Of a stretch of 64,000 nucleotides of DNA, positions 1 to 64,000 are shown in pieces. The stretch is from Corynebacterium casei LMG S-19264 (lineage in GTDB: Bacteria; Actinomycetota; Actinomycetes; Mycobacteriales; Mycobacteriaceae): NCBI RefSeq assembly GCF_000550785.1, contig NZ_CP004350.1:1220009-1284008 (forward strand), read 5' to 3'. The notes below the pieces were generated by a model, which saw nothing but the letters and a program-made list of their open reading frames with translations, did not search any database and was not told the DNA's origin. Both the position numbers and the translations under genes were made by a program. Numbering within the stretch: position 1 is the stretch's first letter; each line of letters begins with the position of its first letter.

Positions 1-122
1 CCGACAAGGTTGTTGCATCCACCGACTGTGGCCTTGGCGGCCGCCTGAACCACCAGATTGCTTGGGCAAAGCTGGATTCTCTGGTCAAGGGTGCGGATAT
101 CGCTTCGTCTCGCCTGTACTAG
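1..122 (+). CDS. C-terminal end of a MetE-like (cobalamin-independent methionine synthase family) protein, partial
   Basis: Only the last 39 codons are in the window, read in the frame starting at base 3 and ending at a TAG at 120-122. The tail has the pattern STDCGLGGR followed by a conserved-looking helix and ends SSRLY. The DCG(L/F)G motif with a following Arg is typical of the C-terminal zinc-binding half of the MetE/YxjG-type methyltransferase family, where the Cys is a zinc ligand. I infer a methionine-synthase-type protein, but with so little sequence it could be a paralogue with another thiol substrate. A strong hairpin terminator follows directly. Confidence 0.5.
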   Translation, partial: DKVVASTDCGLGGRLNHQIAWAKLDSLVKGADIASSRLY

Positions 123-151
123 TACCAAGCGCTAAGCGCTAAAACATAAAG

Positions 152-190
152 AAAGGTGCTGCAACAGTTTGAAACTGTTGCAGCACCTTT
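152..190. terminator. Bidirectional intrinsic terminator between convergent genes
   Basis: A perfect 19-base inverted repeat (AAAGGTGCTGCAACAGTTT and its complement) has a one-base centre and is followed by TTTCTTCTG. It sits between the end of the MetE-like gene and the end of the convergent secreted-protein gene, so it can serve both. Confidence 0.9.
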
Positions 191-223
191 CTTCTGCGTC
201 AGGCAGTATTGCGTCAGGTAGGG

Positions 224-757
224 TTACTGCAGACGGAAACCGAACTGCTGCAAGACGCTAGCGATCTGGTCGCGTGCCTCTGGGGAGAATGCTGCCAGGA
301 TGGTTGCTGCCTGAGTTAGGGAGCCGCCGACTGCCAAGATGGCACCGACAACAGCGAATATCATGTCGGTGGTTTCATTGCCGCGCATAGACTTCAAAGA
401 ATCTGGGACATTTTCCCAACGCTCGTCTTCTGCCTGCTCATCTTCTTCTTCGATGCAGTCTGGCTCTTCTGGCATGCCTGAGGAACCGTAGCCGTTAGCG
501 ATACCGAAGGCGAGCTCCTGTGGGCCCATGAAGGAGGAACCAACGGTGCCGTCTTCAACAGCCTGCTCGTGGTATTCACGGGCGTTTTCTACAGCTTCCT
601 GGCACTCGTCGGAGTAGCCATCCGCGTTGATGTGGCCACCGGAGGACAGCTGGCTGGAAGACGGGATGGTTTGTGCAGTTGCAGCAACCGGAGTCAAGGC
701 TGAGACAGCGACGCTGGTAGCTGCAACAACAGCAACAGCAAGGCGGGAGTTACGCAT
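224..757 (-). CDS. Small secreted protein with C-terminal hydrophobic anchor
   Basis: No recognised family. The start at 757 is chosen because AAGGAG lies just upstream and the protein then begins MRNSRLAV with a clear signal peptide (hydrophobic stretch to about residue 27, cleavage likely after ATA-Q). The 177-residue product has an acidic middle region rich in Glu and Asp, two Cys near the acidic part, and a hydrophobic helix near residues 135-160, followed by a short tail (EARDQIASVLQQFG). It is probably exported and may be held at the membrane or mycomembrane. The tail resembles the end of the next gene (873-2852), on the same strand upstream. Function unknown. Confidence 0.75.
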   Translation of the reverse strand: MRNSRLAVAVVAATSVAVSALTPVAATAQTIPSSSQLSSGGHINADGYSDECQEAVENAREYHEQAVEDGTVGSSFMGPQELAFGIANGYGSSGMPEEPDCIEEEDEQAEDERWENVPDSLKSMRGNETTDMIFAVVGAILAVGGSLTQAATILAAFSPEARDQIASVLQQFGFRLQ

Positions 758-872
758 GGAAATTTCTCCTTGGAAGGCAGACGGGCCAATTTGTACTCCA
801 ATGAATGTAGCAGGCCGACCCGTATCCCGATAGTGCAATGAAAAAATCCTAACGCCGCCGGTGCGCGACAGG

Positions 873-2852
873 TTAGTTCAAGAACGCTTCTACCTGCGCG
901 CGGACTTCTTGTGGCAGAACCTTCAGCATCTGGTCCTTAGCGCCTGGAATGACACCCAGTGCAGCGACGACGCCAGCGATTACTGCAACGATGGCTGCGA
1001 GGGCACCGCCGGCGAGCGCGGAACCAGAATTGGATTCAGAGGATCCTGTGGAAGAGTTTGAAGAACCTTCAGCGCTTGTCTCATTCTTGCCAATCGGATG
1101 CTCACTATCAGCGAGCGGGTCTTCAATCTGGAAGATGGTGGTGGTGCCGGAGACCTCGTTGCCGATAACCAACAGGTACTCACCATTAGGGGAGTCTTCC
1201 TTATCGATGAAAGCGAAGCCTTCTGGGCCCAGGTCGCCCGCGAACTTGGTGGACTCGTAGTTGTCCTCATCGAAGTCAACAGTGAAGTCACGGTTGTTGA
1301 CGTAGGTCTGGTACTTCGCGTTCGCTGGGTCAGTAACGTCGTAGACAAAGACTCCGCCAACGCGCTCAGTGCCGATGAATGCGTAGGTGCGGTCACCAAT
1401 CTGGCCAATGGTCAATGCCTCTGGCTCTGGGCCCTTGTTGTCAGAACGGTCATCAAACTCAGGACCTTCGTTGTCCGCGTTGTGGTGGAAGACGCCCGCC
1501 TGGTTTAGTGACGCGGTGACTTCTTCAAACTTGGAACCGGAATCGAAGATGACATTGCCCTCAGCGTCGTAGATAGAGAAGGAACGGGAACCATAAGCGT
1601 AGAGCTCATCGAAGCACTGCTCTTCTTCATTCCAGCCAGAGGCATTGGACAGCTTCAGATTGCCCGCTACTTCCTTGGATGCAAGCTCCTCCAGATCAAC
1701 ATCGCCCAGAGCGCCCTCACAGACCTGGCCATCTTCAACAACATCAGCCAGCTCGACTTCATCGGTGTAAATGCCGGAGCCGCCCTCATCTTCATCAACG
1801 CCCCATTCGCGGGCATCGCCTTCATTCGCAGTAGCGAAGTAGGTCTGGCCATTGGAGGTAAAAGCGTGGATGGAGTCTGGCATGCTCAGCCCCTTAACCG
1901 GGATGGTGCGCAGCTCAGCAGCGTCATCCTTGTTGGAAGAGTCAATAGCAATCTGCGAGTGATCAGTGATGTGCGCTGGAACAATCTTCTCAACGGTTGC
2001 AGAAGCAATGTCGATGATGGCGATCGCATTGTTTTCCTGCAGGGTGACAAAAGCCTTGCCGTAAGCAGAGGCTACGTACTCTGGCTCCAAGTCTAGGGAA
2101 GGCTGGTTGTGGTGAGCCTCTGGACCAAAGATACGGATATCTTCGTGCAGCGCGCCTGGGGCATCGAAAGCCTCAAAGCCAGCGGTGCGAACGTCCGCCT
2201 GGGATGCTGCCTCCACGGTGCCCACTGCAGGCAAGGTAATGACAGAAACAGAACCTGCAGGGTCTGCGACATAAGCGGTGCCCTCAGCGTTAAGTTCGTT
2301 GGAAGGCTCACCCTCATTAGCAATCAATGCATACGCGCCATCAGAGGTGATGTGCACGTTATCCGGCAAAGCGCCGATGGTGACGCGGCCCAGCTCGGCA
2401 GAGCCCAAGTCTTCTGCGGAAGCATCGAAGAAGAGTGCTTCGCCCTCAAGCAGCTTGTCGCTCTGCTGTACTGCAGCGATGGCCAAGCCATCTTCGCGAA
2501 CGGTCACGGAGTTAATTTCCTTGTCTGCACCCGCAGAGATCGAACCAATCTTGGTTGGGTTCTCCGGGTTAGACGCGTCCAAAACGTCAATTTCACCGGA
2601 CAGTGCATTCACCGTCAGGATGCGCTGGGAATCAGCGTGGAATGCAACAATCTCAGCTGCAGACTCAGCCAGCTGGCCAGAGGCATAGCTGCCGATGGGA
2701 GCCATAGAAACCCCGGCACCTGCCGCGGAATCGGTAGCTATAGAATCAACGATGCCATTGAAATCCTGCGCATTGGCAATAGCAGGGGAGATGATGCCGG
2801 CGGTGAGGGCAGCTGCAGCGCACAGAGAGATGGCGCGACGACGAATGGACAT
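873..2852 (-). CDS. Secreted choice-of-anchor I family beta-propeller protein
   Basis: A 659-residue exported protein. An N-terminal signal peptide (MSIRRRAISLCAAAALTAG) is followed by a long region with repeated propeller-like blades (for example ILTVNALSGEIDVLD, YALIANEGEPSN, TYFATANEGDAREW and YAFIGTERVGGVFVYD). These NEGEP/NEGDARE motifs are typical of the choice-of-anchor I proteins, which are sometimes annotated as alkaline-phosphatase-like. A Ser/Asn/Gly-rich linker near residues 590-612 leads to a hydrophobic helix and a short tail ending VEAFLN. AAGGAG stands just before the ATG. The likely place is the cell surface; no catalytic activity is evident. It lies upstream of the small secreted protein, with 115 bp between them. 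Confidence 0.8.
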   Translation of the reverse strand: MSIRRRAISLCAAAALTAGIISPAIANAQDFNGIVDSIATDSAAGAGVSMAPIGSYASGQLAESAAEIVAFHADSQRILTVNALSGEIDVLDASNPENPTKIGSISAGADKEINSVTVREDGLAIAAVQQSDKLLEGEALFFDASAEDLGSAELGRVTIGALPDNVHITSDGAYALIANEGEPSNELNAEGTAYVADPAGSVSVITLPAVGTVEAASQADVRTAGFEAFDAPGALHEDIRIFGPEAHHNQPSLDLEPEYVASAYGKAFVTLQENNAIAIIDIASATVEKIVPAHITDHSQIAIDSSNKDDAAELRTIPVKGLSMPDSIHAFTSNGQTYFATANEGDAREWGVDEDEGGSGIYTDEVELADVVEDGQVCEGALGDVDLEELASKEVAGNLKLSNASGWNEEEQCFDELYAYGSRSFSIYDAEGNVIFDSGSKFEEVTASLNQAGVFHHNADNEGPEFDDRSDNKGPEPEALTIGQIGDRTYAFIGTERVGGVFVYDVTDPANAKYQTYVNNRDFTVDFDEDNYESTKFAGDLGPEGFAFIDKEDSPNGEYLLVIGNEVSGTTTIFQIEDPLADSEHPIGKNETSAEGSSNSSTGSSESNSGSALAGGALAAIVAVIAGVVAALGVIPGAKDQMLKVLPQEVRAQVEAFLN

Positions 2853-3037
2853 TAATTACTCCTTGGGAATAGTTAAAAAGGTTCTGAAAACAACCTGGGT
2901 AATCTTCGCTGAGCAACATGATTTCGCGGCAAATTTAATGTTGAGTGTCTGTGTCCGACAGTTGAATTTCACATGAATTCGATTTTGCTGGGGGCAACGC
3001 CAACACAGTTTGGTGCAAGAGACTAAAATGCTTGCTC
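2853..3037. promoter_or_regulatory. Divergent promoter region, secreted protein / ilvA
   Basis: 185 bp separate the two divergent starts. On the plus strand TAAAAT (3024-3029) lies 8 bases before the ilvA ATG and could be a -10 element of a leaderless transcript, since no ribosome binding site is visible there. The minus-strand gene does have an AAGGAG site. No known operator was recognised. Confidence 0.4.
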
Positions 3038-4333
3038 ATGAGTACTAGCCAGAAGGTCAATGCAGAAAAATTCGTCCCAGTTCGCGCAAGCGATATTCAG
3101 CTGGCACAAGCACGAATTTCTTCTGAGATTGCGCCGACGCCGCTGCAATACTGCCCTCGGCTGTCGGAACAGACTGGCTGTGACGTTTTTCTAAAGCGCG
3201 AAGACCTGCAAGGTGTGCGCTCCTACAAGATTCGTGGTGCCTTCTTTTCAATCTCAAATCTCACCGAAGAAGAAAAGGCAGCGGGCATCGTAACCGCCTC
3301 TGCAGGCAACCACGCGCAAGGCGTGGCATATGCGTGCAGCACCATGGGAATCAAGGGCAAAATCTACGTCCCCGGCCCAACACCAAAGCAAAAGCGCGAC
3401 CGCATCTTGGTGCACGGCGGCGACATGGTCGAGCTTGTCGTCATCGGTGCGAACTTTGATGAAGCTGCTGCTGCCGCACACGAAGATGCTGACGCCAGCG
3501 GTGCAACATTCATCGAGCCTTTCGATGCCCGGGATACCGTGATCGGCCAGGGCACCGTCGCCGCAGAAATCATTTCCCAGCTCTCCTCCCAGGGCCGTGC
3601 CCTGGACACCGTGGTGGTGCCAGTTGGCGGTGGCGGACTGCTGTCCGGTATCACCAGCTATTTGGCGGATATGGCGCCGCGCACCAGCATCGTTGGCATT
3701 GAGCCAGCCGGCGCGGCATCGTTAAGCGCTGCATTCGAAGCAAACGAACCTGTCACCCTCGACACCGTCGACCCCTTCGTCGACGGCGCTGCAGTCAAGC
3801 GAATCGGCCAAACCCCGTACAACATCCTGGACGCGAACCGCGGACGTCTGCACTGGGACACCGTCACCGAAGGTGCAGTATCCACAGAATTGCTGGAGCT
3901 GTACCAAAACGAAGGCATCATCGCTGAGCCTGCCGGTGCACTTTCAGTTGCTGGCCTGCGCAAAATCAATCTGCGTCCTGGCTCCACCGTGGTCTGCGTG
4001 ATCTCCGGCGGCAATAATGATGTGCTGCGCTACGCCGAAATCATGGAACGCTCCCTGGTCCACCGAGGCCTGAAGCATTACTTCTTGGTGAACTTCCCAC
4101 AGGAACCTGGCCAGCTGCGTGATTTCCTGGTCAATATACTCGGCCCAGATGATGACATCACGCTGTTTGAATACCTCAAGCGCAACAACCGTGAAACCGG
4201 TGCGGCATTGGTTGGCCTGGAACTGGGCAACGCCGCTGACATCGACGGTTTGCTCGAGCGCATGGAGGCATCACGCATTGATTGCCGTCAGCTCAAGCCG
4301 GGCACACCGGAGTATGACTTCTTGGTGGCTTAG
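3038..4333 (+). CDS. ilvA: Threonine dehydratase (threonine ammonia-lyase), biosynthetic
   Basis: IlvA is a PLP enzyme that converts threonine to 2-oxobutanoate and ammonia, the first committed step to isoleucine. The catalytic domain carries the PLP-lysine motif RSYKIRG (Lys64), the SAGNHAQG loop and a Gly-rich phosphate cup (PVGGGGL). The C-terminal part from about residue 345 (LKHYFLVNFPQEPGQL) is a single ACT-like regulatory domain, as in the roughly 430-residue corynebacterial enzyme and unlike the two domains of enterobacterial IlvA. I chose ATG 3038 (431 aa); an in-frame TTG at 3032 is possible but less likely. No Shine-Dalgarno is visible. yigZ begins inside its stop codon. Confidence 0.95.
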   Translation: MSTSQKVNAEKFVPVRASDIQLAQARISSEIAPTPLQYCPRLSEQTGCDVFLKREDLQGVRSYKIRGAFFSISNLTEEEKAAGIVTASAGNHAQGVAYACSTMGIKGKIYVPGPTPKQKRDRILVHGGDMVELVVIGANFDEAAAAAHEDADASGATFIEPFDARDTVIGQGTVAAEIISQLSSQGRALDTVVVPVGGGGLLSGITSYLADMAPRTSIVGIEPAGAASLSAAFEANEPVTLDTVDPFVDGAAVKRIGQTPYNILDANRGRLHWDTVTEGAVSTELLELYQNEGIIAEPAGALSVAGLRKINLRPGSTVVCVISGGNNDVLRYAEIMERSLVHRGLKHYFLVNFPQEPGQLRDFLVNILGPDDDITLFEYLKRNNRETGAALVGLELGNAADIDGLLERMEASRIDCRQLKPGTPEYDFLVA

Positions 4334-4983
4334 TGCACACAGAATATAAACGTCCACCCGCTGATGTGACGGTTGAACATGAGATTGAAATCAAGCGCTC
4401 ACGCTTTATTTGTCTTATCGGCCGCGTCACCGATGATGCTTCCGCACGCGCATTCATTGATGAGGCGCGTTCGCGTTTTCCTGATGCGCGCCATCACTGC
4501 TCTGCGTATATCTACCATGTGGACGACTCCCATCCGGTGGAGCGTTCCTCCGATGATGGTGAGCCTTCCGGCACCGCCGGCAAACCGATGCTGGACGTGC
4601 TCAAGGGCTCCGGCTTGATGGATATCGCCGCGGTGGTTATCCGCTACTTCGGTGGTGTGAAACTCGGCGCAGGGGGATTGGTTCACGCCTATGGTGGCGT
4701 TGTTAGCGAAGCCATCGACTTGGTTAAGCCCGTGCTTCGCACTACCCGGCACCTTTTTACTTTGGATGCGCCGCATGCTGATGCCGGTAGGTGGGAATCA
4801 GAACTGCGTAACCGTGGTTATGAAGTAATAGGAGTAGATTACGGCTCTCAAGCCACCATGACTTTGGCTGTGGCGCCCGGTGAGGAAGACGCGTTGTTTG
4901 ATACCATCGCCGCGCTGACTCAGGCCACCGCGGAGGCAAAAGAAGCCGGCACCCAATGGGTGGAAATAGCACAAAACAGTTAA
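4333..4983 (+). CDS. yigZ: YigZ / IMPACT family protein
   Basis: A 216-residue member of the UPF0029/IMPACT family. The conserved N-terminal domain includes RSRFICLIGRV, the signature DDGEPSGTAGKPML and VIRYFGGVKLGAGGL; the C-terminal part is the usual DUF1949-like ferredoxin-fold domain. The biochemical role in bacteria is not settled; the eukaryotic relative regulates the kinase Gcn2. The GTG start overlaps the ilvA stop (TAGTG), so translation is probably coupled. Confidence 0.9.
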   Translation: MHTEYKRPPADVTVEHEIEIKRSRFICLIGRVTDDASARAFIDEARSRFPDARHHCSAYIYHVDDSHPVERSSDDGEPSGTAGKPMLDVLKGSGLMDIAAVVIRYFGGVKLGAGGLVHAYGGVVSEAIDLVKPVLRTTRHLFTLDAPHADAGRWESELRNRGYEVIGVDYGSQATMTLAVAPGEEDALFDTIAALTQATAEAKEAGTQWVEIAQNS

Positions 4984-5001
4984 TCGATTAGGATATATCC
5001 C

Positions 5002-5244
5002 ATGACAATGCAGCCCCGTCCGAATAATCCCATTGAGCTTAAGAAGCAAAAAGTTCGCAAGTATGCCCGCAACGGCGTAATCTCCGTCGCTGCTGGTGTT
5101 GGCGGCGGCCTTCTTGGTGCACTTGTGCTGGCAGGAAGCTCATGGATCTGGCTTTCCATCGGTCTAGTCGTGGCAGTTGTCGGTGGCGTTTCTAACTGGG
5201 TAAAGATTCAAAAGATTGTCAACGAAAACAACAGCGGATACTGA
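5002..5244 (+). CDS. Small two-helix membrane protein
   Basis: An 80-residue protein with a basic N-terminus (LKKQKVRKYARNG) and two hydrophobic helices at about residues 26-44 and 48-64, separated by a short turn, then a polar tail. It is 18 bases after yigZ on the same strand and overlaps the next gene by 29 bases, so it belongs to the same transcript. No family recognised; small DUF-type membrane proteins of this shape are common in Corynebacterium. Confidence 0.75.
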   Translation: MTMQPRPNNPIELKKQKVRKYARNGVISVAAGVGGGLLGALVLAGSSWIWLSIGLVVAVVGGVSNWVKIQKIVNENNSGY

Positions 5245-5614
5245 CGGACTGCCCGTACGCATCGATGCCTGGGTATGGGCCGTGCGTATGTTCAAAACGC
5301 GCGGTGAGGCAGCCGATGCCGTGCGTGCCGGGCACGTCAAGCTCAACGGCAATGCGGTCAAGCCTGCGCAACCAGTAGTACCCGGTGACCGTGTGCGGGT
5401 GTGGAAGAACCACCATGAGCATGACTTAGAAATCCTGCGCACTGTCCGCAAGCGTGTCGGCGCACCTATTGCCCGCACCTGCTACACCGATCACGCGCCG
5501 CCGCCTCCACCGCGTGAGTTTATGCCGGCCGTGCCACGACGCGACCCAGGCACCGGGCGTCCAACAAAGAAGGACCGCCGCGACATGGAGAAATTCTTCG
5601 GCAAACGCCGCTAG
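5216..5614 (+). CDS. S4-domain RNA-binding protein (Hsp15-like)
   Basis: A 132-residue protein whose N-terminal half is an S4 RNA-binding domain: RIDAWVWAVRMFKTRGEA, then GHVKLNGNAVKPAQPVVPGD and VRVWK. Proteins of this size with one S4 domain include Hsp15 (HslR), which binds stalled 50S subunits carrying peptidyl-tRNA; I infer a similar ribosome-linked role. The C-terminal half is basic and has a run of five prolines and a lysine/arginine-rich end (TKKDRRDMEKFFGKRR). The TTG at 5216 is the only start upstream of the domain, so it overlaps the preceding gene. Confidence 0.85.
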   Translation: MSTKTTADTDGLPVRIDAWVWAVRMFKTRGEAADAVRAGHVKLNGNAVKPAQPVVPGDRVRVWKNHHEHDLEILRTVRKRVGAPIARTCYTDHAPPPPPREFMPAVPRRDPGTGRPTKKDRRDMEKFFGKRR

Positions 5615-5640
5615 CGGGGACTGCAATTGCGTCAAACATG

Positions 5641-5679
5641 GTGGAGGGACTTCCTGTTTCGAATGGGAAGTCCCTCCAC
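5641..5679. terminator. Hairpin downstream of the S4-domain gene
   Basis: A 14-base inverted repeat (GTGGAGGGACTTCC and its complement) with an 11-base loop lies 26 bases after the stop at 5614. The T-run is poor (TATTCGC), so it may be a weak or factor-assisted terminator. The rest of 5680-5903 holds no gene that I can see; GAGAGGA before ATG 5904 is a plausible ribosome binding site. Confidence 0.65.
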
Positions 5680-5903
5680 TATTCGCGGGGTAGGTTTGCG
5701 GCTAAACGACATTGCGAGAGAATTCTGCGCGCGGGGCGGAAATGAATTTATCGTGCGTATCTAGGGTGAATTCTTAAATGGCATCCACTTGAAAATCGTT
5801 GCTGATACGGTGGCGCTGAATGGGGGAAGCATCAATCCAAAGTGAAGGCTGCTTCTTTACCCGTGCATTTTGAACAACGCCTATCGGAGAGGACCGAATA
5901 CCC

Positions 5904-6458
5904 ATGTCGGACCAGGAAACAAAAACCGAGAGCTTCGTCGAGTTTCTCGCCATGAGAATTAGCGACATTCCTGAAGAAGAAACGCCGTGGACTCGCCACT
6001 GGGTGGAAGCGATGATTATCAATGGGGAAGCCGCGTTGAAAAATGGCGATGAACTCAGCATTGAACGCGTGATTGCTCCACTGATTACCTCGCTGTCCAA
6101 GATTGAACAGGCTGCGCGTTATGGTCTGACCGACAGGCAGAAAAGCTCTATTGGCGAAGCCGATGCAATAAGTAGCGCGCCAGAAGATACTTCCCATGGC
6201 TCCCACAGTGCGTCCGGCGATGAACAGAGTTCGGAGGAATTTCTGGGCTTCTTAGCCACGACTCAAGACCGCGTTCCCCATGAAGATGCACCTGGAACCC
6301 GCGATTGGATTGAGCGGATGCTGATGACAGGGGAGACGTTGTCAGAATCGGGGAAGGAACTGTCTCCACAACGCATGGCAGCGCTGCTCATTCCGACCTT
6401 GTCGAAGATTGAGCAGACCGCGCGACACGGCAAAGTGCGTCCCGCAGCCGCAGAATAG
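5904..6458 (+). CDS. Unknown protein made of two tandem copies of one domain
   Basis: I do not recognise the family. The 184 residues contain two diverged copies of a roughly 68-residue domain, at about residues 9-76 and 108-177, joined by a Ser/His/Glu-rich linker. Shared positions include F-x-x-FLA, a Pro followed by acidic residues, TR-x-W-x-E, GE, ELS, LI-x-x-LSKIEQ and AR-x-G. The pattern suggests two small helical units with a conserved Trp and a conserved Lys-Ile-Glu-Gln helix. There is no signal peptide or membrane helix, so it is probably cytoplasmic. GAGAGGA lies about 10 bases before the ATG. It converges on the alarmone-synthetase-like gene, only 29 bases away. Confidence 0.75.
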   Translation: MSDQETKTESFVEFLAMRISDIPEEETPWTRHWVEAMIINGEAALKNGDELSIERVIAPLITSLSKIEQAARYGLTDRQKSSIGEADAISSAPEDTSHGSHSASGDEQSSEEFLGFLATTQDRVPHEDAPGTRDWIERMLMTGETLSESGKELSPQRMAALLIPTLSKIEQTARHGKVRPAAAE

Positions 6459-6487
6459 CGGAGAAGCCGCCGTGCCGATTGAGCGCT

Positions 6488-7477
6488 TTACTTGCGCGTG
6501 GCACGCAAGGCTTTGAGGCGGGAGACAAGCCGCTGGCGACGATCCCGGCGAGTACCGGTATCACCGGTTGCCTCAATGTGGTCCTTGCCAAAGCGGTTGA
6601 GCAGCAAATCATCAATCAGACGCACCTGCCCGGGACGGAAACGGTACTTCATGGCGTCGTGGACAGTCTCGATATCGCGTTCAGACAGCAGGTTCTCCAA
6701 CTGGTTCATGGTGGTGATGCCATTGGTTTCCAGCAAGTCCGCGAGCCAGCGGTAGTGCTCCGAGCGTGAGCGCGGGAAGCGGCCATCGAGAAGCACTGCA
6801 AGAATGCCCGGTAGTGTTTCTGCTGAGATCTCAATATCTGAATCCGCGTGATGGGCAGGGTCTTTTAGCGCAGCAATCTCATCAAACTGGTTATCCGCCA
6901 GTTCAATGAGCCCAGCGGCCAAGGTGAATAAGCGGTCCACCTGTGGCGATGGCGCGCCAAGTCCCTGCTTGTAGCGAATATCGTGCTCAAACTCAGCCCA
7001 CGCGTGCTGCAGCACGGTACGAATCTGTACCTCAAAGCGCATACCCACAAAGTCCGCTAGGTCTTCCATATCTTCGGTCACGCGCAGCACAAGGTGGTGG
7101 GAGCCATAACCAAATCCGCCAGCCACACGAGTTTCAGCGGCCTTATCCACGGACTTAATTACTTCAAAGGAGTCACCAAAAATAGTGATGGCTTCCGGGA
7201 TGACGGTGGAGTGAAAGACATTGACGCGCACACCAACGATGTCCTGGATGTCATCCCACGGATTCGGATACATTAATTCGCCATCAATATTGCGCTTCTT
7301 CGCCTTGGCCTTTAGTGATGGCCAGCCCTTGACGCGGGCTGCGACGCGATCAAAGATAATGCCGGCGTCATTGAGGAGGTCTTCAATGGCATCACGAAAT
7401 TCGCGTGCTGCTCGAGGGTGCACGCGAACCCATTCGTGGTACTGATTGCTCAGCTTCGAGATGGGGGATTCAGCCAT
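6488..7477 (-). CDS. RelA/SpoT-domain (p)ppGpp synthetase-like protein
   Basis: A 329-residue protein with a RelA/SpoT nucleotidyltransferase domain. Visible motifs are RVKGWPSLKAKAKKR (substrate-binding region), DIVGVRV, GYGSHHLVL (the position of GYRSxH in classic synthetases) and EVQIRTVLQHAWAEFEHDIRYK. There is no N-terminal HD hydrolase and no TGS or ACT domain, so it resembles a small alarmone synthetase with an added helical C-terminal part (about residues 220-329). C. glutamicum has such an enzyme (RelS), but orthology cannot be shown here. The start at 7477 has AAGGAGG 10 bases upstream. It follows 7504-8172 by 26 bases and is probably co-transcribed. Confidence 0.85.
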   Translation of the reverse strand: MAESPISKLSNQYHEWVRVHPRAAREFRDAIEDLLNDAGIIFDRVAARVKGWPSLKAKAKKRNIDGELMYPNPWDDIQDIVGVRVNVFHSTVIPEAITIFGDSFEVIKSVDKAAETRVAGGFGYGSHHLVLRVTEDMEDLADFVGMRFEVQIRTVLQHAWAEFEHDIRYKQGLGAPSPQVDRLFTLAAGLIELADNQFDEIAALKDPAHHADSDIEISAETLPGILAVLLDGRFPRSRSEHYRWLADLLETNGITTMNQLENLLSERDIETVHDAMKYRFRPGQVRLIDDLLLNRFGKDHIEATGDTGTRRDRRQRLVSRLKALRATRK

Positions 7478-7503
7478 GATGATTGGTCCTCCTTGAACAA
7501 AGG

Positions 7504-8172
7504 CTAGCCACGGAATTCCTGTGGAAATCCATGTGACCATAGTAACGGGTATGAGCATGGGCTTGGCCGTGACGCTGCCAAGCCCAGTAAAGCTTTTGCG
7601 GGTAAATCAATGAAAGCTAGCAGCGAATTCGCGTCCGGCAAAACATAAACCAATGACTGAACGCGCAGGACACGCAGCAAGTGGTGGTGCAAAATGGTGA
7701 AGGTCTGAGGGTGTGCCAACCATGCTTGTGCAGCAGCACCGCGAACTTTGACTTCCACCCCAGTCGGCATGCCACGGCCCAGACGGACGGAAGCAGAACG
7801 CGTAGAGAACTCTAGTCCTGCCGGGGTTCGTGCGGCTCGTTCTAAGTTTAAGGCCGCCAAGTCCCAGGCGGTGTGAATGCTTAGCCCCAGAAGGTCAAGA
7901 CCGCGCTGGCTGATGTTGAGCTCATTAGCCTGCAAACCTAGGCGCAGTCCCGGGGACAATGCGAGAGTTGCAAGCGAATCTGAAAACCCATCATCTGAAA
8001 GTGGGCGGGTATCCACCCAATCTTTCGCATGCAGCTTCGGAGTGATTTCTCGGACAGAGAGTGCACTGGAGACTTCTACATCAATGAGTGGTTGGGACAA
8101 GGGGCTCGGGGAGTCACTCAGGGAAAGCTCGCCGGTGGCGTGGTCAATAACGGTGGTTGCGTGAGACAGCAT
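7504..8172 (-). CDS. Unknown protein upstream of the RelA/SpoT-like gene
   Basis: A 222-residue product, not recognised. It has no signal peptide or clear membrane helix. The central part (LRLGLQANELNISQRGLDLLGLSIHTAWDLAALNL) looks like an ordered alpha/beta domain with a conserved-looking Trp, and the C-terminal third contains a hydrophobic segment (VQSLVYVLPDANSLLAFIDL). The 26-base gap and shared strand suggest an operon with the alarmone-synthetase-like gene, and therefore a possible link to it; that is inference only. Confidence 0.75.
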   Translation of the reverse strand: MLSHATTVIDHATGELSLSDSPSPLSQPLIDVEVSSALSVREITPKLHAKDWVDTRPLSDDGFSDSLATLALSPGLRLGLQANELNISQRGLDLLGLSIHTAWDLAALNLERAARTPAGLEFSTRSASVRLGRGMPTGVEVKVRGAAAQAWLAHPQTFTILHHHLLRVLRVQSLVYVLPDANSLLAFIDLPAKALLGLAASRPSPCSYPLLWSHGFPQEFRG

Positions 8173-8264
8173 TGTTGTTCTCCAAGGGTGTCCAAAAAGG
8201 GCTAAATAGGGTTTATGCCTTTATGGACTGCTCACGCCATAGGAAAGGTTCCCTCAGCAATGCG

Positions 8265-8297
8265 AAAGGTGCAGAGACTATCGTGTCTCTGCACCTT
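8265..8297. terminator. Hairpin terminator after the exonuclease gene
   Basis: Inverted repeat AAGGTGCAGAGA (8266-8277) and its complement (8285-8296) with a 7-base loop; on the minus strand it is followed by TTCGC. It lies about 43 bases beyond the end of the exonuclease gene and just before the start region of the 7504-8172 gene, separating the two units. Confidence 0.75.
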
Positions 8298-8339
8298 AAA
8301 TGAAGCGGTTGGGGAGGGCCTCGCTGAAAACCTAGATTC

Positions 8340-9791
8340 CTAGAACGGAGGTTCAGTTTCTAGCTCAAGGACCTCAAAGAGCTTGGAAGCCGGCCATTTT
8401 TCAATGCTCTGGCCCTTCTCATTGAGCTCGTCCGCTCGCTTTTCCTTCGACGTGGTGGTGGCCCACTCACCGAGGACCAAAACGGTGGTCTTCTTCGTCA
8501 CGTTCTTGCCAATCTGACCGCCGTGGTGCGCGATACCGTTCCACAACACGCCCTTGTCAAAGGGCTCGAAGTCACCGGTCAACGTGACATGTTGGCCATA
8601 GAGTGGGGAATCCTTGTCCGCGTCCGGGTTCGGATCGGGGATAGTATCCGGCGTTGCCACCGACTCCCAAGGTGCTGGACGGCGCTGGGCCTTCTTCTCA
8701 CCGGCACCTGCAGACTTTTTCTCAGACGTGGCGGGAGATTCAGAAGAACTCCAAGGGTCCGAGGATGTGCGGTCGCGGAAGTCGGTTCCTGCGCCCAAAT
8801 CTTCCGGAGAAATTGGCGCGGTGTCTTTGCGCAGCACCGGCATGATGTGCTCCGGGGTCATGGTGCCCAGTTGGAATCCCTGTGCATCAAATACGTCGCG
8901 GATGCTTTGCTCACCTTCCACAGGGGAGTCAAACGCCGGTGCCAAAGCCGAAATGATGTGGCCAGCCGCGCGGGCATCATCCAAGGCATCGTGGTGCTTG
9001 AATTCACCAAAGCTCACGGCCTTCGCTACGGTTGGGAGCTTGTGGTTAGCAACTGCGAGAACCTTGGACTTGGAAGCATGGCGAGCCAATGCCAAAGAAC
9101 ACGCCAGCTTCATTTCTGGAACCGGCATCTGGGAGCGAAGGAAAGCTGAGCGAAGCGCAGTGGAATCAAACTGTGCATTGTGCGCGACCAACACATCATC
9201 ACGCATAAACGTCAACAGCTCAGAGGCTGCTTCCGCGAAAGTCTGGGCGTCTTTGACGTCGTCGGCGGTGATGCCGTGGATGGAGATATTGATGTCATCA
9301 AAGTGCTCAATGCCCGCTGGTGGCTTGCACAGCCAGACCTTGGATTCGGTTTCCTCACCGGCTACAAAACGCACGGCACCAATCTGGCAGATAGAGCCCC
9401 AGTTGCCATTGGCGGTTTCCACGTCGACGGCGACAAAGTCCAAGCCAGGGGTAGCAGTAGCAGCCAAAACGCGTTCGCTATCGGCGCCAGCAGGTGCAGA
9501 GCTTGTCGATGCCTTGCCAGAGCGCACATCATTAATCCAGCGCGCGCAGGCCTCCGCGTCCTGGTTCGGCGCGAACACGATCGTCAAGGCATCGGCAGCC
9601 TTGCCTGTGAAAGAAATGACAATCTCACCGTTAGAGGTTGCGCTTGGCTGCATGGCATTAACGCTCTTGATCTCATCAAGAGCGATGTCGCGGCGTTCTT
9701 CGCTGTTGAGCGAGGCCGTAAGCTGCGATGGAACATAGACCAAGTTGCCCTGCGATATGGACAAAGAGGCTCCGAGTGCTGAAACCGTCAC
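8340..9791 (-). CDS. DEDDh 3'-5' exonuclease (DnaQ-like) with C-terminal BRCT domain
   Basis: A 483-residue protein with three parts. Residues 1-95 look like a small PH-like or other all-beta domain. Residues about 110-285 are a DnaQ-family exonuclease: Exo I VAVDVETANG, Exo II HNAQFDSTAL, Exo III HHALDDARAA, giving the acidic DEDD residues and the catalytic His. After a Ser/Ala/Lys/Pro-rich linker, residues about 395-483 form a BRCT domain (GQHVTLTGDF, HHGGQIGKNVTKKTTVLVLGE). Such proteins are thought to act in DNA repair or proofreading away from the main polymerase. glgX ends 27 bases upstream of its start on the same strand. Confidence 0.9.
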   Translation of the reverse strand: MTVSALGASLSISQGNLVYVPSQLTASLNSEERRDIALDEIKSVNAMQPSATSNGEIVISFTGKAADALTIVFAPNQDAEACARWINDVRSGKASTSSAPAGADSERVLAATATPGLDFVAVDVETANGNWGSICQIGAVRFVAGEETESKVWLCKPPAGIEHFDDINISIHGITADDVKDAQTFAEAASELLTFMRDDVLVAHNAQFDSTALRSAFLRSQMPVPEMKLACSLALARHASKSKVLAVANHKLPTVAKAVSFGEFKHHDALDDARAAGHIISALAPAFDSPVEGEQSIRDVFDAQGFQLGTMTPEHIMPVLRKDTAPISPEDLGAGTDFRDRTSSDPWSSSESPATSEKKSAGAGEKKAQRRPAPWESVATPDTIPDPNPDADKDSPLYGQHVTLTGDFEPFDKGVLWNGIAHHGGQIGKNVTKKTTVLVLGEWATTTSKEKRADELNEKGQSIEKWPASKLFEVLELETEPPF

Positions 9792-9818
9792 GTTAAGTGC
9801 TCACGCCTTTCTGCGAAA

Positions 9819-12077
9819 TTACTGCTCTTGTTCCCCAAATTCAGACTCTGACTCAGATTCAGCTTCTGCCTCAGAATGTGAATCTGCGCCAACCAGACTT
9901 GAGTTTGCGGATTCAAATACCGGTGGTTCGGTCTGCTTCAGAACAAGAGTCGAACGGGGTTGAACTAAAATCGTACCCTCTGCGTCATGGATGGTGTCCT
10001 CTTTGGGGTACCCGCCAGGAAAAGCGGTATCAACGATCAGTTGCCATTTCGCGCCCAAATCCTTGGTAGGCAGGCGGAACTCAATTTCTTCATCGTGCGC
10101 GTTGAACATCATGATGAAGGAATCATCCTTGATTTCTTGCCCCGAGCGGTCACGTTCTGTAATCGCGTTGCCGTTGAGGTAGACCATCAGCGCTTTGCCG
10201 AAATCATGATCCCAATCGTCCTGCGTCATCAGCCGGCCGGAAGGCACCAACCATGCCACATCACGTTCGCGTACATCCGCGCCGAGGGGGCCGCCGGAGA
10301 AGAAACGTTGACGACGGAAGACTGGGTGGTTACGGCGAATGGCAATCACTCGCTTGGTAAAGGCGTACAGCTCCGATGGCTTCGCCATGTTCAGCAGTGA
10401 CCAGTCCATCCACGCAATTTCATTGTCCTGGCAATAGACGTTGTTGTTGCCGTCTTGGGAGCGACCCATTTCATCACCATGTGAAATCATGGGCGTGCCC
10501 TGGGACAACAACAAGGTGGTGAGGAAGTTGCGCTGTTGACGGCGGCGCAAACGCAGAATGTCCTCGTCATCAGTTTGGCCCTCAACCCCATGATTCCACG
10601 AGCGGTTATGGGACTCGCCGTCGCGGCCATCTTCACCGTTGGCATCATTGTGCTTCTCGTTATAAGAAACCAAGTCACGCAAGGTAAACCCGTCGTGGGC
10701 GGTGATGAAGTTGATGGACGCGGTTGGGCGACGGCCGTTGTTGGCATAAAGGTCCGAAGAACCCGTTAGACGCGATGCAAACTCGCCCAAAGTGGCGGGC
10801 TCGCCGCGCCAGAAATCACGCACGGTGTCGCGGTACTTACCGTTCCACTCACTCCAGATCGGAGGGAAGTTACCCACCTGATAGCCGTCATGGCCAATAT
10901 CCCACGGCTCCGCGATGAGCTTGACCTGGCTGACCACGGGGTCTTGCTGCACCAGATCGAAGAAGGTGGCTAGCTTATCCACGTCGTCGAGTTCACGGGC
11001 CAGTGTTGCCGCCAAGTCGAAGCGGAAGCCGTCGACGCGCATTTCCTTCACCCAGTAACGCAAGGAATCCATGAGCATCTGCAAAGAATGTGGGTGACGA
11101 ACGTTTAAAGAGTTACCGGTACCGGTGTAGTCCATGTACTTGGACTTATCTTCATCCACTAAGCGGTAGTACGCAGGGTTATCGATACCGCGGAACGCAA
11201 TGGTAGGGCCCAAGTGATTACCCTCAGCGGTGTGGTTGTACACCACATCCAAGATGACCTCAATGCCCGCGGCGTGATAGGCGCGCACCATGGATTTGAA
11301 CTCCGCTACCGCGCCGCCCGGGGTGCGGTCGGAAGAATAATCTTGCTGAGGCGCAAAGAAACCAAAGGTGTTGTACCCCCAGTAATTGCGCAGGCCCAGA
11401 TTGCGCAAGCGGTCGTCTTGCAGGAACTGGTGTACAGGCAACAGTTCCACCGCGGTGATGCCCAGGTCCTGGAAGTACTTGATGACGGAGGGATGAGCCA
11501 TGCCTGCATAGGTGCCGCGAAGATGCTCAGGCACGTCTGGGTGGGTCATCGTCATACCCTTCACGTGGGTTTCATAGATGACAGTTTCCGTCTCTGGCGT
11601 ACGCGGCCGGCGGTCGCCCTTCCAGTTGAAATAAGGGTTGATGACCACGGACAGCATGGTGTGGCCCAATGAGTCTTCTTCATTGCGCCCAGAGCCGGCT
11701 GGCTCAGCGTCGATGTCATAGGAATACAGCGACGCGTGACCATCGAAGCCACCCTCAAAGGAATGAGCATAGGGATCAACCAGCAATTTGCTGGGATCAC
11801 AACGCAAGCCATTTTCTGGATCATAGGGGCCGTGAATACGGTAGCCGTAGCGCTGGCCTGGACCCACAGTAGGAAGATAGCAGTGCCAGACATGAGCCGT
11901 TTCTTCTTCGAGCTCAATGCGCGCCTCATTCATGTCCTCATCAATGAGGCACAATTCAACTTTCTCGGCGATATCGGAAAAGATCGCGAAGTTGGTTCCC
12001 GCGCCATCGAAGGAAGAACCCAAAGGATAAGAACTTCCTGGCCACTGTTGTGTGTATGAACTAATAGATGAGGTCAT
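9819..12077 (-). CDS. glgX: Glycogen debranching enzyme GlgX
   Basis: GlgX hydrolyses alpha-1,6 branches of phosphorylase-trimmed glycogen in the cytoplasm. The 752 residues have an N-terminal CBM48 (WPGSSYPLGSSFDGAGTNFAIF) and a GH13 barrel with all four regions: DVVYNHTAEG, DGFRFDLA (nucleophile Asp), LIAEPWDIG (acid Glu) and FITAHDGFTL. The end carries a strongly acidic Ser/Glu tail (EAEAESESESEFGEQEQ), an unusual extension of unknown purpose. It works together with GlgP, which is encoded about 18 kb away in this window. It is followed by the exonuclease gene after 27 bases and preceded by a TetR gene on the same strand. Confidence 0.95.
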   Translation of the reverse strand: MTSSISSYTQQWPGSSYPLGSSFDGAGTNFAIFSDIAEKVELCLIDEDMNEARIELEEETAHVWHCYLPTVGPGQRYGYRIHGPYDPENGLRCDPSKLLVDPYAHSFEGGFDGHASLYSYDIDAEPAGSGRNEEDSLGHTMLSVVINPYFNWKGDRRPRTPETETVIYETHVKGMTMTHPDVPEHLRGTYAGMAHPSVIKYFQDLGITAVELLPVHQFLQDDRLRNLGLRNYWGYNTFGFFAPQQDYSSDRTPGGAVAEFKSMVRAYHAAGIEVILDVVYNHTAEGNHLGPTIAFRGIDNPAYYRLVDEDKSKYMDYTGTGNSLNVRHPHSLQMLMDSLRYWVKEMRVDGFRFDLAATLARELDDVDKLATFFDLVQQDPVVSQVKLIAEPWDIGHDGYQVGNFPPIWSEWNGKYRDTVRDFWRGEPATLGEFASRLTGSSDLYANNGRRPTASINFITAHDGFTLRDLVSYNEKHNDANGEDGRDGESHNRSWNHGVEGQTDDEDILRLRRRQQRNFLTTLLLSQGTPMISHGDEMGRSQDGNNNVYCQDNEIAWMDWSLLNMAKPSELYAFTKRVIAIRRNHPVFRRQRFFSGGPLGADVRERDVAWLVPSGRLMTQDDWDHDFGKALMVYLNGNAITERDRSGQEIKDDSFIMMFNAHDEEIEFRLPTKDLGAKWQLIVDTAFPGGYPKEDTIHDAEGTILVQPRSTLVLKQTEPPVFESANSSLVGADSHSEAEAESESESEFGEQEQ

Positions 12078-12156
12078 GGTTGAGAAGCTTAATGCATAAG
12101 GCGCGTTCTGGCGCCTTATCCAGCACCTAAAAGAAACTAGAAGAGGATAGAGGCAA

Positions 12157-12726
12157 TCAGTGTGCAGAAGCTGCTACGCCGGCGATGATGATCTCAGCAC
12201 CTCGCATCAGTGCCGCATCATCGAAGGGATTCTCAGGCGTGCTGGAGTCCTCAGAAGCGGAGTCACCCTTGGCCGCTTGCATAAGTTGCGCCAATTGGGC
12301 CCGGTTTTGATCCATCACTGTTGCGCCCAAGACCAAGTGCACAAGTGTCTGCGCGGCAACGATGCGGGTCGATTCTTCTGCATTGACCTCCCGCAGAGAA
12401 TCAGCAAACTTCTGCGTTAGAACCGTCCATGTGGGGGAGTCTGCTTGGGAAAGCGCTGCGGTGACAAGCTCTGCACCGTCACGGTGATACAACAATATCT
12501 TGCGCAGCTTTGCTACCAAGTCCAGCGTTGAATCCCCATCTAGGTGGGCAACAAAACTTGAAGCGATTTCCGCAATAAGCGCCTGCTTGTTTGCGACATG
12601 CCAGTACAGCGCGCCGGGCACAACCCCTAGTGTGGTGGCGATTCGGCGCATAGTCATGTCCGCAAAACCGTAGGTGTCTAGGAGCTCTACGGCTGTTGTG
12701 ATGATGTCTTCGCGGGTCAACTGCAC
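12157..12726 (-). CDS. TetR-family transcriptional regulator
   Basis: A 189-residue TetR-type repressor. The N-terminal helix-turn-helix lies in residues about 5-47 (DIITTAVELLDTYGFADMTMRRIA, then GALYWHVANKQALI), the usual GxLYxHxxxKxxL recognition pattern. The C-terminal all-helical ligand domain has no identifiable ligand. It sits upstream of glgX on the same strand and diverges from the lipoprotein gene at 12938, so either could be a target. There is an Ala-rich end (GVAASAH). Confidence 0.9.
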   Translation of the reverse strand: MQLTREDIITTAVELLDTYGFADMTMRRIATTLGVVPGALYWHVANKQALIAEIASSFVAHLDGDSTLDLVAKLRKILLYHRDGAELVTAALSQADSPTWTVLTQKFADSLREVNAEESTRIVAAQTLVHLVLGATVMDQNRAQLAQLMQAAKGDSASEDSSTPENPFDDAALMRGAEIIIAGVAASAH

Positions 12727-12838
12727 AGCACCGGAGTCTACCCAATGTGCGATAGCTGAGATTAGTTGACATGTTCACAGGGAGCTTTGAGGTTTCCTTA
12801 AAGGGCTGGGGAACATTGAATTGTTAGGATATAACGCA

Positions 12839-12862
12839 CACGATGTCTGCCACGATGTACAA
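12839..12862. repeat. Tandem direct repeat in the TetR / lipoprotein intergenic region
   Basis: Two adjacent 12-base units, CACGATGTCTGC and CACGATGTACAA, share their first eight bases and lie about 90 bases before the lipoprotein start. They could be a regulator site; no classical TetR palindrome is evident. Confidence 0.35.
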
Positions 12863-12937
12863 GTAAGATGTTTTGGCGTCTGAGATTTTTCAAAACTTCG
12901 TACAACGCAGCAAGCACAAACTAATTCAGGAGAAAAC

Positions 12938-13657
12938 TTGTCTTTTCCACGCCCGATGAAATTGTCCACCGCCGCGCTCGCACTGGTAGCACCATTAGCG
13001 CTTGTTGCTTGTAGCTCCGGCGAAAGCGAGGATGAAGCTGCGGCAACCACGTCCGCAGTCACCTCGACCGTAGAAGCTACCTCCGAAGAGGAGACCACCT
13101 CTGAGGAAGCAACGTCGGAGGAAACCACCACGTCGGAGGAAACCACCACGTCGGAGGCCGCGGAAACCACTGAGGCAGATACTCAGGCACAGGCTGCTCC
13201 GCAAGAGCCAGCCGCACAAGATGGCGGCGCTGCTGCCGGTGCCGGTGCTGCGGCAGACGCAGCTGCTGGTAACCCATTGGGTACCGAAGAACTTCAGCCA
13301 GTCGAAGGCGGCCAGGCTGCCGATGAAGCAACTAGTGGCCAGATTTCCGCGCTGGTGAACGGCTGGTATGAGGTTCCGGATATGCGTGCTTACATGCGCT
13401 ACATCCCGGACAACACTTGCTCCCAGGTTCTGGCAGAAAACCCAGACGTGAACAATGTTGATTACAACATGTTCCCGCAGATCCCTATGGCTCAGGTGAG
13501 CACCAACTGGAACGCTGCTGGCGTTCAGTCCATTGATGACCTGACTGTCAACGGCAATGATGCTTCTGCAACAGTCACCGTTAACACCGGTGAAGGCGTA
13601 GACACCTCAGTTATGCGCTTCAAGAATGAGGGCGGTAGCTGGTTATTCTGTAACTAA
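12938..13657 (+). CDS. Lipoprotein with Ser/Thr/Glu-rich linker
   Basis: A 239-residue lipoprotein. The TTG at 12938 is chosen because AGGAGA stands 5 bases before it. The signal ends in the lipobox LVAC, placing the lipidated Cys at residue 25. Residues about 30-110 are low-complexity (TTSEE and related units, then Ala/Gln/Gly), probably a wall-spanning linker. The C-terminal 110 residues (ALVNGWYEVPDMRAYMRYIP, and a final beta-rich part ending SWLFCN) form a small folded domain with two Cys; the shape recalls DUF4878/NTF2-like lipoprotein domains, but this is not certain. It depends on Lgt, which is encoded at 24004. A membrane-protein gene follows after 28 bases. Confidence 0.85.
   Translation: MSFPRPMKLSTAALALVAPLALVACSSGESEDEAAATTSAVTSTVEATSEEETTSEEATSEETTTSEETTTSEAAETTEADTQAQAAPQEPAAQDGGAAAGAGAAADAAAGNPLGTEELQPVEGGQAADEATSGQISALVNGWYEVPDMRAYMRYIPDNTCSQVLAENPDVNNVDYNMFPQIPMAQVSTNWNAAGVQSIDDLTVNGNDASATVTVNTGEGVDTSVMRFKNEGGSWLFCN
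13112..13157 (+). repeat. 18-bp tandem repeat inside the lipoprotein linker
   Basis: Unit ACGTCGGAGGAAACCACC occurs twice in full (13112-13129, 13130-13147) and once in part (to 13157), encoding TSEETT repeats. Being a multiple of three, copy-number change would lengthen or shorten the linker in frame. Confidence 0.85.
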
Positions 13658-13685
13658 GGCAAGAAATTAGTTACTCTTAGCAACC

Positions 13686-14240
13686 GTGGCACGTTCAATT
13701 TTTCCCCGCACCGTCGGCTTTGGTGCGGGGCTTCTTGCATTAGTTTTGGTTGTCTATTCCGTATTCGGAATCTTGTGGGGCCTATGGCGCCCAACAATGA
13801 CAGCGACCGCTGTTGAAGGCGGCGGTTTCGCCATCGATTCAACCTCCAATGCGCAATTTCAAGGTTTCGGCACCTTTGTTGTCGCCACCGCACTTTTGGC
13901 CGGAGTCATTTCCTTCGGTGTATTTAAGTACGCCAAAGCCCGCCGCGGACTTGGCACCATGATGTACCTAGCTATTTTGACAGTCATTGGTTCGCTGGCT
14001 TTTTGGCTCGTGGGCGGATTCGTTGCCCAAACAATGCCGGATGTCAGTTCTGAAGTGGGAAGCCAGGTGGAATGGACACCGACCTTCGCGCCTGGTCTTG
14101 GCTTGAGCGCAGCACCATTTCTATCTTTACTGGTGTATTGGTCGGGGCTCTACTTGGTTATTGGCGACTCCCGTGATGATGACGCAGCCGGTGGGTTGGG
14201 GAGCTCACAGCCCGTTGAAGTAGGACAACCCCTTTATTGA
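13686..14240 (+). CDS. Four-helix membrane protein of unknown function
   Basis: A 184-residue protein with hydrophobic segments at about residues 9-34, 60-82, 96-118 and 140-160, and a polar C-terminus with an Asp pair region (DSRDDDAAGG). GTG start. It follows the lipoprotein gene by 28 bases and lies ahead of the histidine operon; gene neighbourhoods of this kind (secreted protein, membrane protein, hisD) are found in other corynebacteria. No family recognised. Confidence 0.75.
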   Translation: MARSIFPRTVGFGAGLLALVLVVYSVFGILWGLWRPTMTATAVEGGGFAIDSTSNAQFQGFGTFVVATALLAGVISFGVFKYAKARRGLGTMMYLAILTVIGSLAFWLVGGFVAQTMPDVSSEVGSQVEWTPTFAPGLGLSAAPFLSLLVYWSGLYLVIGDSRDDDAAGGLGSSQPVEVGQPLY

Positions 14241-14381
14241 TTTCGGTTGCATTGAGGCGTGAGTCTAAGGGTTGATATGCGTGGTTGTGCATGGAATACG
14301 GGTGTTCATTCTTAAGAAGAGGAATAGCGGTCGTATGATAGGTTAAAGCACCTAATAACACTCGTTGGAAAGGCCAGCTCA
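14241..14381 (+). promoter_or_regulatory. Leader and probable promoter region of the his operon
   Basis: 141 bases before hisD. TATGAT at 14334-14339 is a fair -10 candidate about 42 bases ahead of the ATG; the -35 match is poor. GGAAAGG about 8 bases before the ATG is the ribosome binding site. I looked for a T-box (TGGNACCGCG-like) or a His-rich leader peptide and saw neither. Confidence 0.4.
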
Positions 14382-16816
<2,435 letters not shown>

Positions 16817-16817
16817 T

Positions 16818-17420
16818 ATGGCGCAACGAGTAGGTATGGCGGAACGCAAAACATCTGAATCTGACATCACGGTTGAAATCAACCTGGATGGTACCGGCAA
16901 GTCCGACATTTCCACTGGGCTGCCATTTTTTGACCACATGCTCACCGCGTTTGCTACGCACGGCAGCTTCGACTTGAAGGTGCACGCGAAAGGCGATGTA
17001 GAGATCGACGCCCACCACACCGTCGAAGACACCGCGATTGTCTTAGGCCGCGCTTTTAGCGAAGCCATTGGGGATAAGAAGGGTATTCGTCGTTTCGGAT
17101 CGCAGTGGCTGCCGATGGACGAGGCGCTGGTTGAAGCCGTCATCGATATCTCTGGCCGCGCCTACTACGTCATGAACGGCGAGCCAGAAAACATGGACTG
17201 GCAGATCATCGGCGGTCACTATGCCACCGTGATCAACCGCCACTTCTTTGAAACCTTTGCTATCCACTCGCAGACCACACTGCACGTCAATGTGCGCTAC
17301 GGCCGCGACCCGCACCACATCACCGAAGCAGAATACAAGGCTGTGGCCCGCGCGTTGCGCCAAGCGGTGGAAAATGACCCACGTCAATCAGGTATTCCAT
17401 CCACCAAGGGAGCTCTGTAG
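16818..17420 (+). CDS. hisB: Imidazoleglycerol-phosphate dehydratase
   Basis: Monofunctional HisB (200 aa), which dehydrates imidazole-glycerol phosphate to imidazole-acetol phosphate using manganese. The paired metal-binding motifs are visible: FFDHMLTAF and [11 protein letters not shown] in the first half, and [14 protein letters not shown] plus [14 protein letters not shown] in the second. The ATG at 16818 matches the family N-terminus; an upstream in-frame TTG at 16800 overlapping hisC is less likely. The C-terminal phosphatase half of the enterobacterial enzyme is absent, as expected in Actinobacteria. Confidence 0.97.
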
Positions 17421-17428
17421 ACTCCGCC

Positions 17429-17590
17429 GTGTACCTAGTTGTAATTTTGATGTTCCTCGTCGCCGGCATGTTGGTGGGAGGAGCGTGGACAGCGTATAAA
17501 CAAGGCGCTAAGTTTTGGACAGCGATTGCCGCAATCCTGGCCCTGGCAGCTTCGGCGACTGCTATTGCATGGATGATAGGAGAGATGTAG
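17429..17590 (+). CDS. 53-aa membrane protein inside the his cluster
   Basis: A short GTG-initiated frame between hisB and the transporter: YLVVILMFLVAGMLVGGAW, a short polar turn (TAYKQGAKFW), then a second hydrophobic helix ending WMIGEM. Two transmembrane helices with a basic loop are predicted. It fills the gap exactly (8 bases after hisB, 3 bases before the next start), which supports it as a real gene. Function unknown; perhaps a partner of the adjacent transporter. Confidence 0.7.
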   Translation: MYLVVILMFLVAGMLVGGAWTAYKQGAKFWTAIAAILALAASATAIAWMIGEM

Positions 17591-17593
17591 TAA

Positions 17594-18955
17594 TTGGCTA
17601 AAAACCGCAAGAACGCCGACAACGAGATCCGCCTTCACACCGTCGATGACGCGAATACCCCAGCGCCCAAGCTGGGGCCGGATGCTTCCCAGGCTCCGGA
17701 AAAGATGAGTCTGTGGAAAGTCCCTGGCTTTTCACCCACCATGGTTGCCGTGGCGGCAGCATTCGGTGCTTGGTCAATCTTGTTGCCTGTTGTACCAACC
17801 CAGGTCATTGAAAACGGTGGTGCACCTGCACTCGCGGGTGCATCCACCGGCATTTTCATGGCTGCTACCGTGCTGACGCAGATATTTACCCCGTGGATGC
17901 TGCGCAAATTCGGATATCGCCCGTTGATGGCGGTATCCGCTTTCATGCTCGGTGTGCCAGCTTTAGGTCACCTGTTTGGTACTGAAGCCTGGGCGGTCTT
18001 GCTGTTTTCGGCCTTGCGCGGCACTGGTTTCGGCGCGTTAACTGTTGCTGAGGCAGCGTTGATGGCGGAGCTCGTTCCGCTGAAGTACCTGGGCAAAGCC
18101 ACCGGCCTGCTGGGTGTGTTCGTGGGTGCTGCCCAAATGGTCTTCCTCCCAATCGGTCTTTTCATGTCCTCGTCGTGGGGCTATGACATCACCTACATTG
18201 CGGCTGCTGTCATCGCCGTTGTCGCAGTCGGCATGGTCTTTAGAATCCCTGATATTCATCCCAAGAATGAGTCGGAAAATTCAGCAGGTGAGGGGACCAG
18301 CGAGCATGCACGCCGACGGGTGTCGATGTGGAAACTTGTTCTGGTGCCTGCACTTGGGCTGAGCGCAATTTCCATGAGCTACGGCGTGGTGTCTTCCTTC
18401 TTGCCGGCTACTGTCACCGAGCTTGACCCGCTCACGGGCGCCACCTTGGGCGGCATCATGTTGTCCATCGTTGGTGGCTCGGCCATGATTTCGCGCTACT
18501 TGGCTGGCTCTGCGGCCGACCGCTTCGGGGAAGCAGGACGGCTGTATATCCCAGGACAGCTGGTGTCCTTCTTCGGCATGGCACTGATGTCTGGTGCGAT
18601 TGTTGCAGGCTGGTCCGTGTGGTGGCTGGTCGTTGCGGCCGCACTGTTCGGCCTGGGCTTTGGTGTGGTGCAGCAAGAAGCATTGCTGTCGATGTTCCAG
18701 CGCCTGCCTCGCAACCGATCATCCGAGGCATCGGCGTTGTGGAATATCGCCTATGACGGCGGAACGGGGCTTGGCTCCATGGTCTTTGCCGGTGTTGTTG
18801 CAGGTGCCGGTTATGCCGGTGGCTACGCTGCCGGTGCCGCGGTCATCGTCATTGGTGTTGGTCTGACCAGCCTGGACAGGTTTATGGGCAAGCATCGAAT
18901 TAGTGAATATGACAATATTAAAACTCGCCTCAAGCGCCTGCGAAAGGACAGATAA
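17594..18955 (+). CDS. MFS transporter in the his cluster
   Basis: A 453-residue major facilitator with about 12 hydrophobic segments, split by a charged central loop (PDIHPKNESENSAGEGTSEHARRRVS, near residues 215-240). A polar N-terminal stretch of about 40 residues precedes the first helix. The TTG start has GGAGAG about 9 bases upstream. The position between hisB and hisH is shared with C. glutamicum; the substrate is unknown, and export of a pathway compound or amino acid is only a guess. Confidence 0.88.
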   Translation: MAKNRKNADNEIRLHTVDDANTPAPKLGPDASQAPEKMSLWKVPGFSPTMVAVAAAFGAWSILLPVVPTQVIENGGAPALAGASTGIFMAATVLTQIFTPWMLRKFGYRPLMAVSAFMLGVPALGHLFGTEAWAVLLFSALRGTGFGALTVAEAALMAELVPLKYLGKATGLLGVFVGAAQMVFLPIGLFMSSSWGYDITYIAAAVIAVVAVGMVFRIPDIHPKNESENSAGEGTSEHARRRVSMWKLVLVPALGLSAISMSYGVVSSFLPATVTELDPLTGATLGGIMLSIVGGSAMISRYLAGSAADRFGEAGRLYIPGQLVSFFGMALMSGAIVAGWSVWWLVVAAALFGLGFGVVQQEALLSMFQRLPRNRSSEASALWNIAYDGGTGLGSMVFAGVVAGAGYAGGYAAGAAVIVIGVGLTSLDRFMGKHRISEYDNIKTRLKRLRKDR

Positions 18956-18958
18956 ATT

Positions 18959-19594
18959 ATGGCCAATAACAACGTCGCCCTGTTGGATTACGGGGCAGGC
19001 AACCTGCGCTCGGCGCAGCGCGCTTTAGAACACGTTGGCGCGAATGTCACCGTGACTTCCGATCCCAAGGTGGCAGCGGAAGCCGATGGCCTTCTGGTGC
19101 CAGGCGTGGGTGCCTTTGCCGCCTGCATGGAAGGACTGAATGCGATTCAGGGACCACGGATCATCGGCCAGCGCCTTGCTGGCGGCCGCCCGGTCTTAGG
19201 CATCTGCGTGGGCATGCAGGTCATGTTCGATGCTGGCAATGAGCATGGCGTGCATGCCCAAGGCTGCGGCGAATGGCCGGGGTTAGTAGAGCGCTTGCAT
19301 GCCGATGTTTTGCCGCACATGGGCTGGAACACGGTGGACATGCACGCGGACTCCGAACTGTTCGCAGGGCTGGATGAAGACACCCGCTTTTATTTCGTGC
19401 ATTCCTATGGCGTGCGCCGCTGGGAGCTGGAAACTGAAATCACTATTCCGCCGACCGTGACCTGGTCACGCCATGAGAGCGATCCTTTCGTGGCGGCAGT
19501 AGAAAACGGCCCGTTGTGGGCAACCCAATTCCACCCTGAAAAATCAGGGGAAGCCGGCCTGCATTTATTGCGTAACTGGTTGGGACAACTCTAG
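18959..19594 (+). CDS. hisH: Imidazole glycerol phosphate synthase, glutaminase subunit
   Basis: HisH is the class I glutamine amidotransferase that supplies ammonia to HisF. The 211 residues show [19 protein letters not shown], the nucleophile motif GICVGMQ, and the catalytic His-Glu pair in QFHPEKSG. hisF is four genes downstream in the same operon, so both subunits of the complex come from one transcript. Confidence 0.96.
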
Positions 19595-19609
19595 GTAGGA
19601 TAGGACACC

Positions 19610-20395
19610 ATGACCTTTACTTTATTGCCCGCAGTAGACGTTGTTGACGGCCAGGCCGTTCGCCTTGATCAAGGCGAAGCAGGAACTGAAAAGTCCTATG
19701 GCACGCCTTTGGAATCTGCCCTGAAATGGCAGGAGCAGGGTGCGCAGTGGCTGCATTTTGTTGACCTAGACGCAGCGTTTAATCGTGGTTCCAACCATGA
19801 GTTGATGGCGGAGGTTATCTCTAACCTTGGCATCAAGGTGGAGCTGACCGGTGGCATCCGTGATGATGCTTCGCTCAAGCGCGCACTAGATACCGGCGTG
19901 CAGCGCGTGAACATTGGAACCGCGGCATTGGAGAATCCAGAGTGGATTGCCAAGGTGCTGGGGGAATACGGCGATAAGATTGCCGTCGATTTAGCTGTGC
20001 GTCAGATTGACGGCGAGTGGCGTACCCGTGGCAATGGTTGGGTATCTGACGGCGGAGATCTCTGGGAAGTTCTGGAGCGTCTAGACTCCGCTGGCTGTAC
20101 TCGCTTTGTGGTCACCGATGTGTCCAAGGATGGCACGTTGACCGGCCCAAACGTGGAGCTGCTGCGCGAGGTAGCCATGGCAACTGAGGCCAAGATTGTT
20201 GCTTCCGGCGGCATTTCCAAACTCGAGGACGTCACGGAGCTTGCGCTGTATGAAAATGAGGGCATTGATTCTGCCATCATTGGTAAAGCTTTGTATGAGG
20301 GCCGTTTCGATCTCACGACAGCGCTTGACGCAGTGGCTAAGGTTGAACCATTGCCAGAAGAAGCCCCTATTGATTTGCTGGAGTCGCGCGAATGA
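19610..20395 (+). CDS. hisA: Phosphoribosylformimino-AICAR-phosphate isomerase
   Basis: HisA is a beta/alpha barrel that isomerises ProFAR to PRFAR. The 261 residues begin [15 protein letters not shown] and contain [12 protein letters not shown], the second-half Asp in [15 protein letters not shown] and [11 protein letters not shown]. In most Actinobacteria the homologue PriA also acts as TrpF; in Corynebacterium, which has its own TrpF (fused to TrpC) in a separate trp operon, the enzyme is reported to be specialised for histidine. The stop overlaps the next start (ATGA). Confidence 0.95.
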
Positions 20396-21183
20396 CCTCA
20401 CCATTAGAGCTGGTTGCCATGGCAGAAGCTGTTGTTGATGACGTAGAGCAGCTTTTCATCGATGGCCTCGGCGCACCTCCTGCCCGGTTTAAAGGCGAAG
20501 GTGACTTTGCCACCGAAGTCGATCTGGCTATTGAGGCGCACCTGCGTAGTACGCTGACCCAGATGACTGGCATTGGAGTCTATGGCGAAGAAGGCGGCGG
20601 GGATGCTGATCTCAACCAGACAGCGTGGGTAGTAGATCCTATCGACGGCACAGCGAATTACGCCGCCGGTAACCCGATGTGCGGCACTGTGGTTTCTTTG
20701 GTGCATGAAGGTAAACCGATTGTTGCTATCGCGAATTTCCCGCTCGTGGGCCGACGCTTAGTAGCAGCCCACGGCATGGAACTTCGCACCCTGGGTGGGC
20801 CGAAGTCCGGCTTTGGTGGTGGCCAGGATGCGCTCGCTTTTGAAGATTCGCGTGGCCACATTGGTTGCTCTTCGCATCTTCCAACCACGCTTTTTGATGA
20901 TTTGCGCAGCATCGGACTGCGCCCCCGCATGTCCGGCTCGGTCTGCTTGGATTCGGCATTCGTTGCCCAAGGCGTATTCGATGGTGCGGTGAACTTCTCG
21001 CCGCACCCGTGGGATAACGCGGCTGGCGTACTTTTTGTTCAATCCGCCGGCGGTGTAGCTACCGATCCGCAGGGCAATCCGTGGACCACCGCGTCCAAAG
21101 GACTCGTTGTGGGAACTGAGCAAGTTCACGCCACCATCCTTGATGCCATTGAACGCACCGGCGTAGGCAACCGCCAGTCCTAA
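20392..21183 (+). CDS. impA: Inositol-monophosphatase family phosphatase
   Basis: A 263-residue Mg-dependent phosphatase of the IMPase family. Metal ligands are seen in YGEEGGG (Glu), [13 protein letters not shown] (the DPxDGT motif) and the C-terminal [17 protein letters not shown] (WDxAAG). In C. glutamicum the gene at this place is called impA; the histidinol-phosphatase of that organism (HisN) is another member of the family encoded elsewhere, so this one may act on inositol phosphate or on a histidine intermediate. It overlaps hisA by 4 bases. Confidence 0.9.
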
Positions 21184-21216
21184 TCTTTTACACACTTTTT
21201 AAATAAGGAGTCTGCC

Positions 21217-21981
21217 GTGTCTGTGGCAATCCGCGTCATTCCATGCCTCGATGTTGATCAAGGCCGCGTGGTTAAAGGCGTCAACTTTGAAAACCTGCGC
21301 GACGCTGGCGACCCAGTTGAACTGGCCAAGCGCTACAACGATATTGGTGCTGATGAACTGACCTTCTTGGACGTTTCTGCCTCCAAGCACGGTCGTGGAA
21401 CCATGCTGGATGTTGTCCGCCGTACCGCAGACCAGGTTTTCATCCCGCTGACGGTTGGCGGTGGAGTGCGCTCCGCAGACGATGTGCGTGAGCTTCTGCG
21501 CGCTGGCGCGGATAAGGTTTCTGTCAACACCTCCGCTATCGCGCGTCCAGAATTACTGCGCGAGCTGGCCGATATCTTTGGTTCCCAGTGCATTGTCCTG
21601 TCCGTTGATGCACGCCGTTCCGCAGAGCAGCCTTCCGGGTTTGAGGTGACCACCCATGGTGGCACCAAGTCCGCTGGCCTAGATGCACTGGAGTGGGCGC
21701 GCCGTGGCGAAGAACTCGGCGTGGGAGAGATCCTTCTCAACTCCATGGATGGGGACGGCACCCGCAGCGGCTTTGACATCGAAATGCTCAAGGCAGTGCG
21801 CGAAGTAGTTTCCGTTCCCGTCATTGCCTCCGGCGGTGCAGGCAAGGCTGCTGATTTCCCACCGGCAGTTGAAGCCGGCGCCAATGCTGTGCTGGCGGCT
21901 TCCATCTTCCACTTCGGTGAAGTTACCATTGAGGAAGTAAAGGATGAACTGGTGAATGCGGGATTTGAGGTACGCAAGTGA
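21217..21981 (+). CDS. hisF: Imidazole glycerol phosphate synthase, cyclase subunit
   Basis: HisF takes PRFAR and ammonia from HisH and makes imidazole-glycerol phosphate and AICAR. The 254-residue barrel begins [21 protein letters not shown] with the catalytic Asp at DVDQGR, and has [20 protein letters not shown], the second catalytic Asp in [11 protein letters not shown] and [14 protein letters not shown] start with AAGGAG upstream. The stop overlaps the hisI start. Confidence 0.97.
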
Positions 21982-22397
21982 GTAATAACACCTCGAGCAG
22001 TGAGGCTGCTCAAGACGCAGAACGCACCAATCCTTCCGAGTATGACCTAGCGCCAGATATTGCCGCGCGTCTCAAGCGCAATGAGCAGGGACTTGTCCCC
22101 GCCATCGTCCAAGCAGAGTCCGGTGAGGTGCTCATGATGGCATGGATGGATGACCACGCGTTGGCGCATTCTCTGATGACGCGCAAAGGCACATATTTTT
22201 CCCGATCTCGTGATGAGTATTGGGTAAAAGGGGAGACCTCTGGCAATGTACAAGAGGTAGTCGGTGCACGACTAGATTGTGATGGCGACACCATTTTGCT
22301 GACCGTGCGTCAGTCGGGTGGTGCCTGCCATACGGGTGATAGGACCTGCTTTGATGCAGACGACTTACTTCATCCGCGATCTAAGAATCCTTCTTAA
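21978..22397 (+). CDS. hisI: Phosphoribosyl-AMP cyclohydrolase
   Basis: HisI opens the purine ring of phosphoribosyl-AMP with zinc and magnesium. The 139 residues include [19 protein letters not shown], a [18 protein letters not shown] block, the Mg-binding [12 protein letters not shown] and the Cys/His zinc site [12 protein letters not shown]. It is the single-domain form without the HisE pyrophosphohydrolase; hisE is not in this window. It ends the histidine genes proper. Confidence 0.96.
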
Positions 22398-22414
22398 GGA
22401 GAAGTGATCTTTTT

Positions 22415-23050
22415 ATGGGCAGGCGTATTGGCCCCCTCCTATTTGCAGTAGCCGCCATTGTCTTGTGGCTGTCTTCCCGCGCTACCTGGGTCACGGCACA
22501 CGTGGAAGATGAGCTGTCTGGTGCGCAAACCTTGCCGCTTAACGGTGGCTTCTGGTCGCTGGAACTGATGGGCCTGACCTTGCTGCTGTTGGCTGGCTCA
22601 ATCGCTGGTCTTGCGTTGCGTCGTATCGGTCGCCGAATCGTGGGCATCATTGTGGCACTCGCCGGTGCTGCTGCCGCATGGGGACCGTTGCAGTTGCTGA
22701 CCACTGGTGCCGACCCGGTCCGCGCGCAGGAGCTGCTCCAAGCCAGTGAAGCCAACCAGAACGCCGTGGACAATGTGTCGATTTCGGCGTGGGCGCAAGT
22801 AGTCTCCGTTGAGGTTTCTCAGTTGGGACCTATCTTCGCCGTGATTGCCGGTGCGGCCGCAGTCTTCGGTGGAGTCTTGTTGGCCATACAGCCGGGGGTA
22901 GACAAACCACGCTCCCACAAATATGAGACTTCTGCGGCGCGTGAAGAAGCACTGGCCGAAGACCTGCAGAATTCTCCAGATTCAGGCCGCGTTATGTGGG
23001 ATGCGCTGGATGCGGACATCGATCCGACGGACCTTCCTAGCCAAAAATAG
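22415..23050 (+). CDS. 'trp region' conserved membrane protein (TIGR02234 type)
   Basis: A 211-residue membrane protein with about four hydrophobic segments (near residues 5-22, 45-68, 72-92 and 130-155) and a polar C-terminal tail. The RATWV motif after the first helix and the overall shape fit the family called trp-region conserved hypothetical membrane protein, which in mycobacteria is Rv1610 between trpE and trpC. Here it keeps its place next to a TrpC-like gene although trpE is absent. Function unknown. Confidence 0.8.
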   Translation: MGRRIGPLLFAVAAIVLWLSSRATWVTAHVEDELSGAQTLPLNGGFWSLELMGLTLLLLAGSIAGLALRRIGRRIVGIIVALAGAAAAWGPLQLLTTGADPVRAQELLQASEANQNAVDNVSISAWAQVVSVEVSQLGPIFAVIAGAAAVFGGVLLAIQPGVDKPRSHKYETSAAREEALAEDLQNSPDSGRVMWDALDADIDPTDLPSQK

Positions 23051-23139
23051 GGCACGATTTCTTAAACTCTCACTGCGCGCGATAGCCTAGTTGTGATCTA
23101 GACTTCACTTATTCTTGAGTTCAGAACGGGAGGTGTGGA

Positions 23140-23967
23140 GTGCCAGCCCCGATCGCGGTGGAAAGTATTTTACGCGACGTTTTAGATGACGTCGCTGCGC
23201 GCGAGGCAAAGGTGTCTTTCCAAGACGTCAAAGCTCGCTCGCGCAGCATGGAACCACCGCGTGATGCCCGCGCCGCCTTGCTGCGCAATGGCTGCTCCGT
23301 TATTACTGAACTCAAGCGTGCAGTCCCATACCGTGGCCAGATTGCACAATTGGAATCGCCGCAGTCAATGGCGAACCTCGCAATTCAACTCGAGCAAGTC
23401 GGCGTGCATCTGATGGCCTGTCAGACTGAGCGGCGGCGTTTCCACGGCTCGCTCGCGGACATGACCGCAGCACGTGAAGCCACAACGGTGCCAATGATTT
23501 GCCGCGACCTGATAGTGGACCCGTACCAAATCCATGAGGCTCGATGTTATGGCGCTGACGTAGTGCCGCTTCAAGTTGGGATTTTGGAACAAGCCCGCCT
23601 GGAATCATTGCTGGACCGCATTGAGTCCTTAGGCATGGTGGCCTTATTAGAAGTTCGAAACCCAGAAGAAGTAGACCGAGTCATGCACGCCGGGGGAACA
23701 GTCGTGGGGATAAACGCGTGGTCATTGACTTCAGACGCGTTGCATCGGGAAGCATTTGCGGAAATCGTGCCGGGGCTACCGGAAAGTGTTATCCGCATCG
23801 CCGTGGGCGGCGTTGAATCCCCGAAAGACCTTCTAAGCTATGCCTCCTCCGGCGCAGATGCCGTCATGGTGGGCGAGTCCGTAATGACGGCACAGAGCCC
23901 ATCGGCGTTGGCGCGCGGCCTTGTTGCTACCGGCCAACATCCAGCCTGCCCGTCACGCAAGCTCTAG
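23140..23967 (+). CDS. TrpC-like protein with degenerate active site
   Basis: A 275-residue barrel that aligns along its whole length with indole-3-glycerol phosphate synthase (TrpC), for example DVAAREAKVS, YQIHEAR-x-x-GAD, LDR-x-ESLGM and PGLP-x-SVIRIA. Several residues of the known active site are changed. Retained: Glu57 and Lys59 (ELKRA), Glu171, Asn192. Changed: the catalytic Lys of the RKDF motif is Arg122 (ICRDL), the Arg of NxRxL is Trp194 (NAWSL), Glu-Ser of the ESG loop are Val222-Gly223 (AVGGV), and SPS is VPY. It is therefore unlikely to be a normal IGPS. GTG start. It lies before lgt, where mycobacteria have trpC-trpB-trpA. Confidence 0.85.
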   Translation: MPAPIAVESILRDVLDDVAAREAKVSFQDVKARSRSMEPPRDARAALLRNGCSVITELKRAVPYRGQIAQLESPQSMANLAIQLEQVGVHLMACQTERRRFHGSLADMTAAREATTVPMICRDLIVDPYQIHEARCYGADVVPLQVGILEQARLESLLDRIESLGMVALLEVRNPEEVDRVMHAGGTVVGINAWSLTSDALHREAFAEIVPGLPESVIRIAVGGVESPKDLLSYASSGADAVMVGESVMTAQSPSALARGLVATGQHPACPSRKL

Positions 23968-24003
23968 TGCCCAAAGCCAAAGAAGTATGGCACACTAAAC
24001 TAT

Positions 24004-24969
24004 GTGCAAACGATGATTTTGGCTAATATTCCGTCCCCGCCGCAAGGCGTGTGGCATTTAGGTCCTATTCCCATTCGTGCTTATGCCTTGTGCATTATCG
24101 TCGGTATTTTGGTGGCTTTGTGGCTAACACAGCGCCGCTATACCGCGGCGGGTGGCAACCCTGACACGGTGTGGGACGCAGCCATTGTCATCATTCCCGC
24201 CGGCATCATCGGCGGACGTATCTATCACGTGGCCACAGATTACGATAAGTACTTCTGTGCCGACTGTAATCCCGTGGATGCGTTCAAACTCACCAACGGC
24301 GGATTAGGTATTTGGGGCGCAGTCGCCTTGGGCACGCTGGCTATCTGGGTGATGTTCAAAATCAAGGGTATCCCGATGGGACCGTTCGCCGACGCCGTCG
24401 CGCCAGGCTTGGTCCTGGCACAGGGTATTGGCCGTCTGGGCAACTGGTTCAACCAGGAACTCTACGGCGCCGAGACCACCGTTCCGTGGGCGCTGGATAT
24501 CTACTACCGCGTGGACGAAGCGGGCAGCTACGCACCAATCTCAGGTCGCTCCACCGGTGAAGTTATTGCGTCCGTTCACCCAACATTCCTTTATGAACTG
24601 ATCTGGAACGTCCTAGTCTGCTTGTTCTTGCTTTGGGCACACCGCGCCTGGAAGCTCGGCCATGGCCGTATCTTCGCGCTCTATGTCGCCGGCTACACCC
24701 TGGGCCGTTTCTTCATTGAGAACATGCGTACCGATGAAGCCACCATGGTCTTTGGTTTCCGCATCAACGCAATTGTTTCCGTCGTGGTCTTTATCATCGC
24801 CGTCATTGTGTTCTTCTCGCTAAAGAAGGGGCAAGAAACCCCGGAAGAAGTGGATCCGCAATACCAAGCAAAGTTGGCAGAGGAAGCATCGGAAGAAAAC
24901 GATGAAGCGGAAGCGACGGATGCGTACGGTTCTGCTGGAACGTCAGATGCGTCCAAGCCCAATTTCTAG
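24004..24969 (+). CDS. lgt: Prolipoprotein diacylglyceryl transferase
   Basis: Lgt transfers diacylglycerol from phosphatidylglycerol to the lipobox Cys of prolipoproteins in the plasma membrane. The 321 residues have about seven hydrophobic helices; the signature [14 protein letters not shown] and [10 protein letters not shown] are present, and [15 protein letters not shown] near the end matches the conserved C-terminal Arg motif. The final 50 residues are acidic and cytoplasmic-looking. GTG start at 24004; ATG 24013 is an alternative. The lipoprotein at 12938 is one of its likely clients. Confidence 0.95.
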
Positions 24970-25114
24970 TAGCTAATCAGTTCCGACCGGGTATTTCCGA
25001 TTCGGTTGGATCATTTTTGTATTGAGATATGCGGTATTAGTAGCAGCGGGCTCCAACTGCGGGTAGGTTAGGAGACGTTGAATACTGCTAGAGATGAAGA
25101 GGTTAGGCTCAAAC

Positions 25115-26533
25115 ATGCTGGATAGAAGAACTAAGATCGTTTGTACTCTTGGCCCTGCCGTAGCCAGCGAGGATGCCATTTTGCGCCTCGTTGAAGATGG
25201 CATGGACGTTGCCCGTCTCAACTTCTCCCACGGCGACCACGCTGACCACGAACAAAACTACAACTGGGTGCGTTCTGCAACGGATGCCACCGGTCGCGCA
25301 GTCGGAATTTTGGCTGACTTGCAGGGTCCAAAGATCCGTTTGGGTCGCTTTGAAAACGGTTCAGAAATCTGGGCCAATGGTGAGACCGTTCGCATCACCG
25401 TCGATGACGTTCAGGGCACCCATGACCGAGTGTCCACCACTTATAAGAACCTGGCGCAGGATGCGAAGCCAGGAGATCGCTTGCTTATCGATGACGGCAA
25501 GGTCGCCGTTGTCTGCGAAAAGGTCGAAGGCAATGATGTTATCTGCCGCGTGACTGAGGGCGGCCCGGTTTCTAACAACAAGGGCGTCTCTCTGCCGGGC
25601 ATGGACATCTCCGTTCCTGCTTTGAGTGAAAAGGATATTGCTGACCTGCGTTTCGCTTTGAAGCTGGGCGTTGACTTCATCGCTCTATCCTTCGTGCGTT
25701 CTCCAGCAGACATTGACCTTGTTCACGCAATCATGGATGAGGAAGGCCGCCGCGTTCCAGTTATTGCGAAGCTGGAAAAGCCAGAAGCTGTCGATGCTCT
25801 GGAGTCCATCATCTTGGCGTTTGACGCTGTCATGGTTGCTCGTGGTGACCTAGGCGTGGAAGTTCCACTGGAGCAGGTTCCACTGGTTCAGAAGCGCGCC
25901 GTTCAGATTGCTCGTGAGAACGCGAAGCCAGTCATCGTGGCAACACAGATGCTGGATTCCATGATTGAGAACTCCCGTCCAACCCGTGCGGAAGCATCCG
26001 ATGTAGCCAACGCTGTTCTGGATGGTGCTGACGCGGTCATGCTTTCTGGTGAGACCTCCGTTGGTGTGGATCCACACAACGTTGTGCGCACCATGGCACG
26101 TATTGTGCAGCGGGCTGAGACCGATGGCCGCGTGCCACCGCTGTCTCACGTTCCACGCACCAAGCGCGGTGTTATTTCTTACTCCGCACGCGATATCGCA
26201 GAGCGCTTGAACGCGAAGGCAATCGTAGCGTTTACCACCTCGGGTGATACCGCGAAGCGCGTGGCGCGTCTGCACTCACAGTTGCCATTGTTGGTCTTTA
26301 CCCCAACCCAGGCGGTTCGTTCCCAGCTCGCATTGACCTGGGGTGCTCGTACATTCTTGGCTCCAAATGTGGAGACAACGGATGAGATGATGCAGGCTAT
26401 GGATGAAGCATTGCTTTCCATGGATGAGTACGAAGAGGGCGACCTGGTTGTGGTCGTTGCTGGTACTCCGGCCGGTATCGCTGGTAACACTAACATGATT
26501 CACGCTCACGGTCTTGGTGAAGTAGTTAACTAA
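25115..26533 (+). CDS. pyk: Pyruvate kinase
   Basis: Pyk converts phosphoenolpyruvate and ADP to pyruvate and ATP at the end of glycolysis. Motifs: RRTKIVCTLGPA at the N-terminus, LNFSHGDH, LADLQGPKIRLG, the Mg/K site VIAKLEKPEAVDAL with VMVARGDLGVE, and TQMLDSMIENSRPTRAE. A C-terminal allosteric domain follows (about residue 350 on). I favour ATG 25115 (472 aa), because the family starts just before RRTKIV; the ATG at 25094 would add seven residues. A terminator follows. Confidence 0.95.
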   Translation: MLDRRTKIVCTLGPAVASEDAILRLVEDGMDVARLNFSHGDHADHEQNYNWVRSATDATGRAVGILADLQGPKIRLGRFENGSEIWANGETVRITVDDVQGTHDRVSTTYKNLAQDAKPGDRLLIDDGKVAVVCEKVEGNDVICRVTEGGPVSNNKGVSLPGMDISVPALSEKDIADLRFALKLGVDFIALSFVRSPADIDLVHAIMDEEGRRVPVIAKLEKPEAVDALESIILAFDAVMVARGDLGVEVPLEQVPLVQKRAVQIARENAKPVIVATQMLDSMIENSRPTRAEASDVANAVLDGADAVMLSGETSVGVDPHNVVRTMARIVQRAETDGRVPPLSHVPRTKRGVISYSARDIAERLNAKAIVAFTTSGDTAKRVARLHSQLPLLVFTPTQAVRSQLALTWGARTFLAPNVETTDEMMQAMDEALLSMDEYEEGDLVVVVAGTPAGIAGNTNMIHAHGLGEVVN

Positions 26534-26545
26534 GCACTTGCTAAT

Positions 26546-26592
26546 CAGCCGCTGTCTGTTCCACACGTATTGTGGCGGGCAGCGGCTGTTTA
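26546..26592 (+). terminator. Intrinsic terminator after pyk
   Basis: A long imperfect hairpin: CAGCCGCTG-x-CTG pairs with CGGGCAGCGGCTG, and an inner stem CCACA/TGTGG closes a five-base loop (CGTAT). It ends in TGTTTAG. It lies 13 bases after the pyk stop. Confidence 0.75.
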
Positions 26593-26617
26593 GATCGCAC
26601 GAGTTAGATCGCACGAG
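26590..26617 (+). repeat. Tandem 14-bp repeat before the cutC ribosome binding site
   Basis: TTAGATCGCACGAG occurs twice head to tail, immediately before the AGGAGG of cutC. It looks like a small tandem duplication in the leader. Confidence 0.8.
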
Positions 26618-26626
26618 GAGGAACTC

Positions 26627-27310
26627 ATGCTTGAGGTCATTGCGCTCAACGTCGATGATGCCCGCAAGGCCTAAGAAGGTGGCGCACACCAATTAGAGCT
26701 CGTGGGCACCATCGACAAAGATGGACTGTCACCCTCACCGGCGCTGGCTGCAGACGTCGTTACAGCGGTAAACATCCCAGTGCGGTCGATGCTGCGCCTT
26801 AGCGACGGATTTGCCACCAACGCGAATGAGGTTGAACAGCTTAAACAGCTTGCCGTGCAGTACGCAGACCCGGGCGCGGCAGGTGTGGTCCTAGGATTTC
26901 TCACGCCAGATTCACAGATCGACATTGCGGTCCTAGAAGACATCCTGAGTTCCACGGCTCCAGGGATGGACTACACGTTTCATCGTGCGATTGACTATGC
27001 AGCACAAGGCGCGAGGGAAACGTTGCTGGCCCTAGAACATCCACCACGGCATGTCCTGACCGCCGGAAGCCCACTCGGTGTAGGAGAGGGGATTGAAACC
27101 TTACTTGCCCGCGCCAAAGCGACCCCCGAGCTGATCCTGGCCGGTGGTGGATTAAAAGCTGAGTTCGTGCCGCGCTTCACAGCAGCGGGTATCAGGAATT
27201 TTCATATTGGCTCAGCAGCGCGGCTCAACGGCAGCTTCGATGAGCGCATTGACCCGAAGGCAGTGGCTCGCTGGGTTGAGCTGACCGAGAAACCTAGGCT
27301 ATTTGATTAA
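26627..27310 (+). pseudogene. cutC: CutC family protein, interrupted by an in-frame stop
   Basis: The frame from ATG 26627, preceded by a good AGGAGG, reads MLEVIALNVDDARKA, then TAA at 26672-26674, then continues in the same frame EGGAHQLELVGTIDKDG through the rest of a CutC barrel (TFHRAIDYAAQGA, VLTAGSP, LAGGGLKAEF) to a stop at 27308-27310. Without the stop the protein would have 227 residues, a normal CutC length. CutC is linked to copper homeostasis in some bacteria, with an uncertain biochemical role. Re-initiation at GTG 26702 would lose the first beta-alpha unit (about 25 residues). A sequencing error cannot be excluded, but a single substitution such as CAA or GAA to TAA explains it. 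It overlaps the convergent HNH gene by 12 bases. Confidence 0.75.
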
Positions 27311-28405
27311 ATCCATAGCTCCCACCGTGCTTAGCTCATGTGTGTTGCCCAGCAGGTTTCTACCTGAGGTAACAAGCTTGACCTTGCTGCGGTGGCTCAT
27401 CATCCGACCTCGATTTTTCTCGCGGCGCCTTGCCCGGGCGCCGTCGTCGTTGACACCGTTGTGGTAAGCACACAGCGCGGACAGATTTGACGGGTTCGTC
27501 TGGCCGCCGTTCTTATGCGCGTCGATGTGGTGGACCAGGCATCGGTCTGCCGGTACTTTGCAGTCTGGCCATGGGCACACCAGGTTTTCTGCGATGGCCA
27601 AGATTCGCTGTTTGCCTGACGCGAACCGCGCTTCGTAGAGATTGACTGGTCCGGCGGTGGGGTGGAAGAGTCCGGCGTAAATCTTGTCGCCAAGGGCGCC
27701 GGACATCGCAAGGTTAACGATTTCGGCTCCAGTCATCGTCGTGCCGTCGGAGGCGCCGATGATGGATTCGTCGCCTTCGCCGCGAATAATCGTTGCGGAT
27801 TGATCCAAACCAATAGCAATAACAGTGCGGTATTCGGGTTTGAGCACACCACCGCCACCATCGATATGTTTCCAAAACGCTTCTAACAGTGCCTTCGACC
27901 TCGGCTCTGATGAGGTCTCTATGGCATCAAGGGTCTTCTCAAAGTCGATGATGCGACGTTGAGTATCGGTGATGCTCATAGTGACCATGCCATTTTTCGG
28001 GCGGCTTATACGCATACCGGGTTCTTTTGGTTTGTCACCAACGAGTCCGTCGACGCGCTGGTTGCCCAGAGCATTGACTTCTTCATAAGTGCCCTCATGT
28101 GCAATTAACTCAGCACGGAGTTTCCAGGCGGCACCGCGCTTTTTCTTTAACTTCTGAGCGTGACTATCAATCATCTGAAGGCGCTCCATACTCAACCCGC
28201 GCTCTTCGGCGAGTGCTACGGACTCGTGCTGAAGGCGTGGTGAGTCGGTGGAGCCGAAGAAGACATCCGCTAACTTGGCGTACTTTCTCGCCGTCTTTAA
28301 CGCCATGTCATCGGCGGCCATGTCATAAACGGATAGTTCCGCCATGTCTCTTAAAACGCTCACCGCCTGGGTGGCTTGTCGTATGAATGCTTTGTAGTTT
28401 TTCAT
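27299..28405 (-). CDS. HNH endonuclease domain protein (DUF222 type)
   Basis: A 368-residue protein with a long helical N-terminal DUF222-like region and a C-terminal HNH nuclease motif: CPWPDC-x-VPADRCLVHHIDAHKNGGQTNPSNL followed by LCAYHN. The two Cys pairs suggest a zinc-stabilised HNH fold, and HH-x-D supplies the catalytic His. These genes are common in several copies in actinobacterial genomes and related to mobile-element 13E12-type proteins; no cellular role is established. The start is uncertain (ATG 28405 chosen; TTG 28432 possible, neither with a good ribosome binding site). The end overlaps cutC tail to tail. Confidence 0.85.
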   Translation of the reverse strand: MKNYKAFIRQATQAVSVLRDMAELSVYDMAADDMALKTARKYAKLADVFFGSTDSPRLQHESVALAEERGLSMERLQMIDSHAQKLKKKRGAAWKLRAELIAHEGTYEEVNALGNQRVDGLVGDKPKEPGMRISRPKNGMVTMSITDTQRRIIDFEKTLDAIETSSEPRSKALLEAFWKHIDGGGGVLKPEYRTVIAIGLDQSATIIRGEGDESIIGASDGTTMTGAEIVNLAMSGALGDKIYAGLFHPTAGPVNLYEARFASGKQRILAIAENLVCPWPDCKVPADRCLVHHIDAHKNGGQTNPSNLSALCAYHNGVNDDGARARRREKNRGRMMSHRSKVKLVTSGRNLLGNTHELSTVGAMDLIK

Positions 28406-28599
28406 GACTTCGACGCTAAACCGAAAGCGCAACCCCGCAACAGAGCAAGTCTGAAAAGCTGTGGATAACTACGTTGACACGTCACTCAACAGGGCAAGTT
28501 ATCCAAAGATGTGCTGCGGGAGCCCAATTGGTCCGAAAATCCATTGTGGTGCGGTGCTTTCGGGGTTTGCCTAAGAAGTTTTCAGAACGCCAGAATTCT

Positions 28600-29691
28600 T
28601 TAGAGCGGAACCTGTCCGCGCATAAGCACGCGGGCAGTCCGGATAAGAGATGTGAAGGCTAATTCGGCATCCTTGTATTCGGCAGCGGCGATAACCGCGC
28701 CGGATGGGGTACCAAGGCGAACGGTATTTTTCACTCCGGCGATTTCGGCAACTAGCGTGCCAGGAGTCGCAGCTGCTGCAGCCAAACACATGGCGCCGGT
28801 CCCAGGGATCGCCAGGTGCGCCTTGCCCATGGAGATCATGCGCACCATGATGTCCACCGAGTCTGCTTCCAAAACGGCGCCGTCCAAGGTGGTGGAATCT
28901 TGTGCGGGAGCAATAACGGCAATCTTGGGAACTACTTCAGGACATTTGCTAAAGCCCATGGCGGCGGCACCCGCTTGACGCAGGCGTTCCAGAAGCGACT
29001 TCACCGGTTTATTGGCATCAATCTCACCGGGTAGCTCAGCTCCGCTGAGTCCAACATCTTCAGCGCGCACGATGACCACCGGCAAGGTGGAATCCACCAA
29101 GGACACAGTGATCGGAGTGCCATCGCCACCTAAAACATCGGTCGCGGAACCCGTGGGCAAAAGCCCGGAAGTGCGGCTGCCGGCTGGTTGCGGATAGCTC
29201 AACGTGATGGCTGAGCCCGTGCCAGAAACCCCGGGGATTTCCACATCTCCGGTTGTGGCGGCGCGGCCATCGACAACCTCCAGGGTGCTTTTGACCGTTT
29301 TGGAGGTGTTCGTGTTGAACAAGGTGAATTCATGCGTGCCATCAGGGGCGTCAATGATGCCGGCCTCCAGCGCGAATGGCACAACGCCGGAGGAAAGATT
29401 GCCGCAGTTGCCGGAGTAGTCGATGTGCTCAACTCCGACCTCAACTTGGCCAAAGGTGTAGTCCAAGTCGAATCCCTCGCGAGTGCTGGCTGAGACCAGC
29501 ATGACTTTAGACAGCGAGGAAATTCCGCCGCCCATGCCGTTGAGCTGGCGGCCGTGTGTATCAGGGGAGCCAATGAAAACACATATCGCAGCATCTCTCT
29601 CAGCTTTGTCAGCTGGGAGGTCTGCTGCGTTGAAAAAGAGGCCTTTGCTAGTGCCGCCACGAATGAAGCACGCGTTAATCCATTCCGTCAT
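28600..29691 (-). CDS. PrpF/methylaconitate isomerase-like protein
   Basis: A 363-residue member of the PrpF family (diaminopimelate-epimerase fold). It begins TEWINACFIRGGTSKGLFF, the family signature, and contains HGRQLNGMGGGISSLSKV, a DYTFGQV segment with the conserved GNCGNLSSGV motif carrying the Cys of the active site, and GTGAMCLAAAAATPGT. PrpF isomerises 2-methylaconitate in propionate breakdown together with AcnD; other members act on 4-oxalomesaconate or other unsaturated tricarboxylates. No prp or aromatic-degradation genes are nearby, so the substrate stays open. ATG at 29691 preferred over the GTG two codons upstream. Confidence 0.85.
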   Translation of the reverse strand: MTEWINACFIRGGTSKGLFFNAADLPADKAERDAAICVFIGSPDTHGRQLNGMGGGISSLSKVMLVSASTREGFDLDYTFGQVEVGVEHIDYSGNCGNLSSGVVPFALEAGIIDAPDGTHEFTLFNTNTSKTVKSTLEVVDGRAATTGDVEIPGVSGTGSAITLSYPQPAGSRTSGLLPTGSATDVLGGDGTPITVSLVDSTLPVVIVRAEDVGLSGAELPGEIDANKPVKSLLERLRQAGAAAMGFSKCPEVVPKIAVIAPAQDSTTLDGAVLEADSVDIMVRMISMGKAHLAIPGTGAMCLAAAAATPGTLVAEIAGVKNTVRLGTPSGAVIAAAEYKDAELAFTSLIRTARVLMRGQVPL

Positions 29692-29760
29692 ACACACTAA
29701 GACTAGTGGTGAACATCACGTCATTTGGACGCTTTGGTATGTGGAATTTTTAACTCTGAA

Positions 29761-32253
29761 CTAAGAAGTCTTCGGAGGAACCGTCTTAGTAGCCTTCGCA
29801 CGCTTTGCCTTCTTATCGGCGGCGGTCTTGGCTGGTTTCTTGGCCGCAGGCTTGTCGGCTTTGGCAGCAGCTGGTGCGGAAGCGATAGGGGTTGGCTTAA
29901 TCTTCCACACATCCTGCGCATAGTCGGCGATGGTGCGGTCTGAGGAGAAGCGGCCGGATTCGCAGATATTGATCCAGCACTTGCGAGCCCAAGACAGTTC
30001 ATCATTGACGTAGTCATTGGCCATACGGTCACGGGTCTCGCGGTAGTCCGCGAAGTCGCCGAGGACGTAGTAAGTGTCTTCCGCGTGAGGTCCGAAGCCG
30101 TCGAGCAAGCTGGAGCGGATTTCGCCAAAGACGCCGGTGTTTTCAGAACCCAAGGTGCCGTTGGTCAGTGCGTCCAGAACGCGGGAGAGACCCGGCACAG
30201 AACTGTAGAGCTCACCAGGATTGTAGGTTTCCTTCAGTCCCGGAAGTTCCTCATTCTTAGCGCCGAATATGTAGGCGTTTTCCTCGCCCACGGATTCCAC
30301 GATTTCCACGTTGGCGCCGTCCAGAGTGCCCAAGGTCAGAGCGCCGTTCATCATGAACTTCATGTTGGACGTACCGGAAGCTTCCTTACCGGCGGTGGAG
30401 ATCTGCTCAGAGATATCTGCGGCAGGAATGATGTGCTCAGCGGGGGAGACATTGTAGTTTTCCACGAAGACCACGCGGATGATGTCGCGGGTACGTTCGT
30501 CATTATTGACCAGGTCAGCGATGGTGTTAATCAACTTGATAATCGCCTTTGCGCGGACATAGCCAGGCGCGGCCTTCGCACCGAAGATGAAGGTGCGTGG
30601 GGGTACTTCCTCGCCGTCTTCGGTGATGCGGAAGTAGACGTCCAGAATATAGAGCGCGTTCATCAACTGACGCTTGTACTCATGCAGGCGCTTGATCTGC
30701 ACATCAAAGATGGTGTCAGGGTTAATTTCTGCACCCTGGTGGTTGTGAATCCAAGTAGCGAAGTCAGCCTTGTTGGCCTTCTTGATGCTCATTAGCTCAT
30801 TCATCACTGCGTCATCATCGGCATACTTGCGCAGTTCTTTGAGCTCACCCAGGTTGGTGACCCAAGAATCTGAACCGGAAAGGCGCGTGAGCAAAGCCGA
30901 AAGACCCGGGTTGCACATGTCCACCCAGCGGCGTGGAGTCACACCGTTAGTCTTGTTGTTGAACTTCTCCGGCCACATTTCATGCCATTCACTCAAGGTG
31001 TCAGCCTTGATGATTTCGGTGTGCAAGGCGGCTACGCCGTTGATGGAGTAGGCGGCATAAGACGCAATCCACGCCATGTGCACATAACCATTAGAGACCG
31101 GCGCCATGTATTCAATGCGCTGCTGGTCCAGACCGCGCTGCGCCATGTCCTCACGGAAACGGCGGTCAATCTCAGCGATGAGCTCCCACAGTCGCCAGAA
31201 TAGTTTCTGGAAGATGGATACTTCCCAGGTCTCCAGCGCCTCAGCCAAGGTGGTGTGGTTGGTGTACGCGAAGGTGTTGGTGACAACCTTCCACGCCTCA
31301 TCCCAGCCCATGCCGTGCTCATCCAACAAGATGCGCAGCAGCTCAGGGATAGCCAGCACCGGGTGTGTGTCGTTGAGCTGAATGGAATTGAAGTCATCAA
31401 ACTTCGTCAGGTCATCACCGTGGTGCTTGAGGAAGCTATTAATCATCTCCTGCAGGGAGGCTGAGACAAAGAAATACTGCTGGCGCACGCGCAGCACCTT
31501 GCCTTCATAGGTGGTGTCATTCGGATACAGCACGCGGCAGATATCCATGACCTTTTCGCGCTCCACAATCGCTTCGGTAAAGCGCTGGGAATTAAACGCG
31601 TCATAGTCGAACTCATCAATCGGCTCGGCCTTCCACAGGCGCAGCGTGCCCACGTTGGAGGTGCCGTAGCCGGTAATCGGCATGTCATAAGGAATTGCGC
31701 GGACTTCCATGTCATCAAAATGCACGCGCCACTGCTCAGATGCGCGGCGGACAATGAAGTCATAGCCGTTTTCCATCCACGCATCTGGCTCTTCCTTCTG
31801 GAAACCATTGTCAAAGGACTGACGGAAAAGTCCGTAGCGGTAGAGCAGACCATAACCAGTGACCGGGTAGTCCTGGGTGACAGCAGAATCGAGGAAGCAC
31901 GCAGCCAGACGGCCCAGGCCGCCATTGCCCAAGGCGGCATCGTGTTCGGCTTCAAGGACATCGACAAGCTCGTGGCCCGTGCCATCCATGGCTTCTTTAG
32001 CCTGCTCAACAAGACCTAAGTTGGTGAGGTTGTTCAGCAACGCGCGGCCTTGCAGGAATTCTGCGGAAAAGTAGTGTTGCTGACGGCCCTTGACATAAGC
32101 CTCTTTGGTCTTCTCCCAGTCATCGGCGATTTGCTCCATAACGGCCGAGGACAAGCCAGACCAGGCCTTGCGGTTGGTGGCGGAGGATGGGGAGACGCCA
32201 GCGGCAGCACGGATGTGACCAGGCAAAGATCGTTCAAAGCGTGAGGTATTCAT
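29761..32253 (-). CDS. glgP: Glycogen/maltodextrin phosphorylase
   Basis: GlgP shortens alpha-1,4-glucan chains with phosphate to release glucose 1-phosphate. The 830 residues include EHDAALGNGGLGRLAACFLDS, the substrate loop region, and the PLP-lysine motif EASGTSNMKFMMNGALTLGTLDGANVEI. The last 45 residues are a Lys/Ala/Pro-rich tail (PAAKKPAKTAADKKAKRAKA) that is not part of the enzyme fold and resembles nucleic-acid- or polyanion-binding tails. The products of GlgX and GlgP act in turn on glycogen. C. glutamicum has two phosphorylases (GlgP, MalP); which one this equals is not certain. Confidence 0.92.
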   Translation of the reverse strand: MNTSRFERSLPGHIRAAAGVSPSSATNRKAWSGLSSAVMEQIADDWEKTKEAYVKGRQQHYFSAEFLQGRALLNNLTNLGLVEQAKEAMDGTGHELVDVLEAEHDAALGNGGLGRLAACFLDSAVTQDYPVTGYGLLYRYGLFRQSFDNGFQKEEPDAWMENGYDFIVRRASEQWRVHFDDMEVRAIPYDMPITGYGTSNVGTLRLWKAEPIDEFDYDAFNSQRFTEAIVEREKVMDICRVLYPNDTTYEGKVLRVRQQYFFVSASLQEMINSFLKHHGDDLTKFDDFNSIQLNDTHPVLAIPELLRILLDEHGMGWDEAWKVVTNTFAYTNHTTLAEALETWEVSIFQKLFWRLWELIAEIDRRFREDMAQRGLDQQRIEYMAPVSNGYVHMAWIASYAAYSINGVAALHTEIIKADTLSEWHEMWPEKFNNKTNGVTPRRWVDMCNPGLSALLTRLSGSDSWVTNLGELKELRKYADDDAVMNELMSIKKANKADFATWIHNHQGAEINPDTIFDVQIKRLHEYKRQLMNALYILDVYFRITEDGEEVPPRTFIFGAKAAPGYVRAKAIIKLINTIADLVNNDERTRDIIRVVFVENYNVSPAEHIIPAADISEQISTAGKEASGTSNMKFMMNGALTLGTLDGANVEIVESVGEENAYIFGAKNEELPGLKETYNPGELYSSVPGLSRVLDALTNGTLGSENTGVFGEIRSSLLDGFGPHAEDTYYVLGDFADYRETRDRMANDYVNDELSWARKCWINICESGRFSSDRTIADYAQDVWKIKPTPIASAPAAAKADKPAAKKPAKTAADKKAKRAKATKTVPPKTS

Positions 32254-32392
32254 GAACGTGAGACTTCCTTATGACTAGGGTTCCTAAGGTGTAACCGCTT
32301 GAAGCCTAATTGAAAAACTCACGCGTTGCTGGGAAAGTGGAGTTTAAGGTGAGCAAGCTTCCCATTTCGCCATGGGGTGGGGAACCCAGATT

Positions 32393-33601
32393 TTAGGCTT
32401 TGGCCAAGAAGCTTAAGACTGCAGCGGCGCCAGCTTGGGTGGAGGAGTGGCAGGTTGGCTCGAAATCCGGGATGAAGTTGGATTGGTGGTTGACCGGTGG
32501 GTTGTCCAGCAGTTCTTCCGGAGTGGAGCCGACGAGCCAGAAGTAATAGGGCACGCCCCAGGCCTGCGGGAGGTAGCAGAAGTCCTCGGAGGCAGTTGAG
32601 GGCTTGGCATCGATGACATTGTCGCTAAAGACATCGTCGAAGGTTGCACGCACGGCTATGGCCGTGGCAGGGTCGTTGTCAGTAACTTCGCCGTGGGCAA
32701 AGTACTCAAAGGTAGGTTGCGCAGGGCTTGCCGATGCCGCACATTCCGCCTCCACCACGCGGTGCAACGCTGCGTATACGCGCTCGGCCAACGCGGGATC
32801 GTAGTAGCGCGTGTTGAGAACCAGCTCTGCGGAGTCGGGAATGATGTTGTTCTTATCGCCGGAATGTAATTCGCCGACGGAGATGACAAAGAATTCACCG
32901 GGAGGAACCTCGCGGCCCACAATCGCTTGCAAGCGCACCACGATCATCGCTGCAATCAGTGTCGGATCGATGGATTTATCAGGCATGGAGGCATGCGCAG
33001 AGCGGCCCGCAATGCGAATGCGAATAGAATCACAGCCGGCCATAATTGGGCCCGCGGCGGTCTGCACCTGGCCAGCTGGGCCGGGCATGATGTGCTGCGC
33101 CAAGCAGACATCGGGGCGGGGGATGAGGCTAATGAGGCCATCGGCAAGCATGCGCTTTGCGCCATCCGAAGTCTCCTCTGCCGGCTGGAACAACGCGATG
33201 AACGTTCCTGACCACTTACCACGCAAGGAATTAATTATTGCGCAGGCGCCCAACAGTGCGGTTGCGTGCATGTCATGACCACACGCATGCATATTGCCAT
33301 TCATTGAGGCGAAATCCACCCCAGTCTGTTCAACTACCGGAAGGGCATCAAAATCAGCGCGCATCAACACCGTTGGACCCTCATCAGGAGAACGGAAAAT
33401 AGCAGCAATGCCAAAGCCACCGATACCGGTGACCAGTTCACAATCAAACTCCGCCAGCTTCGCCTCAATCTTCGACGCTGTGCGCTCCTCGTGGTGGCTC
33501 AGCTCTGGATGACGGTGAAGATCCTCATAAAATTCACGCTGCCAATCCAGGTCGGCACTGTGAGAAGCTAGGAGTTGAGAAATAGAATTCGACTGATTCA
33601 T
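32393..33601 (-). CDS. M20-family amidohydrolase
   Basis: A 402-residue metal-dependent amidohydrolase of the M20D group (hippurate hydrolase / N-acyl-amino-acid amidohydrolase type). Motifs: LHRHPELSHHEERT, MRADFDALP, NMHACGHDMHATALLGA (metal ligands Cys/His), FQPAEETSDGAKRMLADGL (catalytic and metal Glu), and the C-terminal SEDFCYLPQ. The substrate is unknown. It lies 139 bases upstream of glgP on the same strand, and 34 bases from a divergent small gene. Confidence 0.9.
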   Translation of the reverse strand: MNQSNSISQLLASHSADLDWQREFYEDLHRHPELSHHEERTASKIEAKLAEFDCELVTGIGGFGIAAIFRSPDEGPTVLMRADFDALPVVEQTGVDFASMNGNMHACGHDMHATALLGACAIINSLRGKWSGTFIALFQPAEETSDGAKRMLADGLISLIPRPDVCLAQHIMPGPAGQVQTAAGPIMAGCDSIRIRIAGRSAHASMPDKSIDPTLIAAMIVVRLQAIVGREVPPGEFFVISVGELHSGDKNNIIPDSAELVLNTRYYDPALAERVYAALHRVVEAECAASASPAQPTFEYFAHGEVTDNDPATAIAVRATFDDVFSDNVIDAKPSTASEDFCYLPQAWGVPYYFWLVGSTPEELLDNPPVNHQSNFIPDFEPTCHSSTQAGAAAVLSFLAKA

Positions 33602-33635
33602 GATCCATCTTTTTAGTTAGGGTACGCTTACTTTT

Positions 33636-34034
33636 ATGCCACTTATTCAGTTTGATGTTTTGGTTCCACACGCTCAAGCCAAGCGCGTTGGCGAAGTCTT
33701 CGATGAAGCGCTAAACCGCCTGGTCACAGCAGAACGTATTGATTCCGCACAGGTAGAAATCAACGATACCCCACGCCTGCAAGAAGGCTTGGAAGAACAG
33801 CTTCGACAGACCTACCGCGATGAACACGAAGATCACGACCTAGAAGATGCCGAGGTATACCGCTACCTCATTAAGCTCGAAGGCGTTAAAGGCTCCCTCA
33901 ATGAGCTAGGTATGGTCCTCGGACGTCTACTGACTCCACATGCGGTTCTTCCTAAGGACTGGGTGCTTTTGGAAGACGAGGAAGCGCACGAGCTTCCTGC
34001 CATCTTCCCCTGGACCCTCGCTGTCAGCCAGTAA
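33636..34034 (+). CDS. Conserved hypothetical protein, 132 aa
   Basis: Not recognised. It begins MPLIQFDVLVPHAQAKRVGEVFDEALN, with alternating hydrophobic residues suggesting a beta-strand then helix. A charged middle follows (EDHDLEDAEVYRYLIKLEGVKG) and the end is DWVLLEDEEAHELP. The shape suggests a small alpha/beta domain; it is very acidic and has no membrane segment, so it is probably cytoplasmic. It lies alone between two minus-strand genes. Confidence 0.7.
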   Translation: MPLIQFDVLVPHAQAKRVGEVFDEALNRLVTAERIDSAQVEINDTPRLQEGLEEQLRQTYRDEHEDHDLEDAEVYRYLIKLEGVKGSLNELGMVLGRLLTPHAVLPKDWVLLEDEEAHELPAIFPWTLAVSQ

Positions 34035-34048
34035 AAGCAATATTGCTT

Positions 34049-35176
34049 TTACCGCGATGCGCCTCTGAGGCCTTCCGCGATTGCACGGCCAGCTTCTTTG
34101 AGCTGATCGTGCATCCGGCCGTTTTGTGACAACTGCGCGGATAGTGCACCTTCGGGAACTGGGGAGTCCAAGCGTCCGGCGACGATGCCGAGGCTTGCGC
34201 CTGAAGCGTCAGCGATATCCGCGATGGTGCCCACGACCTTGCCGGTGAGAGACTGCTCATCAAAGGCGCCCTCGCCGGTAATAATCAATGCCTGCTCGCC
34301 TGCGGCCTGTGCTTCTTCGAGCGCGGCCCGCAGCCCAAGCAGTTCTGCTACAAACTGCGCGCCGGGCTGCAACTCAATGTTGGACTCAGAGCCGTAAAGT
34401 AGTGCTGACAACCAGGTCATGCCGACAGGAGTCGCACCTGCGGCACCAAAACCCTCGCGTTCCACGTCGATGCCCGTGACCTCACACAGTTTCATCAGCG
34501 CACCGGTGAGCAGTGGAACATACTGATCCGAGGCGCCCTTTTGTGGGCCGTACATGCTGGCTGCATGCAATGGCGGGCAGGTGGTATCACCCAACAAAGT
34601 GAACTTCAGACCCGCCGCCTTTATGTTGAGCTGTGCCGTATCAATGGAATCCAACATGACCAAAGGGGCGCCGCCTTTGGGCAGCGGATAGCCGCGATCA
34701 TCCATCGGGGCACCGCCCAAAGCAGTGATAATTCCCATACCGCCGTCCACGGTGGCCGAACCGCCCAGGCCCAAAACAATGTGGGTTGCCCCGCGAGATT
34801 CGGCGTCCGCAATCAATACTCCCGTGCCGTAGGAATCGGCATGCAGGGCGTCCTTGTCGTCTTCCACGGCGGGCAAACCCGACGCTGCAGCAACATCAAT
34901 GTAGGCAGTCTTTTCATGCAGGAAATAAGACGCAGAAATCAGTCTTCCGCGCGCGTCAGTGGAGGGAATCTCAACCTTCTCAACTGCGGGGGATGACTTC
35001 GACGCTGCTAAAGTCTGCGCGACTACTTCAGCGGTGCCCTCGCCGCCGTCGGCCATCGGCAGCTGCTTGATGGTGGCATCGGGAAGCACCTCTGCGACAC
35101 CTTGAGCGATACCGCGGGCCGCCTCGGAGGCGGTGGCTGTGGATTTGAACGAATCTGGGGCGACAACAATGAGCAT
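34049..35176 (-). CDS. Glycerate kinase
   Basis: A 375-residue class II-type glycerate kinase that phosphorylates glycerate to 2- or 3-phosphoglycerate. The start at 35176 gives the family N-terminus MLIVVAPDSFKSTATASEAARG; the longer frame from 35233 would add 19 unrelated residues. Other motifs: QLPMADGGEGTAEVV, VLGLGGSATVDGGMGI, DTTCPPLHAA and IITGEGAFDEQSLTGKVVG. It links glycerate or glyoxylate metabolism to lower glycolysis. Confidence 0.93.
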   Translation of the reverse strand: MLIVVAPDSFKSTATASEAARGIAQGVAEVLPDATIKQLPMADGGEGTAEVVAQTLAASKSSPAVEKVEIPSTDARGRLISASYFLHEKTAYIDVAAASGLPAVEDDKDALHADSYGTGVLIADAESRGATHIVLGLGGSATVDGGMGIITALGGAPMDDRGYPLPKGGAPLVMLDSIDTAQLNIKAAGLKFTLLGDTTCPPLHAASMYGPQKGASDQYVPLLTGALMKLCEVTGIDVEREGFGAAGATPVGMTWLSALLYGSESNIELQPGAQFVAELLGLRAALEEAQAAGEQALIITGEGAFDEQSLTGKVVGTIADIADASGASLGIVAGRLDSPVPEGALSAQLSQNGRMHDQLKEAGRAIAEGLRGASR

Positions 35177-35245
35177 GCGGTTGATTATAACTGTTGAATC
35201 TCGCGCCCAAATATGCTCGTTTACCTTTGACACTTGCCATATTGG

Positions 35246-35286
35246 TTGAGCAATAGGTAAATTTGTTTCTATTAACCGATATAAAT
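35246..35286 (+). promoter_or_regulatory. gdhA promoter with AmtR-like operator
   Basis: TTGAGC (35246-35251) and TATTAA (35270-35275), 18 bases apart, form a possible promoter. Over the -10 lies tttCTATTAACCGATATaaA (CTAT at 35269, ATAT at 35279-35282), which fits the AmtR consensus tttCTAT-N6-ATAG with one mismatch (T for the final G). gdhA is a known AmtR target in C. glutamicum. Confidence 0.6.
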
Positions 35287-35307
35287 GGTTTGGCAGTTGC
35301 CTTTTAG

Positions 35308-36705
<1,398 letters not shown>

Positions 36706-36823
36706 GCACTTTTTCTAGGCCTATGGCCTGGATATTCTCCCTCCAACCCACCTGTAAATTCGCCCGCGGCGAGACTTCAGGTGGGTTGTGGCGTGGGAGA
36801 TGAACCTAAAGTTGAAGTTTATA

Positions 36824-36840
36824 TATACTTGGCTCCCATG
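36824..36840 (+). promoter_or_regulatory. -10 element placed for a leaderless transcript
   Basis: TATACT (36824-36829) stands eight bases before ATG 36838, and the bases between (TGGCTCCC) have no ribosome binding site. This spacing would start the RNA at or next to the ATG. Confidence 0.45.
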
Positions 36841-37539
36841 TACCGCGTATTTGAAAGCATGGATCAGCTGGTCAACCACCTCGAACAGGCCATGGGTGTT
36901 CCCATGACCTCCAACTGCATGGTGCCACGAAATGAAATGTTGGCACTGCTCGATGAAATGCGTAATGCCATTCCTGTAGAACTGGATGACGCACAAGACG
37001 TTCTGGATAACCAGGACGAAATTATCCGTGCGGCAGAAGAGCGCGCATCACAAACTATTGCTGATGCTGAAGCACAGGCTGATGAAACCATCGGCCGCGC
37101 TGAGGCTGATTCCCAGGCGATGATTGATGACGCGAACCACCGCGCAACCACCGCCATCGGTCAGGCTCAGGATAAGGCTGCAAGCATTGTTGAAGGCGCA
37201 CGTGCCGAGGCAGAGCGCACCGTTGCCAAGGGCAACGAGTCTTATGAGCGTTCCGTTGCAGAAGGCCACGCTGAGCAAGAGCGTCTGGTCTCTGAGTCTG
37301 AGGTTGTTCGCCGCGCCAATGAAGAAGCCAACCGCATTGTTGACTCCGCACACTCAGAATCCAATCGTCTGCGCAATGAGTGCGATGAATTTGTGGATTC
37401 CAAGCTTGGTGAATTCGAAGAGTCACTAACTGGCATCTTGCGAACCGTAAATTCTGACCGCGCAGCGCTGCGCCGTGGTGCTGGCGCTTCCGGTAGCCGT
37501 GCTGCCCGCGGCGGTTACTCCTCTTACGAGCGCGAGTAA
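36838..37539 (+). CDS. DivIVA-like coiled-coil protein (Rv2927c type)
   Basis: A 233-residue protein, almost wholly helical after residue 35. It begins MYRVFESMDQLVNHLEQAMGVPMT with a short conserved head, followed by RNEMLALLDEMRNAIPVELDDAQDVL, and a long Ala/Glu-rich coiled coil (about residues 65-215) and a Gly/Arg/Ser tail ending YERE. The gene order with DUF177, rnc and mutM matches the mycobacterial gene Rv2927c, whose relatives are annotated as cell-division-initiation or DivIVA-domain proteins. I infer a scaffold near division or growth sites. The start at 36838 is chosen over GTG 36781. Confidence 0.8.
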   Translation: MYRVFESMDQLVNHLEQAMGVPMTSNCMVPRNEMLALLDEMRNAIPVELDDAQDVLDNQDEIIRAAEERASQTIADAEAQADETIGRAEADSQAMIDDANHRATTAIGQAQDKAASIVEGARAEAERTVAKGNESYERSVAEGHAEQERLVSESEVVRRANEEANRIVDSAHSESNRLRNECDEFVDSKLGEFEESLTGILRTVNSDRAALRRGAGASGSRAARGGYSSYERE

Positions 37540-37553
37540 CACATATTCATTAC

Positions 37554-37597
37554 TCCTACTGAGTGCTGCCGTTAAGCGTGCAGATACTTAGTAGGAG
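37554..37597. terminator. Hairpin between convergent genes
   Basis: CTCCTACTGAGT and ACTTAGTAGGAG pair with one mismatch around a loop of about 20 bases; it overlaps the stop of the minus-strand membrane-protein gene and can serve both sides. No strong T-run on either strand. Confidence 0.5.
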
Positions 37598-38085
37598 GGG
37601 GATTTTGCAGAGGCACTCAACGCCGCCGAAATCGCGGCTGCGACGAAGGCAGGTCCTGCGAGAATTGGCCAGGTGGACAAAACCAGACCGAGTTGTTGAA
37701 ATTGATTGAGTGAATCAGTGGCCAGTGCGTTTAAGGCAGTGCCGGCGCTGATGATGCCGCCGATAATGGCGACACTGAGCAGCGCTGTGGCGACCATGTT
37801 GCGTGCATAGAAGGTAATGGCAGCGGTAGCCAGAGAAAATACCAAGGCTATGACCATGATGGCGATGTCATTGGGCAATGGGAATAACGTGAGTACAAAA
37901 ATGACCAGCCCAGAAATGACTGACCAGCGCACAACGCCTTTTTGGTTCACGCCGTCGCTATTGATGGCGTGCCGGAACCTGCGTTTGGAAATCCGGCCCA
38001 AGATAAAACTGACAATGATCAGGATTGCCGCGGGGAGCAGCGACCCAAAAATCAGTGGTGTCGCACTTAAATCCTGACCATTCAT
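37588..38085 (-). CDS. Four-helix membrane protein of unknown function
   Basis: A 165-residue protein starting MNGQDLSATPLIFGSLLP at 38085, with hydrophobic segments at about residues 9-28, 48-90 (probably two helices), 98-118 and 130-152. The open frame extends upstream to 38505, but that extension lies antisense to the DUF177 gene and reads like shadow sequence, so it is excluded. The gene runs against its neighbours and interrupts the usual DivIVA-like-DUF177-rnc order. No family recognised. Confidence 0.7.
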   Translation of the reverse strand: MNGQDLSATPLIFGSLLPAAILIIVSFILGRISKRRFRHAINSDGVNQKGVVRWSVISGLVIFVLTLFPLPNDIAIMVIALVFSLATAAITFYARNMVATALLSVAIIGGIISAGTALNALATDSLNQFQQLGLVLSTWPILAGPAFVAAAISAALSASAKSPSY

Positions 38086-38212
38086 GTTTAGCAATCCTAG
38101 AGCGAAATTGGTTAAGAAATAAAGCCGACAAACGCCTATATCACCTGTACATAGAGCATTGTGACCTCCTAGACAGGTGAAGTACAGAATCCAGGGTAGG
38201 CTTAAGGATGTT

Positions 38213-38728
38213 ATGAACTCTCCACTGAAATTCAACGTGGCACAACTGTTGCGTGCCAACACTTTTGAACAACGCGAACAGACTGGTCCCGCGCCCGAGC
38301 GCATTGGCTTGGAAATGATTGCGGTTCCAAAGGGAAGCGAAATTACTGTTAACGCTGACCTGACCCCACTGGGTGAAGGACTAATGGTTGATGCACGTAT
38401 CACCGGCACTTTGGACGGCGAATGTGCACGCTGCCTCAAGCCTTTGCAGCGCCCATTCGATCTCCAAGTCAACCAGGTCTTTGCCATCAGTGAAGGCTTC
38501 ATCACTGGTGATCCCGCTGATGAAGAGGATGATGTTCCATCGGTAGTCGGCGATGAGATTGATTTGCTTCAGACCGTCATCGATGAAGCCGGAGTAGTCC
38601 TGCCTTTCGCACCAACGTGTGAGGGCGGCTGCGACATCAACACTCCAGAAGGCGTTGAAGTTGGCGTATCCGGGGAGGAAGAAGAGCGCGTTGATCCACG
38701 CTGGTCCGGCTTGGAGAAGTTCTTGTGA
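38213..38728 (+). CDS. DUF177 (YceD) family protein
   Basis: A 171-residue YceD-type protein. The start at ATG 38213 gives MNSPLKFNVAQLLR; the twelve residues of upstream frame are ignored. Conserved features: ITGTLDGECARCLKPLQRPF with the CxxC pair, GDEIDLLQTVIDEAGVVLPFAPTCEGGC with further Cys, and the end DPRWSGLEKF. The family is linked to large-subunit ribosome or rRNA maturation in several bacteria. It overlaps rnc by 4 bases, which fits an RNA-processing role. Confidence 0.9.
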   Translation: MNSPLKFNVAQLLRANTFEQREQTGPAPERIGLEMIAVPKGSEITVNADLTPLGEGLMVDARITGTLDGECARCLKPLQRPFDLQVNQVFAISEGFITGDPADEEDDVPSVVGDEIDLLQTVIDEAGVVLPFAPTCEGGCDINTPEGVEVGVSGEEEERVDPRWSGLEKFL

Positions 38729-39459
38729 GTAGGAAAAAGAAGATTAGCGGTGAGCAGGCCTTAGAAGAGGCCTACGCCGCGGTTGATAAGGCTCCGCTAC
38801 TCAAGAGCTTGGGTGTGGATATCAACGAGCACTACCTGCGCTTGGCATTGACCCACCGTTCTTTCGCGAATGAGCATGGGCATCTGCCGAACAATGAGCG
38901 CCTTGAGTTCCTCGGCGACGCTGTTCTGGGTTTGTCGATTGCAGCCCGGCTGTATGAGAAGTTCCCAATGCGCCCCGAGTCTGACATTTCGAAGATGCGC
39001 GCATCCATCGTCTCCCGTTATGGGCTTTCTGACGTTGCGCGTGAAATCGGGCTCGGTGCCTACATTTTGCTGGGCAAAGGTGAGCATAACTCCAAGGGGC
39101 GTGAGAAGGATTCCATCCTTTCGGACACCATGGAGGCGCTGTTTGGCGCTATCTACCTGCAGTACGAATTTGAGACTGCGCGTGGCGTCATTTTGAACCT
39201 CTTTGCTGAGAAGCTGGAAGCTGCTGTGTCCACCAGTAACCACATGGACTGGAAGACCACCCTGCAGGAGCTGTGCGCGGAGCGCAAGATGCCGATGCCG
39301 GAGTACACCGCCACATCGACCGGTCCTGAGCATGATCAGTTGTTCTCCGCTCAGGTATTTGTCGAAGGGCAATTGCTCGGTGAAGGCATGGGCCCAAACA
39401 AGAAGCAGGCTGAGCAGCATGCTGCTGAAAAGGCTTCGCTGATCATTCGCGTGAAGTAG
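38725..39459 (+). CDS. rnc: Ribonuclease III
   Basis: RNase III cuts double-stranded RNA, including rRNA precursors. The 244 residues contain the catalytic signature NERLEFLGDAVLGL (about residues 57-70), the second acidic site in DTMEALFGAIYLQ, and a C-terminal double-stranded-RNA-binding domain (DWKTTLQELCAERKMPMPEY to KKQAEQHAAEKA). GTG start overlapping the DUF177 stop. Confidence 0.97.
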   Translation: MSRKKKISGEQALEEAYAAVDKAPLLKSLGVDINEHYLRLALTHRSFANEHGHLPNNERLEFLGDAVLGLSIAARLYEKFPMRPESDISKMRASIVSRYGLSDVAREIGLGAYILLGKGEHNSKGREKDSILSDTMEALFGAIYLQYEFETARGVILNLFAEKLEAAVSTSNHMDWKTTLQELCAERKMPMPEYTATSTGPEHDQLFSAQVFVEGQLLGEGMGPNKKQAEQHAAEKASLIIRVK

Positions 39460-39480
39460 TGCTACTTAAAGCAATCTCTT

Positions 39481-40281
39481 ATGCCTGAGTTACCTGAAGT
39501 TGAAGTAGTCCGCCGTGGACTAGAACCTCACGTCGTTGGTCGTGCCTTCGAGGCAGTGGAGGTTCTACATCCGCGTGCGAATCGGGGACAGGACGCACCA
39601 CTTGGTGCTCTCCTAAAAGGTCGCGTTATTAGCGGCCTTGCGCGTCGGGGTAAATACTTGTGGTGTGAGCTCAATGGGGAAGACGATGTCCTCTTCGTGC
39701 ACCTAGGGATGTCGGGGCAACTTCGAATTGGTCATACTGATTCCAAGCACGTGCGCATCCGCAGCCATCTCACCGATGGGGTGGATCTAAGCTTTATTGA
39801 CCAGCGCACTTTCGGCTATTGGCTCGCAGCACCCTTGTCAAAGATTGACCATATTGGCCACGATCCACTGAGCCCGGACTTCGATATTGTCGCCGCGGCG
39901 CGCAAGCTGCGGACCAAAAAGACACACGTGAAGACCGCGCTGCTGGACCAAACAATTGCCTCTGGTATCGGCAATATCTACGCCGATGAAGCACTGTGGC
40001 GTGCCAAAGTATCTCCACTGCGCAAAGCCAACCGCTTACTGCAACGCGAAGCCATCGCGATTTATGAGGCTGCCGCTGCTGTGATGACTGAGGCCCTCGC
40101 GCAGGGCGGCACCAGCTTTGACTCACTGTATGTCAATGTCAACGGTGAATCCGGGTACTTTGCCCGATCCTTACATGCCTACGGCCGCACCGATGAACCT
40201 TGCGACGACTGCGGAACTCCCATCGCTCGCGTCATCTTGAATGCGCGCTCCTCGCATTTTTGTCCTGCTTGCCAGTACTAG
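39481..40281 (+). CDS. mutM: Formamidopyrimidine-DNA glycosylase
   Basis: MutM (Fpg) removes 8-oxoguanine and ring-opened purines and cuts the abasic site. The 266 residues begin MPELPEVE with catalytic Pro2 and Glu3, have Lys58 (RRGKYL) and HLGMSGQLRI, the helix-two-turn-helix region ASGIGNIYADEAL, and a C-terminal zinc finger with four Cys (EPCDDC ... FCPAC). It is about 20 residues shorter than many homologues, but all functional parts are present. 21 bases after rnc. Confidence 0.96.
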   Translation: MPELPEVEVVRRGLEPHVVGRAFEAVEVLHPRANRGQDAPLGALLKGRVISGLARRGKYLWCELNGEDDVLFVHLGMSGQLRIGHTDSKHVRIRSHLTDGVDLSFIDQRTFGYWLAAPLSKIDHIGHDPLSPDFDIVAAARKLRTKKTHVKTALLDQTIASGIGNIYADEALWRAKVSPLRKANRLLQREAIAIYEAAAAVMTEALAQGGTSFDSLYVNVNGESGYFARSLHAYGRTDEPCDDCGTPIARVILNARSSHFCPACQY

Positions 40282-40888
40282 GACCTTCCGACAAATGTAA
40301 AAGCGAGATCACCCGTTTTAATTCAGCACCCCCTTTAGTGGATTAGTGCTACAAATCATATTCTTGTCATTTGCGGGAAAAGATGTAAAAATCTTCAGGG
40401 CGATATTTGTCACTGTGGGAAGCGGGATGAGTCCGGTGGGGTATCGGCAAGCTAGTACCTCTGGATACTGTAGCCAAAGCCTCCAATGCTGCGAACTTGG
40501 CAGAGGGGCGACTGGTGTGAATGGTTTTGATTCTGGAAGCATTGCCTGTCCGGGAAAGTGAAAAACTTAGGCTTGGCCGCGTGACGTGCAGGAAGAGATT
40601 GTTGATATGTGCACCTTGGTTTTGTCATGCGCGCTTTAGTGAAATCAGTGAATCTCACACGAGGGATAGCATTGCTTCAAGCGTGAACCGAATGCGGGAC
40701 TACGACGCATTCTGATTGAGTAATAGAAAAACCACTTTGAATGCTTAGGCATTTGCCTATGAATAGTTGTAAAGGGGGAATAAACGGAACCTGTCGGAGA
40801 TAAAACACTGCGAAAATTGTTTGCTTCAGCCCACTCCATTGTGTGACTCAGGTTGCCCCAACTATTAATGATCCCCTTTAATATCCCT
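40282..40888 (+). other. 607-bp non-coding stretch before the symporter gene
   Basis: I see no credible gene here; the short frames have no coding character. It looks more AT-rich than its surroundings and includes a GGGAAGCGGGATGAGTCCGG-type segment near 40420 that resembles structured leader RNA, but matches no riboswitch class I could name. TTTAAT (40877-40882) six bases before ATG 40889 may be a -10 for a leaderless message. A small palindrome, TAGGCATTTGCCTA, lies near 40747-40760. The rest is unassigned. Confidence 0.5.
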
Positions 40889-42373
40889 ATGAGTTTCCTC
40901 GAAAATATTGTGGGCACGTTTAACGACGGCCTATGGACCTACATTGTTCCGTGGCTTCTAGTGGGTGCGGGCATCTTCTTTGGCTTCCGCACCGCGCTGG
41001 TCCAGCTTCGGATGATTCCGTCCATGCTCAAGTCCGTCGTGGAACGTCCGAAGGGACCCGGTAAGGACGCTGACGAAGAGTACGGCGGAATTTCCGCCTT
41101 CAAAGCGTTTACCATCTCCGCTGCGTCCCGCGTTGGCACCGGCAACGTCGCTGGTGTTGCGGTGGCTATTTCCGTTGGTGGCCCGGGCGCCGTCTTCTGG
41201 ATGTGGATGATTGCAATCCTTGGCGGTGCTACCGCCTTCATCGAGTCCACCCTGGCGCAGCTATGGAAGATCCGCGACGGTGATAACTACCGCGGCGGCC
41301 CGGCGTACTACATGAAGAAGGGCCTGGGCTGGACCCCGCTGGCAATTATCTTCTCGGTAGCAATTTCTTTTACTTTCGGCTTTGTCTACAACGCTTTCCA
41401 GACCAACGCTATCGCTGAATCGCTTGCTACTTCCTTCGACAATGACTCCTTTACTTTCCGCGCGATTGTCGGTGTCGTCATCGCTGTGGTCTCCGGCTGC
41501 ATCATCTTCGGTGGCGTTCAGCGTATTGCGAACATGACCCAGATCATCGTTCCATTCATGGCGGTTGCGTACTTGATCATTGGTTTGTACGTGGTCATCA
41601 CCAACATCGATGCAGTTCCTGGTGTTATTTCTGACATTGTCACCCACGCGCTTGGCTTCCAGCAGATTGCCGGTGCTGGTTTGGGTGCTGCGATGATGCA
41701 GGGTATTCAGCGTGGCCTGTTCTCCAATGAGGCTGGTGAGGGTTCCGCGCCAAACGCTGCGGCTACCGCAACTGTGTCCCACCCGGTCAAGCAAGGTCTG
41801 GTTCAGAGCCTGGGCGTTTACTTTGACACCCTAGTTGTTTGTTCCATCACTGCCTTCATTATTTTGCTGGGCACCGACCTGGAATACGGCGGCGAAGCAG
41901 AAGGCGTATCCCTGACCCAGTTGGCGCTGTCCAACGAAGTTGGTAACTGGGGCGCGCACATGGTGACCTTCATCCTCTTCTTCCTGGCATTTTCTTCCAT
42001 CTTGGGTAACTACTACTTGGCTGAAGCCAATGTTGAGTACCTCACTCAGTCCCGAATCTGGCTCTTTCTCTTCCGCGCTGTAGTTATCTTCTTCGTCTGG
42101 TTCGGTGCGGTTGGCTCCCTGCCACTCGTATTCGCACTGGCAGATACCGGCGCAGGTACTATGGTTATTCTCAACATTCTGGCGATTGTGCCGCTCTCGG
42201 GCGTCGCGTTGAAGCTGTTGAAGAACTTCAATGACCAGCGTCGCCAGGGTATCGATCCGGTCTTCCACCGCGACATGCTGCCTGAACTCGAGAATGTTGA
42301 GGTTTGGGATGGTTCTGACCCGGTTACTCGCCGTGGCCTGGAAATGATTGAAAACAAGAATCGAGTAGATTAA
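40889..42373 (+). CDS. Alanine/glycine:cation symporter (AGCS family)
   Basis: A sodium- or proton-coupled amino-acid symporter of 494 residues with about ten membrane helices. Family motifs: FKAFTISAASRVGTGNVAGVA, GGPGAVFWMWMIAILGGATAFIESTLAQLWK, RGGPAYYMKKGLGW, GIQRGLFSNEAGEGSAPNAAATA. The expected substrates are alanine and glycine. I chose ATG 40889 (MSFLENIVGTFND); an in-frame TTG at 40853 and ATG at 40868 are alternatives. acyP starts on the base after its stop, so both are co-transcribed. Confidence 0.9.
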   Translation: MSFLENIVGTFNDGLWTYIVPWLLVGAGIFFGFRTALVQLRMIPSMLKSVVERPKGPGKDADEEYGGISAFKAFTISAASRVGTGNVAGVAVAISVGGPGAVFWMWMIAILGGATAFIESTLAQLWKIRDGDNYRGGPAYYMKKGLGWTPLAIIFSVAISFTFGFVYNAFQTNAIAESLATSFDNDSFTFRAIVGVVIAVVSGCIIFGGVQRIANMTQIIVPFMAVAYLIIGLYVVITNIDAVPGVISDIVTHALGFQQIAGAGLGAAMMQGIQRGLFSNEAGEGSAPNAAATATVSHPVKQGLVQSLGVYFDTLVVCSITAFIILLGTDLEYGGEAEGVSLTQLALSNEVGNWGAHMVTFILFFLAFSSILGNYYLAEANVEYLTQSRIWLFLFRAVVIFFVWFGAVGSLPLVFALADTGAGTMVILNILAIVPLSGVALKLLKNFNDQRRQGIDPVFHRDMLPELENVEVWDGSDPVTRRGLEMIENKNRVD

Positions 42374-42652
42374 ATGCAACGCATGACCGCATTCGTCCGT
42401 GGCAATGTTCAAGGAGTTGGCTTTCGCTGGTGGACACGCTCCCGCGCCCTAGAGTTGGGTCTTGCGGGACACGCCACCAATAAGGCAGACGGACGCGTGC
42501 AGGTTGTGGCAGAAGGCTCTAAAGAAGACTGCGAGAAACTTCTGCAGCTGCTCAAAGAAGAACCTTCTACTACTAACCGCCCCGGCCATGTGGAATTGGT
42601 AGTAGAGCAGTGGGCTGAGCCTAAAGGCGAGTCCGGGTTCATCGAACGCTAA
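42374..42652 (+). CDS. acyP: Acylphosphatase
   Basis: A 92-residue acylphosphatase that hydrolyses acyl phosphates. Both catalytic residues are visible: Arg18 in VQGVGFRWW and Asn36 in HATNKADGRV. In mycobacteria the gene also lies just before smc. Here it begins directly after the symporter stop codon, with its ribosome binding site inside the symporter gene. Confidence 0.95.
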   Translation: MQRMTAFVRGNVQGVGFRWWTRSRALELGLAGHATNKADGRVQVVAEGSKEDCEKLLQLLKEEPSTTNRPGHVELVVEQWAEPKGESGFIER

Positions 42653-42694
42653 GAGTTTGAATCCACTGCAGGTTCGGCCTGTAGAATTATCCAA

Positions 42695-45600
42695 ATGCAT
42701 TTGAAATCGTTGACGCTTAAAGGCTTCAAGTCCTTCGCGTCCGCGACGACCCTAAAATTTGAACCCGGCATCTGTGCCGTGGTTGGGCCCAACGGCTCGG
42801 GCAAATCCAACGTAGTGGATGCCCTGGCCTGGGTTATGGGTGAGGGCAGCGCGAAGACGCTGCGCGGTGGCAAGATGCAAGACGTCATCTTTGCCGGCGC
42901 TGGTGAACGCAAGGCTTTGGGCCGTGCTGAAGTCACCCTCACTATTGATAACGCCGACGGCGCGCTTCCTATTGATTACACGGAAGTATCCGTAACGCGA
43001 CGCATGTTCCGCGACGGCGCCAGCGAATATGAAATCAACGGCGCTAAAGCCCGCTTGATGGACATCCAGGAGCTGTTGTCTGATTCTGGCATCGGACGCG
43101 AAATGCACATCATTGTCGGGCAGGGAAAGCTCGCAGAAATTCTAGAGTCCCGGCCCGAGGACCGCCGCAGCTACATTGAAGAAGCGGCTGGCGTGCTCAA
43201 GCACCGTCGGCGCAAAGAAAAAGCGCAGCGCAAGCTCATCGGCATGCAGGCAAACTTGGACCGCCTGACAGATTTGACGGAAGAACTGGGCAAGCAGCTC
43301 AAACCACTGGAACGTCAGGCGCAAGCAGCACAGCGTGCTGCGACTGTCCAAGCGGACCTGCGTGATGCTCGCCTGCAGTTGGCAGGTGACCGCGTTGTGC
43401 GTGTGCGCGCCGAATTTGCGGATGCGAAGCGCCAAGCCGAACTGCTAGACGAACAGGTAGCGGTCGCAACTGAGGCCCTTGAAGAAGCTTCGGGGCAACA
43501 AATGGAGCTTGAAGATGAGCTCAATGAAGTAGCTCCTCAGGCTGAAGCCGCGCAGAAATTGTGGTTCGACCTCTCCACGTTGGTGGAGCGTCTTGCAGCG
43601 ACTTTGCGTATTGCCGAAGAACGAGCGAACAACGCTGGCGCGGTTGCCCGCTATCAAGGCCAGGACCCAGAAGACTTAGAGGCACGCGCTAACCAGGCTG
43701 ATGAAGAACACGCTGAGTTAGTTGAGGCTGCCGAAGAAGCAGCGGAAGCCTTGGAGTCCATCCGCGAAGAAGTCGCCGAGCGCCGTGAAGCATTCGATGC
43801 TGCGGATAAAGAGCATGCGGCGCAGTTGCGCGCAATCGCCGATAGGCGCGAGGGCGTCGTGCGTCTTATCGCCGAAGAAGAAGCTTTGTCCCGTCAGGCT
43901 GAAGCCTCTGAACAAGAGCTTTCGCGCAGCGAAGATGGCGTCAACGAATCAGCGCAGAAGCTGCGCACCTCCCGGCAGGAAGCCAGTGAAGTGGAAGAAA
44001 AGCTCGCTGGTTTCGACCGTGAGCGCACACCACTGGATGAGGCACATGTTCGTGCGTTGAGTGAATCTCAGGCAGCGGATCTGCGATTGGAGCAGTTGCG
44101 CGATGAACAGCGTGTGCGTGAGCGTGCTGTGTACACGTTGCGTTCGCGTATTGAAACGCTGAACAGCACCATTCCTCCAACGGCAGAAATTGGCTATGAC
44201 CTCCAACCACTGGCACAGATGATCTCCACCAAGTATGACGTGGCCGTTGCTGTTGCGCTGGGCGCTTTCGCTGAGTCGCAAGCTGGTGAAGTGGGCGATG
44301 ACCTCATTGGAGCTCTGGAACATGCGCAGCGCACAACCGTCTTTGATACTTCCGGTGGATCTGAAGCTAAATGGCGCATGGACGCGAATCTGCCAAAGGA
44401 CGCCGCATGGTTGCTTGATCATATTGTGGCGGTTCCAGAAGTATCGCAGGGCCTGACCCGCGTGCTTGCCGATGTCGTCTTGGTCAAGGACTTCGCCACA
44501 GCGCGTCATCTTGTCAAAGAGGATCCTCGCTTGCGCGCGGTGACTCCCGATGGCGTCATGGTGGGTGAGGGCTGGGTATCCGCCGGTACCGGTTCGCAGT
44601 CCACGGTGGAGGTTACTTCCAAAATTCAGGCTGCTGAACAAGAACTGGAACAGGCAACTCAGGACTTAGAAGAACTTTCCGGCACCTTAGAAGGCGCGAA
44701 ACTTGCGGCCGAAGATGCACGAGTTACTGCCGCCGGCGCAAAAGCTGCACTGCGTGAGCACGACGCGCAGGTATCTGCCTGGAAGCGCGACTACCGGCGT
44801 TTGGTATCGCAAGTCGACAGCAGCCAGCGTGACCATGAGAAGCTCGCCGGCCGCGCGACGGAGCTCGAGGTCAAGCTTTATGAGTTGCGTGAGCAGCTTT
44901 CCCAGGCACGTGACCGTCTCGCCCGCGTGGATAAGGATGAGCCAGATACGGAAGCATCGACTAGTGAACGCGATGCGGCTTCGGCTGCTTTGGATACTGC
45001 GAAGACCATGGAGATGGAAGCGCAGATGAGTTTGCGCTCTGCGCAGGACAAGGTCGGGCATGTTGCTGGCCGTGGGGATAATCTGCGCCGTCAAGCGCAA
45101 CAAGAACGCCAGGCCAAAGATCGTCATGACCGCGCCATGGAACGCCGCCGCGCACTTGGTGAGCTGGCGCGTACCGTTGCATCGCATGCCAAGACTCTCA
45201 GTGAGCGTGCGGCGACAGCTTTGGCTGAAGCAGCTGAATCTCGTGATGAGCTATCCACGAAACGTACCGTTTTGAACAATCAGCTCAATGCTGCAAAGCA
45301 GACCGTCAACGGTGCACGCCAGCGCTTAGAACAGTTGACCAACAAAGCGCACTCGGGTGACATCGCGCGTTCTCAGGCACAGGTTCGCCTGGATGAAGCT
45401 GAGGCGAAGATTTCAGAACAACTGGGCATTTCCATTGCTGATTTGTTGCGTGATTACACACCGGGTGAAGAATTTGACCGCGCGGAGCAGACGAAGCGTT
45501 TGAAGCAAGCTGAAAAAGATCTGAACTCACTGGGTAAGGTCAACCCGCTGGCCTTAGAGGAGTTCAAGGCGTTGGAAGAACGCTATTCCTTCCTGTCCAC

Positions 45601-46153
45601 GCAGCTGGATGATGTCATCGAAGCCCGCAAAGATTTGCAGGGTGTTATTGAGGATGTTGATGCGCAGATTCTGCAGCTATTTAGTGATGCCTGGAATGAT
45701 GTGGAAGCGGAATTCCCGAAGGTATTTAACACGTTGTTCCCTGGTGGCGAGGGCCGGTTGATCCTCACCGAGCCGGATTCCTTGCTGACCACGGGCATTG
45801 AGGTTGAAGCGCGGCCTCCTGGAAAGAAAGTCAAGCGCCTATCCTTGCTTTCAGGCGGAGAGAAGTCATTAACCGCACTCGCGATGCTCGTAGCGATTTT
45901 CCGCGCCCGCCCTTCACCGTTTTATGTCATGGATGAGGTTGAGGCAGCGCTTGATGATGTAAACCTGCGTCGATTAATTGCATTGTTTGAGGAATTGCGT
46001 AAAGATTCCCAGCTCATTGTGATTACGCACCAGAAACCGACGATGGATGTGGCGAATGTCTTGTATGGCGTCACGATGCGTGGCGATGGTGTGACGCGGG
46101 TTATTTCCCAACGCATGAACCCGGCAAGCGCAATGGAGCCAGCTAGCAGTTAA
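42695..46153 (+). CDS. smc: Chromosome segregation protein SMC
   Basis: SMC is the ATPase of the condensin complex (with ScpA/ScpB) that organises and separates chromosomes. The 1152 residues have Walker A GPNGSGKSNVVDAL near residue 32, two long coiled coils (about 165-490 and 650-1000), a hinge around residues 490-640 (YDLQPLAQMISTKYDVAVAVALG ... PDGVMVGEGWVSAGTG), the signature LLSGGEKSL, and Walker B FYVMDEVEAALDD. It starts 42 bases after acyP and leads into ftsY. Confidence 0.97.
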   Translation: MHLKSLTLKGFKSFASATTLKFEPGICAVVGPNGSGKSNVVDALAWVMGEGSAKTLRGGKMQDVIFAGAGERKALGRAEVTLTIDNADGALPIDYTEVSVTRRMFRDGASEYEINGAKARLMDIQELLSDSGIGREMHIIVGQGKLAEILESRPEDRRSYIEEAAGVLKHRRRKEKAQRKLIGMQANLDRLTDLTEELGKQLKPLERQAQAAQRAATVQADLRDARLQLAGDRVVRVRAEFADAKRQAELLDEQVAVATEALEEASGQQMELEDELNEVAPQAEAAQKLWFDLSTLVERLAATLRIAEERANNAGAVARYQGQDPEDLEARANQADEEHAELVEAAEEAAEALESIREEVAERREAFDAADKEHAAQLRAIADRREGVVRLIAEEEALSRQAEASEQELSRSEDGVNESAQKLRTSRQEASEVEEKLAGFDRERTPLDEAHVRALSESQAADLRLEQLRDEQRVRERAVYTLRSRIETLNSTIPPTAEIGYDLQPLAQMISTKYDVAVAVALGAFAESQAGEVGDDLIGALEHAQRTTVFDTSGGSEAKWRMDANLPKDAAWLLDHIVAVPEVSQGLTRVLADVVLVKDFATARHLVKEDPRLRAVTPDGVMVGEGWVSAGTGSQSTVEVTSKIQAAEQELEQATQDLEELSGTLEGAKLAAEDARVTAAGAKAALREHDAQVSAWKRDYRRLVSQVDSSQRDHEKLAGRATELEVKLYELREQLSQARDRLARVDKDEPDTEASTSERDAASAALDTAKTMEMEAQMSLRSAQDKVGHVAGRGDNLRRQAQQERQAKDRHDRAMERRRALGELARTVASHAKTLSERAATALAEAAESRDELSTKRTVLNNQLNAAKQTVNGARQRLEQLTNKAHSGDIARSQAQVRLDEAEAKISEQLGISIADLLRDYTPGEEFDRAEQTKRLKQAEKDLNSLGKVNPLALEEFKALEERYSFLSTQLDDVIEARKDLQGVIEDVDAQILQLFSDAWNDVEAEFPKVFNTLFPGGEGRLILTEPDSLLTTGIEVEARPPGKKVKRLSLLSGGEKSLTALAMLVAIFRARPSPFYVMDEVEAALDDVNLRRLIALFEELRKDSQLIVITHQKPTMDVANVLYGVTMRGDGVTRVISQRMNPASAMEPASS

Positions 46154-46163
46154 GATAGGGCGC

Positions 46164-47918
46164 ATGGAATCGAACTTAACGTTGTGGATCGGCATTGCAG
46201 TTGTTGTCCTGATCGTGCTTATTATTCTCCTGATTTTGTGGGGAAAGAAGCGCGGCGAAGACAAGAAGGTCTCGTTTGAAAAGCACGAGGAAGAGCCAAA
46301 AGAGCTAACCCAACAGCAAAAGTCCGGTAATTATCAGGCGCAATCCGGCTTCAATTTTTCACCAGCGAAGTCGGCTGAACCTGTTCAAAAGTCTCCAGAT
46401 GCACCCACCCCAGAGGTGAAGCAGCACAAGGCTGCCCCGGTACCGCCAGTTATGCCGCCAACTCCTGAACCACAGGAATCTGCCGCAACTGAGATTCCAG
46501 AACAGGAATCCCCAGTCGCAGAACCTGAAACCAAGGATTCCTCCGCAGCGGAATCCACTCCTGCTGAAGCAGCGACAACTCCGGAAGCTGTAGAGGAACC
46601 GGTTGCTCCGGTTGCTGAGGACACACAGCAGGACTCAACAATCATTGAAGAATCTGAGCCAGAGGCAGCCCCTGCTTCAGAACCAGCTGAGCCAGAAACC
46701 ACCATCGTTGAGGAAACCGAGCCAACGGCAGATACAACAGCAGGGGAGAGCCCTGTTGTTCCGGCGCCAACTCCTGCGGTTGAAGAAGAGGAATCCCCAA
46801 TCTTTGACGAGGTTGCAGAAGATCTTGATGCTGAAGACGTCAAGGATGATGTGGCTGAACGCGAGAAGGCGCAGGAAGCAGCGGATGCTGCGGAAGTACA
46901 AACTGATTCGGCTGCGACGGCACTAGAAGAGACTCCGGTTCCAGAGACTCCAGTCGCACAGCCTGAACCAACTGAGCCACTTGAAGAGATTGAGCCTGCT
47001 GGTGGACGACTTGGTCGTCTCCGTGGACGTTTGTCGCGTTCGCAGAATGCTATCGGCCAAGGTCTCATGGGCATCTTGTCGGCCGGCGACTTGGATGAGG
47101 ACGCATGGGAAGAAATCGAAGATACCCTCATCATGGCCGACCTTGGCACTGCAGTGACCATGAAGGTGACTGATTCCCTGCGCGACAAGATTGCAGAACG
47201 CGGTGTATCTAGTGAGGCAGAAGCACGCGCAATGCTGCGTGAGACTTTGATCGAGGTTGGACATCCAGAAATGGACCGTTCAATCAAGGCAATGCCACAT
47301 GAGGGCAAGCCAGCAGTCATCATGGTTGTCGGAGTCAATGGCACAGGCAAGACCACAACCACCGGTAAGTTGGCGCGTGTTCTGGTGTCCATGGGGCACT
47401 CAGTCCTACTCGGTGCGGCCGATACTTTCCGTGCGGCAGCAGCGGACCAGCTAGAAACTTGGGGCCGTCGTGTTGGTGCTACCACCGTGCGCGGCAAAGA
47501 AGGTGCTGATCCAGCATCCGTTGCTTTCGATGCAGTGGCAACAGGCGTGGAGCAGCAAGTCGATGTGGTGCTTGTAGATACAGCGGGTCGTTTGCATACT
47601 TCGACCGACTTGATGGACCAGTTGGGCAAGGTAAAGCGTGTTGTGGAAAAGAAGACTTCGGTTGATGAAGTCTTGCTGGTAATTGATGCCACAGTTGGCC
47701 AAAATGGCCTCATGCAGGCTCGCGTTTTCCGTGAGGTAGTAGATATCACAGGCGTGGTTCTGACCAAGCTGGATGGCACTGCCAAGGGTGGCATTGTGTT
47801 CCAGGTGCAGGAAGAGCTCGGTGTCCCGGTCAAGCTTGTGGGCTTGGGTGAGGGAGCGGATCACCTTGCACCATTCGAGGTCGAAGGCTTCGTGGATGCA
47901 CTGCTTGGTGAGCAGTAA
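46164..47918 (+). CDS. ftsY: Signal recognition particle receptor FtsY
   Basis: FtsY is the membrane-associated GTPase that receives ribosomes brought by Ffh. The 584 residues begin with a real transmembrane helix (about 5-27), then a very long acidic Pro/Ala/Glu-rich region to about residue 270, then the NG domain: VVGVNGTGKTTTTGKLARVL (G1), DTFRAAAADQLE, DTAGRLHTSTDLMDQLGK and TKLDGTAKGG. The acidic region is low in complexity. Its partner gene ffh lies about 10 kb downstream. A strong terminator follows. Confidence 0.97.
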   Translation: MESNLTLWIGIAVVVLIVLIILLILWGKKRGEDKKVSFEKHEEEPKELTQQQKSGNYQAQSGFNFSPAKSAEPVQKSPDAPTPEVKQHKAAPVPPVMPPTPEPQESAATEIPEQESPVAEPETKDSSAAESTPAEAATTPEAVEEPVAPVAEDTQQDSTIIEESEPEAAPASEPAEPETTIVEETEPTADTTAGESPVVPAPTPAVEEEESPIFDEVAEDLDAEDVKDDVAEREKAQEAADAAEVQTDSAATALEETPVPETPVAQPEPTEPLEEIEPAGGRLGRLRGRLSRSQNAIGQGLMGILSAGDLDEDAWEEIEDTLIMADLGTAVTMKVTDSLRDKIAERGVSSEAEARAMLRETLIEVGHPEMDRSIKAMPHEGKPAVIMVVGVNGTGKTTTTGKLARVLVSMGHSVLLGAADTFRAAAADQLETWGRRVGATTVRGKEGADPASVAFDAVATGVEQQVDVVLVDTAGRLHTSTDLMDQLGKVKRVVEKKTSVDEVLLVIDATVGQNGLMQARVFREVVDITGVVLTKLDGTAKGGIVFQVQEELGVPVKLVGLGEGADHLAPFEVEGFVDALLGEQ

Positions 47919-47938
47919 CCTGTAGTTCGACCGAAAGT

Positions 47939-47971
47939 ACGCCCCGGGCTCTTTAGTGGAGCCCGGGGCGT
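47939..47971 (+). terminator. Intrinsic terminator after ftsY
   Basis: GCCCCGGGCTC (47941-47951) pairs perfectly with GAGCCCGGGGC (47959-47969), with one or two further pairs at the base; TTTAGTG loop; then GCTAGTCTTTCTG. It ends the smc-ftsY unit. Confidence 0.9.
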
Positions 47972-48146
47972 GCTAGTCTTTCTGTGATGACGAATACAAA
48001 TGCCTCAAAAACCGCCGTGCGCATCAGGCACAACGGGACAAATGGCTATATCAATTCGTGGGGTCCACATCTCTCTGGTGTCATTCCTTGAGCTGAGTCT
48101 TTAACCCCGTCTCTTATTGTTCATTAACTAGGAATAACTACTTGCG

Positions 48147-51044
48147 ATGCTTTTTTATGTTTTAGTGCTCTCAGGGCTCACGGTCGCAGTGGCTCCACTG
48201 GCGTCGCGTCTTTTAGGACGCAATGCCGGCTGGCTACTGTCATTGCCGTTGCTTGCTGGTGCCGGCATGGCAGCGTCAACGTACACCACCGATGAAGTTC
48301 ATACCGAGTCAGTGCAGTGGATGCCAACCATCGACGTGGATTTCTCACTTCGTTTGGATGGCCTCTCACTGGTTTTCTTAATGCTGGTCCTTCTTATTGG
48401 TGCCGGCGTCTTGGCCTACTCAACGCGGTACCTGCACCATAAGGACACAGCGTTTTACTTCTATATCTGTGGCTTTGCTGCGTCGATGGCTGTCGTAGTC
48501 ACCACCGATGACCTCATGGTGTTCTACCTAGCGTGGGAGCTGACCACGCTGTGTTCATACTTCCTGATTGCCAACTCTGGTGAAAAGGGACATCAGCCTG
48601 CTATTCGTACGCTGTTGGTCACCGTTCTTGGTGGCCTGTTCCTGCTGGCCGCAACGGTCATCATGGCGATTAGTGCTGGCACAATGTCCATTTCTGAGGT
48701 CATCGCCTCCCCAATGTGGGATGACAATCTTGGTCTCAAGGCCGGCGTTGCTTTCCTTATTGCTATCGCAGCATTTACCAAGTCGGCCCAGTTCCCGTTC
48801 CAATCCTGGTTGCCAGATTCAATGGTCGCTATCGCGCCAGTTTCGGCATACCTGCACGCGGCAGCCATGGTCAAGGCAGGTATTTACCTGATCTTGCGTT
48901 ACTCGCCGCTGCTTCATGATGTCCAACTGTGGAATATCATGCTCATCGTTTGCGGTGGTATCACAGCACTCTTCGGTGCACTCACGGCAGTTAAATGTGA
49001 TGACCTGAAGGAACTGCTGGCTTACTCCACGATGTCGCAACTCGGCTTGCTGGTCATGGTGGTTGGTATCGGTACCGATGAAGCCATTACCGCAGCGATT
49101 GTCCACACCGTGGCGCATGCTTGCTTCAAGGCCGCGCTGTTTATGAGCGTTGGCATTATCGAGCATGAAACCGGCACTCGTTCTTACCAGGAATTGCGCC
49201 ACACACGCATAGTGAAGATGCCTATCACCTCCGGCATTATCACCATTGCTGGTGCGTCCATGGCCGGTATTCCACTTCTGTTGGGCTTTGTTTCCAAGGA
49301 AGGTTTGATTACCGCAGCTTTGGAATCTGGTTTAGCGCAGCCATTTACCATTATCATTACCGCGACGATCGTGATTACTTCGATGTTCACGTTCGCGTAC
49401 TCCTTCCGCTACATCATCGGCTCCCGTGGCGCGACCAAGCACTCTATTGCCGAAGCTGAGTTCCAGGCGGAAGAAGATAATCGCGAACCAGAACCGGTTC
49501 AGACCATTCAGGAAGCAAAGCTGACTGTCTGGGTAATTCCAGCGATTTTGGCAATTGTCACTGTGGTATTCGGTCTGGTTCCAGCATTGCTGGACTGGAT
49601 TGTGGGGGAGGCCGCTCTTGCAGCAACCGCTTCCGAACCACACGTACATTTGGCTATCTGGCACGGATTTAACATCCCGCTGGCACTGACCGGTGTAATC
49701 ATCGCCTTTGGTATCGCATTGGTGAAGTTCAACCGCGAACTGGCACGCGCGATGACAAACTTTGGTGCACCAATCTCCGGCTTGGATGCGGTGGAAAACC
49801 TCCGTCAGGGCATCATCGATTTTGGTGCAAAGTACGCAACCAAGCCATCGGGTACCACCTCCATGCGCCGCCACTTGGTCGCACCACTGCTCATGCTGGT
49901 TGTTATCGCGGTGGTCGGTATCTTTACCCTGCGGGATATCCCTGAGGTTTACCGCGAGACTTCTTCACCAATGGACTGGGTTTTCGTCCTCATTATCGCT
50001 ATTGGTGTTCTTGCCTCTGTAATGGCGAAGTCGCGCCTCACCGTGGTCGTTGTTGTTTCCATCGCTGGCTTCGGCGTGACCTTGTGGTTCTATGCTCTCG
50101 GCGCAGCCGATGTGGCTACTACGCAGTTGACCGTTGAGATTTTGACTGTCTGTGTGCTGGTTCTGGTACTGCACCGTTTGCCAGACCACTTTACTCCGGA
50201 AACCCGTAAGTTCCACTGGTGGTCAATTGTTCTTTCCGTTGTTGTCGGTTTGTGCGCCATGCTCGCAGTATGGGGACTGACCGGACGCCGCGATAAGTCT
50301 GATGCTGCTCGTCTCTACTTGGAGCAGGCACCAGATGACACCGGCGGTACCAACATCGTGAACACCATTCTGGTTGACTACCGTGCATTGGATACTTTCG
50401 GCGAACTGACAGTTCTGGGCATGGCAGGTATTTCCATTGCTGTGCTTCTGGCTAAGTTCCGTTTGGCACCAGTGCGTGAAACCCTCTTGGACCGCAAGTC
50501 GCCAATCTTCGATGCTGCTGAAAACTCCATCTTCTTGCGTGCCACCAGCCGTCTGGTTGGACCAATCATTATCGCTTTGTCGATTCTGCTCTTCTTCCGC
50601 GGTCACTATGAGACCGGCGGCGGCTTCGTTGCGGCACTGGTCGGCTCCGGTGGTATGGCGCTGCTGTACCTGTCGGCACCAAGCAACGACCGCGCGAAGA
50701 TTCGCTGGCCGTACTTCACTTTGATCGGCTCTGGTGTGGCCTTGGCATCGTTGACTGGTTTGGCAGGCTACTTCGAAGGTTCCTTCCTCACCTCGCTGCA
50801 CGTAGAAATCTTCGGCACGCACCAGACTTCGGCAATGCTCTTCGACCTTGGCGTTTACCTGGCAGTTATTGGCGTGGTTATCGCGTCCTTCAACCTGCTG
50901 GGCATGCCGCGCAAGGGCGATAAGGAATTCCATGTCATGTTGGACTTGGTTTCAGAGTCCACCTTGCAGCGTCGCGGACAAACCGAAGACCATAAAGCTC
51001 TTGCCGCAATAGCGGAGAACAAGACGGAAGAAAGGAGCAAGTAA
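48147..51044 (+). CDS. mrpA: Mrp antiporter subunit A with fused subunit B domain
   Basis: The largest subunit (965 aa) of the Mrp/Mnh Na+(K+)/H+ antiporter, a relative of complex I subunit NuoL. About 20 membrane helices are visible. Motifs include YLAWELTTLCSYFLI, TKSAQFPFQSWLPDSMVAIAPVSAYLHAA and VKAGIYLILR. The C-terminal part from about residue 800 (FFRGHYETGGGFVAALVGSGG) is an MrpB (MnhB) domain, so A and B are fused and there is no separate mrpB. First gene of the operon; mrpC starts on the base after its stop. Confidence 0.93.
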   Translation: MLFYVLVLSGLTVAVAPLASRLLGRNAGWLLSLPLLAGAGMAASTYTTDEVHTESVQWMPTIDVDFSLRLDGLSLVFLMLVLLIGAGVLAYSTRYLHHKDTAFYFYICGFAASMAVVVTTDDLMVFYLAWELTTLCSYFLIANSGEKGHQPAIRTLLVTVLGGLFLLAATVIMAISAGTMSISEVIASPMWDDNLGLKAGVAFLIAIAAFTKSAQFPFQSWLPDSMVAIAPVSAYLHAAAMVKAGIYLILRYSPLLHDVQLWNIMLIVCGGITALFGALTAVKCDDLKELLAYSTMSQLGLLVMVVGIGTDEAITAAIVHTVAHACFKAALFMSVGIIEHETGTRSYQELRHTRIVKMPITSGIITIAGASMAGIPLLLGFVSKEGLITAALESGLAQPFTIIITATIVITSMFTFAYSFRYIIGSRGATKHSIAEAEFQAEEDNREPEPVQTIQEAKLTVWVIPAILAIVTVVFGLVPALLDWIVGEAALAATASEPHVHLAIWHGFNIPLALTGVIIAFGIALVKFNRELARAMTNFGAPISGLDAVENLRQGIIDFGAKYATKPSGTTSMRRHLVAPLLMLVVIAVVGIFTLRDIPEVYRETSSPMDWVFVLIIAIGVLASVMAKSRLTVVVVVSIAGFGVTLWFYALGAADVATTQLTVEILTVCVLVLVLHRLPDHFTPETRKFHWWSIVLSVVVGLCAMLAVWGLTGRRDKSDAARLYLEQAPDDTGGTNIVNTILVDYRALDTFGELTVLGMAGISIAVLLAKFRLAPVRETLLDRKSPIFDAAENSIFLRATSRLVGPIIIALSILLFFRGHYETGGGFVAALVGSGGMALLYLSAPSNDRAKIRWPYFTLIGSGVALASLTGLAGYFEGSFLTSLHVEIFGTHQTSAMLFDLGVYLAVIGVVIASFNLLGMPRKGDKEFHVMLDLVSESTLQRRGQTEDHKALAAIAENKTEERSK

Positions 51045-51392
51045 ATGACCCTGGCTATATCCTCAGGCATTCTCATCGGTGGCGCTGTCTACCTCATGCT
51101 TCGCCGAGATATGTTGCGCATCGCGCTCGGATTTACCCTCCTTTCGCACGGCGTCAACCTCATGATTGTGGCCGCCGGCGGAACCTATGCGCGAAATGAA
51201 CCATTTGGGGTACACACACCCGCGCAGATGGAGTTCGCTGCTGACCCGCTACCACAGGCATTTGTGCTGACCGCGATTGTTATTAGTTTCTCCATTTCAG
51301 TCCTCATGTTCGTCACCGCCGCAGTAGGCGATGGTGATGATGCAACCCGTCCTGAGCTGGACTTGGATAAGCACAAGGATGTGGTGCTCTAA
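51045..51392 (+). CDS. mrpC: Mrp antiporter subunit C
   Basis: A 115-residue NuoK-like subunit with three hydrophobic helices: residues 4-20, 26-46 and 75-95. Motif GFTLLSHGVNLMIVAAG is typical of MrpC/MnhC. It overlaps the first base of mrpD at its stop codon (TAATG). Confidence 0.93.
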   Translation: MTLAISSGILIGGAVYLMLRRDMLRIALGFTLLSHGVNLMIVAAGGTYARNEPFGVHTPAQMEFAADPLPQAFVLTAIVISFSISVLMFVTAAVGDGDDATRPELDLDKHKDVVL

Positions 51393-53029
51393 TGTGGTAC
51401 GACGCTGACCTTGTTGCTTCTTTGCTGCCATTGTTTGCGGCCGTCCCGCTGCTGGCAGCCGGTTTATTGATTATCTTCCCGCGTGCGCGCATCTTGCAGG
51501 AAGTTGTTCTCTACACTGTCCTTACCGCAGGGCTGGTGGGTTCTGGTTTCCTGATTGCAATTACTGCTGATGGCACTGCGCTGGCGCACCGCGTGGGTAA
51601 TTGGGATGCACTCGTTGCTATCCCATTCGCCGTAGATATGTTCGCGGCACTGATGCTTGTTACGGTATCCATCTTGGCCATTGTGTGTGCATGGTTCGCC
51701 ACCGCCAGTGGATTTTCCAAGGAACCGTTCTTCGCACCGTTGACGTTGGTGTTGATGTGTGGTGTCTACGGTGCATTGCTGACCGCAGATATCTTCAACT
51801 TCTTCGTCTTCATTGAGGTCATGTTGCTGCCAAGTTATGGCCTGTATGCGACCACGATCTATCGTCGTGGCGGTAGCCTGCAGATTGCTGGTCTGCGCCT
51901 GTTTATCGTGGCAAACCTGTTTGCTTCCAACATGCTGTTGGCCGGTGTTGTCCTGGTGTACGGCTCCTATGGAGCGGTTAACCTCGCACAGCTGCAGGGT
52001 GCTGCGAAGGAAGAACCAGCTGTTGCAATTGCTATGTCCATCGCCATGCTGGCCATGATGATTAAGGCGTCTGTGGTTCCAATTCACACCTGGCTGGCAC
52101 GTACTTACCCGTACACCAACCCTGCTGTGACCGCACTGTTTTCTGGTCTGCACACCAAGGTCGGTGTGTATGCCATCTACCGCTGGTATGCAGTCATCTT
52201 TGACGGCGATGCACGCTGTCTGTGGATTCTGGTTCTGCTCTTTACTCTCACCATGGTTATTGGCGTTCTTGGTGCGGTGGGTGAGAAGACCACGCGCGAG
52301 ATTCTGGCTTTCCACATGGTCTCCCAGTTGGGCTACATCCTGATGGGTGTCGCATTGTTTACCCAGCTGGGTATGACCGCCGGTATCTTCTACCTGATTC
52401 ACCACATGATTGTGAAGGCATCGCTGTTTATGTCAACGGGTGCGGTGGAAGTCGCATACGGCACTGGTGAGCTAGACAAAGTCACGAACATATCGAAACG
52501 CGAGCCCATCATTGCTGTTGCATTCTTTGCTGCAGCATTGTCGCTGGCTGGTATTCCACCGTTCTCCGGCTTCGTCGCTAAGTTCACCTTGCTCATGGGC
52601 AGCTGGGAAGCTGGCGAAATCTATGCGTTGATTGCCATGCTGGCGGTCTCGCTGATTACCTTGCTGTCCATGCTCAAGATTTGGAAGGGCATGTTCTGGG
52701 GTGATCGCACCAAGGCTGCACCTTCTCCTCGCGCTGGTCAGGATCCTGACAGCGACGAAGGCACCATCGGTGGTGGCGTAGCCTCTTACCCAGAATTGCC
52801 ACCAGAGGGCTCTTCGGTTGCTGTGAAGGCTGAATCGGATGCGTACATCATTGACAACACTGCTGATGCACGCCCACGAATCAAGTTCTGGTTGGCAGCA
52901 CCAGCGGTTATCACCGCGCTGCTGACGTTGGTTATTGGTCTTGGAGGCGAAGTTCTTCTGGCATGGTCGGAGACCGCAGCCCAGGGGCTTATTGATACCT
53001 CCGCTTATGTTGAGGCGGTGCTCGGATAA
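51392..53029 (+). CDS. mrpD: Mrp antiporter subunit D
   Basis: A 545-residue NuoM/NuoN-like subunit with about 14 membrane helices. Seen: FFVFIEVMLLPSYGLYA, MMIKASVVPIHTWLARTYPYTNPAVTALFSGLHTKVGVYA (the conserved proton-channel region with Lys) and KTTREILAFHMVSQLGYILMG. A hydrophilic loop of about 60 residues rich in Pro/Ser/Asp lies near residues 440-500. Start and stop overlap its neighbours by one base each. Confidence 0.94.
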   Translation: MWYDADLVASLLPLFAAVPLLAAGLLIIFPRARILQEVVLYTVLTAGLVGSGFLIAITADGTALAHRVGNWDALVAIPFAVDMFAALMLVTVSILAIVCAWFATASGFSKEPFFAPLTLVLMCGVYGALLTADIFNFFVFIEVMLLPSYGLYATTIYRRGGSLQIAGLRLFIVANLFASNMLLAGVVLVYGSYGAVNLAQLQGAAKEEPAVAIAMSIAMLAMMIKASVVPIHTWLARTYPYTNPAVTALFSGLHTKVGVYAIYRWYAVIFDGDARCLWILVLLFTLTMVIGVLGAVGEKTTREILAFHMVSQLGYILMGVALFTQLGMTAGIFYLIHHMIVKASLFMSTGAVEVAYGTGELDKVTNISKREPIIAVAFFAAALSLAGIPPFSGFVAKFTLLMGSWEAGEIYALIAMLAVSLITLLSMLKIWKGMFWGDRTKAAPSPRAGQDPDSDEGTIGGGVASYPELPPEGSSVAVKAESDAYIIDNTADARPRIKFWLAAPAVITALLTLVIGLGGEVLLAWSETAAQGLIDTSAYVEAVLG

Positions 53030-53412
53030 TGGATTTTCTAACTTACCCGTTTCGTTTCATTGGCTTTTGGCTGTGGTACATCAAGGAATTCACCGTTGCT
53101 AACTACAACGTGTTGAAGGATATTTTGTCCCGCGGACACGACTCCACACCAGGCGTGGCGGAATACCCATGCCAGTCGCTTTCAGAAGCGCACTACACAC
53201 TCATCGCCGCGTTGATTACCGTTACCCCAGGTACGTTGGTTGTCGGCGCTGCTGCAGACACTCAAGATGGTCAGCGCGTGATGTATGTGCACGGCATGTA
53301 CAACACGGATGCTGATGAACTCCGTGCTGATTTGCGCGATATGGAAGAGCGCATGCTGCGTGGCGTCATGGTTCACCCGAAGTTCTTCTCTGACGTTAAG
53401 AAAGAGGCTTAG
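53029..53412 (+). CDS. mrpE: Mrp antiporter subunit E
   Basis: A 127-residue MrpE/MnhE subunit. It opens with hydrophobic FRFIGFWLWYIKEFTVANYNVLKDIL, then shows ALITVTPGTLVVGA, which is the family signature, and a cytoplasmic end with VHGMYNTDADELRADLRDMEERML. It is shorter at the N-terminus than the Bacillus protein, lacking the first helices. Confidence 0.88.
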   Translation: MDFLTYPFRFIGFWLWYIKEFTVANYNVLKDILSRGHDSTPGVAEYPCQSLSEAHYTLIAALITVTPGTLVVGAAADTQDGQRVMYVHGMYNTDADELRADLRDMEERMLRGVMVHPKFFSDVKKEA

Positions 53413-53415
53413 GTC

Positions 53416-53670
53416 ATGGTTCTAGATATTGCAATTGTCGTGGTGGCGCTGTCCATCATTCCTTCTGCTTACCGTATGTTGATCGGCCCCACCCGAGCTG
53501 ACCGAGTTTCTGCAGCGGATGCGTTGTTGTTTGTGCTCGTTGCCCTCGTGGCCTTGGTTGGTATGAAGAAGGGCTCAGGCTTTACCTTCGACCTGGTACT
53601 CGTGGCGTCAGTCATGGGCTTCTTGGGTGCGGTATCGCTCTCGCGGGCACTCATGCGAGGTGAGCGTTAA
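53416..53670 (+). CDS. mrpF: Mrp antiporter subunit F
   Basis: An 84-residue subunit with three helices. The motif RMLIGPTRADRVSAADAL after the first helix is the MrpF/MnhF signature (GPT-x-x-DR). It overlaps mrpG by one base. Confidence 0.92.
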   Translation: MVLDIAIVVVALSIIPSAYRMLIGPTRADRVSAADALLFVLVALVALVGMKKGSGFTFDLVLVASVMGFLGAVSLSRALMRGER

Positions 53671-54059
53671 TGCCAGTGCTGCATATCATCTCTGACATTT
53701 TCCTGCTGTTCGGTGCGTTTAACTTTGCGGTCTGTGCTGCCGGCATGTTGAGCTTCCGTGACGTGTTCGCACGTATTTCGGTGCTCTCAACTGCGTCCGG
53801 TTTCGGCGTGACCTTCCTGCTGATTGGCGCATTCTTGCGTGATCCAGGCTGGTGGAATGTCCTCATCGGCTTGGCTGCAATCATCTTGTTACTTGGCACC
53901 TCGGCTATTGGCTCTATCCTGATTTCCCGCGCTGCAATGTTGCGTCGCGTGGAGATTGTGGACTGCAAGTTTAATGAGGCTGACCCGTTCTACGGTGACC
54001 CGGAAGCACTCGCGCGTGAGCAGTTTATGCGCGATGACCTCTCGGATAGGCTTTCCTAG
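53670..54059 (+). CDS. mrpG: Mrp antiporter subunit G
   Basis: A 129-residue MrpG/MnhG subunit with three helices (about residues 5-27, 42-60 and 66-90). Motifs FRDVFARISVLSTASGFGVTFLLIG match the family's RMPDxxxRxHAxTKAxTxG region in a diverged form. The C-terminal tail is acidic. Last gene of the operon, followed by a terminator. Confidence 0.9.
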   Translation: MPVLHIISDIFLLFGAFNFAVCAAGMLSFRDVFARISVLSTASGFGVTFLLIGAFLRDPGWWNVLIGLAAIILLLGTSAIGSILISRAAMLRRVEIVDCKFNEADPFYGDPEALAREQFMRDDLSDRLS

Positions 54060-54091
54060 CAGGCCAGAACACTACGAGTTTCTCAACACAT

Positions 54092-54124
54092 AAAAAGTCG
54101 GCACCCTGTGGGTACCGACTTTTT
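54092..54124 (+). terminator. Intrinsic terminator after the mrp operon
   Basis: AAAAAGTCGGCACCC (54092-54106) pairs with GGGTACCGACTTTTT (54110-54124) with one mismatch and a three-base loop, ending in TTTTTGTGTTT. It separates mrp from amtB. Confidence 0.92.
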
Positions 54125-54155
54125 GTGTTTCCTAGGTCACAAACTATTTCCCATT

Positions 54156-54200
54156 CTATAGCCGGACAGGTATTCTGATATAGTACCTATTGAATTATAG
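54156..54200 (+). promoter_or_regulatory. Two AmtR-type operators before amtB
   Basis: CTATAGCCGGACAG (54156-54169) and CTATTGAATTATAG (54187-54200, followed by AAA) fit CTAT-N6-ATAG, the first with one mismatch and the second perfectly. Their centres are 31 bases apart, close to three helix turns. TATAGT (54179-54184) between them is a possible -10. AmtR is the nitrogen repressor of Corynebacterium, and amtB-glnK-glnD is a known target. Confidence 0.75.
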
Positions 54201-54215
54201 AAAGTGGGAAGGCAA

Positions 54216-55598
54216 ATGGACAGCGTATTGGCAGCATCCGGTAATGCCTCGTGGATGCTCATCTCGGCCTCATTGGTGTTGTTGATGACTCCTGCGTTGG
54301 CATTGTTCTACGGAGGAATGTCATCGCGGCGCAGCGTCATGAACATCATGATGATGAGCTTCGGAAGCTTAGGAGTTATCGCGGTTGTCTACATTCTGTG
54401 GGGTTGGTCCATGTCTTATGGCACCCAGTCATTAGGCGGGGTAGTGGCCAACCCATTTGAGATGTTTGGGCTGCGGGACCAAATCTGGGATGAGTCCGGA
54501 AACTACATCGAAGGAGCCTCGGGTTATTCCAATGTCATTGACATCGGATTCCAGTTGACCTTCGCAGTTATTTCGACTGCGCTGATTTCCGGTGCGTTGG
54601 CAGAGCGCGTGAAGTTCTCTACCTGGTTGGTTTTTTCCGGAGCTTGGGCAACACTGGTGTACTTCCCGCTAGCTCACATGGTCTGGGGCGGAGGACTGCT
54701 CTCGCACGCTGAAAATTCCATTTCGGCGTGGATCTTCGGTACTGAAGGCGGAGAAGCAATTGTTGCACCAATTGACTTCGCGGGCGGCACCGTTGTCCAT
54801 ATCTCTGCTGGTACGGCGGCTTTGGTTCTCGCGATAGTCATCGGCAAGCGAGCAAGCTTCCCGAAGCACGTTTCACGTCCACACAACCTCCCATTTACTA
54901 TGCTCGGCGCAGCATTGCTGTGGTTCGGTTGGTTCGGCTTCAACGGCGGCTCCGCATTTGCTGCCGATGGTCTTGCGGGCCTGGCATGGCTCAACACCAC
55001 AGCAGCAGCTGCAGCAGCAATGCTGGGCTGGATGCTCATTGAAACTCTGCGTGACAAGGCAGCAACGTCTTTGGGTGCTGCTTCCGGTGTTGTCGCAGGT
55101 TTGGTCACCATCACCCCGGCTGCTGGTGCGCTTACCCCAATGACCTCACTCATTCTGGGCTTTATCGGTGGCATCCTGGGCTGCTACGGCGTGGGTCTGA
55201 AGTACAAGTTTGGCTACGATGACTCTCTCGACGTCGTTGCCGTGCACCTGGTCGCTGGTTTGTGGGGCACAGTGGGCGTGGCATTCTTTGCCCGCGAAGG
55301 CGGCGTGTTCACCGATGATTACGCCTATGGATTCAAGCTCCTGGTTGTCCAAATCATCATCGCTGTTGTGGCCATGGTCTTCTCCGGCGCGATTACCTAC
55401 CTCATTGCTATTGCTCTGCAAAAGACTCTGGGATGGCGCATCGATAAAGAAGCCGAAGCTAATGGAGTTGACCTTGATCAACACCGCGAGACTGCATATG
55501 ACGTCGCCGGAACGAACAATTTTGCACACGCGGGCGCTAGTATGGAAAGAAATGGCCAAGCACCTGTTATTCCATCCCGCACAGATATAAAGGAGTAA
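54216..55598 (+). CDS. amtB: Ammonium transporter
   Basis: A 460-residue Amt/Mep/Rh channel with about 11 helices. Motifs: MTPALALFYGGMSSRRS, DFAGGTVVHISAGTAALVLA (with the pore His in VVHISAG), HNLPFTMLGAALLWFGWFGFNGGSA, and the second pore His in DVVAVHLVAGLWGT. GGGAAGG precedes ATG 54216, chosen over GTG 54204. The cytoplasmic tail is about 55 residues. GlnK, encoded next, is expected to bind and gate it. Confidence 0.96.
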   Translation: MDSVLAASGNASWMLISASLVLLMTPALALFYGGMSSRRSVMNIMMMSFGSLGVIAVVYILWGWSMSYGTQSLGGVVANPFEMFGLRDQIWDESGNYIEGASGYSNVIDIGFQLTFAVISTALISGALAERVKFSTWLVFSGAWATLVYFPLAHMVWGGGLLSHAENSISAWIFGTEGGEAIVAPIDFAGGTVVHISAGTAALVLAIVIGKRASFPKHVSRPHNLPFTMLGAALLWFGWFGFNGGSAFAADGLAGLAWLNTTAAAAAAMLGWMLIETLRDKAATSLGAASGVVAGLVTITPAAGALTPMTSLILGFIGGILGCYGVGLKYKFGYDDSLDVVAVHLVAGLWGTVGVAFFAREGGVFTDDYAYGFKLLVVQIIIAVVAMVFSGAITYLIAIALQKTLGWRIDKEAEANGVDLDQHRETAYDVAGTNNFAHAGASMERNGQAPVIPSRTDIKE

Positions 55599-58041
<2,443 letters not shown>

Positions 58042-58084
58042 GCTAGGGGAGTTAAAAAGTTCCCGAACGAAAAGATGTGCTTAA

Positions 58085-59722
58085 GTGTTCGAGTCACTAT
58101 CAGATCGCTTACAAACGACGCTGAAGGGTCTGCGCGGTAAAGGCAAGCTGACCGAGGCAGACATCAACGCCACCGCGCGTGAGATTCGTCTTGCGCTGCT
58201 GGAAGCCGACGTGTCTTTGACCGTTGTGCGCGGGTTCATCAAGCGTATTAAAGAACGCGCTGTTGGCGCGGAAGTTTCTGAAGCGCTGAACCCTGCTCAG
58301 CAGGTTATCAAGATTGTTAATGAAGAGCTGGTCACCATTCTTGGTGGTGAGACCCGCCGCATGCAGTTTGCGAAGAACCCGCCAACTGTCATTATGCTCG
58401 CTGGTCTGCAGGGTGCTGGTAAAACCACCCTCGCCGGTAAATTAGCCAAGCACCTGTCAGGTCAAGGCCACACCCCGATGCTGGTGGCCTGTGACTTGCA
58501 GCGTCCTGGTGCAGTCCAGCAGCTGCAGATTGTTGGTGAGCGCGCTGGCGTTCCAACCTTCGCTCCGGATGTGGGTACCTCGGTGGATGCGCACGACCAC
58601 GAGATGGGCACCTCTACCGGTGACCCAGTCCAGGTCGCGCAGGCAGGTATTGAAGAAGCCAAGCGTGCACAGCATGACGTGGTCATCATTGACACCGCGG
58701 GTCGCTTGGGTATTGATGAAACCCTGATGACACAGGCCCGCAACATCCGTGATGCCGTCAATCCAGATGAAGTTCTCTTCGTCATTGACTCCATGATCGG
58801 TCAAGACGCAGTTTCTACCGCTGAGGCCTTCCGCGACGGAGTGGACTTTACCGGCGTTGTGTTGACCAAGCTGGATGGTGACGCCCGTGGTGGTGCTGCA
58901 CTGTCTATCCGTGAAGTTACCGGCAAGCCAATCATGTTTGCTTCCACGGGTGAGAAGCTAGAGAACTTTGATGTCTTCCACCCTGAGCGCATGGCCAGCC
59001 GAATTCTCGGCATGGGTGACATGCTCAGCCTCATTGAGCAGGCCGAAGCAACCCTGGACCATGACAAGGCCGAGGACGCCGCGCGCAAGCTTGGCTCTGG
59101 TGAGCTCACTCTGAATGACTTCCTTGACCAGTTGCTGATGGTCCGCAAGATGGGCCCAATTGGCAACCTGCTCAAGATGATGCCTGGCGGCAAGCAGATG
59201 AGCGAAATGGCCGATATGGTCGATGAAAAGCAGATCGACCGCATTCAAGCCATCATCCGCGGTATGACCCCAGAAGAGCGCGAGAACCCAAAGGTGCTCA
59301 ACGCATCACGCCGTAAGCGTATCGCGCTGGGTTCCGGTGTTGAGGTCGCTGATGTTAACCAGCTCATCGAGCGCTTCAATGAGGCGAAGAAGATGATGAC
59401 CAAGATGGCCGGCCAGTTCGGTATGGGCGGCGGCGCACGTTCTGCGACGAAGAAGAAGCCAAAGGGCCGCAAGGGCAAGAACGGCAAGCGCAAGAAGCCA
59501 AAGAACTCCAACCGCGGCGGCGGTATGCCACAGATGCCAGGCGGCATGCCGGGTATGCCGGGCATGCCTGGTGGTGGCGGTATGCCATCCATGGAAGAAC
59601 TCCAGAAGCTACAAGAGCAGATGGGTAGTGGCGGCGCCGGTGGCGGCACCCCAGGAATGGGCAACAAGCTGCCTAAGGGCATGGAGAACATCGACTTGAA
59701 CAACCTCAAGTTTGATAAGTAA
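58085..59722 (+). CDS. ffh: Signal recognition particle protein Ffh
   Basis: Ffh binds signal sequences and 4.5S RNA and docks with FtsY. The 545 residues have an N domain, a G domain (LAGLQGAGKTTLAGKL, DLQRPGAVQQL, DTAGRLGIDETL, TKLDGDARGG) and the Met-rich M domain with the RNA-binding SRRKRIALGSGVEV. The C-terminal extension is Lys-rich (KKKPKGRKGKNGKRKKPK), then a Met-Pro-Gly repeat region (MPGGMPGMPGMPGG). GTG start. Confidence 0.97.
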   Translation: MFESLSDRLQTTLKGLRGKGKLTEADINATAREIRLALLEADVSLTVVRGFIKRIKERAVGAEVSEALNPAQQVIKIVNEELVTILGGETRRMQFAKNPPTVIMLAGLQGAGKTTLAGKLAKHLSGQGHTPMLVACDLQRPGAVQQLQIVGERAGVPTFAPDVGTSVDAHDHEMGTSTGDPVQVAQAGIEEAKRAQHDVVIIDTAGRLGIDETLMTQARNIRDAVNPDEVLFVIDSMIGQDAVSTAEAFRDGVDFTGVVLTKLDGDARGGAALSIREVTGKPIMFASTGEKLENFDVFHPERMASRILGMGDMLSLIEQAEATLDHDKAEDAARKLGSGELTLNDFLDQLLMVRKMGPIGNLLKMMPGGKQMSEMADMVDEKQIDRIQAIIRGMTPEERENPKVLNASRRKRIALGSGVEVADVNQLIERFNEAKKMMTKMAGQFGMGGGARSATKKKPKGRKGKNGKRKKPKNSNRGGGMPQMPGGMPGMPGMPGGGGMPSMEELQKLQEQMGSGGAGGGTPGMGNKLPKGMENIDLNNLKFDK

Positions 59723-59749
59723 ACGCCCCACAGCTTAAGCACAAAGCAC

Positions 59750-59791
59750 AGCTCGAACCCCTGACACTATTAGATGTCAGGGGTTCGAGCT
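59750..59791. terminator. Bidirectional terminator between ffh and the acyltransferase gene
   Basis: AGCTCGAACCCCTGACA (59750-59766) pairs perfectly with its complement (59775-59791) around an eight-base loop, followed by TTTTGTC. On the other strand it follows the end of the convergent gene. Confidence 0.93.
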
Positions 59792-59811
59792 TTTGTCTAG
59801 GCTGCTGTCTT

Positions 59812-62235
59812 TTAGGTGGCTGCACCAGCACCAGGAATGGTCTCTCCAAGACCTGGCTCATAAGGGACTGCACCTTCTGGGAGTTCCTCTACAGGAGGTT
59901 CCGCGGGTGGAACTTCTGCTGGTGGGTTTTCGATGAGCGGAGCTTCTTCAGCGGGCGGAGCATCTTGATAGACCGGCGGCGGTTCATTGCCCGGCAGCTG
60001 CTCTACTGGAGCTTGCTCACCACCTGGGTATTCGCTGCCCGGAAGCGGTTCACCTTCTGGTGCCGGAGCGGGCAGTGGCGCTGGCTCGAAACTTGGGGTG
60101 CGCGGTTCTGGAATTGGTGCGCCTTCCATAAAGGCGCGGATGTAGTCCTCAAAAAGCGGCATCGCAGAATCGGCGAACGCGTTAGAGATATGGTGCATAT
60201 CGCGATACACCATGGTATTGCCAATAACAGTTGGGCACCAGACCGCATCACAGAACCAGTTGGAAGTATCGACTGCGACCATGTTCTCGAAGTTCGCGAG
60301 AATCTCCGCAGCCGGATCTACTGGGGTGTACACGCGCTCGCGCGCCATGCCACAGCCGATGGGGTCTTCCGTAGCGACATAGCACTCATCAAACTCACGA
60401 GCCATGAGGTTTTCATCAAAGCTCCATGGGTTATCGCGCAGGCCCAAGAACGGAATATCGGCGGCCTGAAGACCCTCCCAGAACCCAACGTAGCCTGCCG
60501 GCACCATATCTGGTCCGTGGCCGTATTCGCCCTGTGGGCGAGTGGTGTTAGAGATGACCAAGTCAGGCTGCGCATCCAGGACCTTGTCCATCGCTAGCTC
60601 GCCCCAGTCGGCGCAGACCGGAGTCACGCCAGAAGTATCACCCAACTCAATGGGGCAGTCCTGGCGCAGCAGCGGCACCAGCTTGAAGCCCATGCGCTGG
60701 CCCAGTTTGTCCAGACCGGAAGACCACTGCTCAGCATGTGAACCGCCGACAAGATAAACGGTGAACTCAGCGTCAACATCGCCGAAGATACACGGTTCAC
60801 CATTGACATCGGTATCCAGGAAGAAGTCCGCAGGAGCATCCTTGGCAATGAAGCAGTGCACTGTCGAAATTGGTGGCATGATTCCGCCGACCAACATTGG
60901 ATCGGGCTGCACCATATCAACCTCAGGCACGTCTGCGCCGAAGTGCGCCAAGGCGCCTGGATAAGAAACCGCGTCCAAGGTGTCGCCCTCAAGATTTTGG
61001 ATGGAACGCAACCACATTGGCTGAACCATCAACAATGCCACCATGCAGACCGCGACAAGACTGCCGCCGACTGCACGCATCTGGCCAGGGCGCTGCTTGA
61101 GCGTTGCCATCGCGCGGTTTACTGGCATGTCATCAGACATTGGGCGCTTCGCGTTTTGGCGCAGCGGGCGCTCCAAGAAACGGTGCGTCAGATCTGCCAG
61201 AACAAGGGAGACTGCGATAATGATGATGCCCAACCACCATGGTGGGGTTGCCAGTCTCAACGCGGAGGTAGACAAAATCAGCAGAGGCCAATGCCACAGG
61301 TAGAGGGCATAGGCGATATCGCCTAGCCAGCGCGCCTGCTTGGAGGCCATTAATCCGGAAATCCTCCCGCCGGAACCGCCGCCGAGGATAATCAGCACCG
61401 CGCCACCGAGTGGCAGCAGAGACAGTGGGCCTGGGTATGCCGTGGAATCCGCGATGATTGCGCCGGTAAAGAACAGTGCGATCAGACCAACGATGGTCAT
61501 CACGTTGCCCAGGAATTCCGAGACCTTTATCTTGGAGCCATAAATTGCCAGTACTGCGCCCAGGGTCAGCTCCCATGCGCGGGACCAGGTGGAGTAATAG
61601 TTTTCACCAGTGCCATACAAGCCATGGCGGGAGGCGTAAGCGAAAGAGACAACCGTGATAACAATCAGGATCGGTCCGGCAATCTGATTAACGCTAGGGA
61701 AGCGAGAAGGACGCAGGCCACCTGTGGGGCGGAAGCGAATGATTACTGCGAGAACCAGCGCAAAAATAATGCCCATGAGGTAGAACTGGCCCTGCACAGC
61801 CATCGACCACATGTGCTGCAGTGGGGAAGTCTCAGCAGAGGCTGCCGCGTAATCAGCGTCCTGACGCGCTAATTCCCAGTTCTGGTAGTAGAACAAAGTC
61901 GCGGTAATCTGCTGCGCAAATTCGGTGCGCATCAGCTGCGGGGTGATGAAGTACACCAGCAGCGTGGTGACACCAATGACCAGAATCAGACTGGGCAGAA
62001 GTCTGCGCAGTGTGCGCCAAATCGGCCACCAGGGGTTGAGAGAAGCATTCGGCTTCGCTGCATAACGCAGCTGCGAGCCTAAGAAGAAATAACCTGATAG
62101 GAGCAGGAAGACGTCCACGCCGCCGGATACACGGCCGACGAAGACGTGATAAAAGACCACTAGGGCAATTGCAATGCCACGAAGTCCGTCCAGGTCATAT
62201 CGGTAACGGAAGTTCCGAACAGCGTCAGTGCTCAT
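59812..62235 (-). CDS. Membrane acyltransferase-3 with SGNH domain (OafA/YrhL type)
   Basis: An 807-residue protein. Residues about 10-390 are an acyltransferase-3 domain with about ten helices (YDLDGLRGIAIALVVFYHVFVGRVSGGVDVFLLLSGYF; the catalytic His in YHVF). Residues about 470-690 are an extracellular SGNH hydrolase-like domain (VYLVGGSHAEQW with the Ser, and DMHHISNAFA with the Asp-x-x-His pair). The last 110 residues are a Pro/Glu-rich tail. Such proteins O-acetylate surface glycans, lipids or peptidoglycan; the target here is unknown. TATGAT five bases before the ATG may mean a leaderless message. Confidence 0.9.
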   Translation of the reverse strand: MSTDAVRNFRYRYDLDGLRGIAIALVVFYHVFVGRVSGGVDVFLLLSGYFFLGSQLRYAAKPNASLNPWWPIWRTLRRLLPSLILVIGVTTLLVYFITPQLMRTEFAQQITATLFYYQNWELARQDADYAAASAETSPLQHMWSMAVQGQFYLMGIIFALVLAVIIRFRPTGGLRPSRFPSVNQIAGPILIVITVVSFAYASRHGLYGTGENYYSTWSRAWELTLGAVLAIYGSKIKVSEFLGNVMTIVGLIALFFTGAIIADSTAYPGPLSLLPLGGAVLIILGGGSGGRISGLMASKQARWLGDIAYALYLWHWPLLILSTSALRLATPPWWLGIIIIAVSLVLADLTHRFLERPLRQNAKRPMSDDMPVNRAMATLKQRPGQMRAVGGSLVAVCMVALLMVQPMWLRSIQNLEGDTLDAVSYPGALAHFGADVPEVDMVQPDPMLVGGIMPPISTVHCFIAKDAPADFFLDTDVNGEPCIFGDVDAEFTVYLVGGSHAEQWSSGLDKLGQRMGFKLVPLLRQDCPIELGDTSGVTPVCADWGELAMDKVLDAQPDLVISNTTRPQGEYGHGPDMVPAGYVGFWEGLQAADIPFLGLRDNPWSFDENLMAREFDECYVATEDPIGCGMARERVYTPVDPAAEILANFENMVAVDTSNWFCDAVWCPTVIGNTMVYRDMHHISNAFADSAMPLFEDYIRAFMEGAPIPEPRTPSFEPAPLPAPAPEGEPLPGSEYPGGEQAPVEQLPGNEPPPVYQDAPPAEEAPLIENPPAEVPPAEPPVEELPEGAVPYEPGLGETIPGAGAAT

Positions 62236-62549
62236 ATAAAATCATATGGTCCGAATCTATTGCTTGGGCACAGCAAAAATAACTGTTGTGCAGGAGGTGG
62301 CAGGAATTCGGTGACAAGGTTACTCGGTCGAGGTGCCCAACACATATTCCTCCACACCAGTTTTGGGAATTAGTTGGATGCCCTGTAATATGATGCCGGT
62401 TGTGTGAAATTGCACGACTGCGTAATGCCGCCACCGACTAAGGTCGACCGGCAGTCACACGCAGAAAAATCTCCAAGGGTTGAACCGGCTTGAATGAAAA
62501 TTCGAGCGCCTGTACTGCCCAGTGACTGAAATAGATAAAGGAGCCAATC
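62236..62549. promoter_or_regulatory. Divergent intergenic region with the rpsP promoter and leader
   Basis: TTGGGA (62363-62368) and TAATAT (62386-62391), 17 bases apart, form a good promoter facing rpsP. The leader is then about 150 bases. Within it GACTGC (62416-62421) can pair with GCAGTC (62451-62456), with GGTCGACC-like bases between, giving a hairpin that might be a ribosomal-protein leader. AAAGGAG precedes ATG 62550. No gene is seen. Confidence 0.55.
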
Positions 62550-63029
62550 ATGGCTGCAAAGATCAAACTTCAGCGTATCGGTAAGATCCGTAACGCACAG
62601 TACCGCATCATCGTTGCTGATGCCCGCACCCGCCGTTCCGGCCGTGCAATCGAGAACATCGGCATCTACCAGCCAAAGGAAGAGCCATCTGTCATCCAGA
62701 TCGACTCTGAGCGTGCACGGTACTGGATCGGCGTTGGCGCACAGCCAACCGAGCCAGTACTCGCACTGCTGAAGATCACCGGTGACTGGCAGAAGGCTAA
62801 GGGTCTGCCAGGTGCAGAGGGCACCCTGAAGGTTGCAGAAGAGAAGCCATCCAAGCTGGAACTCTTCAACGCTGCATTGGCTGAGGCTAACAACGGCCCA
62901 TCCGTTGAGGCTGTTACCGCTAAGCGCGCTAAGGCTAAGGAAGAAAAGGACGCTAAGGCTGCTGCTGAACTGGCTGCCGCAGAAGCTGCTAAGGCAGCTG
63001 AGTCTTCTGAGGAAGAGTCCGCAGAGTAA
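62550..63029 (+). CDS. rpsP: 30S ribosomal protein S16
   Basis: The 159-residue S16 starts [41 protein letters not shown], the family signature. After about residue 90 it has an extension, ending in an Ala/Lys/Glu-rich tail ([19 protein letters not shown]) typical of actinobacterial S16 but longer than the 80-90 residues of E. coli S16. A terminator follows, before rimM. Confidence 0.97.
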
Positions 63030-63062
63030 TTCCAACTCAACTTTGAGTTAGATGCGTAAAGC

Positions 63063-63096
63063 AAGCGCCGTTTCCCAATTGGGAGACGGCGCTTTT
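63063..63096 (+). terminator. Intrinsic terminator between rpsP and rimM
   Basis: AAGCGCCGTTTCCC (63063-63076) pairs with GGGAGACGGCGCTT (63081-63094) with one mismatch and an AATT loop, followed by TTTTGCTC. It would lower or end transcription from rpsP before rimM. Confidence 0.88.
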
Positions 63097-63116
63097 GCTC
63101 TATTATGCTTGACCTC

Positions 63117-63617
63117 ATGGAATTATTGATCGGTCGAGTCATCAAGTCGCACGGCATCAAAGGTGAAGTGTCCGTGGACGTGACTACGGACAGCCCAGAG
63201 CAGCGTTACTACCCGGGGGCAGTATTAAACGGTAAGCAGGGTGGGAAGCAAGTGGAGTTCACCATCAAGACAGTCCGTGCACACAAGGGACGTTTGTTAT
63301 TGACTTTCGATGAGGTCAAAGACCGCACCGCAGCTGATTCGCTGCGCGGAGTGCAGTTCTTCGCTGAACCAATCGAAGAAGAAGATGATGAAGGCTTCTA
63401 CGACCACGAGTTGGAGGGACTCAAAGTCGTCCTTGAAGGCGCGTCCATCGGTGAAGTCACTGGCATCACCCACGGCACGCAACAGTCACTGCTGGAAATC
63501 AAACTAGATAATGGCAAGGAAGCCCTCATCCCATTCGTGGAAGAGATCGTTCCAGAAATAGACCTTGAGGAAGGCACCTGCACAATTACACCACCGGAAG
63601 GGCTGCTTGAGCTGTGA
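63117..63617 (+). CDS. rimM: 16S rRNA processing protein RimM
   Basis: RimM helps 30S maturation at the 3' domain of 16S rRNA. The product (166 aa from ATG 63117) begins ELLIGRVIKSHGIKGEVSVDV, contains RGVQFF, and a PRC-barrel end (EGLKVVLEGASIGEVTGITHG, PFVEEIVPEIDLEEG). ATG 63105 is an alternative start four codons upstream; neither has a clear ribosome binding site. The stop overlaps the trmD start. Confidence 0.93.
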   Translation: MELLIGRVIKSHGIKGEVSVDVTTDSPEQRYYPGAVLNGKQGGKQVEFTIKTVRAHKGRLLLTFDEVKDRTAADSLRGVQFFAEPIEEEDDEGFYDHELEGLKVVLEGASIGEVTGITHGTQQSLLEIKLDNGKEALIPFVEEIVPEIDLEEGTCTITPPEGLLEL

Positions 63618-64000
63618 GGATTGACGTAGCCACTATCTTCCCGGAATATCTCGATCCACTCCGCCACGCGCTTTTGGGCAAGGCGATTGAGCAAGGCCGT
63701 CTCAACGTCGGTGTGCATGACCTGCGCTCATGGGCGACAGGTGCGCACAAGACTGTCGATGACTCGCCGGCCGGCGGTGGGCCAGGCATGGTGATGAAGC
63801 CTGAGGTATGGGGGCCAGCACTCGACGACATTGCCGCGGGCAACACCGAAGGCAGCGAACTAGCTTCAGCATTGCCGCATCTTAACCGCCCACGCCATGA
63901 TGAGCTCGAAGGTATTGGCGGGCACTCCTATGAGCCAACTGGGGAGGATTCATCTTTGCCGTTGCTGCTCGTCCCAACGCCCACGGGCAAACCCTTCACC
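63614..64000 (+). CDS. trmD: tRNA (guanine-37-N1)-methyltransferase, partial
   Basis: TrmD methylates G37 of tRNAs with S-adenosylmethionine. Only the first 129 codons are in the window. The GTG start overlaps rimM by 4 bases and gives RIDVATIFPEYLDPLRHALLGKAIEQGRLNVGVHDLRSWA and the signature DDSPAGGGPGMVMKPEVWG, then LLLVPTPTGKPFT at the edge. About 30 residues between the two blocks (roughly 77-115) look like an insertion compared with shorter TrmD proteins. Confidence 0.96.
   Translation, partial: MRIDVATIFPEYLDPLRHALLGKAIEQGRLNVGVHDLRSWATGAHKTVDDSPAGGGPGMVMKPEVWGPALDDIAAGNTEGSELASALPHLNRPRHDELEGIGGHSYEPTGEDSSLPLLLVPTPTGKPFT

Follow-up and report, generated by a model that had tools for sequence, protein, structure and literature searches.

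A TrpC-like protein encoded upstream of lgt in Corynebacterium is probably a neofunctionalised pseudoenzyme

The 64,000-nucleotide stretch of DNA from Corynebacterium casei LMG S-19264 analysed here (the window) encodes, just ahead of lgt, a protein related to the tryptophan-pathway enzyme indole-glycerol phosphate synthase (IGPS, TrpC). This protein, here called TrpCL, is probably a neofunctionalised pseudoenzyme, rather than a relic in decay or an enzyme of tryptophan synthesis: its catalytic motif has been lost, while its reading frame and predicted fold have been retained under purifying selection. The original prediction, made from the window alone, had left open whether the gene is a relic, or simply freed from selection, or is kept for another role. 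Purifying selection, clade-wide new residues and wide retention across the genus speak for the last of these, and a median dN/dS of 0.13 together with those same residues tells against the first two. As to what the role might be, we lean, without great assurance, towards binding: by a patch on the side and bottom of the barrel and, in most species, also by a reshaped pocket.

Genomic context and predicted structure of TrpCL

The TrpCL gene (23140..23967, +) starts with GTG and encodes 275 amino acids, forming an intact (beta/alpha)8 barrel without the IGPS catalytic residues. It is preceded by a gene for a membrane protein of the TIGR02234 / PF09534 family, here called Chp (22415..23050, +; 136 bits against a cut-off of 71). 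Further upstream lie hisA (19610..20395, +), named from its sequence and assigned to the subHisA type by its residue pattern; an inositol-phosphatase-like gene (20392-21183) and hisF (21217-21981), also named from sequence; and hisI (21978-22397), recognised by its position, a PRA-CH match and reference matches in other loci. Downstream, lgt (24004-24969) and pyk (25094-26533) were assigned from position and reference matches in other loci. The window also contains, at 26702-27310, a gene for a CutC-family protein that lacks the first 31 profile positions and is possibly shortened at its start; its end is overlapped by a frame on the opposite strand (27299-28432, -) whose product weakly matches HNH endonucleases (22 bits, cut-off 21.4).

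The proposed likeness of the 275-residue product to mycobacterial TrpC along its whole length was borne out. TrpCL matches the Pfam IGPS family PF00218 over residues 8-257 (162 bits), and aligns end to end with Mycobacterium tuberculosis IGPS over residues 5-272 (E 5e-71). With the NCBIfam TrpC equivalog model NF001369 its score is 288 bits, below the cut-off of 329; three TrpC proteins from ordinary operons gave 441-455 bits with the same model, and two other TrpCL proteins gave 178 and 267. AlphaFold predicts a complete barrel for the window protein (pLDDT 94.6, pTM 0.92), and the solved fold closest to this model is M. tuberculosis IGPS 3t44 (TM 0.91, rmsd 1.2, 48% identity). A separate TrpC-TrpF, which had also been anticipated, was located 1.83 Mb from TrpCL: a second IGPS domain lies within a 502-aa frame (G000:C1:3071879-3072619), with TrpA downstream of it at 3074606-3075379. 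The window TrpCL and this TrpCF are only 25% identical.

Loss of catalytic residues and remodelling of the active site

For residue counts, 147 TrpCL sequences were aligned with 34 TrpC sequences from Corynebacterium and 16 from other families of the order. The 50 TrpC sequences are referred to as active, a sequence-based label for proteins that have the known catalytic residues. In the window protein, alignment with M. tuberculosis IGPS places Arg122 (codon 23503..23505, +) at the position of the catalytic lysine, which we take to be the equivalent of Lys110 in Sulfolobus solfataricus IGPS in numbering and role; Val222-Gly223 (codons 23803..23808, +) at that of the catalytic Glu-Ser pair, presumably Glu210-Ser211; and Trp194 at the arginine of the NxRxL motif. 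Glu57, Lys59, Glu171 and Asn192 are retained, and presumably correspond to Glu51, Lys53, Glu159 and Asn180. All of these assignments agree with those first read from the window, and the counts show how general each change is. Glutamate at position 222 occurs in none of the 147 TrpCL proteins and in all 50 active TrpCs; position 122 is lysine throughout active TrpC, but arginine in 122 and lysine in only eight of the TrpCL set. Thus of the residues originally stressed, Arg122 and the loss of Glu222 are common to the clade, whereas Trp194 and Gly223 mark only part of it: Trp194 occurs in 75/147, always with Gly223 (75/75), Ser223 is retained in 48/147, and Arg194 is accompanied by Ser223 in 46 of 51 proteins.

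Other positions have changed in step with the loss of the motif. Ser62, Leu95 and Leu143, each present in 50/50 active TrpCs, are Val, Gln and Pro, respectively, in the window protein. A cysteine at position 52 (codon 23293..23295, +) defines the clade, being found in 146/147 TrpCL proteins and in none of the 50 active TrpCs. Judged from these residues, IGPS catalysis has very probably been lost in TrpCL.

It is therefore hard to credit that TrpCL serves as a back-up TrpC with residual or conditional IGPS activity, even though Glu57, Lys59, Glu171 and Asn192 remain in most members and databases name the protein TrpC. In addition to the missing glutamate and the rarity of the lysine, published work on C. 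glutamicum weighs against such a role. Among tryptophan-auxotrophic transposon mutants, 10 of 43 mapped insertions were reported in trpCF (PMC1590026), although these also affect TrpF and polar effects are possible, so that the auxotrophy may have other causes; and deletion of trpEGDCFBA was reported to cause tryptophan auxotrophy, the other trp genes being removed as well (PMC11995493). TrpCL is moreover retained in a genome without TrpA. This genome, G151, is a single contig at 99% completeness; its TrpCL shows the usual motif and Chp is present, but TrpCF, TrpA and HisI are missing. In ten TrpCL loci there is no hisF or hisI, and HisI is absent altogether from all ten genomes, G151 included; one of the ten (G260) is only 77% complete and another (G083) has a very divergent TrpCL. 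Because the gene persists in these genomes, a link of its role to the synthesis of histidine or tryptophan was rejected.

Distribution, gene order and selection

A single strong, ordinary TrpC was found in 54 of the 242 Corynebacterium genomes searched, and TrpCL in 183 of the remaining 188, as tallied from match lists; 36 of the TrpCL genomes and 20 of the TrpC genomes lie outside the alignment and were judged from those lists only. TrpCL has clearly been lost from two genomes (G220 and G221), in which hisI, Chp and lgt are directly adjacent. Three further genomes were not judged: two are incomplete (G101, 82%; G199, 87%), and in the third (G166) the apparent loss was dismissed, a run of N in the assembly lying between Chp and Lgt.

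Each of the 103 TrpCL loci read at length is arranged Chp-TrpCL-Lgt, with no trpE, trpB or trpA between hisI and lgt, whereas all 17 ordinary Corynebacterium loci read at length have the order TrpE-Chp-TrpC-TrpB-TrpA-Lgt. The loss of these three genes from among hisI, the TIGR02234 gene, lgt and pyk, as described for the window, is thus the rule for TrpCL loci. Several irregularities were seen at these and other trp loci. In seven TrpCL loci (L140, L145, L166, L169, L186, L195 and L201, from G193, G022, G074, G215, G082, G179 and G162, respectively) a TrpE-like gene follows pyk on the opposite strand. A 943-aa frame in G136 (L211:2518-5349) contains HisF, HisI (PRA-CH) and TrpE domains, and is either a fusion of all three or a set of separate genes sharing one frame. 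The IGPS domain of TrpCF in G022 (G022:C14:11137-11665) and TrpA in G193 (G193:C34:142712-143433) each lie in two pieces or frames, reflecting a broken gene or a sequencing error.

The reading frame is well preserved: 146 of the 147 aligned TrpCL frames have at least 261 codons, the exception being G008 (234 aa, 27% identity). Internal stops flagged in G007, G035, G095, G212 and G242 were set aside, the frames there having 268-276 aa and a normal HPACPSR tail end. Nei-Gojobori dN/dS was calculated, as the original prediction had suggested, for pairs picked by Lgt divergence with each genome used once. The median for TrpCL was 0.132 (range 0.011-0.588; 42 of 45 pairs usable), compared with 0.147 for active TrpC (5 of 6 pairs usable), all these values being rough since dS was often near saturation. 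TrpCL is under purifying selection. Relative to Lgt, its dN is 1.28 as against 0.71 for active TrpC, so that TrpCL evolves about 1.8 times faster, and some relaxation of constraint is real.

This faster rate, the two clear losses and the great divergence of a few copies, that of G008 among them, are what might be expected of a relic that is disappearing and has survived by chance or because it maintains operon spacing ahead of lgt. So is the fate of cg2293, probably the TrpCL gene of C. glutamicum, in strain EVO5, which was evolved in glucose minimal medium: the available account describes a frameshift in cg2293 giving a stop at codon 55, in a strain that still grew in that medium and carries nine other mutations (PMC6691914). 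Since EVO5 grows with this frameshift, cg2293 is dispensable in glucose minimal medium. We nevertheless regard a relic as very unlikely, given retention in 183/188 genomes, a full-length frame in all but one of those aligned, the low dN/dS, the new residues fixed across the clade and the survival of the gene after the loss of trp and his genes.

Origin of TrpCL and transfer of the trp operon

In a TrpC tree from which 19 catalytic and remodelled columns had been excluded, TrpCL formed one clade (support 100), with the active TrpC of G252 as its sister (support 91). In a species tree of 124 genomes (103, 17 and 4), the 17 TrpC genomes, G252 included, are separated from the rest by a single branch (80), and the TrpCL genomes require two changes. 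Both trees were built with FastTree and have flagged long branches; because they place G252 differently, its position is unsure.

The neighbouring hisA carries a related signal. HisA of TrpCL genomes has threonine in place of Ser80 in 75/84 and alanine in place of Asp129 in 74/84, whereas Ser80 and Asp129 are present in 18/18 of the other genomes. Acquisition of a whole trp operon, with narrowing of PriA to subHisA, has been described for part of the genus (PMC5404923, PMC4462073), and Thr81 is given as a distinctive subHisA feature in the second of these papers; position 80 here would correspond to position 81 there. The HisA pattern of TrpCL genomes agrees with this published account as available, and TrpCL seems to be a second outcome of the same transfer. 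When pocketed TrpCL genomes (defined below) were compared with TrpC genomes, fixed differences among columns conserved in both groups numbered 6/87 for TrpCL, 10/151 for HisA and 3/37 for Chp, and 2/132 for Lgt, 4/311 for Pyk, 0/168 for HisF and 0/75 for HisI.

Chp is present in 241 of the 242 genomes and adjoins TrpCL in 103/103 loci read at length. Its C-terminal motif (window 22997-23029) is usually WDALDxDIDPT where TrpCL is present, and usually WDALDxGVDPT in the Corynebacterium genomes with TrpC. The co-retention and the three fixed differences given above for Chp were considered as evidence that Chp is a partner of TrpCL, and rejected: two of the three, the G-to-D and V-to-I changes, are already present in G252 with its active TrpC, and Chp with its motif remains in both genomes that have lost TrpCL. 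Nor was there, above the background, any correlation in evolutionary rate between TrpCL and Chp (partial rho 0.22, p 0.16, 43 pairs). A correlation between TrpCL and Lgt (partial rho 0.32, p 0.034) was one of ten uncorrected tests.

The pocket and the conserved outer segments

A polar pocket was defined by Glu57, Lys59, Lys or Arg122, Glu171 and Asn192. At least four of these five residues are present in 129/147 TrpCL proteins, one has three, and 17 have two or fewer. The 17, here called pocketless, come from about as many species, and nearly all retain the helix DPYQIHEAR, Cys52 and the tail GxHPAC. One of them, G117, we take to be probably C. glutamicum. Its frame from an inner ATG has 261 aa, as PMC6691914 reports for cg2293. 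The predicted fold of one pocketless relative is likewise a complete barrel (pLDDT 91.2). The original suggestion that the protein may bind a ligand is thus possible, from the residues kept, for the 129 pocketed proteins, but ligand binding is not the whole story, since 17 proteins with at most two pocket residues still have the gene.

Conservation was compared after thinning the 129 pocketed proteins to 97, the 50 active TrpCs to 37, and 14 pocketless proteins (the 17 without the very divergent G008, G083 and G234) to 11. Mean entropy was 1.40 in TrpCL, compared with 0.86 in active TrpC, and was 0.97 in the pocketless proteins. Particular segments are nonetheless less variable in TrpCL than in active TrpC. 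Helix 3 (127-137), the best conserved of the TrpCL helices, which starts with DPYQIHEAR (127-135; codons 23518..23544, +), has entropies of 0.34, 0.25 and 0.57 in pocketed, pocketless and active proteins, respectively; the C-terminal tail (265-273), with the motif GQHPAC in the window (265-270; codons 23932..23949, +), has 0.61, 0.22 and 1.07; and helix 0 has 0.93 in TrpCL, 0.66 in pocketless proteins and 1.62 in active TrpC. Helix 4 is slightly lower in TrpCL than in active TrpC (0.96 vs 1.05). Conservation of helix 3 is in part common to IGPS proteins generally, and may reflect fold stability; DPYQ was dropped as a new TrpCL motif, a solved Brucella IGPS having it too.

In pocketed TrpCL, the conservation of the 19 pocket positions exceeds that of random residue sets (fraction as low 0.047); in pocketless TrpCL it does not (0.91). 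It is tempting to read the former figure as the mark of a new enzyme, in which the remodelled polar pocket would act on a phosphorylated, sugar-like substrate in a different reaction, an activity that the pocketless proteins would have lost secondarily. Within the 129 proteins, themselves chosen by the pocket rule, position 95 is Gln or His in 128, where active TrpC has Leu, and Pro143 is found in 119 and Arg173 in 116; the pairing of residues 194 and 223 described above would also fit a working site. The pocket signal is marginal, however, and far weaker than in active TrpC (pocket-set entropy 1.04 vs 0.04), the residue pairs may simply be co-inherited, and pairs of pocketless proteins, with pockets no more conserved than chance, are still under purifying selection. 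Their dN/dS was 0.059 (17 pairs, not independent), compared with 0.018 for Pyk, 0.026 for HisF, 0.07 for Lgt and 0.08 for Chp in the same set. A new enzymatic activity is therefore a minority possibility, deserving to be kept in mind but on balance unlikely. Because the outer segments stay conserved while the pocket of the pocketless proteins does not, we favour binding by the side and bottom of the barrel, with the pocket second and dispensable.

Cys52, His267 and Cys270 raise the further idea of a protein that responds to metal or redox state through a Cys-His site in the bottom of the barrel. Cys52 is all but universal in the clade and absent from active TrpC, Cys270 is present in 140/147 as against 24/50, and His267 is invariant (147/147). 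In the predicted structure Cys52 lies just before strand 1 and Cys270 after helix 8, so both should be on the bottom face. In addition, C. diphtheriae DIP1555, called TrpC, is reported to be iron- and DtxR-induced (log2 1.24 and 1.02; PMC13001254). His267 is, however, equally conserved in active TrpC (49/50), six proteins have Cys52 without Cys270, no DtxR box was found in the 64-kb window with up to three mismatches, and DIP1555 is TrpCL only by the indication of its tag, with an induction of about twofold. Such a site is thus as improbable as a back-up TrpC. A broader version, in which the displaced TrpC became a genus-wide regulator or adaptor sensing metal, redox state or a partner through a bottom-face cysteine beside the His-Cys tail, tied to the lgt/pyk/his locus in some 180 species including pathogens and industrial strains, is speculative and quite unlikely.

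A working model

The following history, in which TrpCL is kept for binding, is the reading preferred here. An ancestor of most corynebacteria would have acquired a second trp operon with TrpCF, and the old operon would then have lost trpE, trpB and trpA. The old TrpC would have been remodelled once, by loss of Glu222 and the changes Lys122 to Arg, Leu95 to Gln, Val52 to Cys, Leu143 to Pro and His173 to Arg, giving a TrpCL that presumably makes no indole-glycerol phosphate and whose soluble barrel was retained for binding. Helix 3 (DPYQIHEAR), LESLGM of helix 4, Cys52 and the GxHPAC tail may form one putative patch on the side and bottom of the barrel, which might contact a protein partner. In most species the reshaped polar pocket (Glu57, Lys59, Gln95, Arg122, Glu171, Asn192) may accommodate a ligand that is different and more polar; a minority would later have dismantled the pocket while keeping the patch. 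The loss of the gene in C. glutamicum EVO5 during selection for fast growth, and in two natural genomes, counts against this model.

In C. glutamicum the transcription unit hisHA-impA-hisFI-cg2294 is reported to stop before cg2293 (PMC3896937), and because the published unit ends there, TrpCL may have its own promoter.

Implications and comparison with known systems

The database name TrpC is probably wrong for TrpCL, and many Corynebacterium genes so named are probably misannotated, likely including cg2293 and DIP1555. This affects metabolic models and lists of essential genes and targets. C. pseudotuberculosis trpC has been classed as essential on mycobacterial evidence, the copy being unspecified in the available text (PMC7923171). 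The main text of a C. diphtheriae essential-gene paper (PMC10166564) mentions none of trp, lgt and hisI. Among the literature matches listed, no paper was recognised as describing this TrpC paralogue as a pseudoenzyme, and an earlier mention is possible. The locus amounts to a natural experiment, in which an old operon has been displaced: of the four trp genes that lay between hisI and lgt, three have gone, and the fourth has been converted and kept in about 180 species; the pocketless species and the two natural losses make the remaining function of the barrel directly testable.

TrpCL shares with TrpC proper (PF00218; M. tuberculosis TrpC, 3T44) its fold, the ancestral position before lgt-pyk, and Glu57, Lys59, Glu171 and Asn192. 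It differs in lacking the catalytic Glu and Lys, in the changes Leu95 to Gln and Leu143 to Pro, in the new Cys52, in lying outside a trp operon, and in scoring below the equivalog cut-off. The bifunctional TrpCF of the same genome belongs to the same IGPS domain family, but it adjoins trpA, presumably bears the tryptophan function, and has only a quarter of its residues in common with TrpCL.

The closest parallel is subHisA, found in the same genus and apparently arising from the same event, in which a resident barrel enzyme had its active site changed after the arrival of TrpCF (PMC5404923); subHisA, however, retains one of two activities, whereas TrpCL appears to retain none of its known one. 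Like pseudoenzymes as a class, as reviewed in PMC5106787 and PMC10211241, TrpCL keeps an enzyme fold without the catalytic motif, but, in contrast to an origin by duplication in place, it arose by displacement after the arrival of a second operon.
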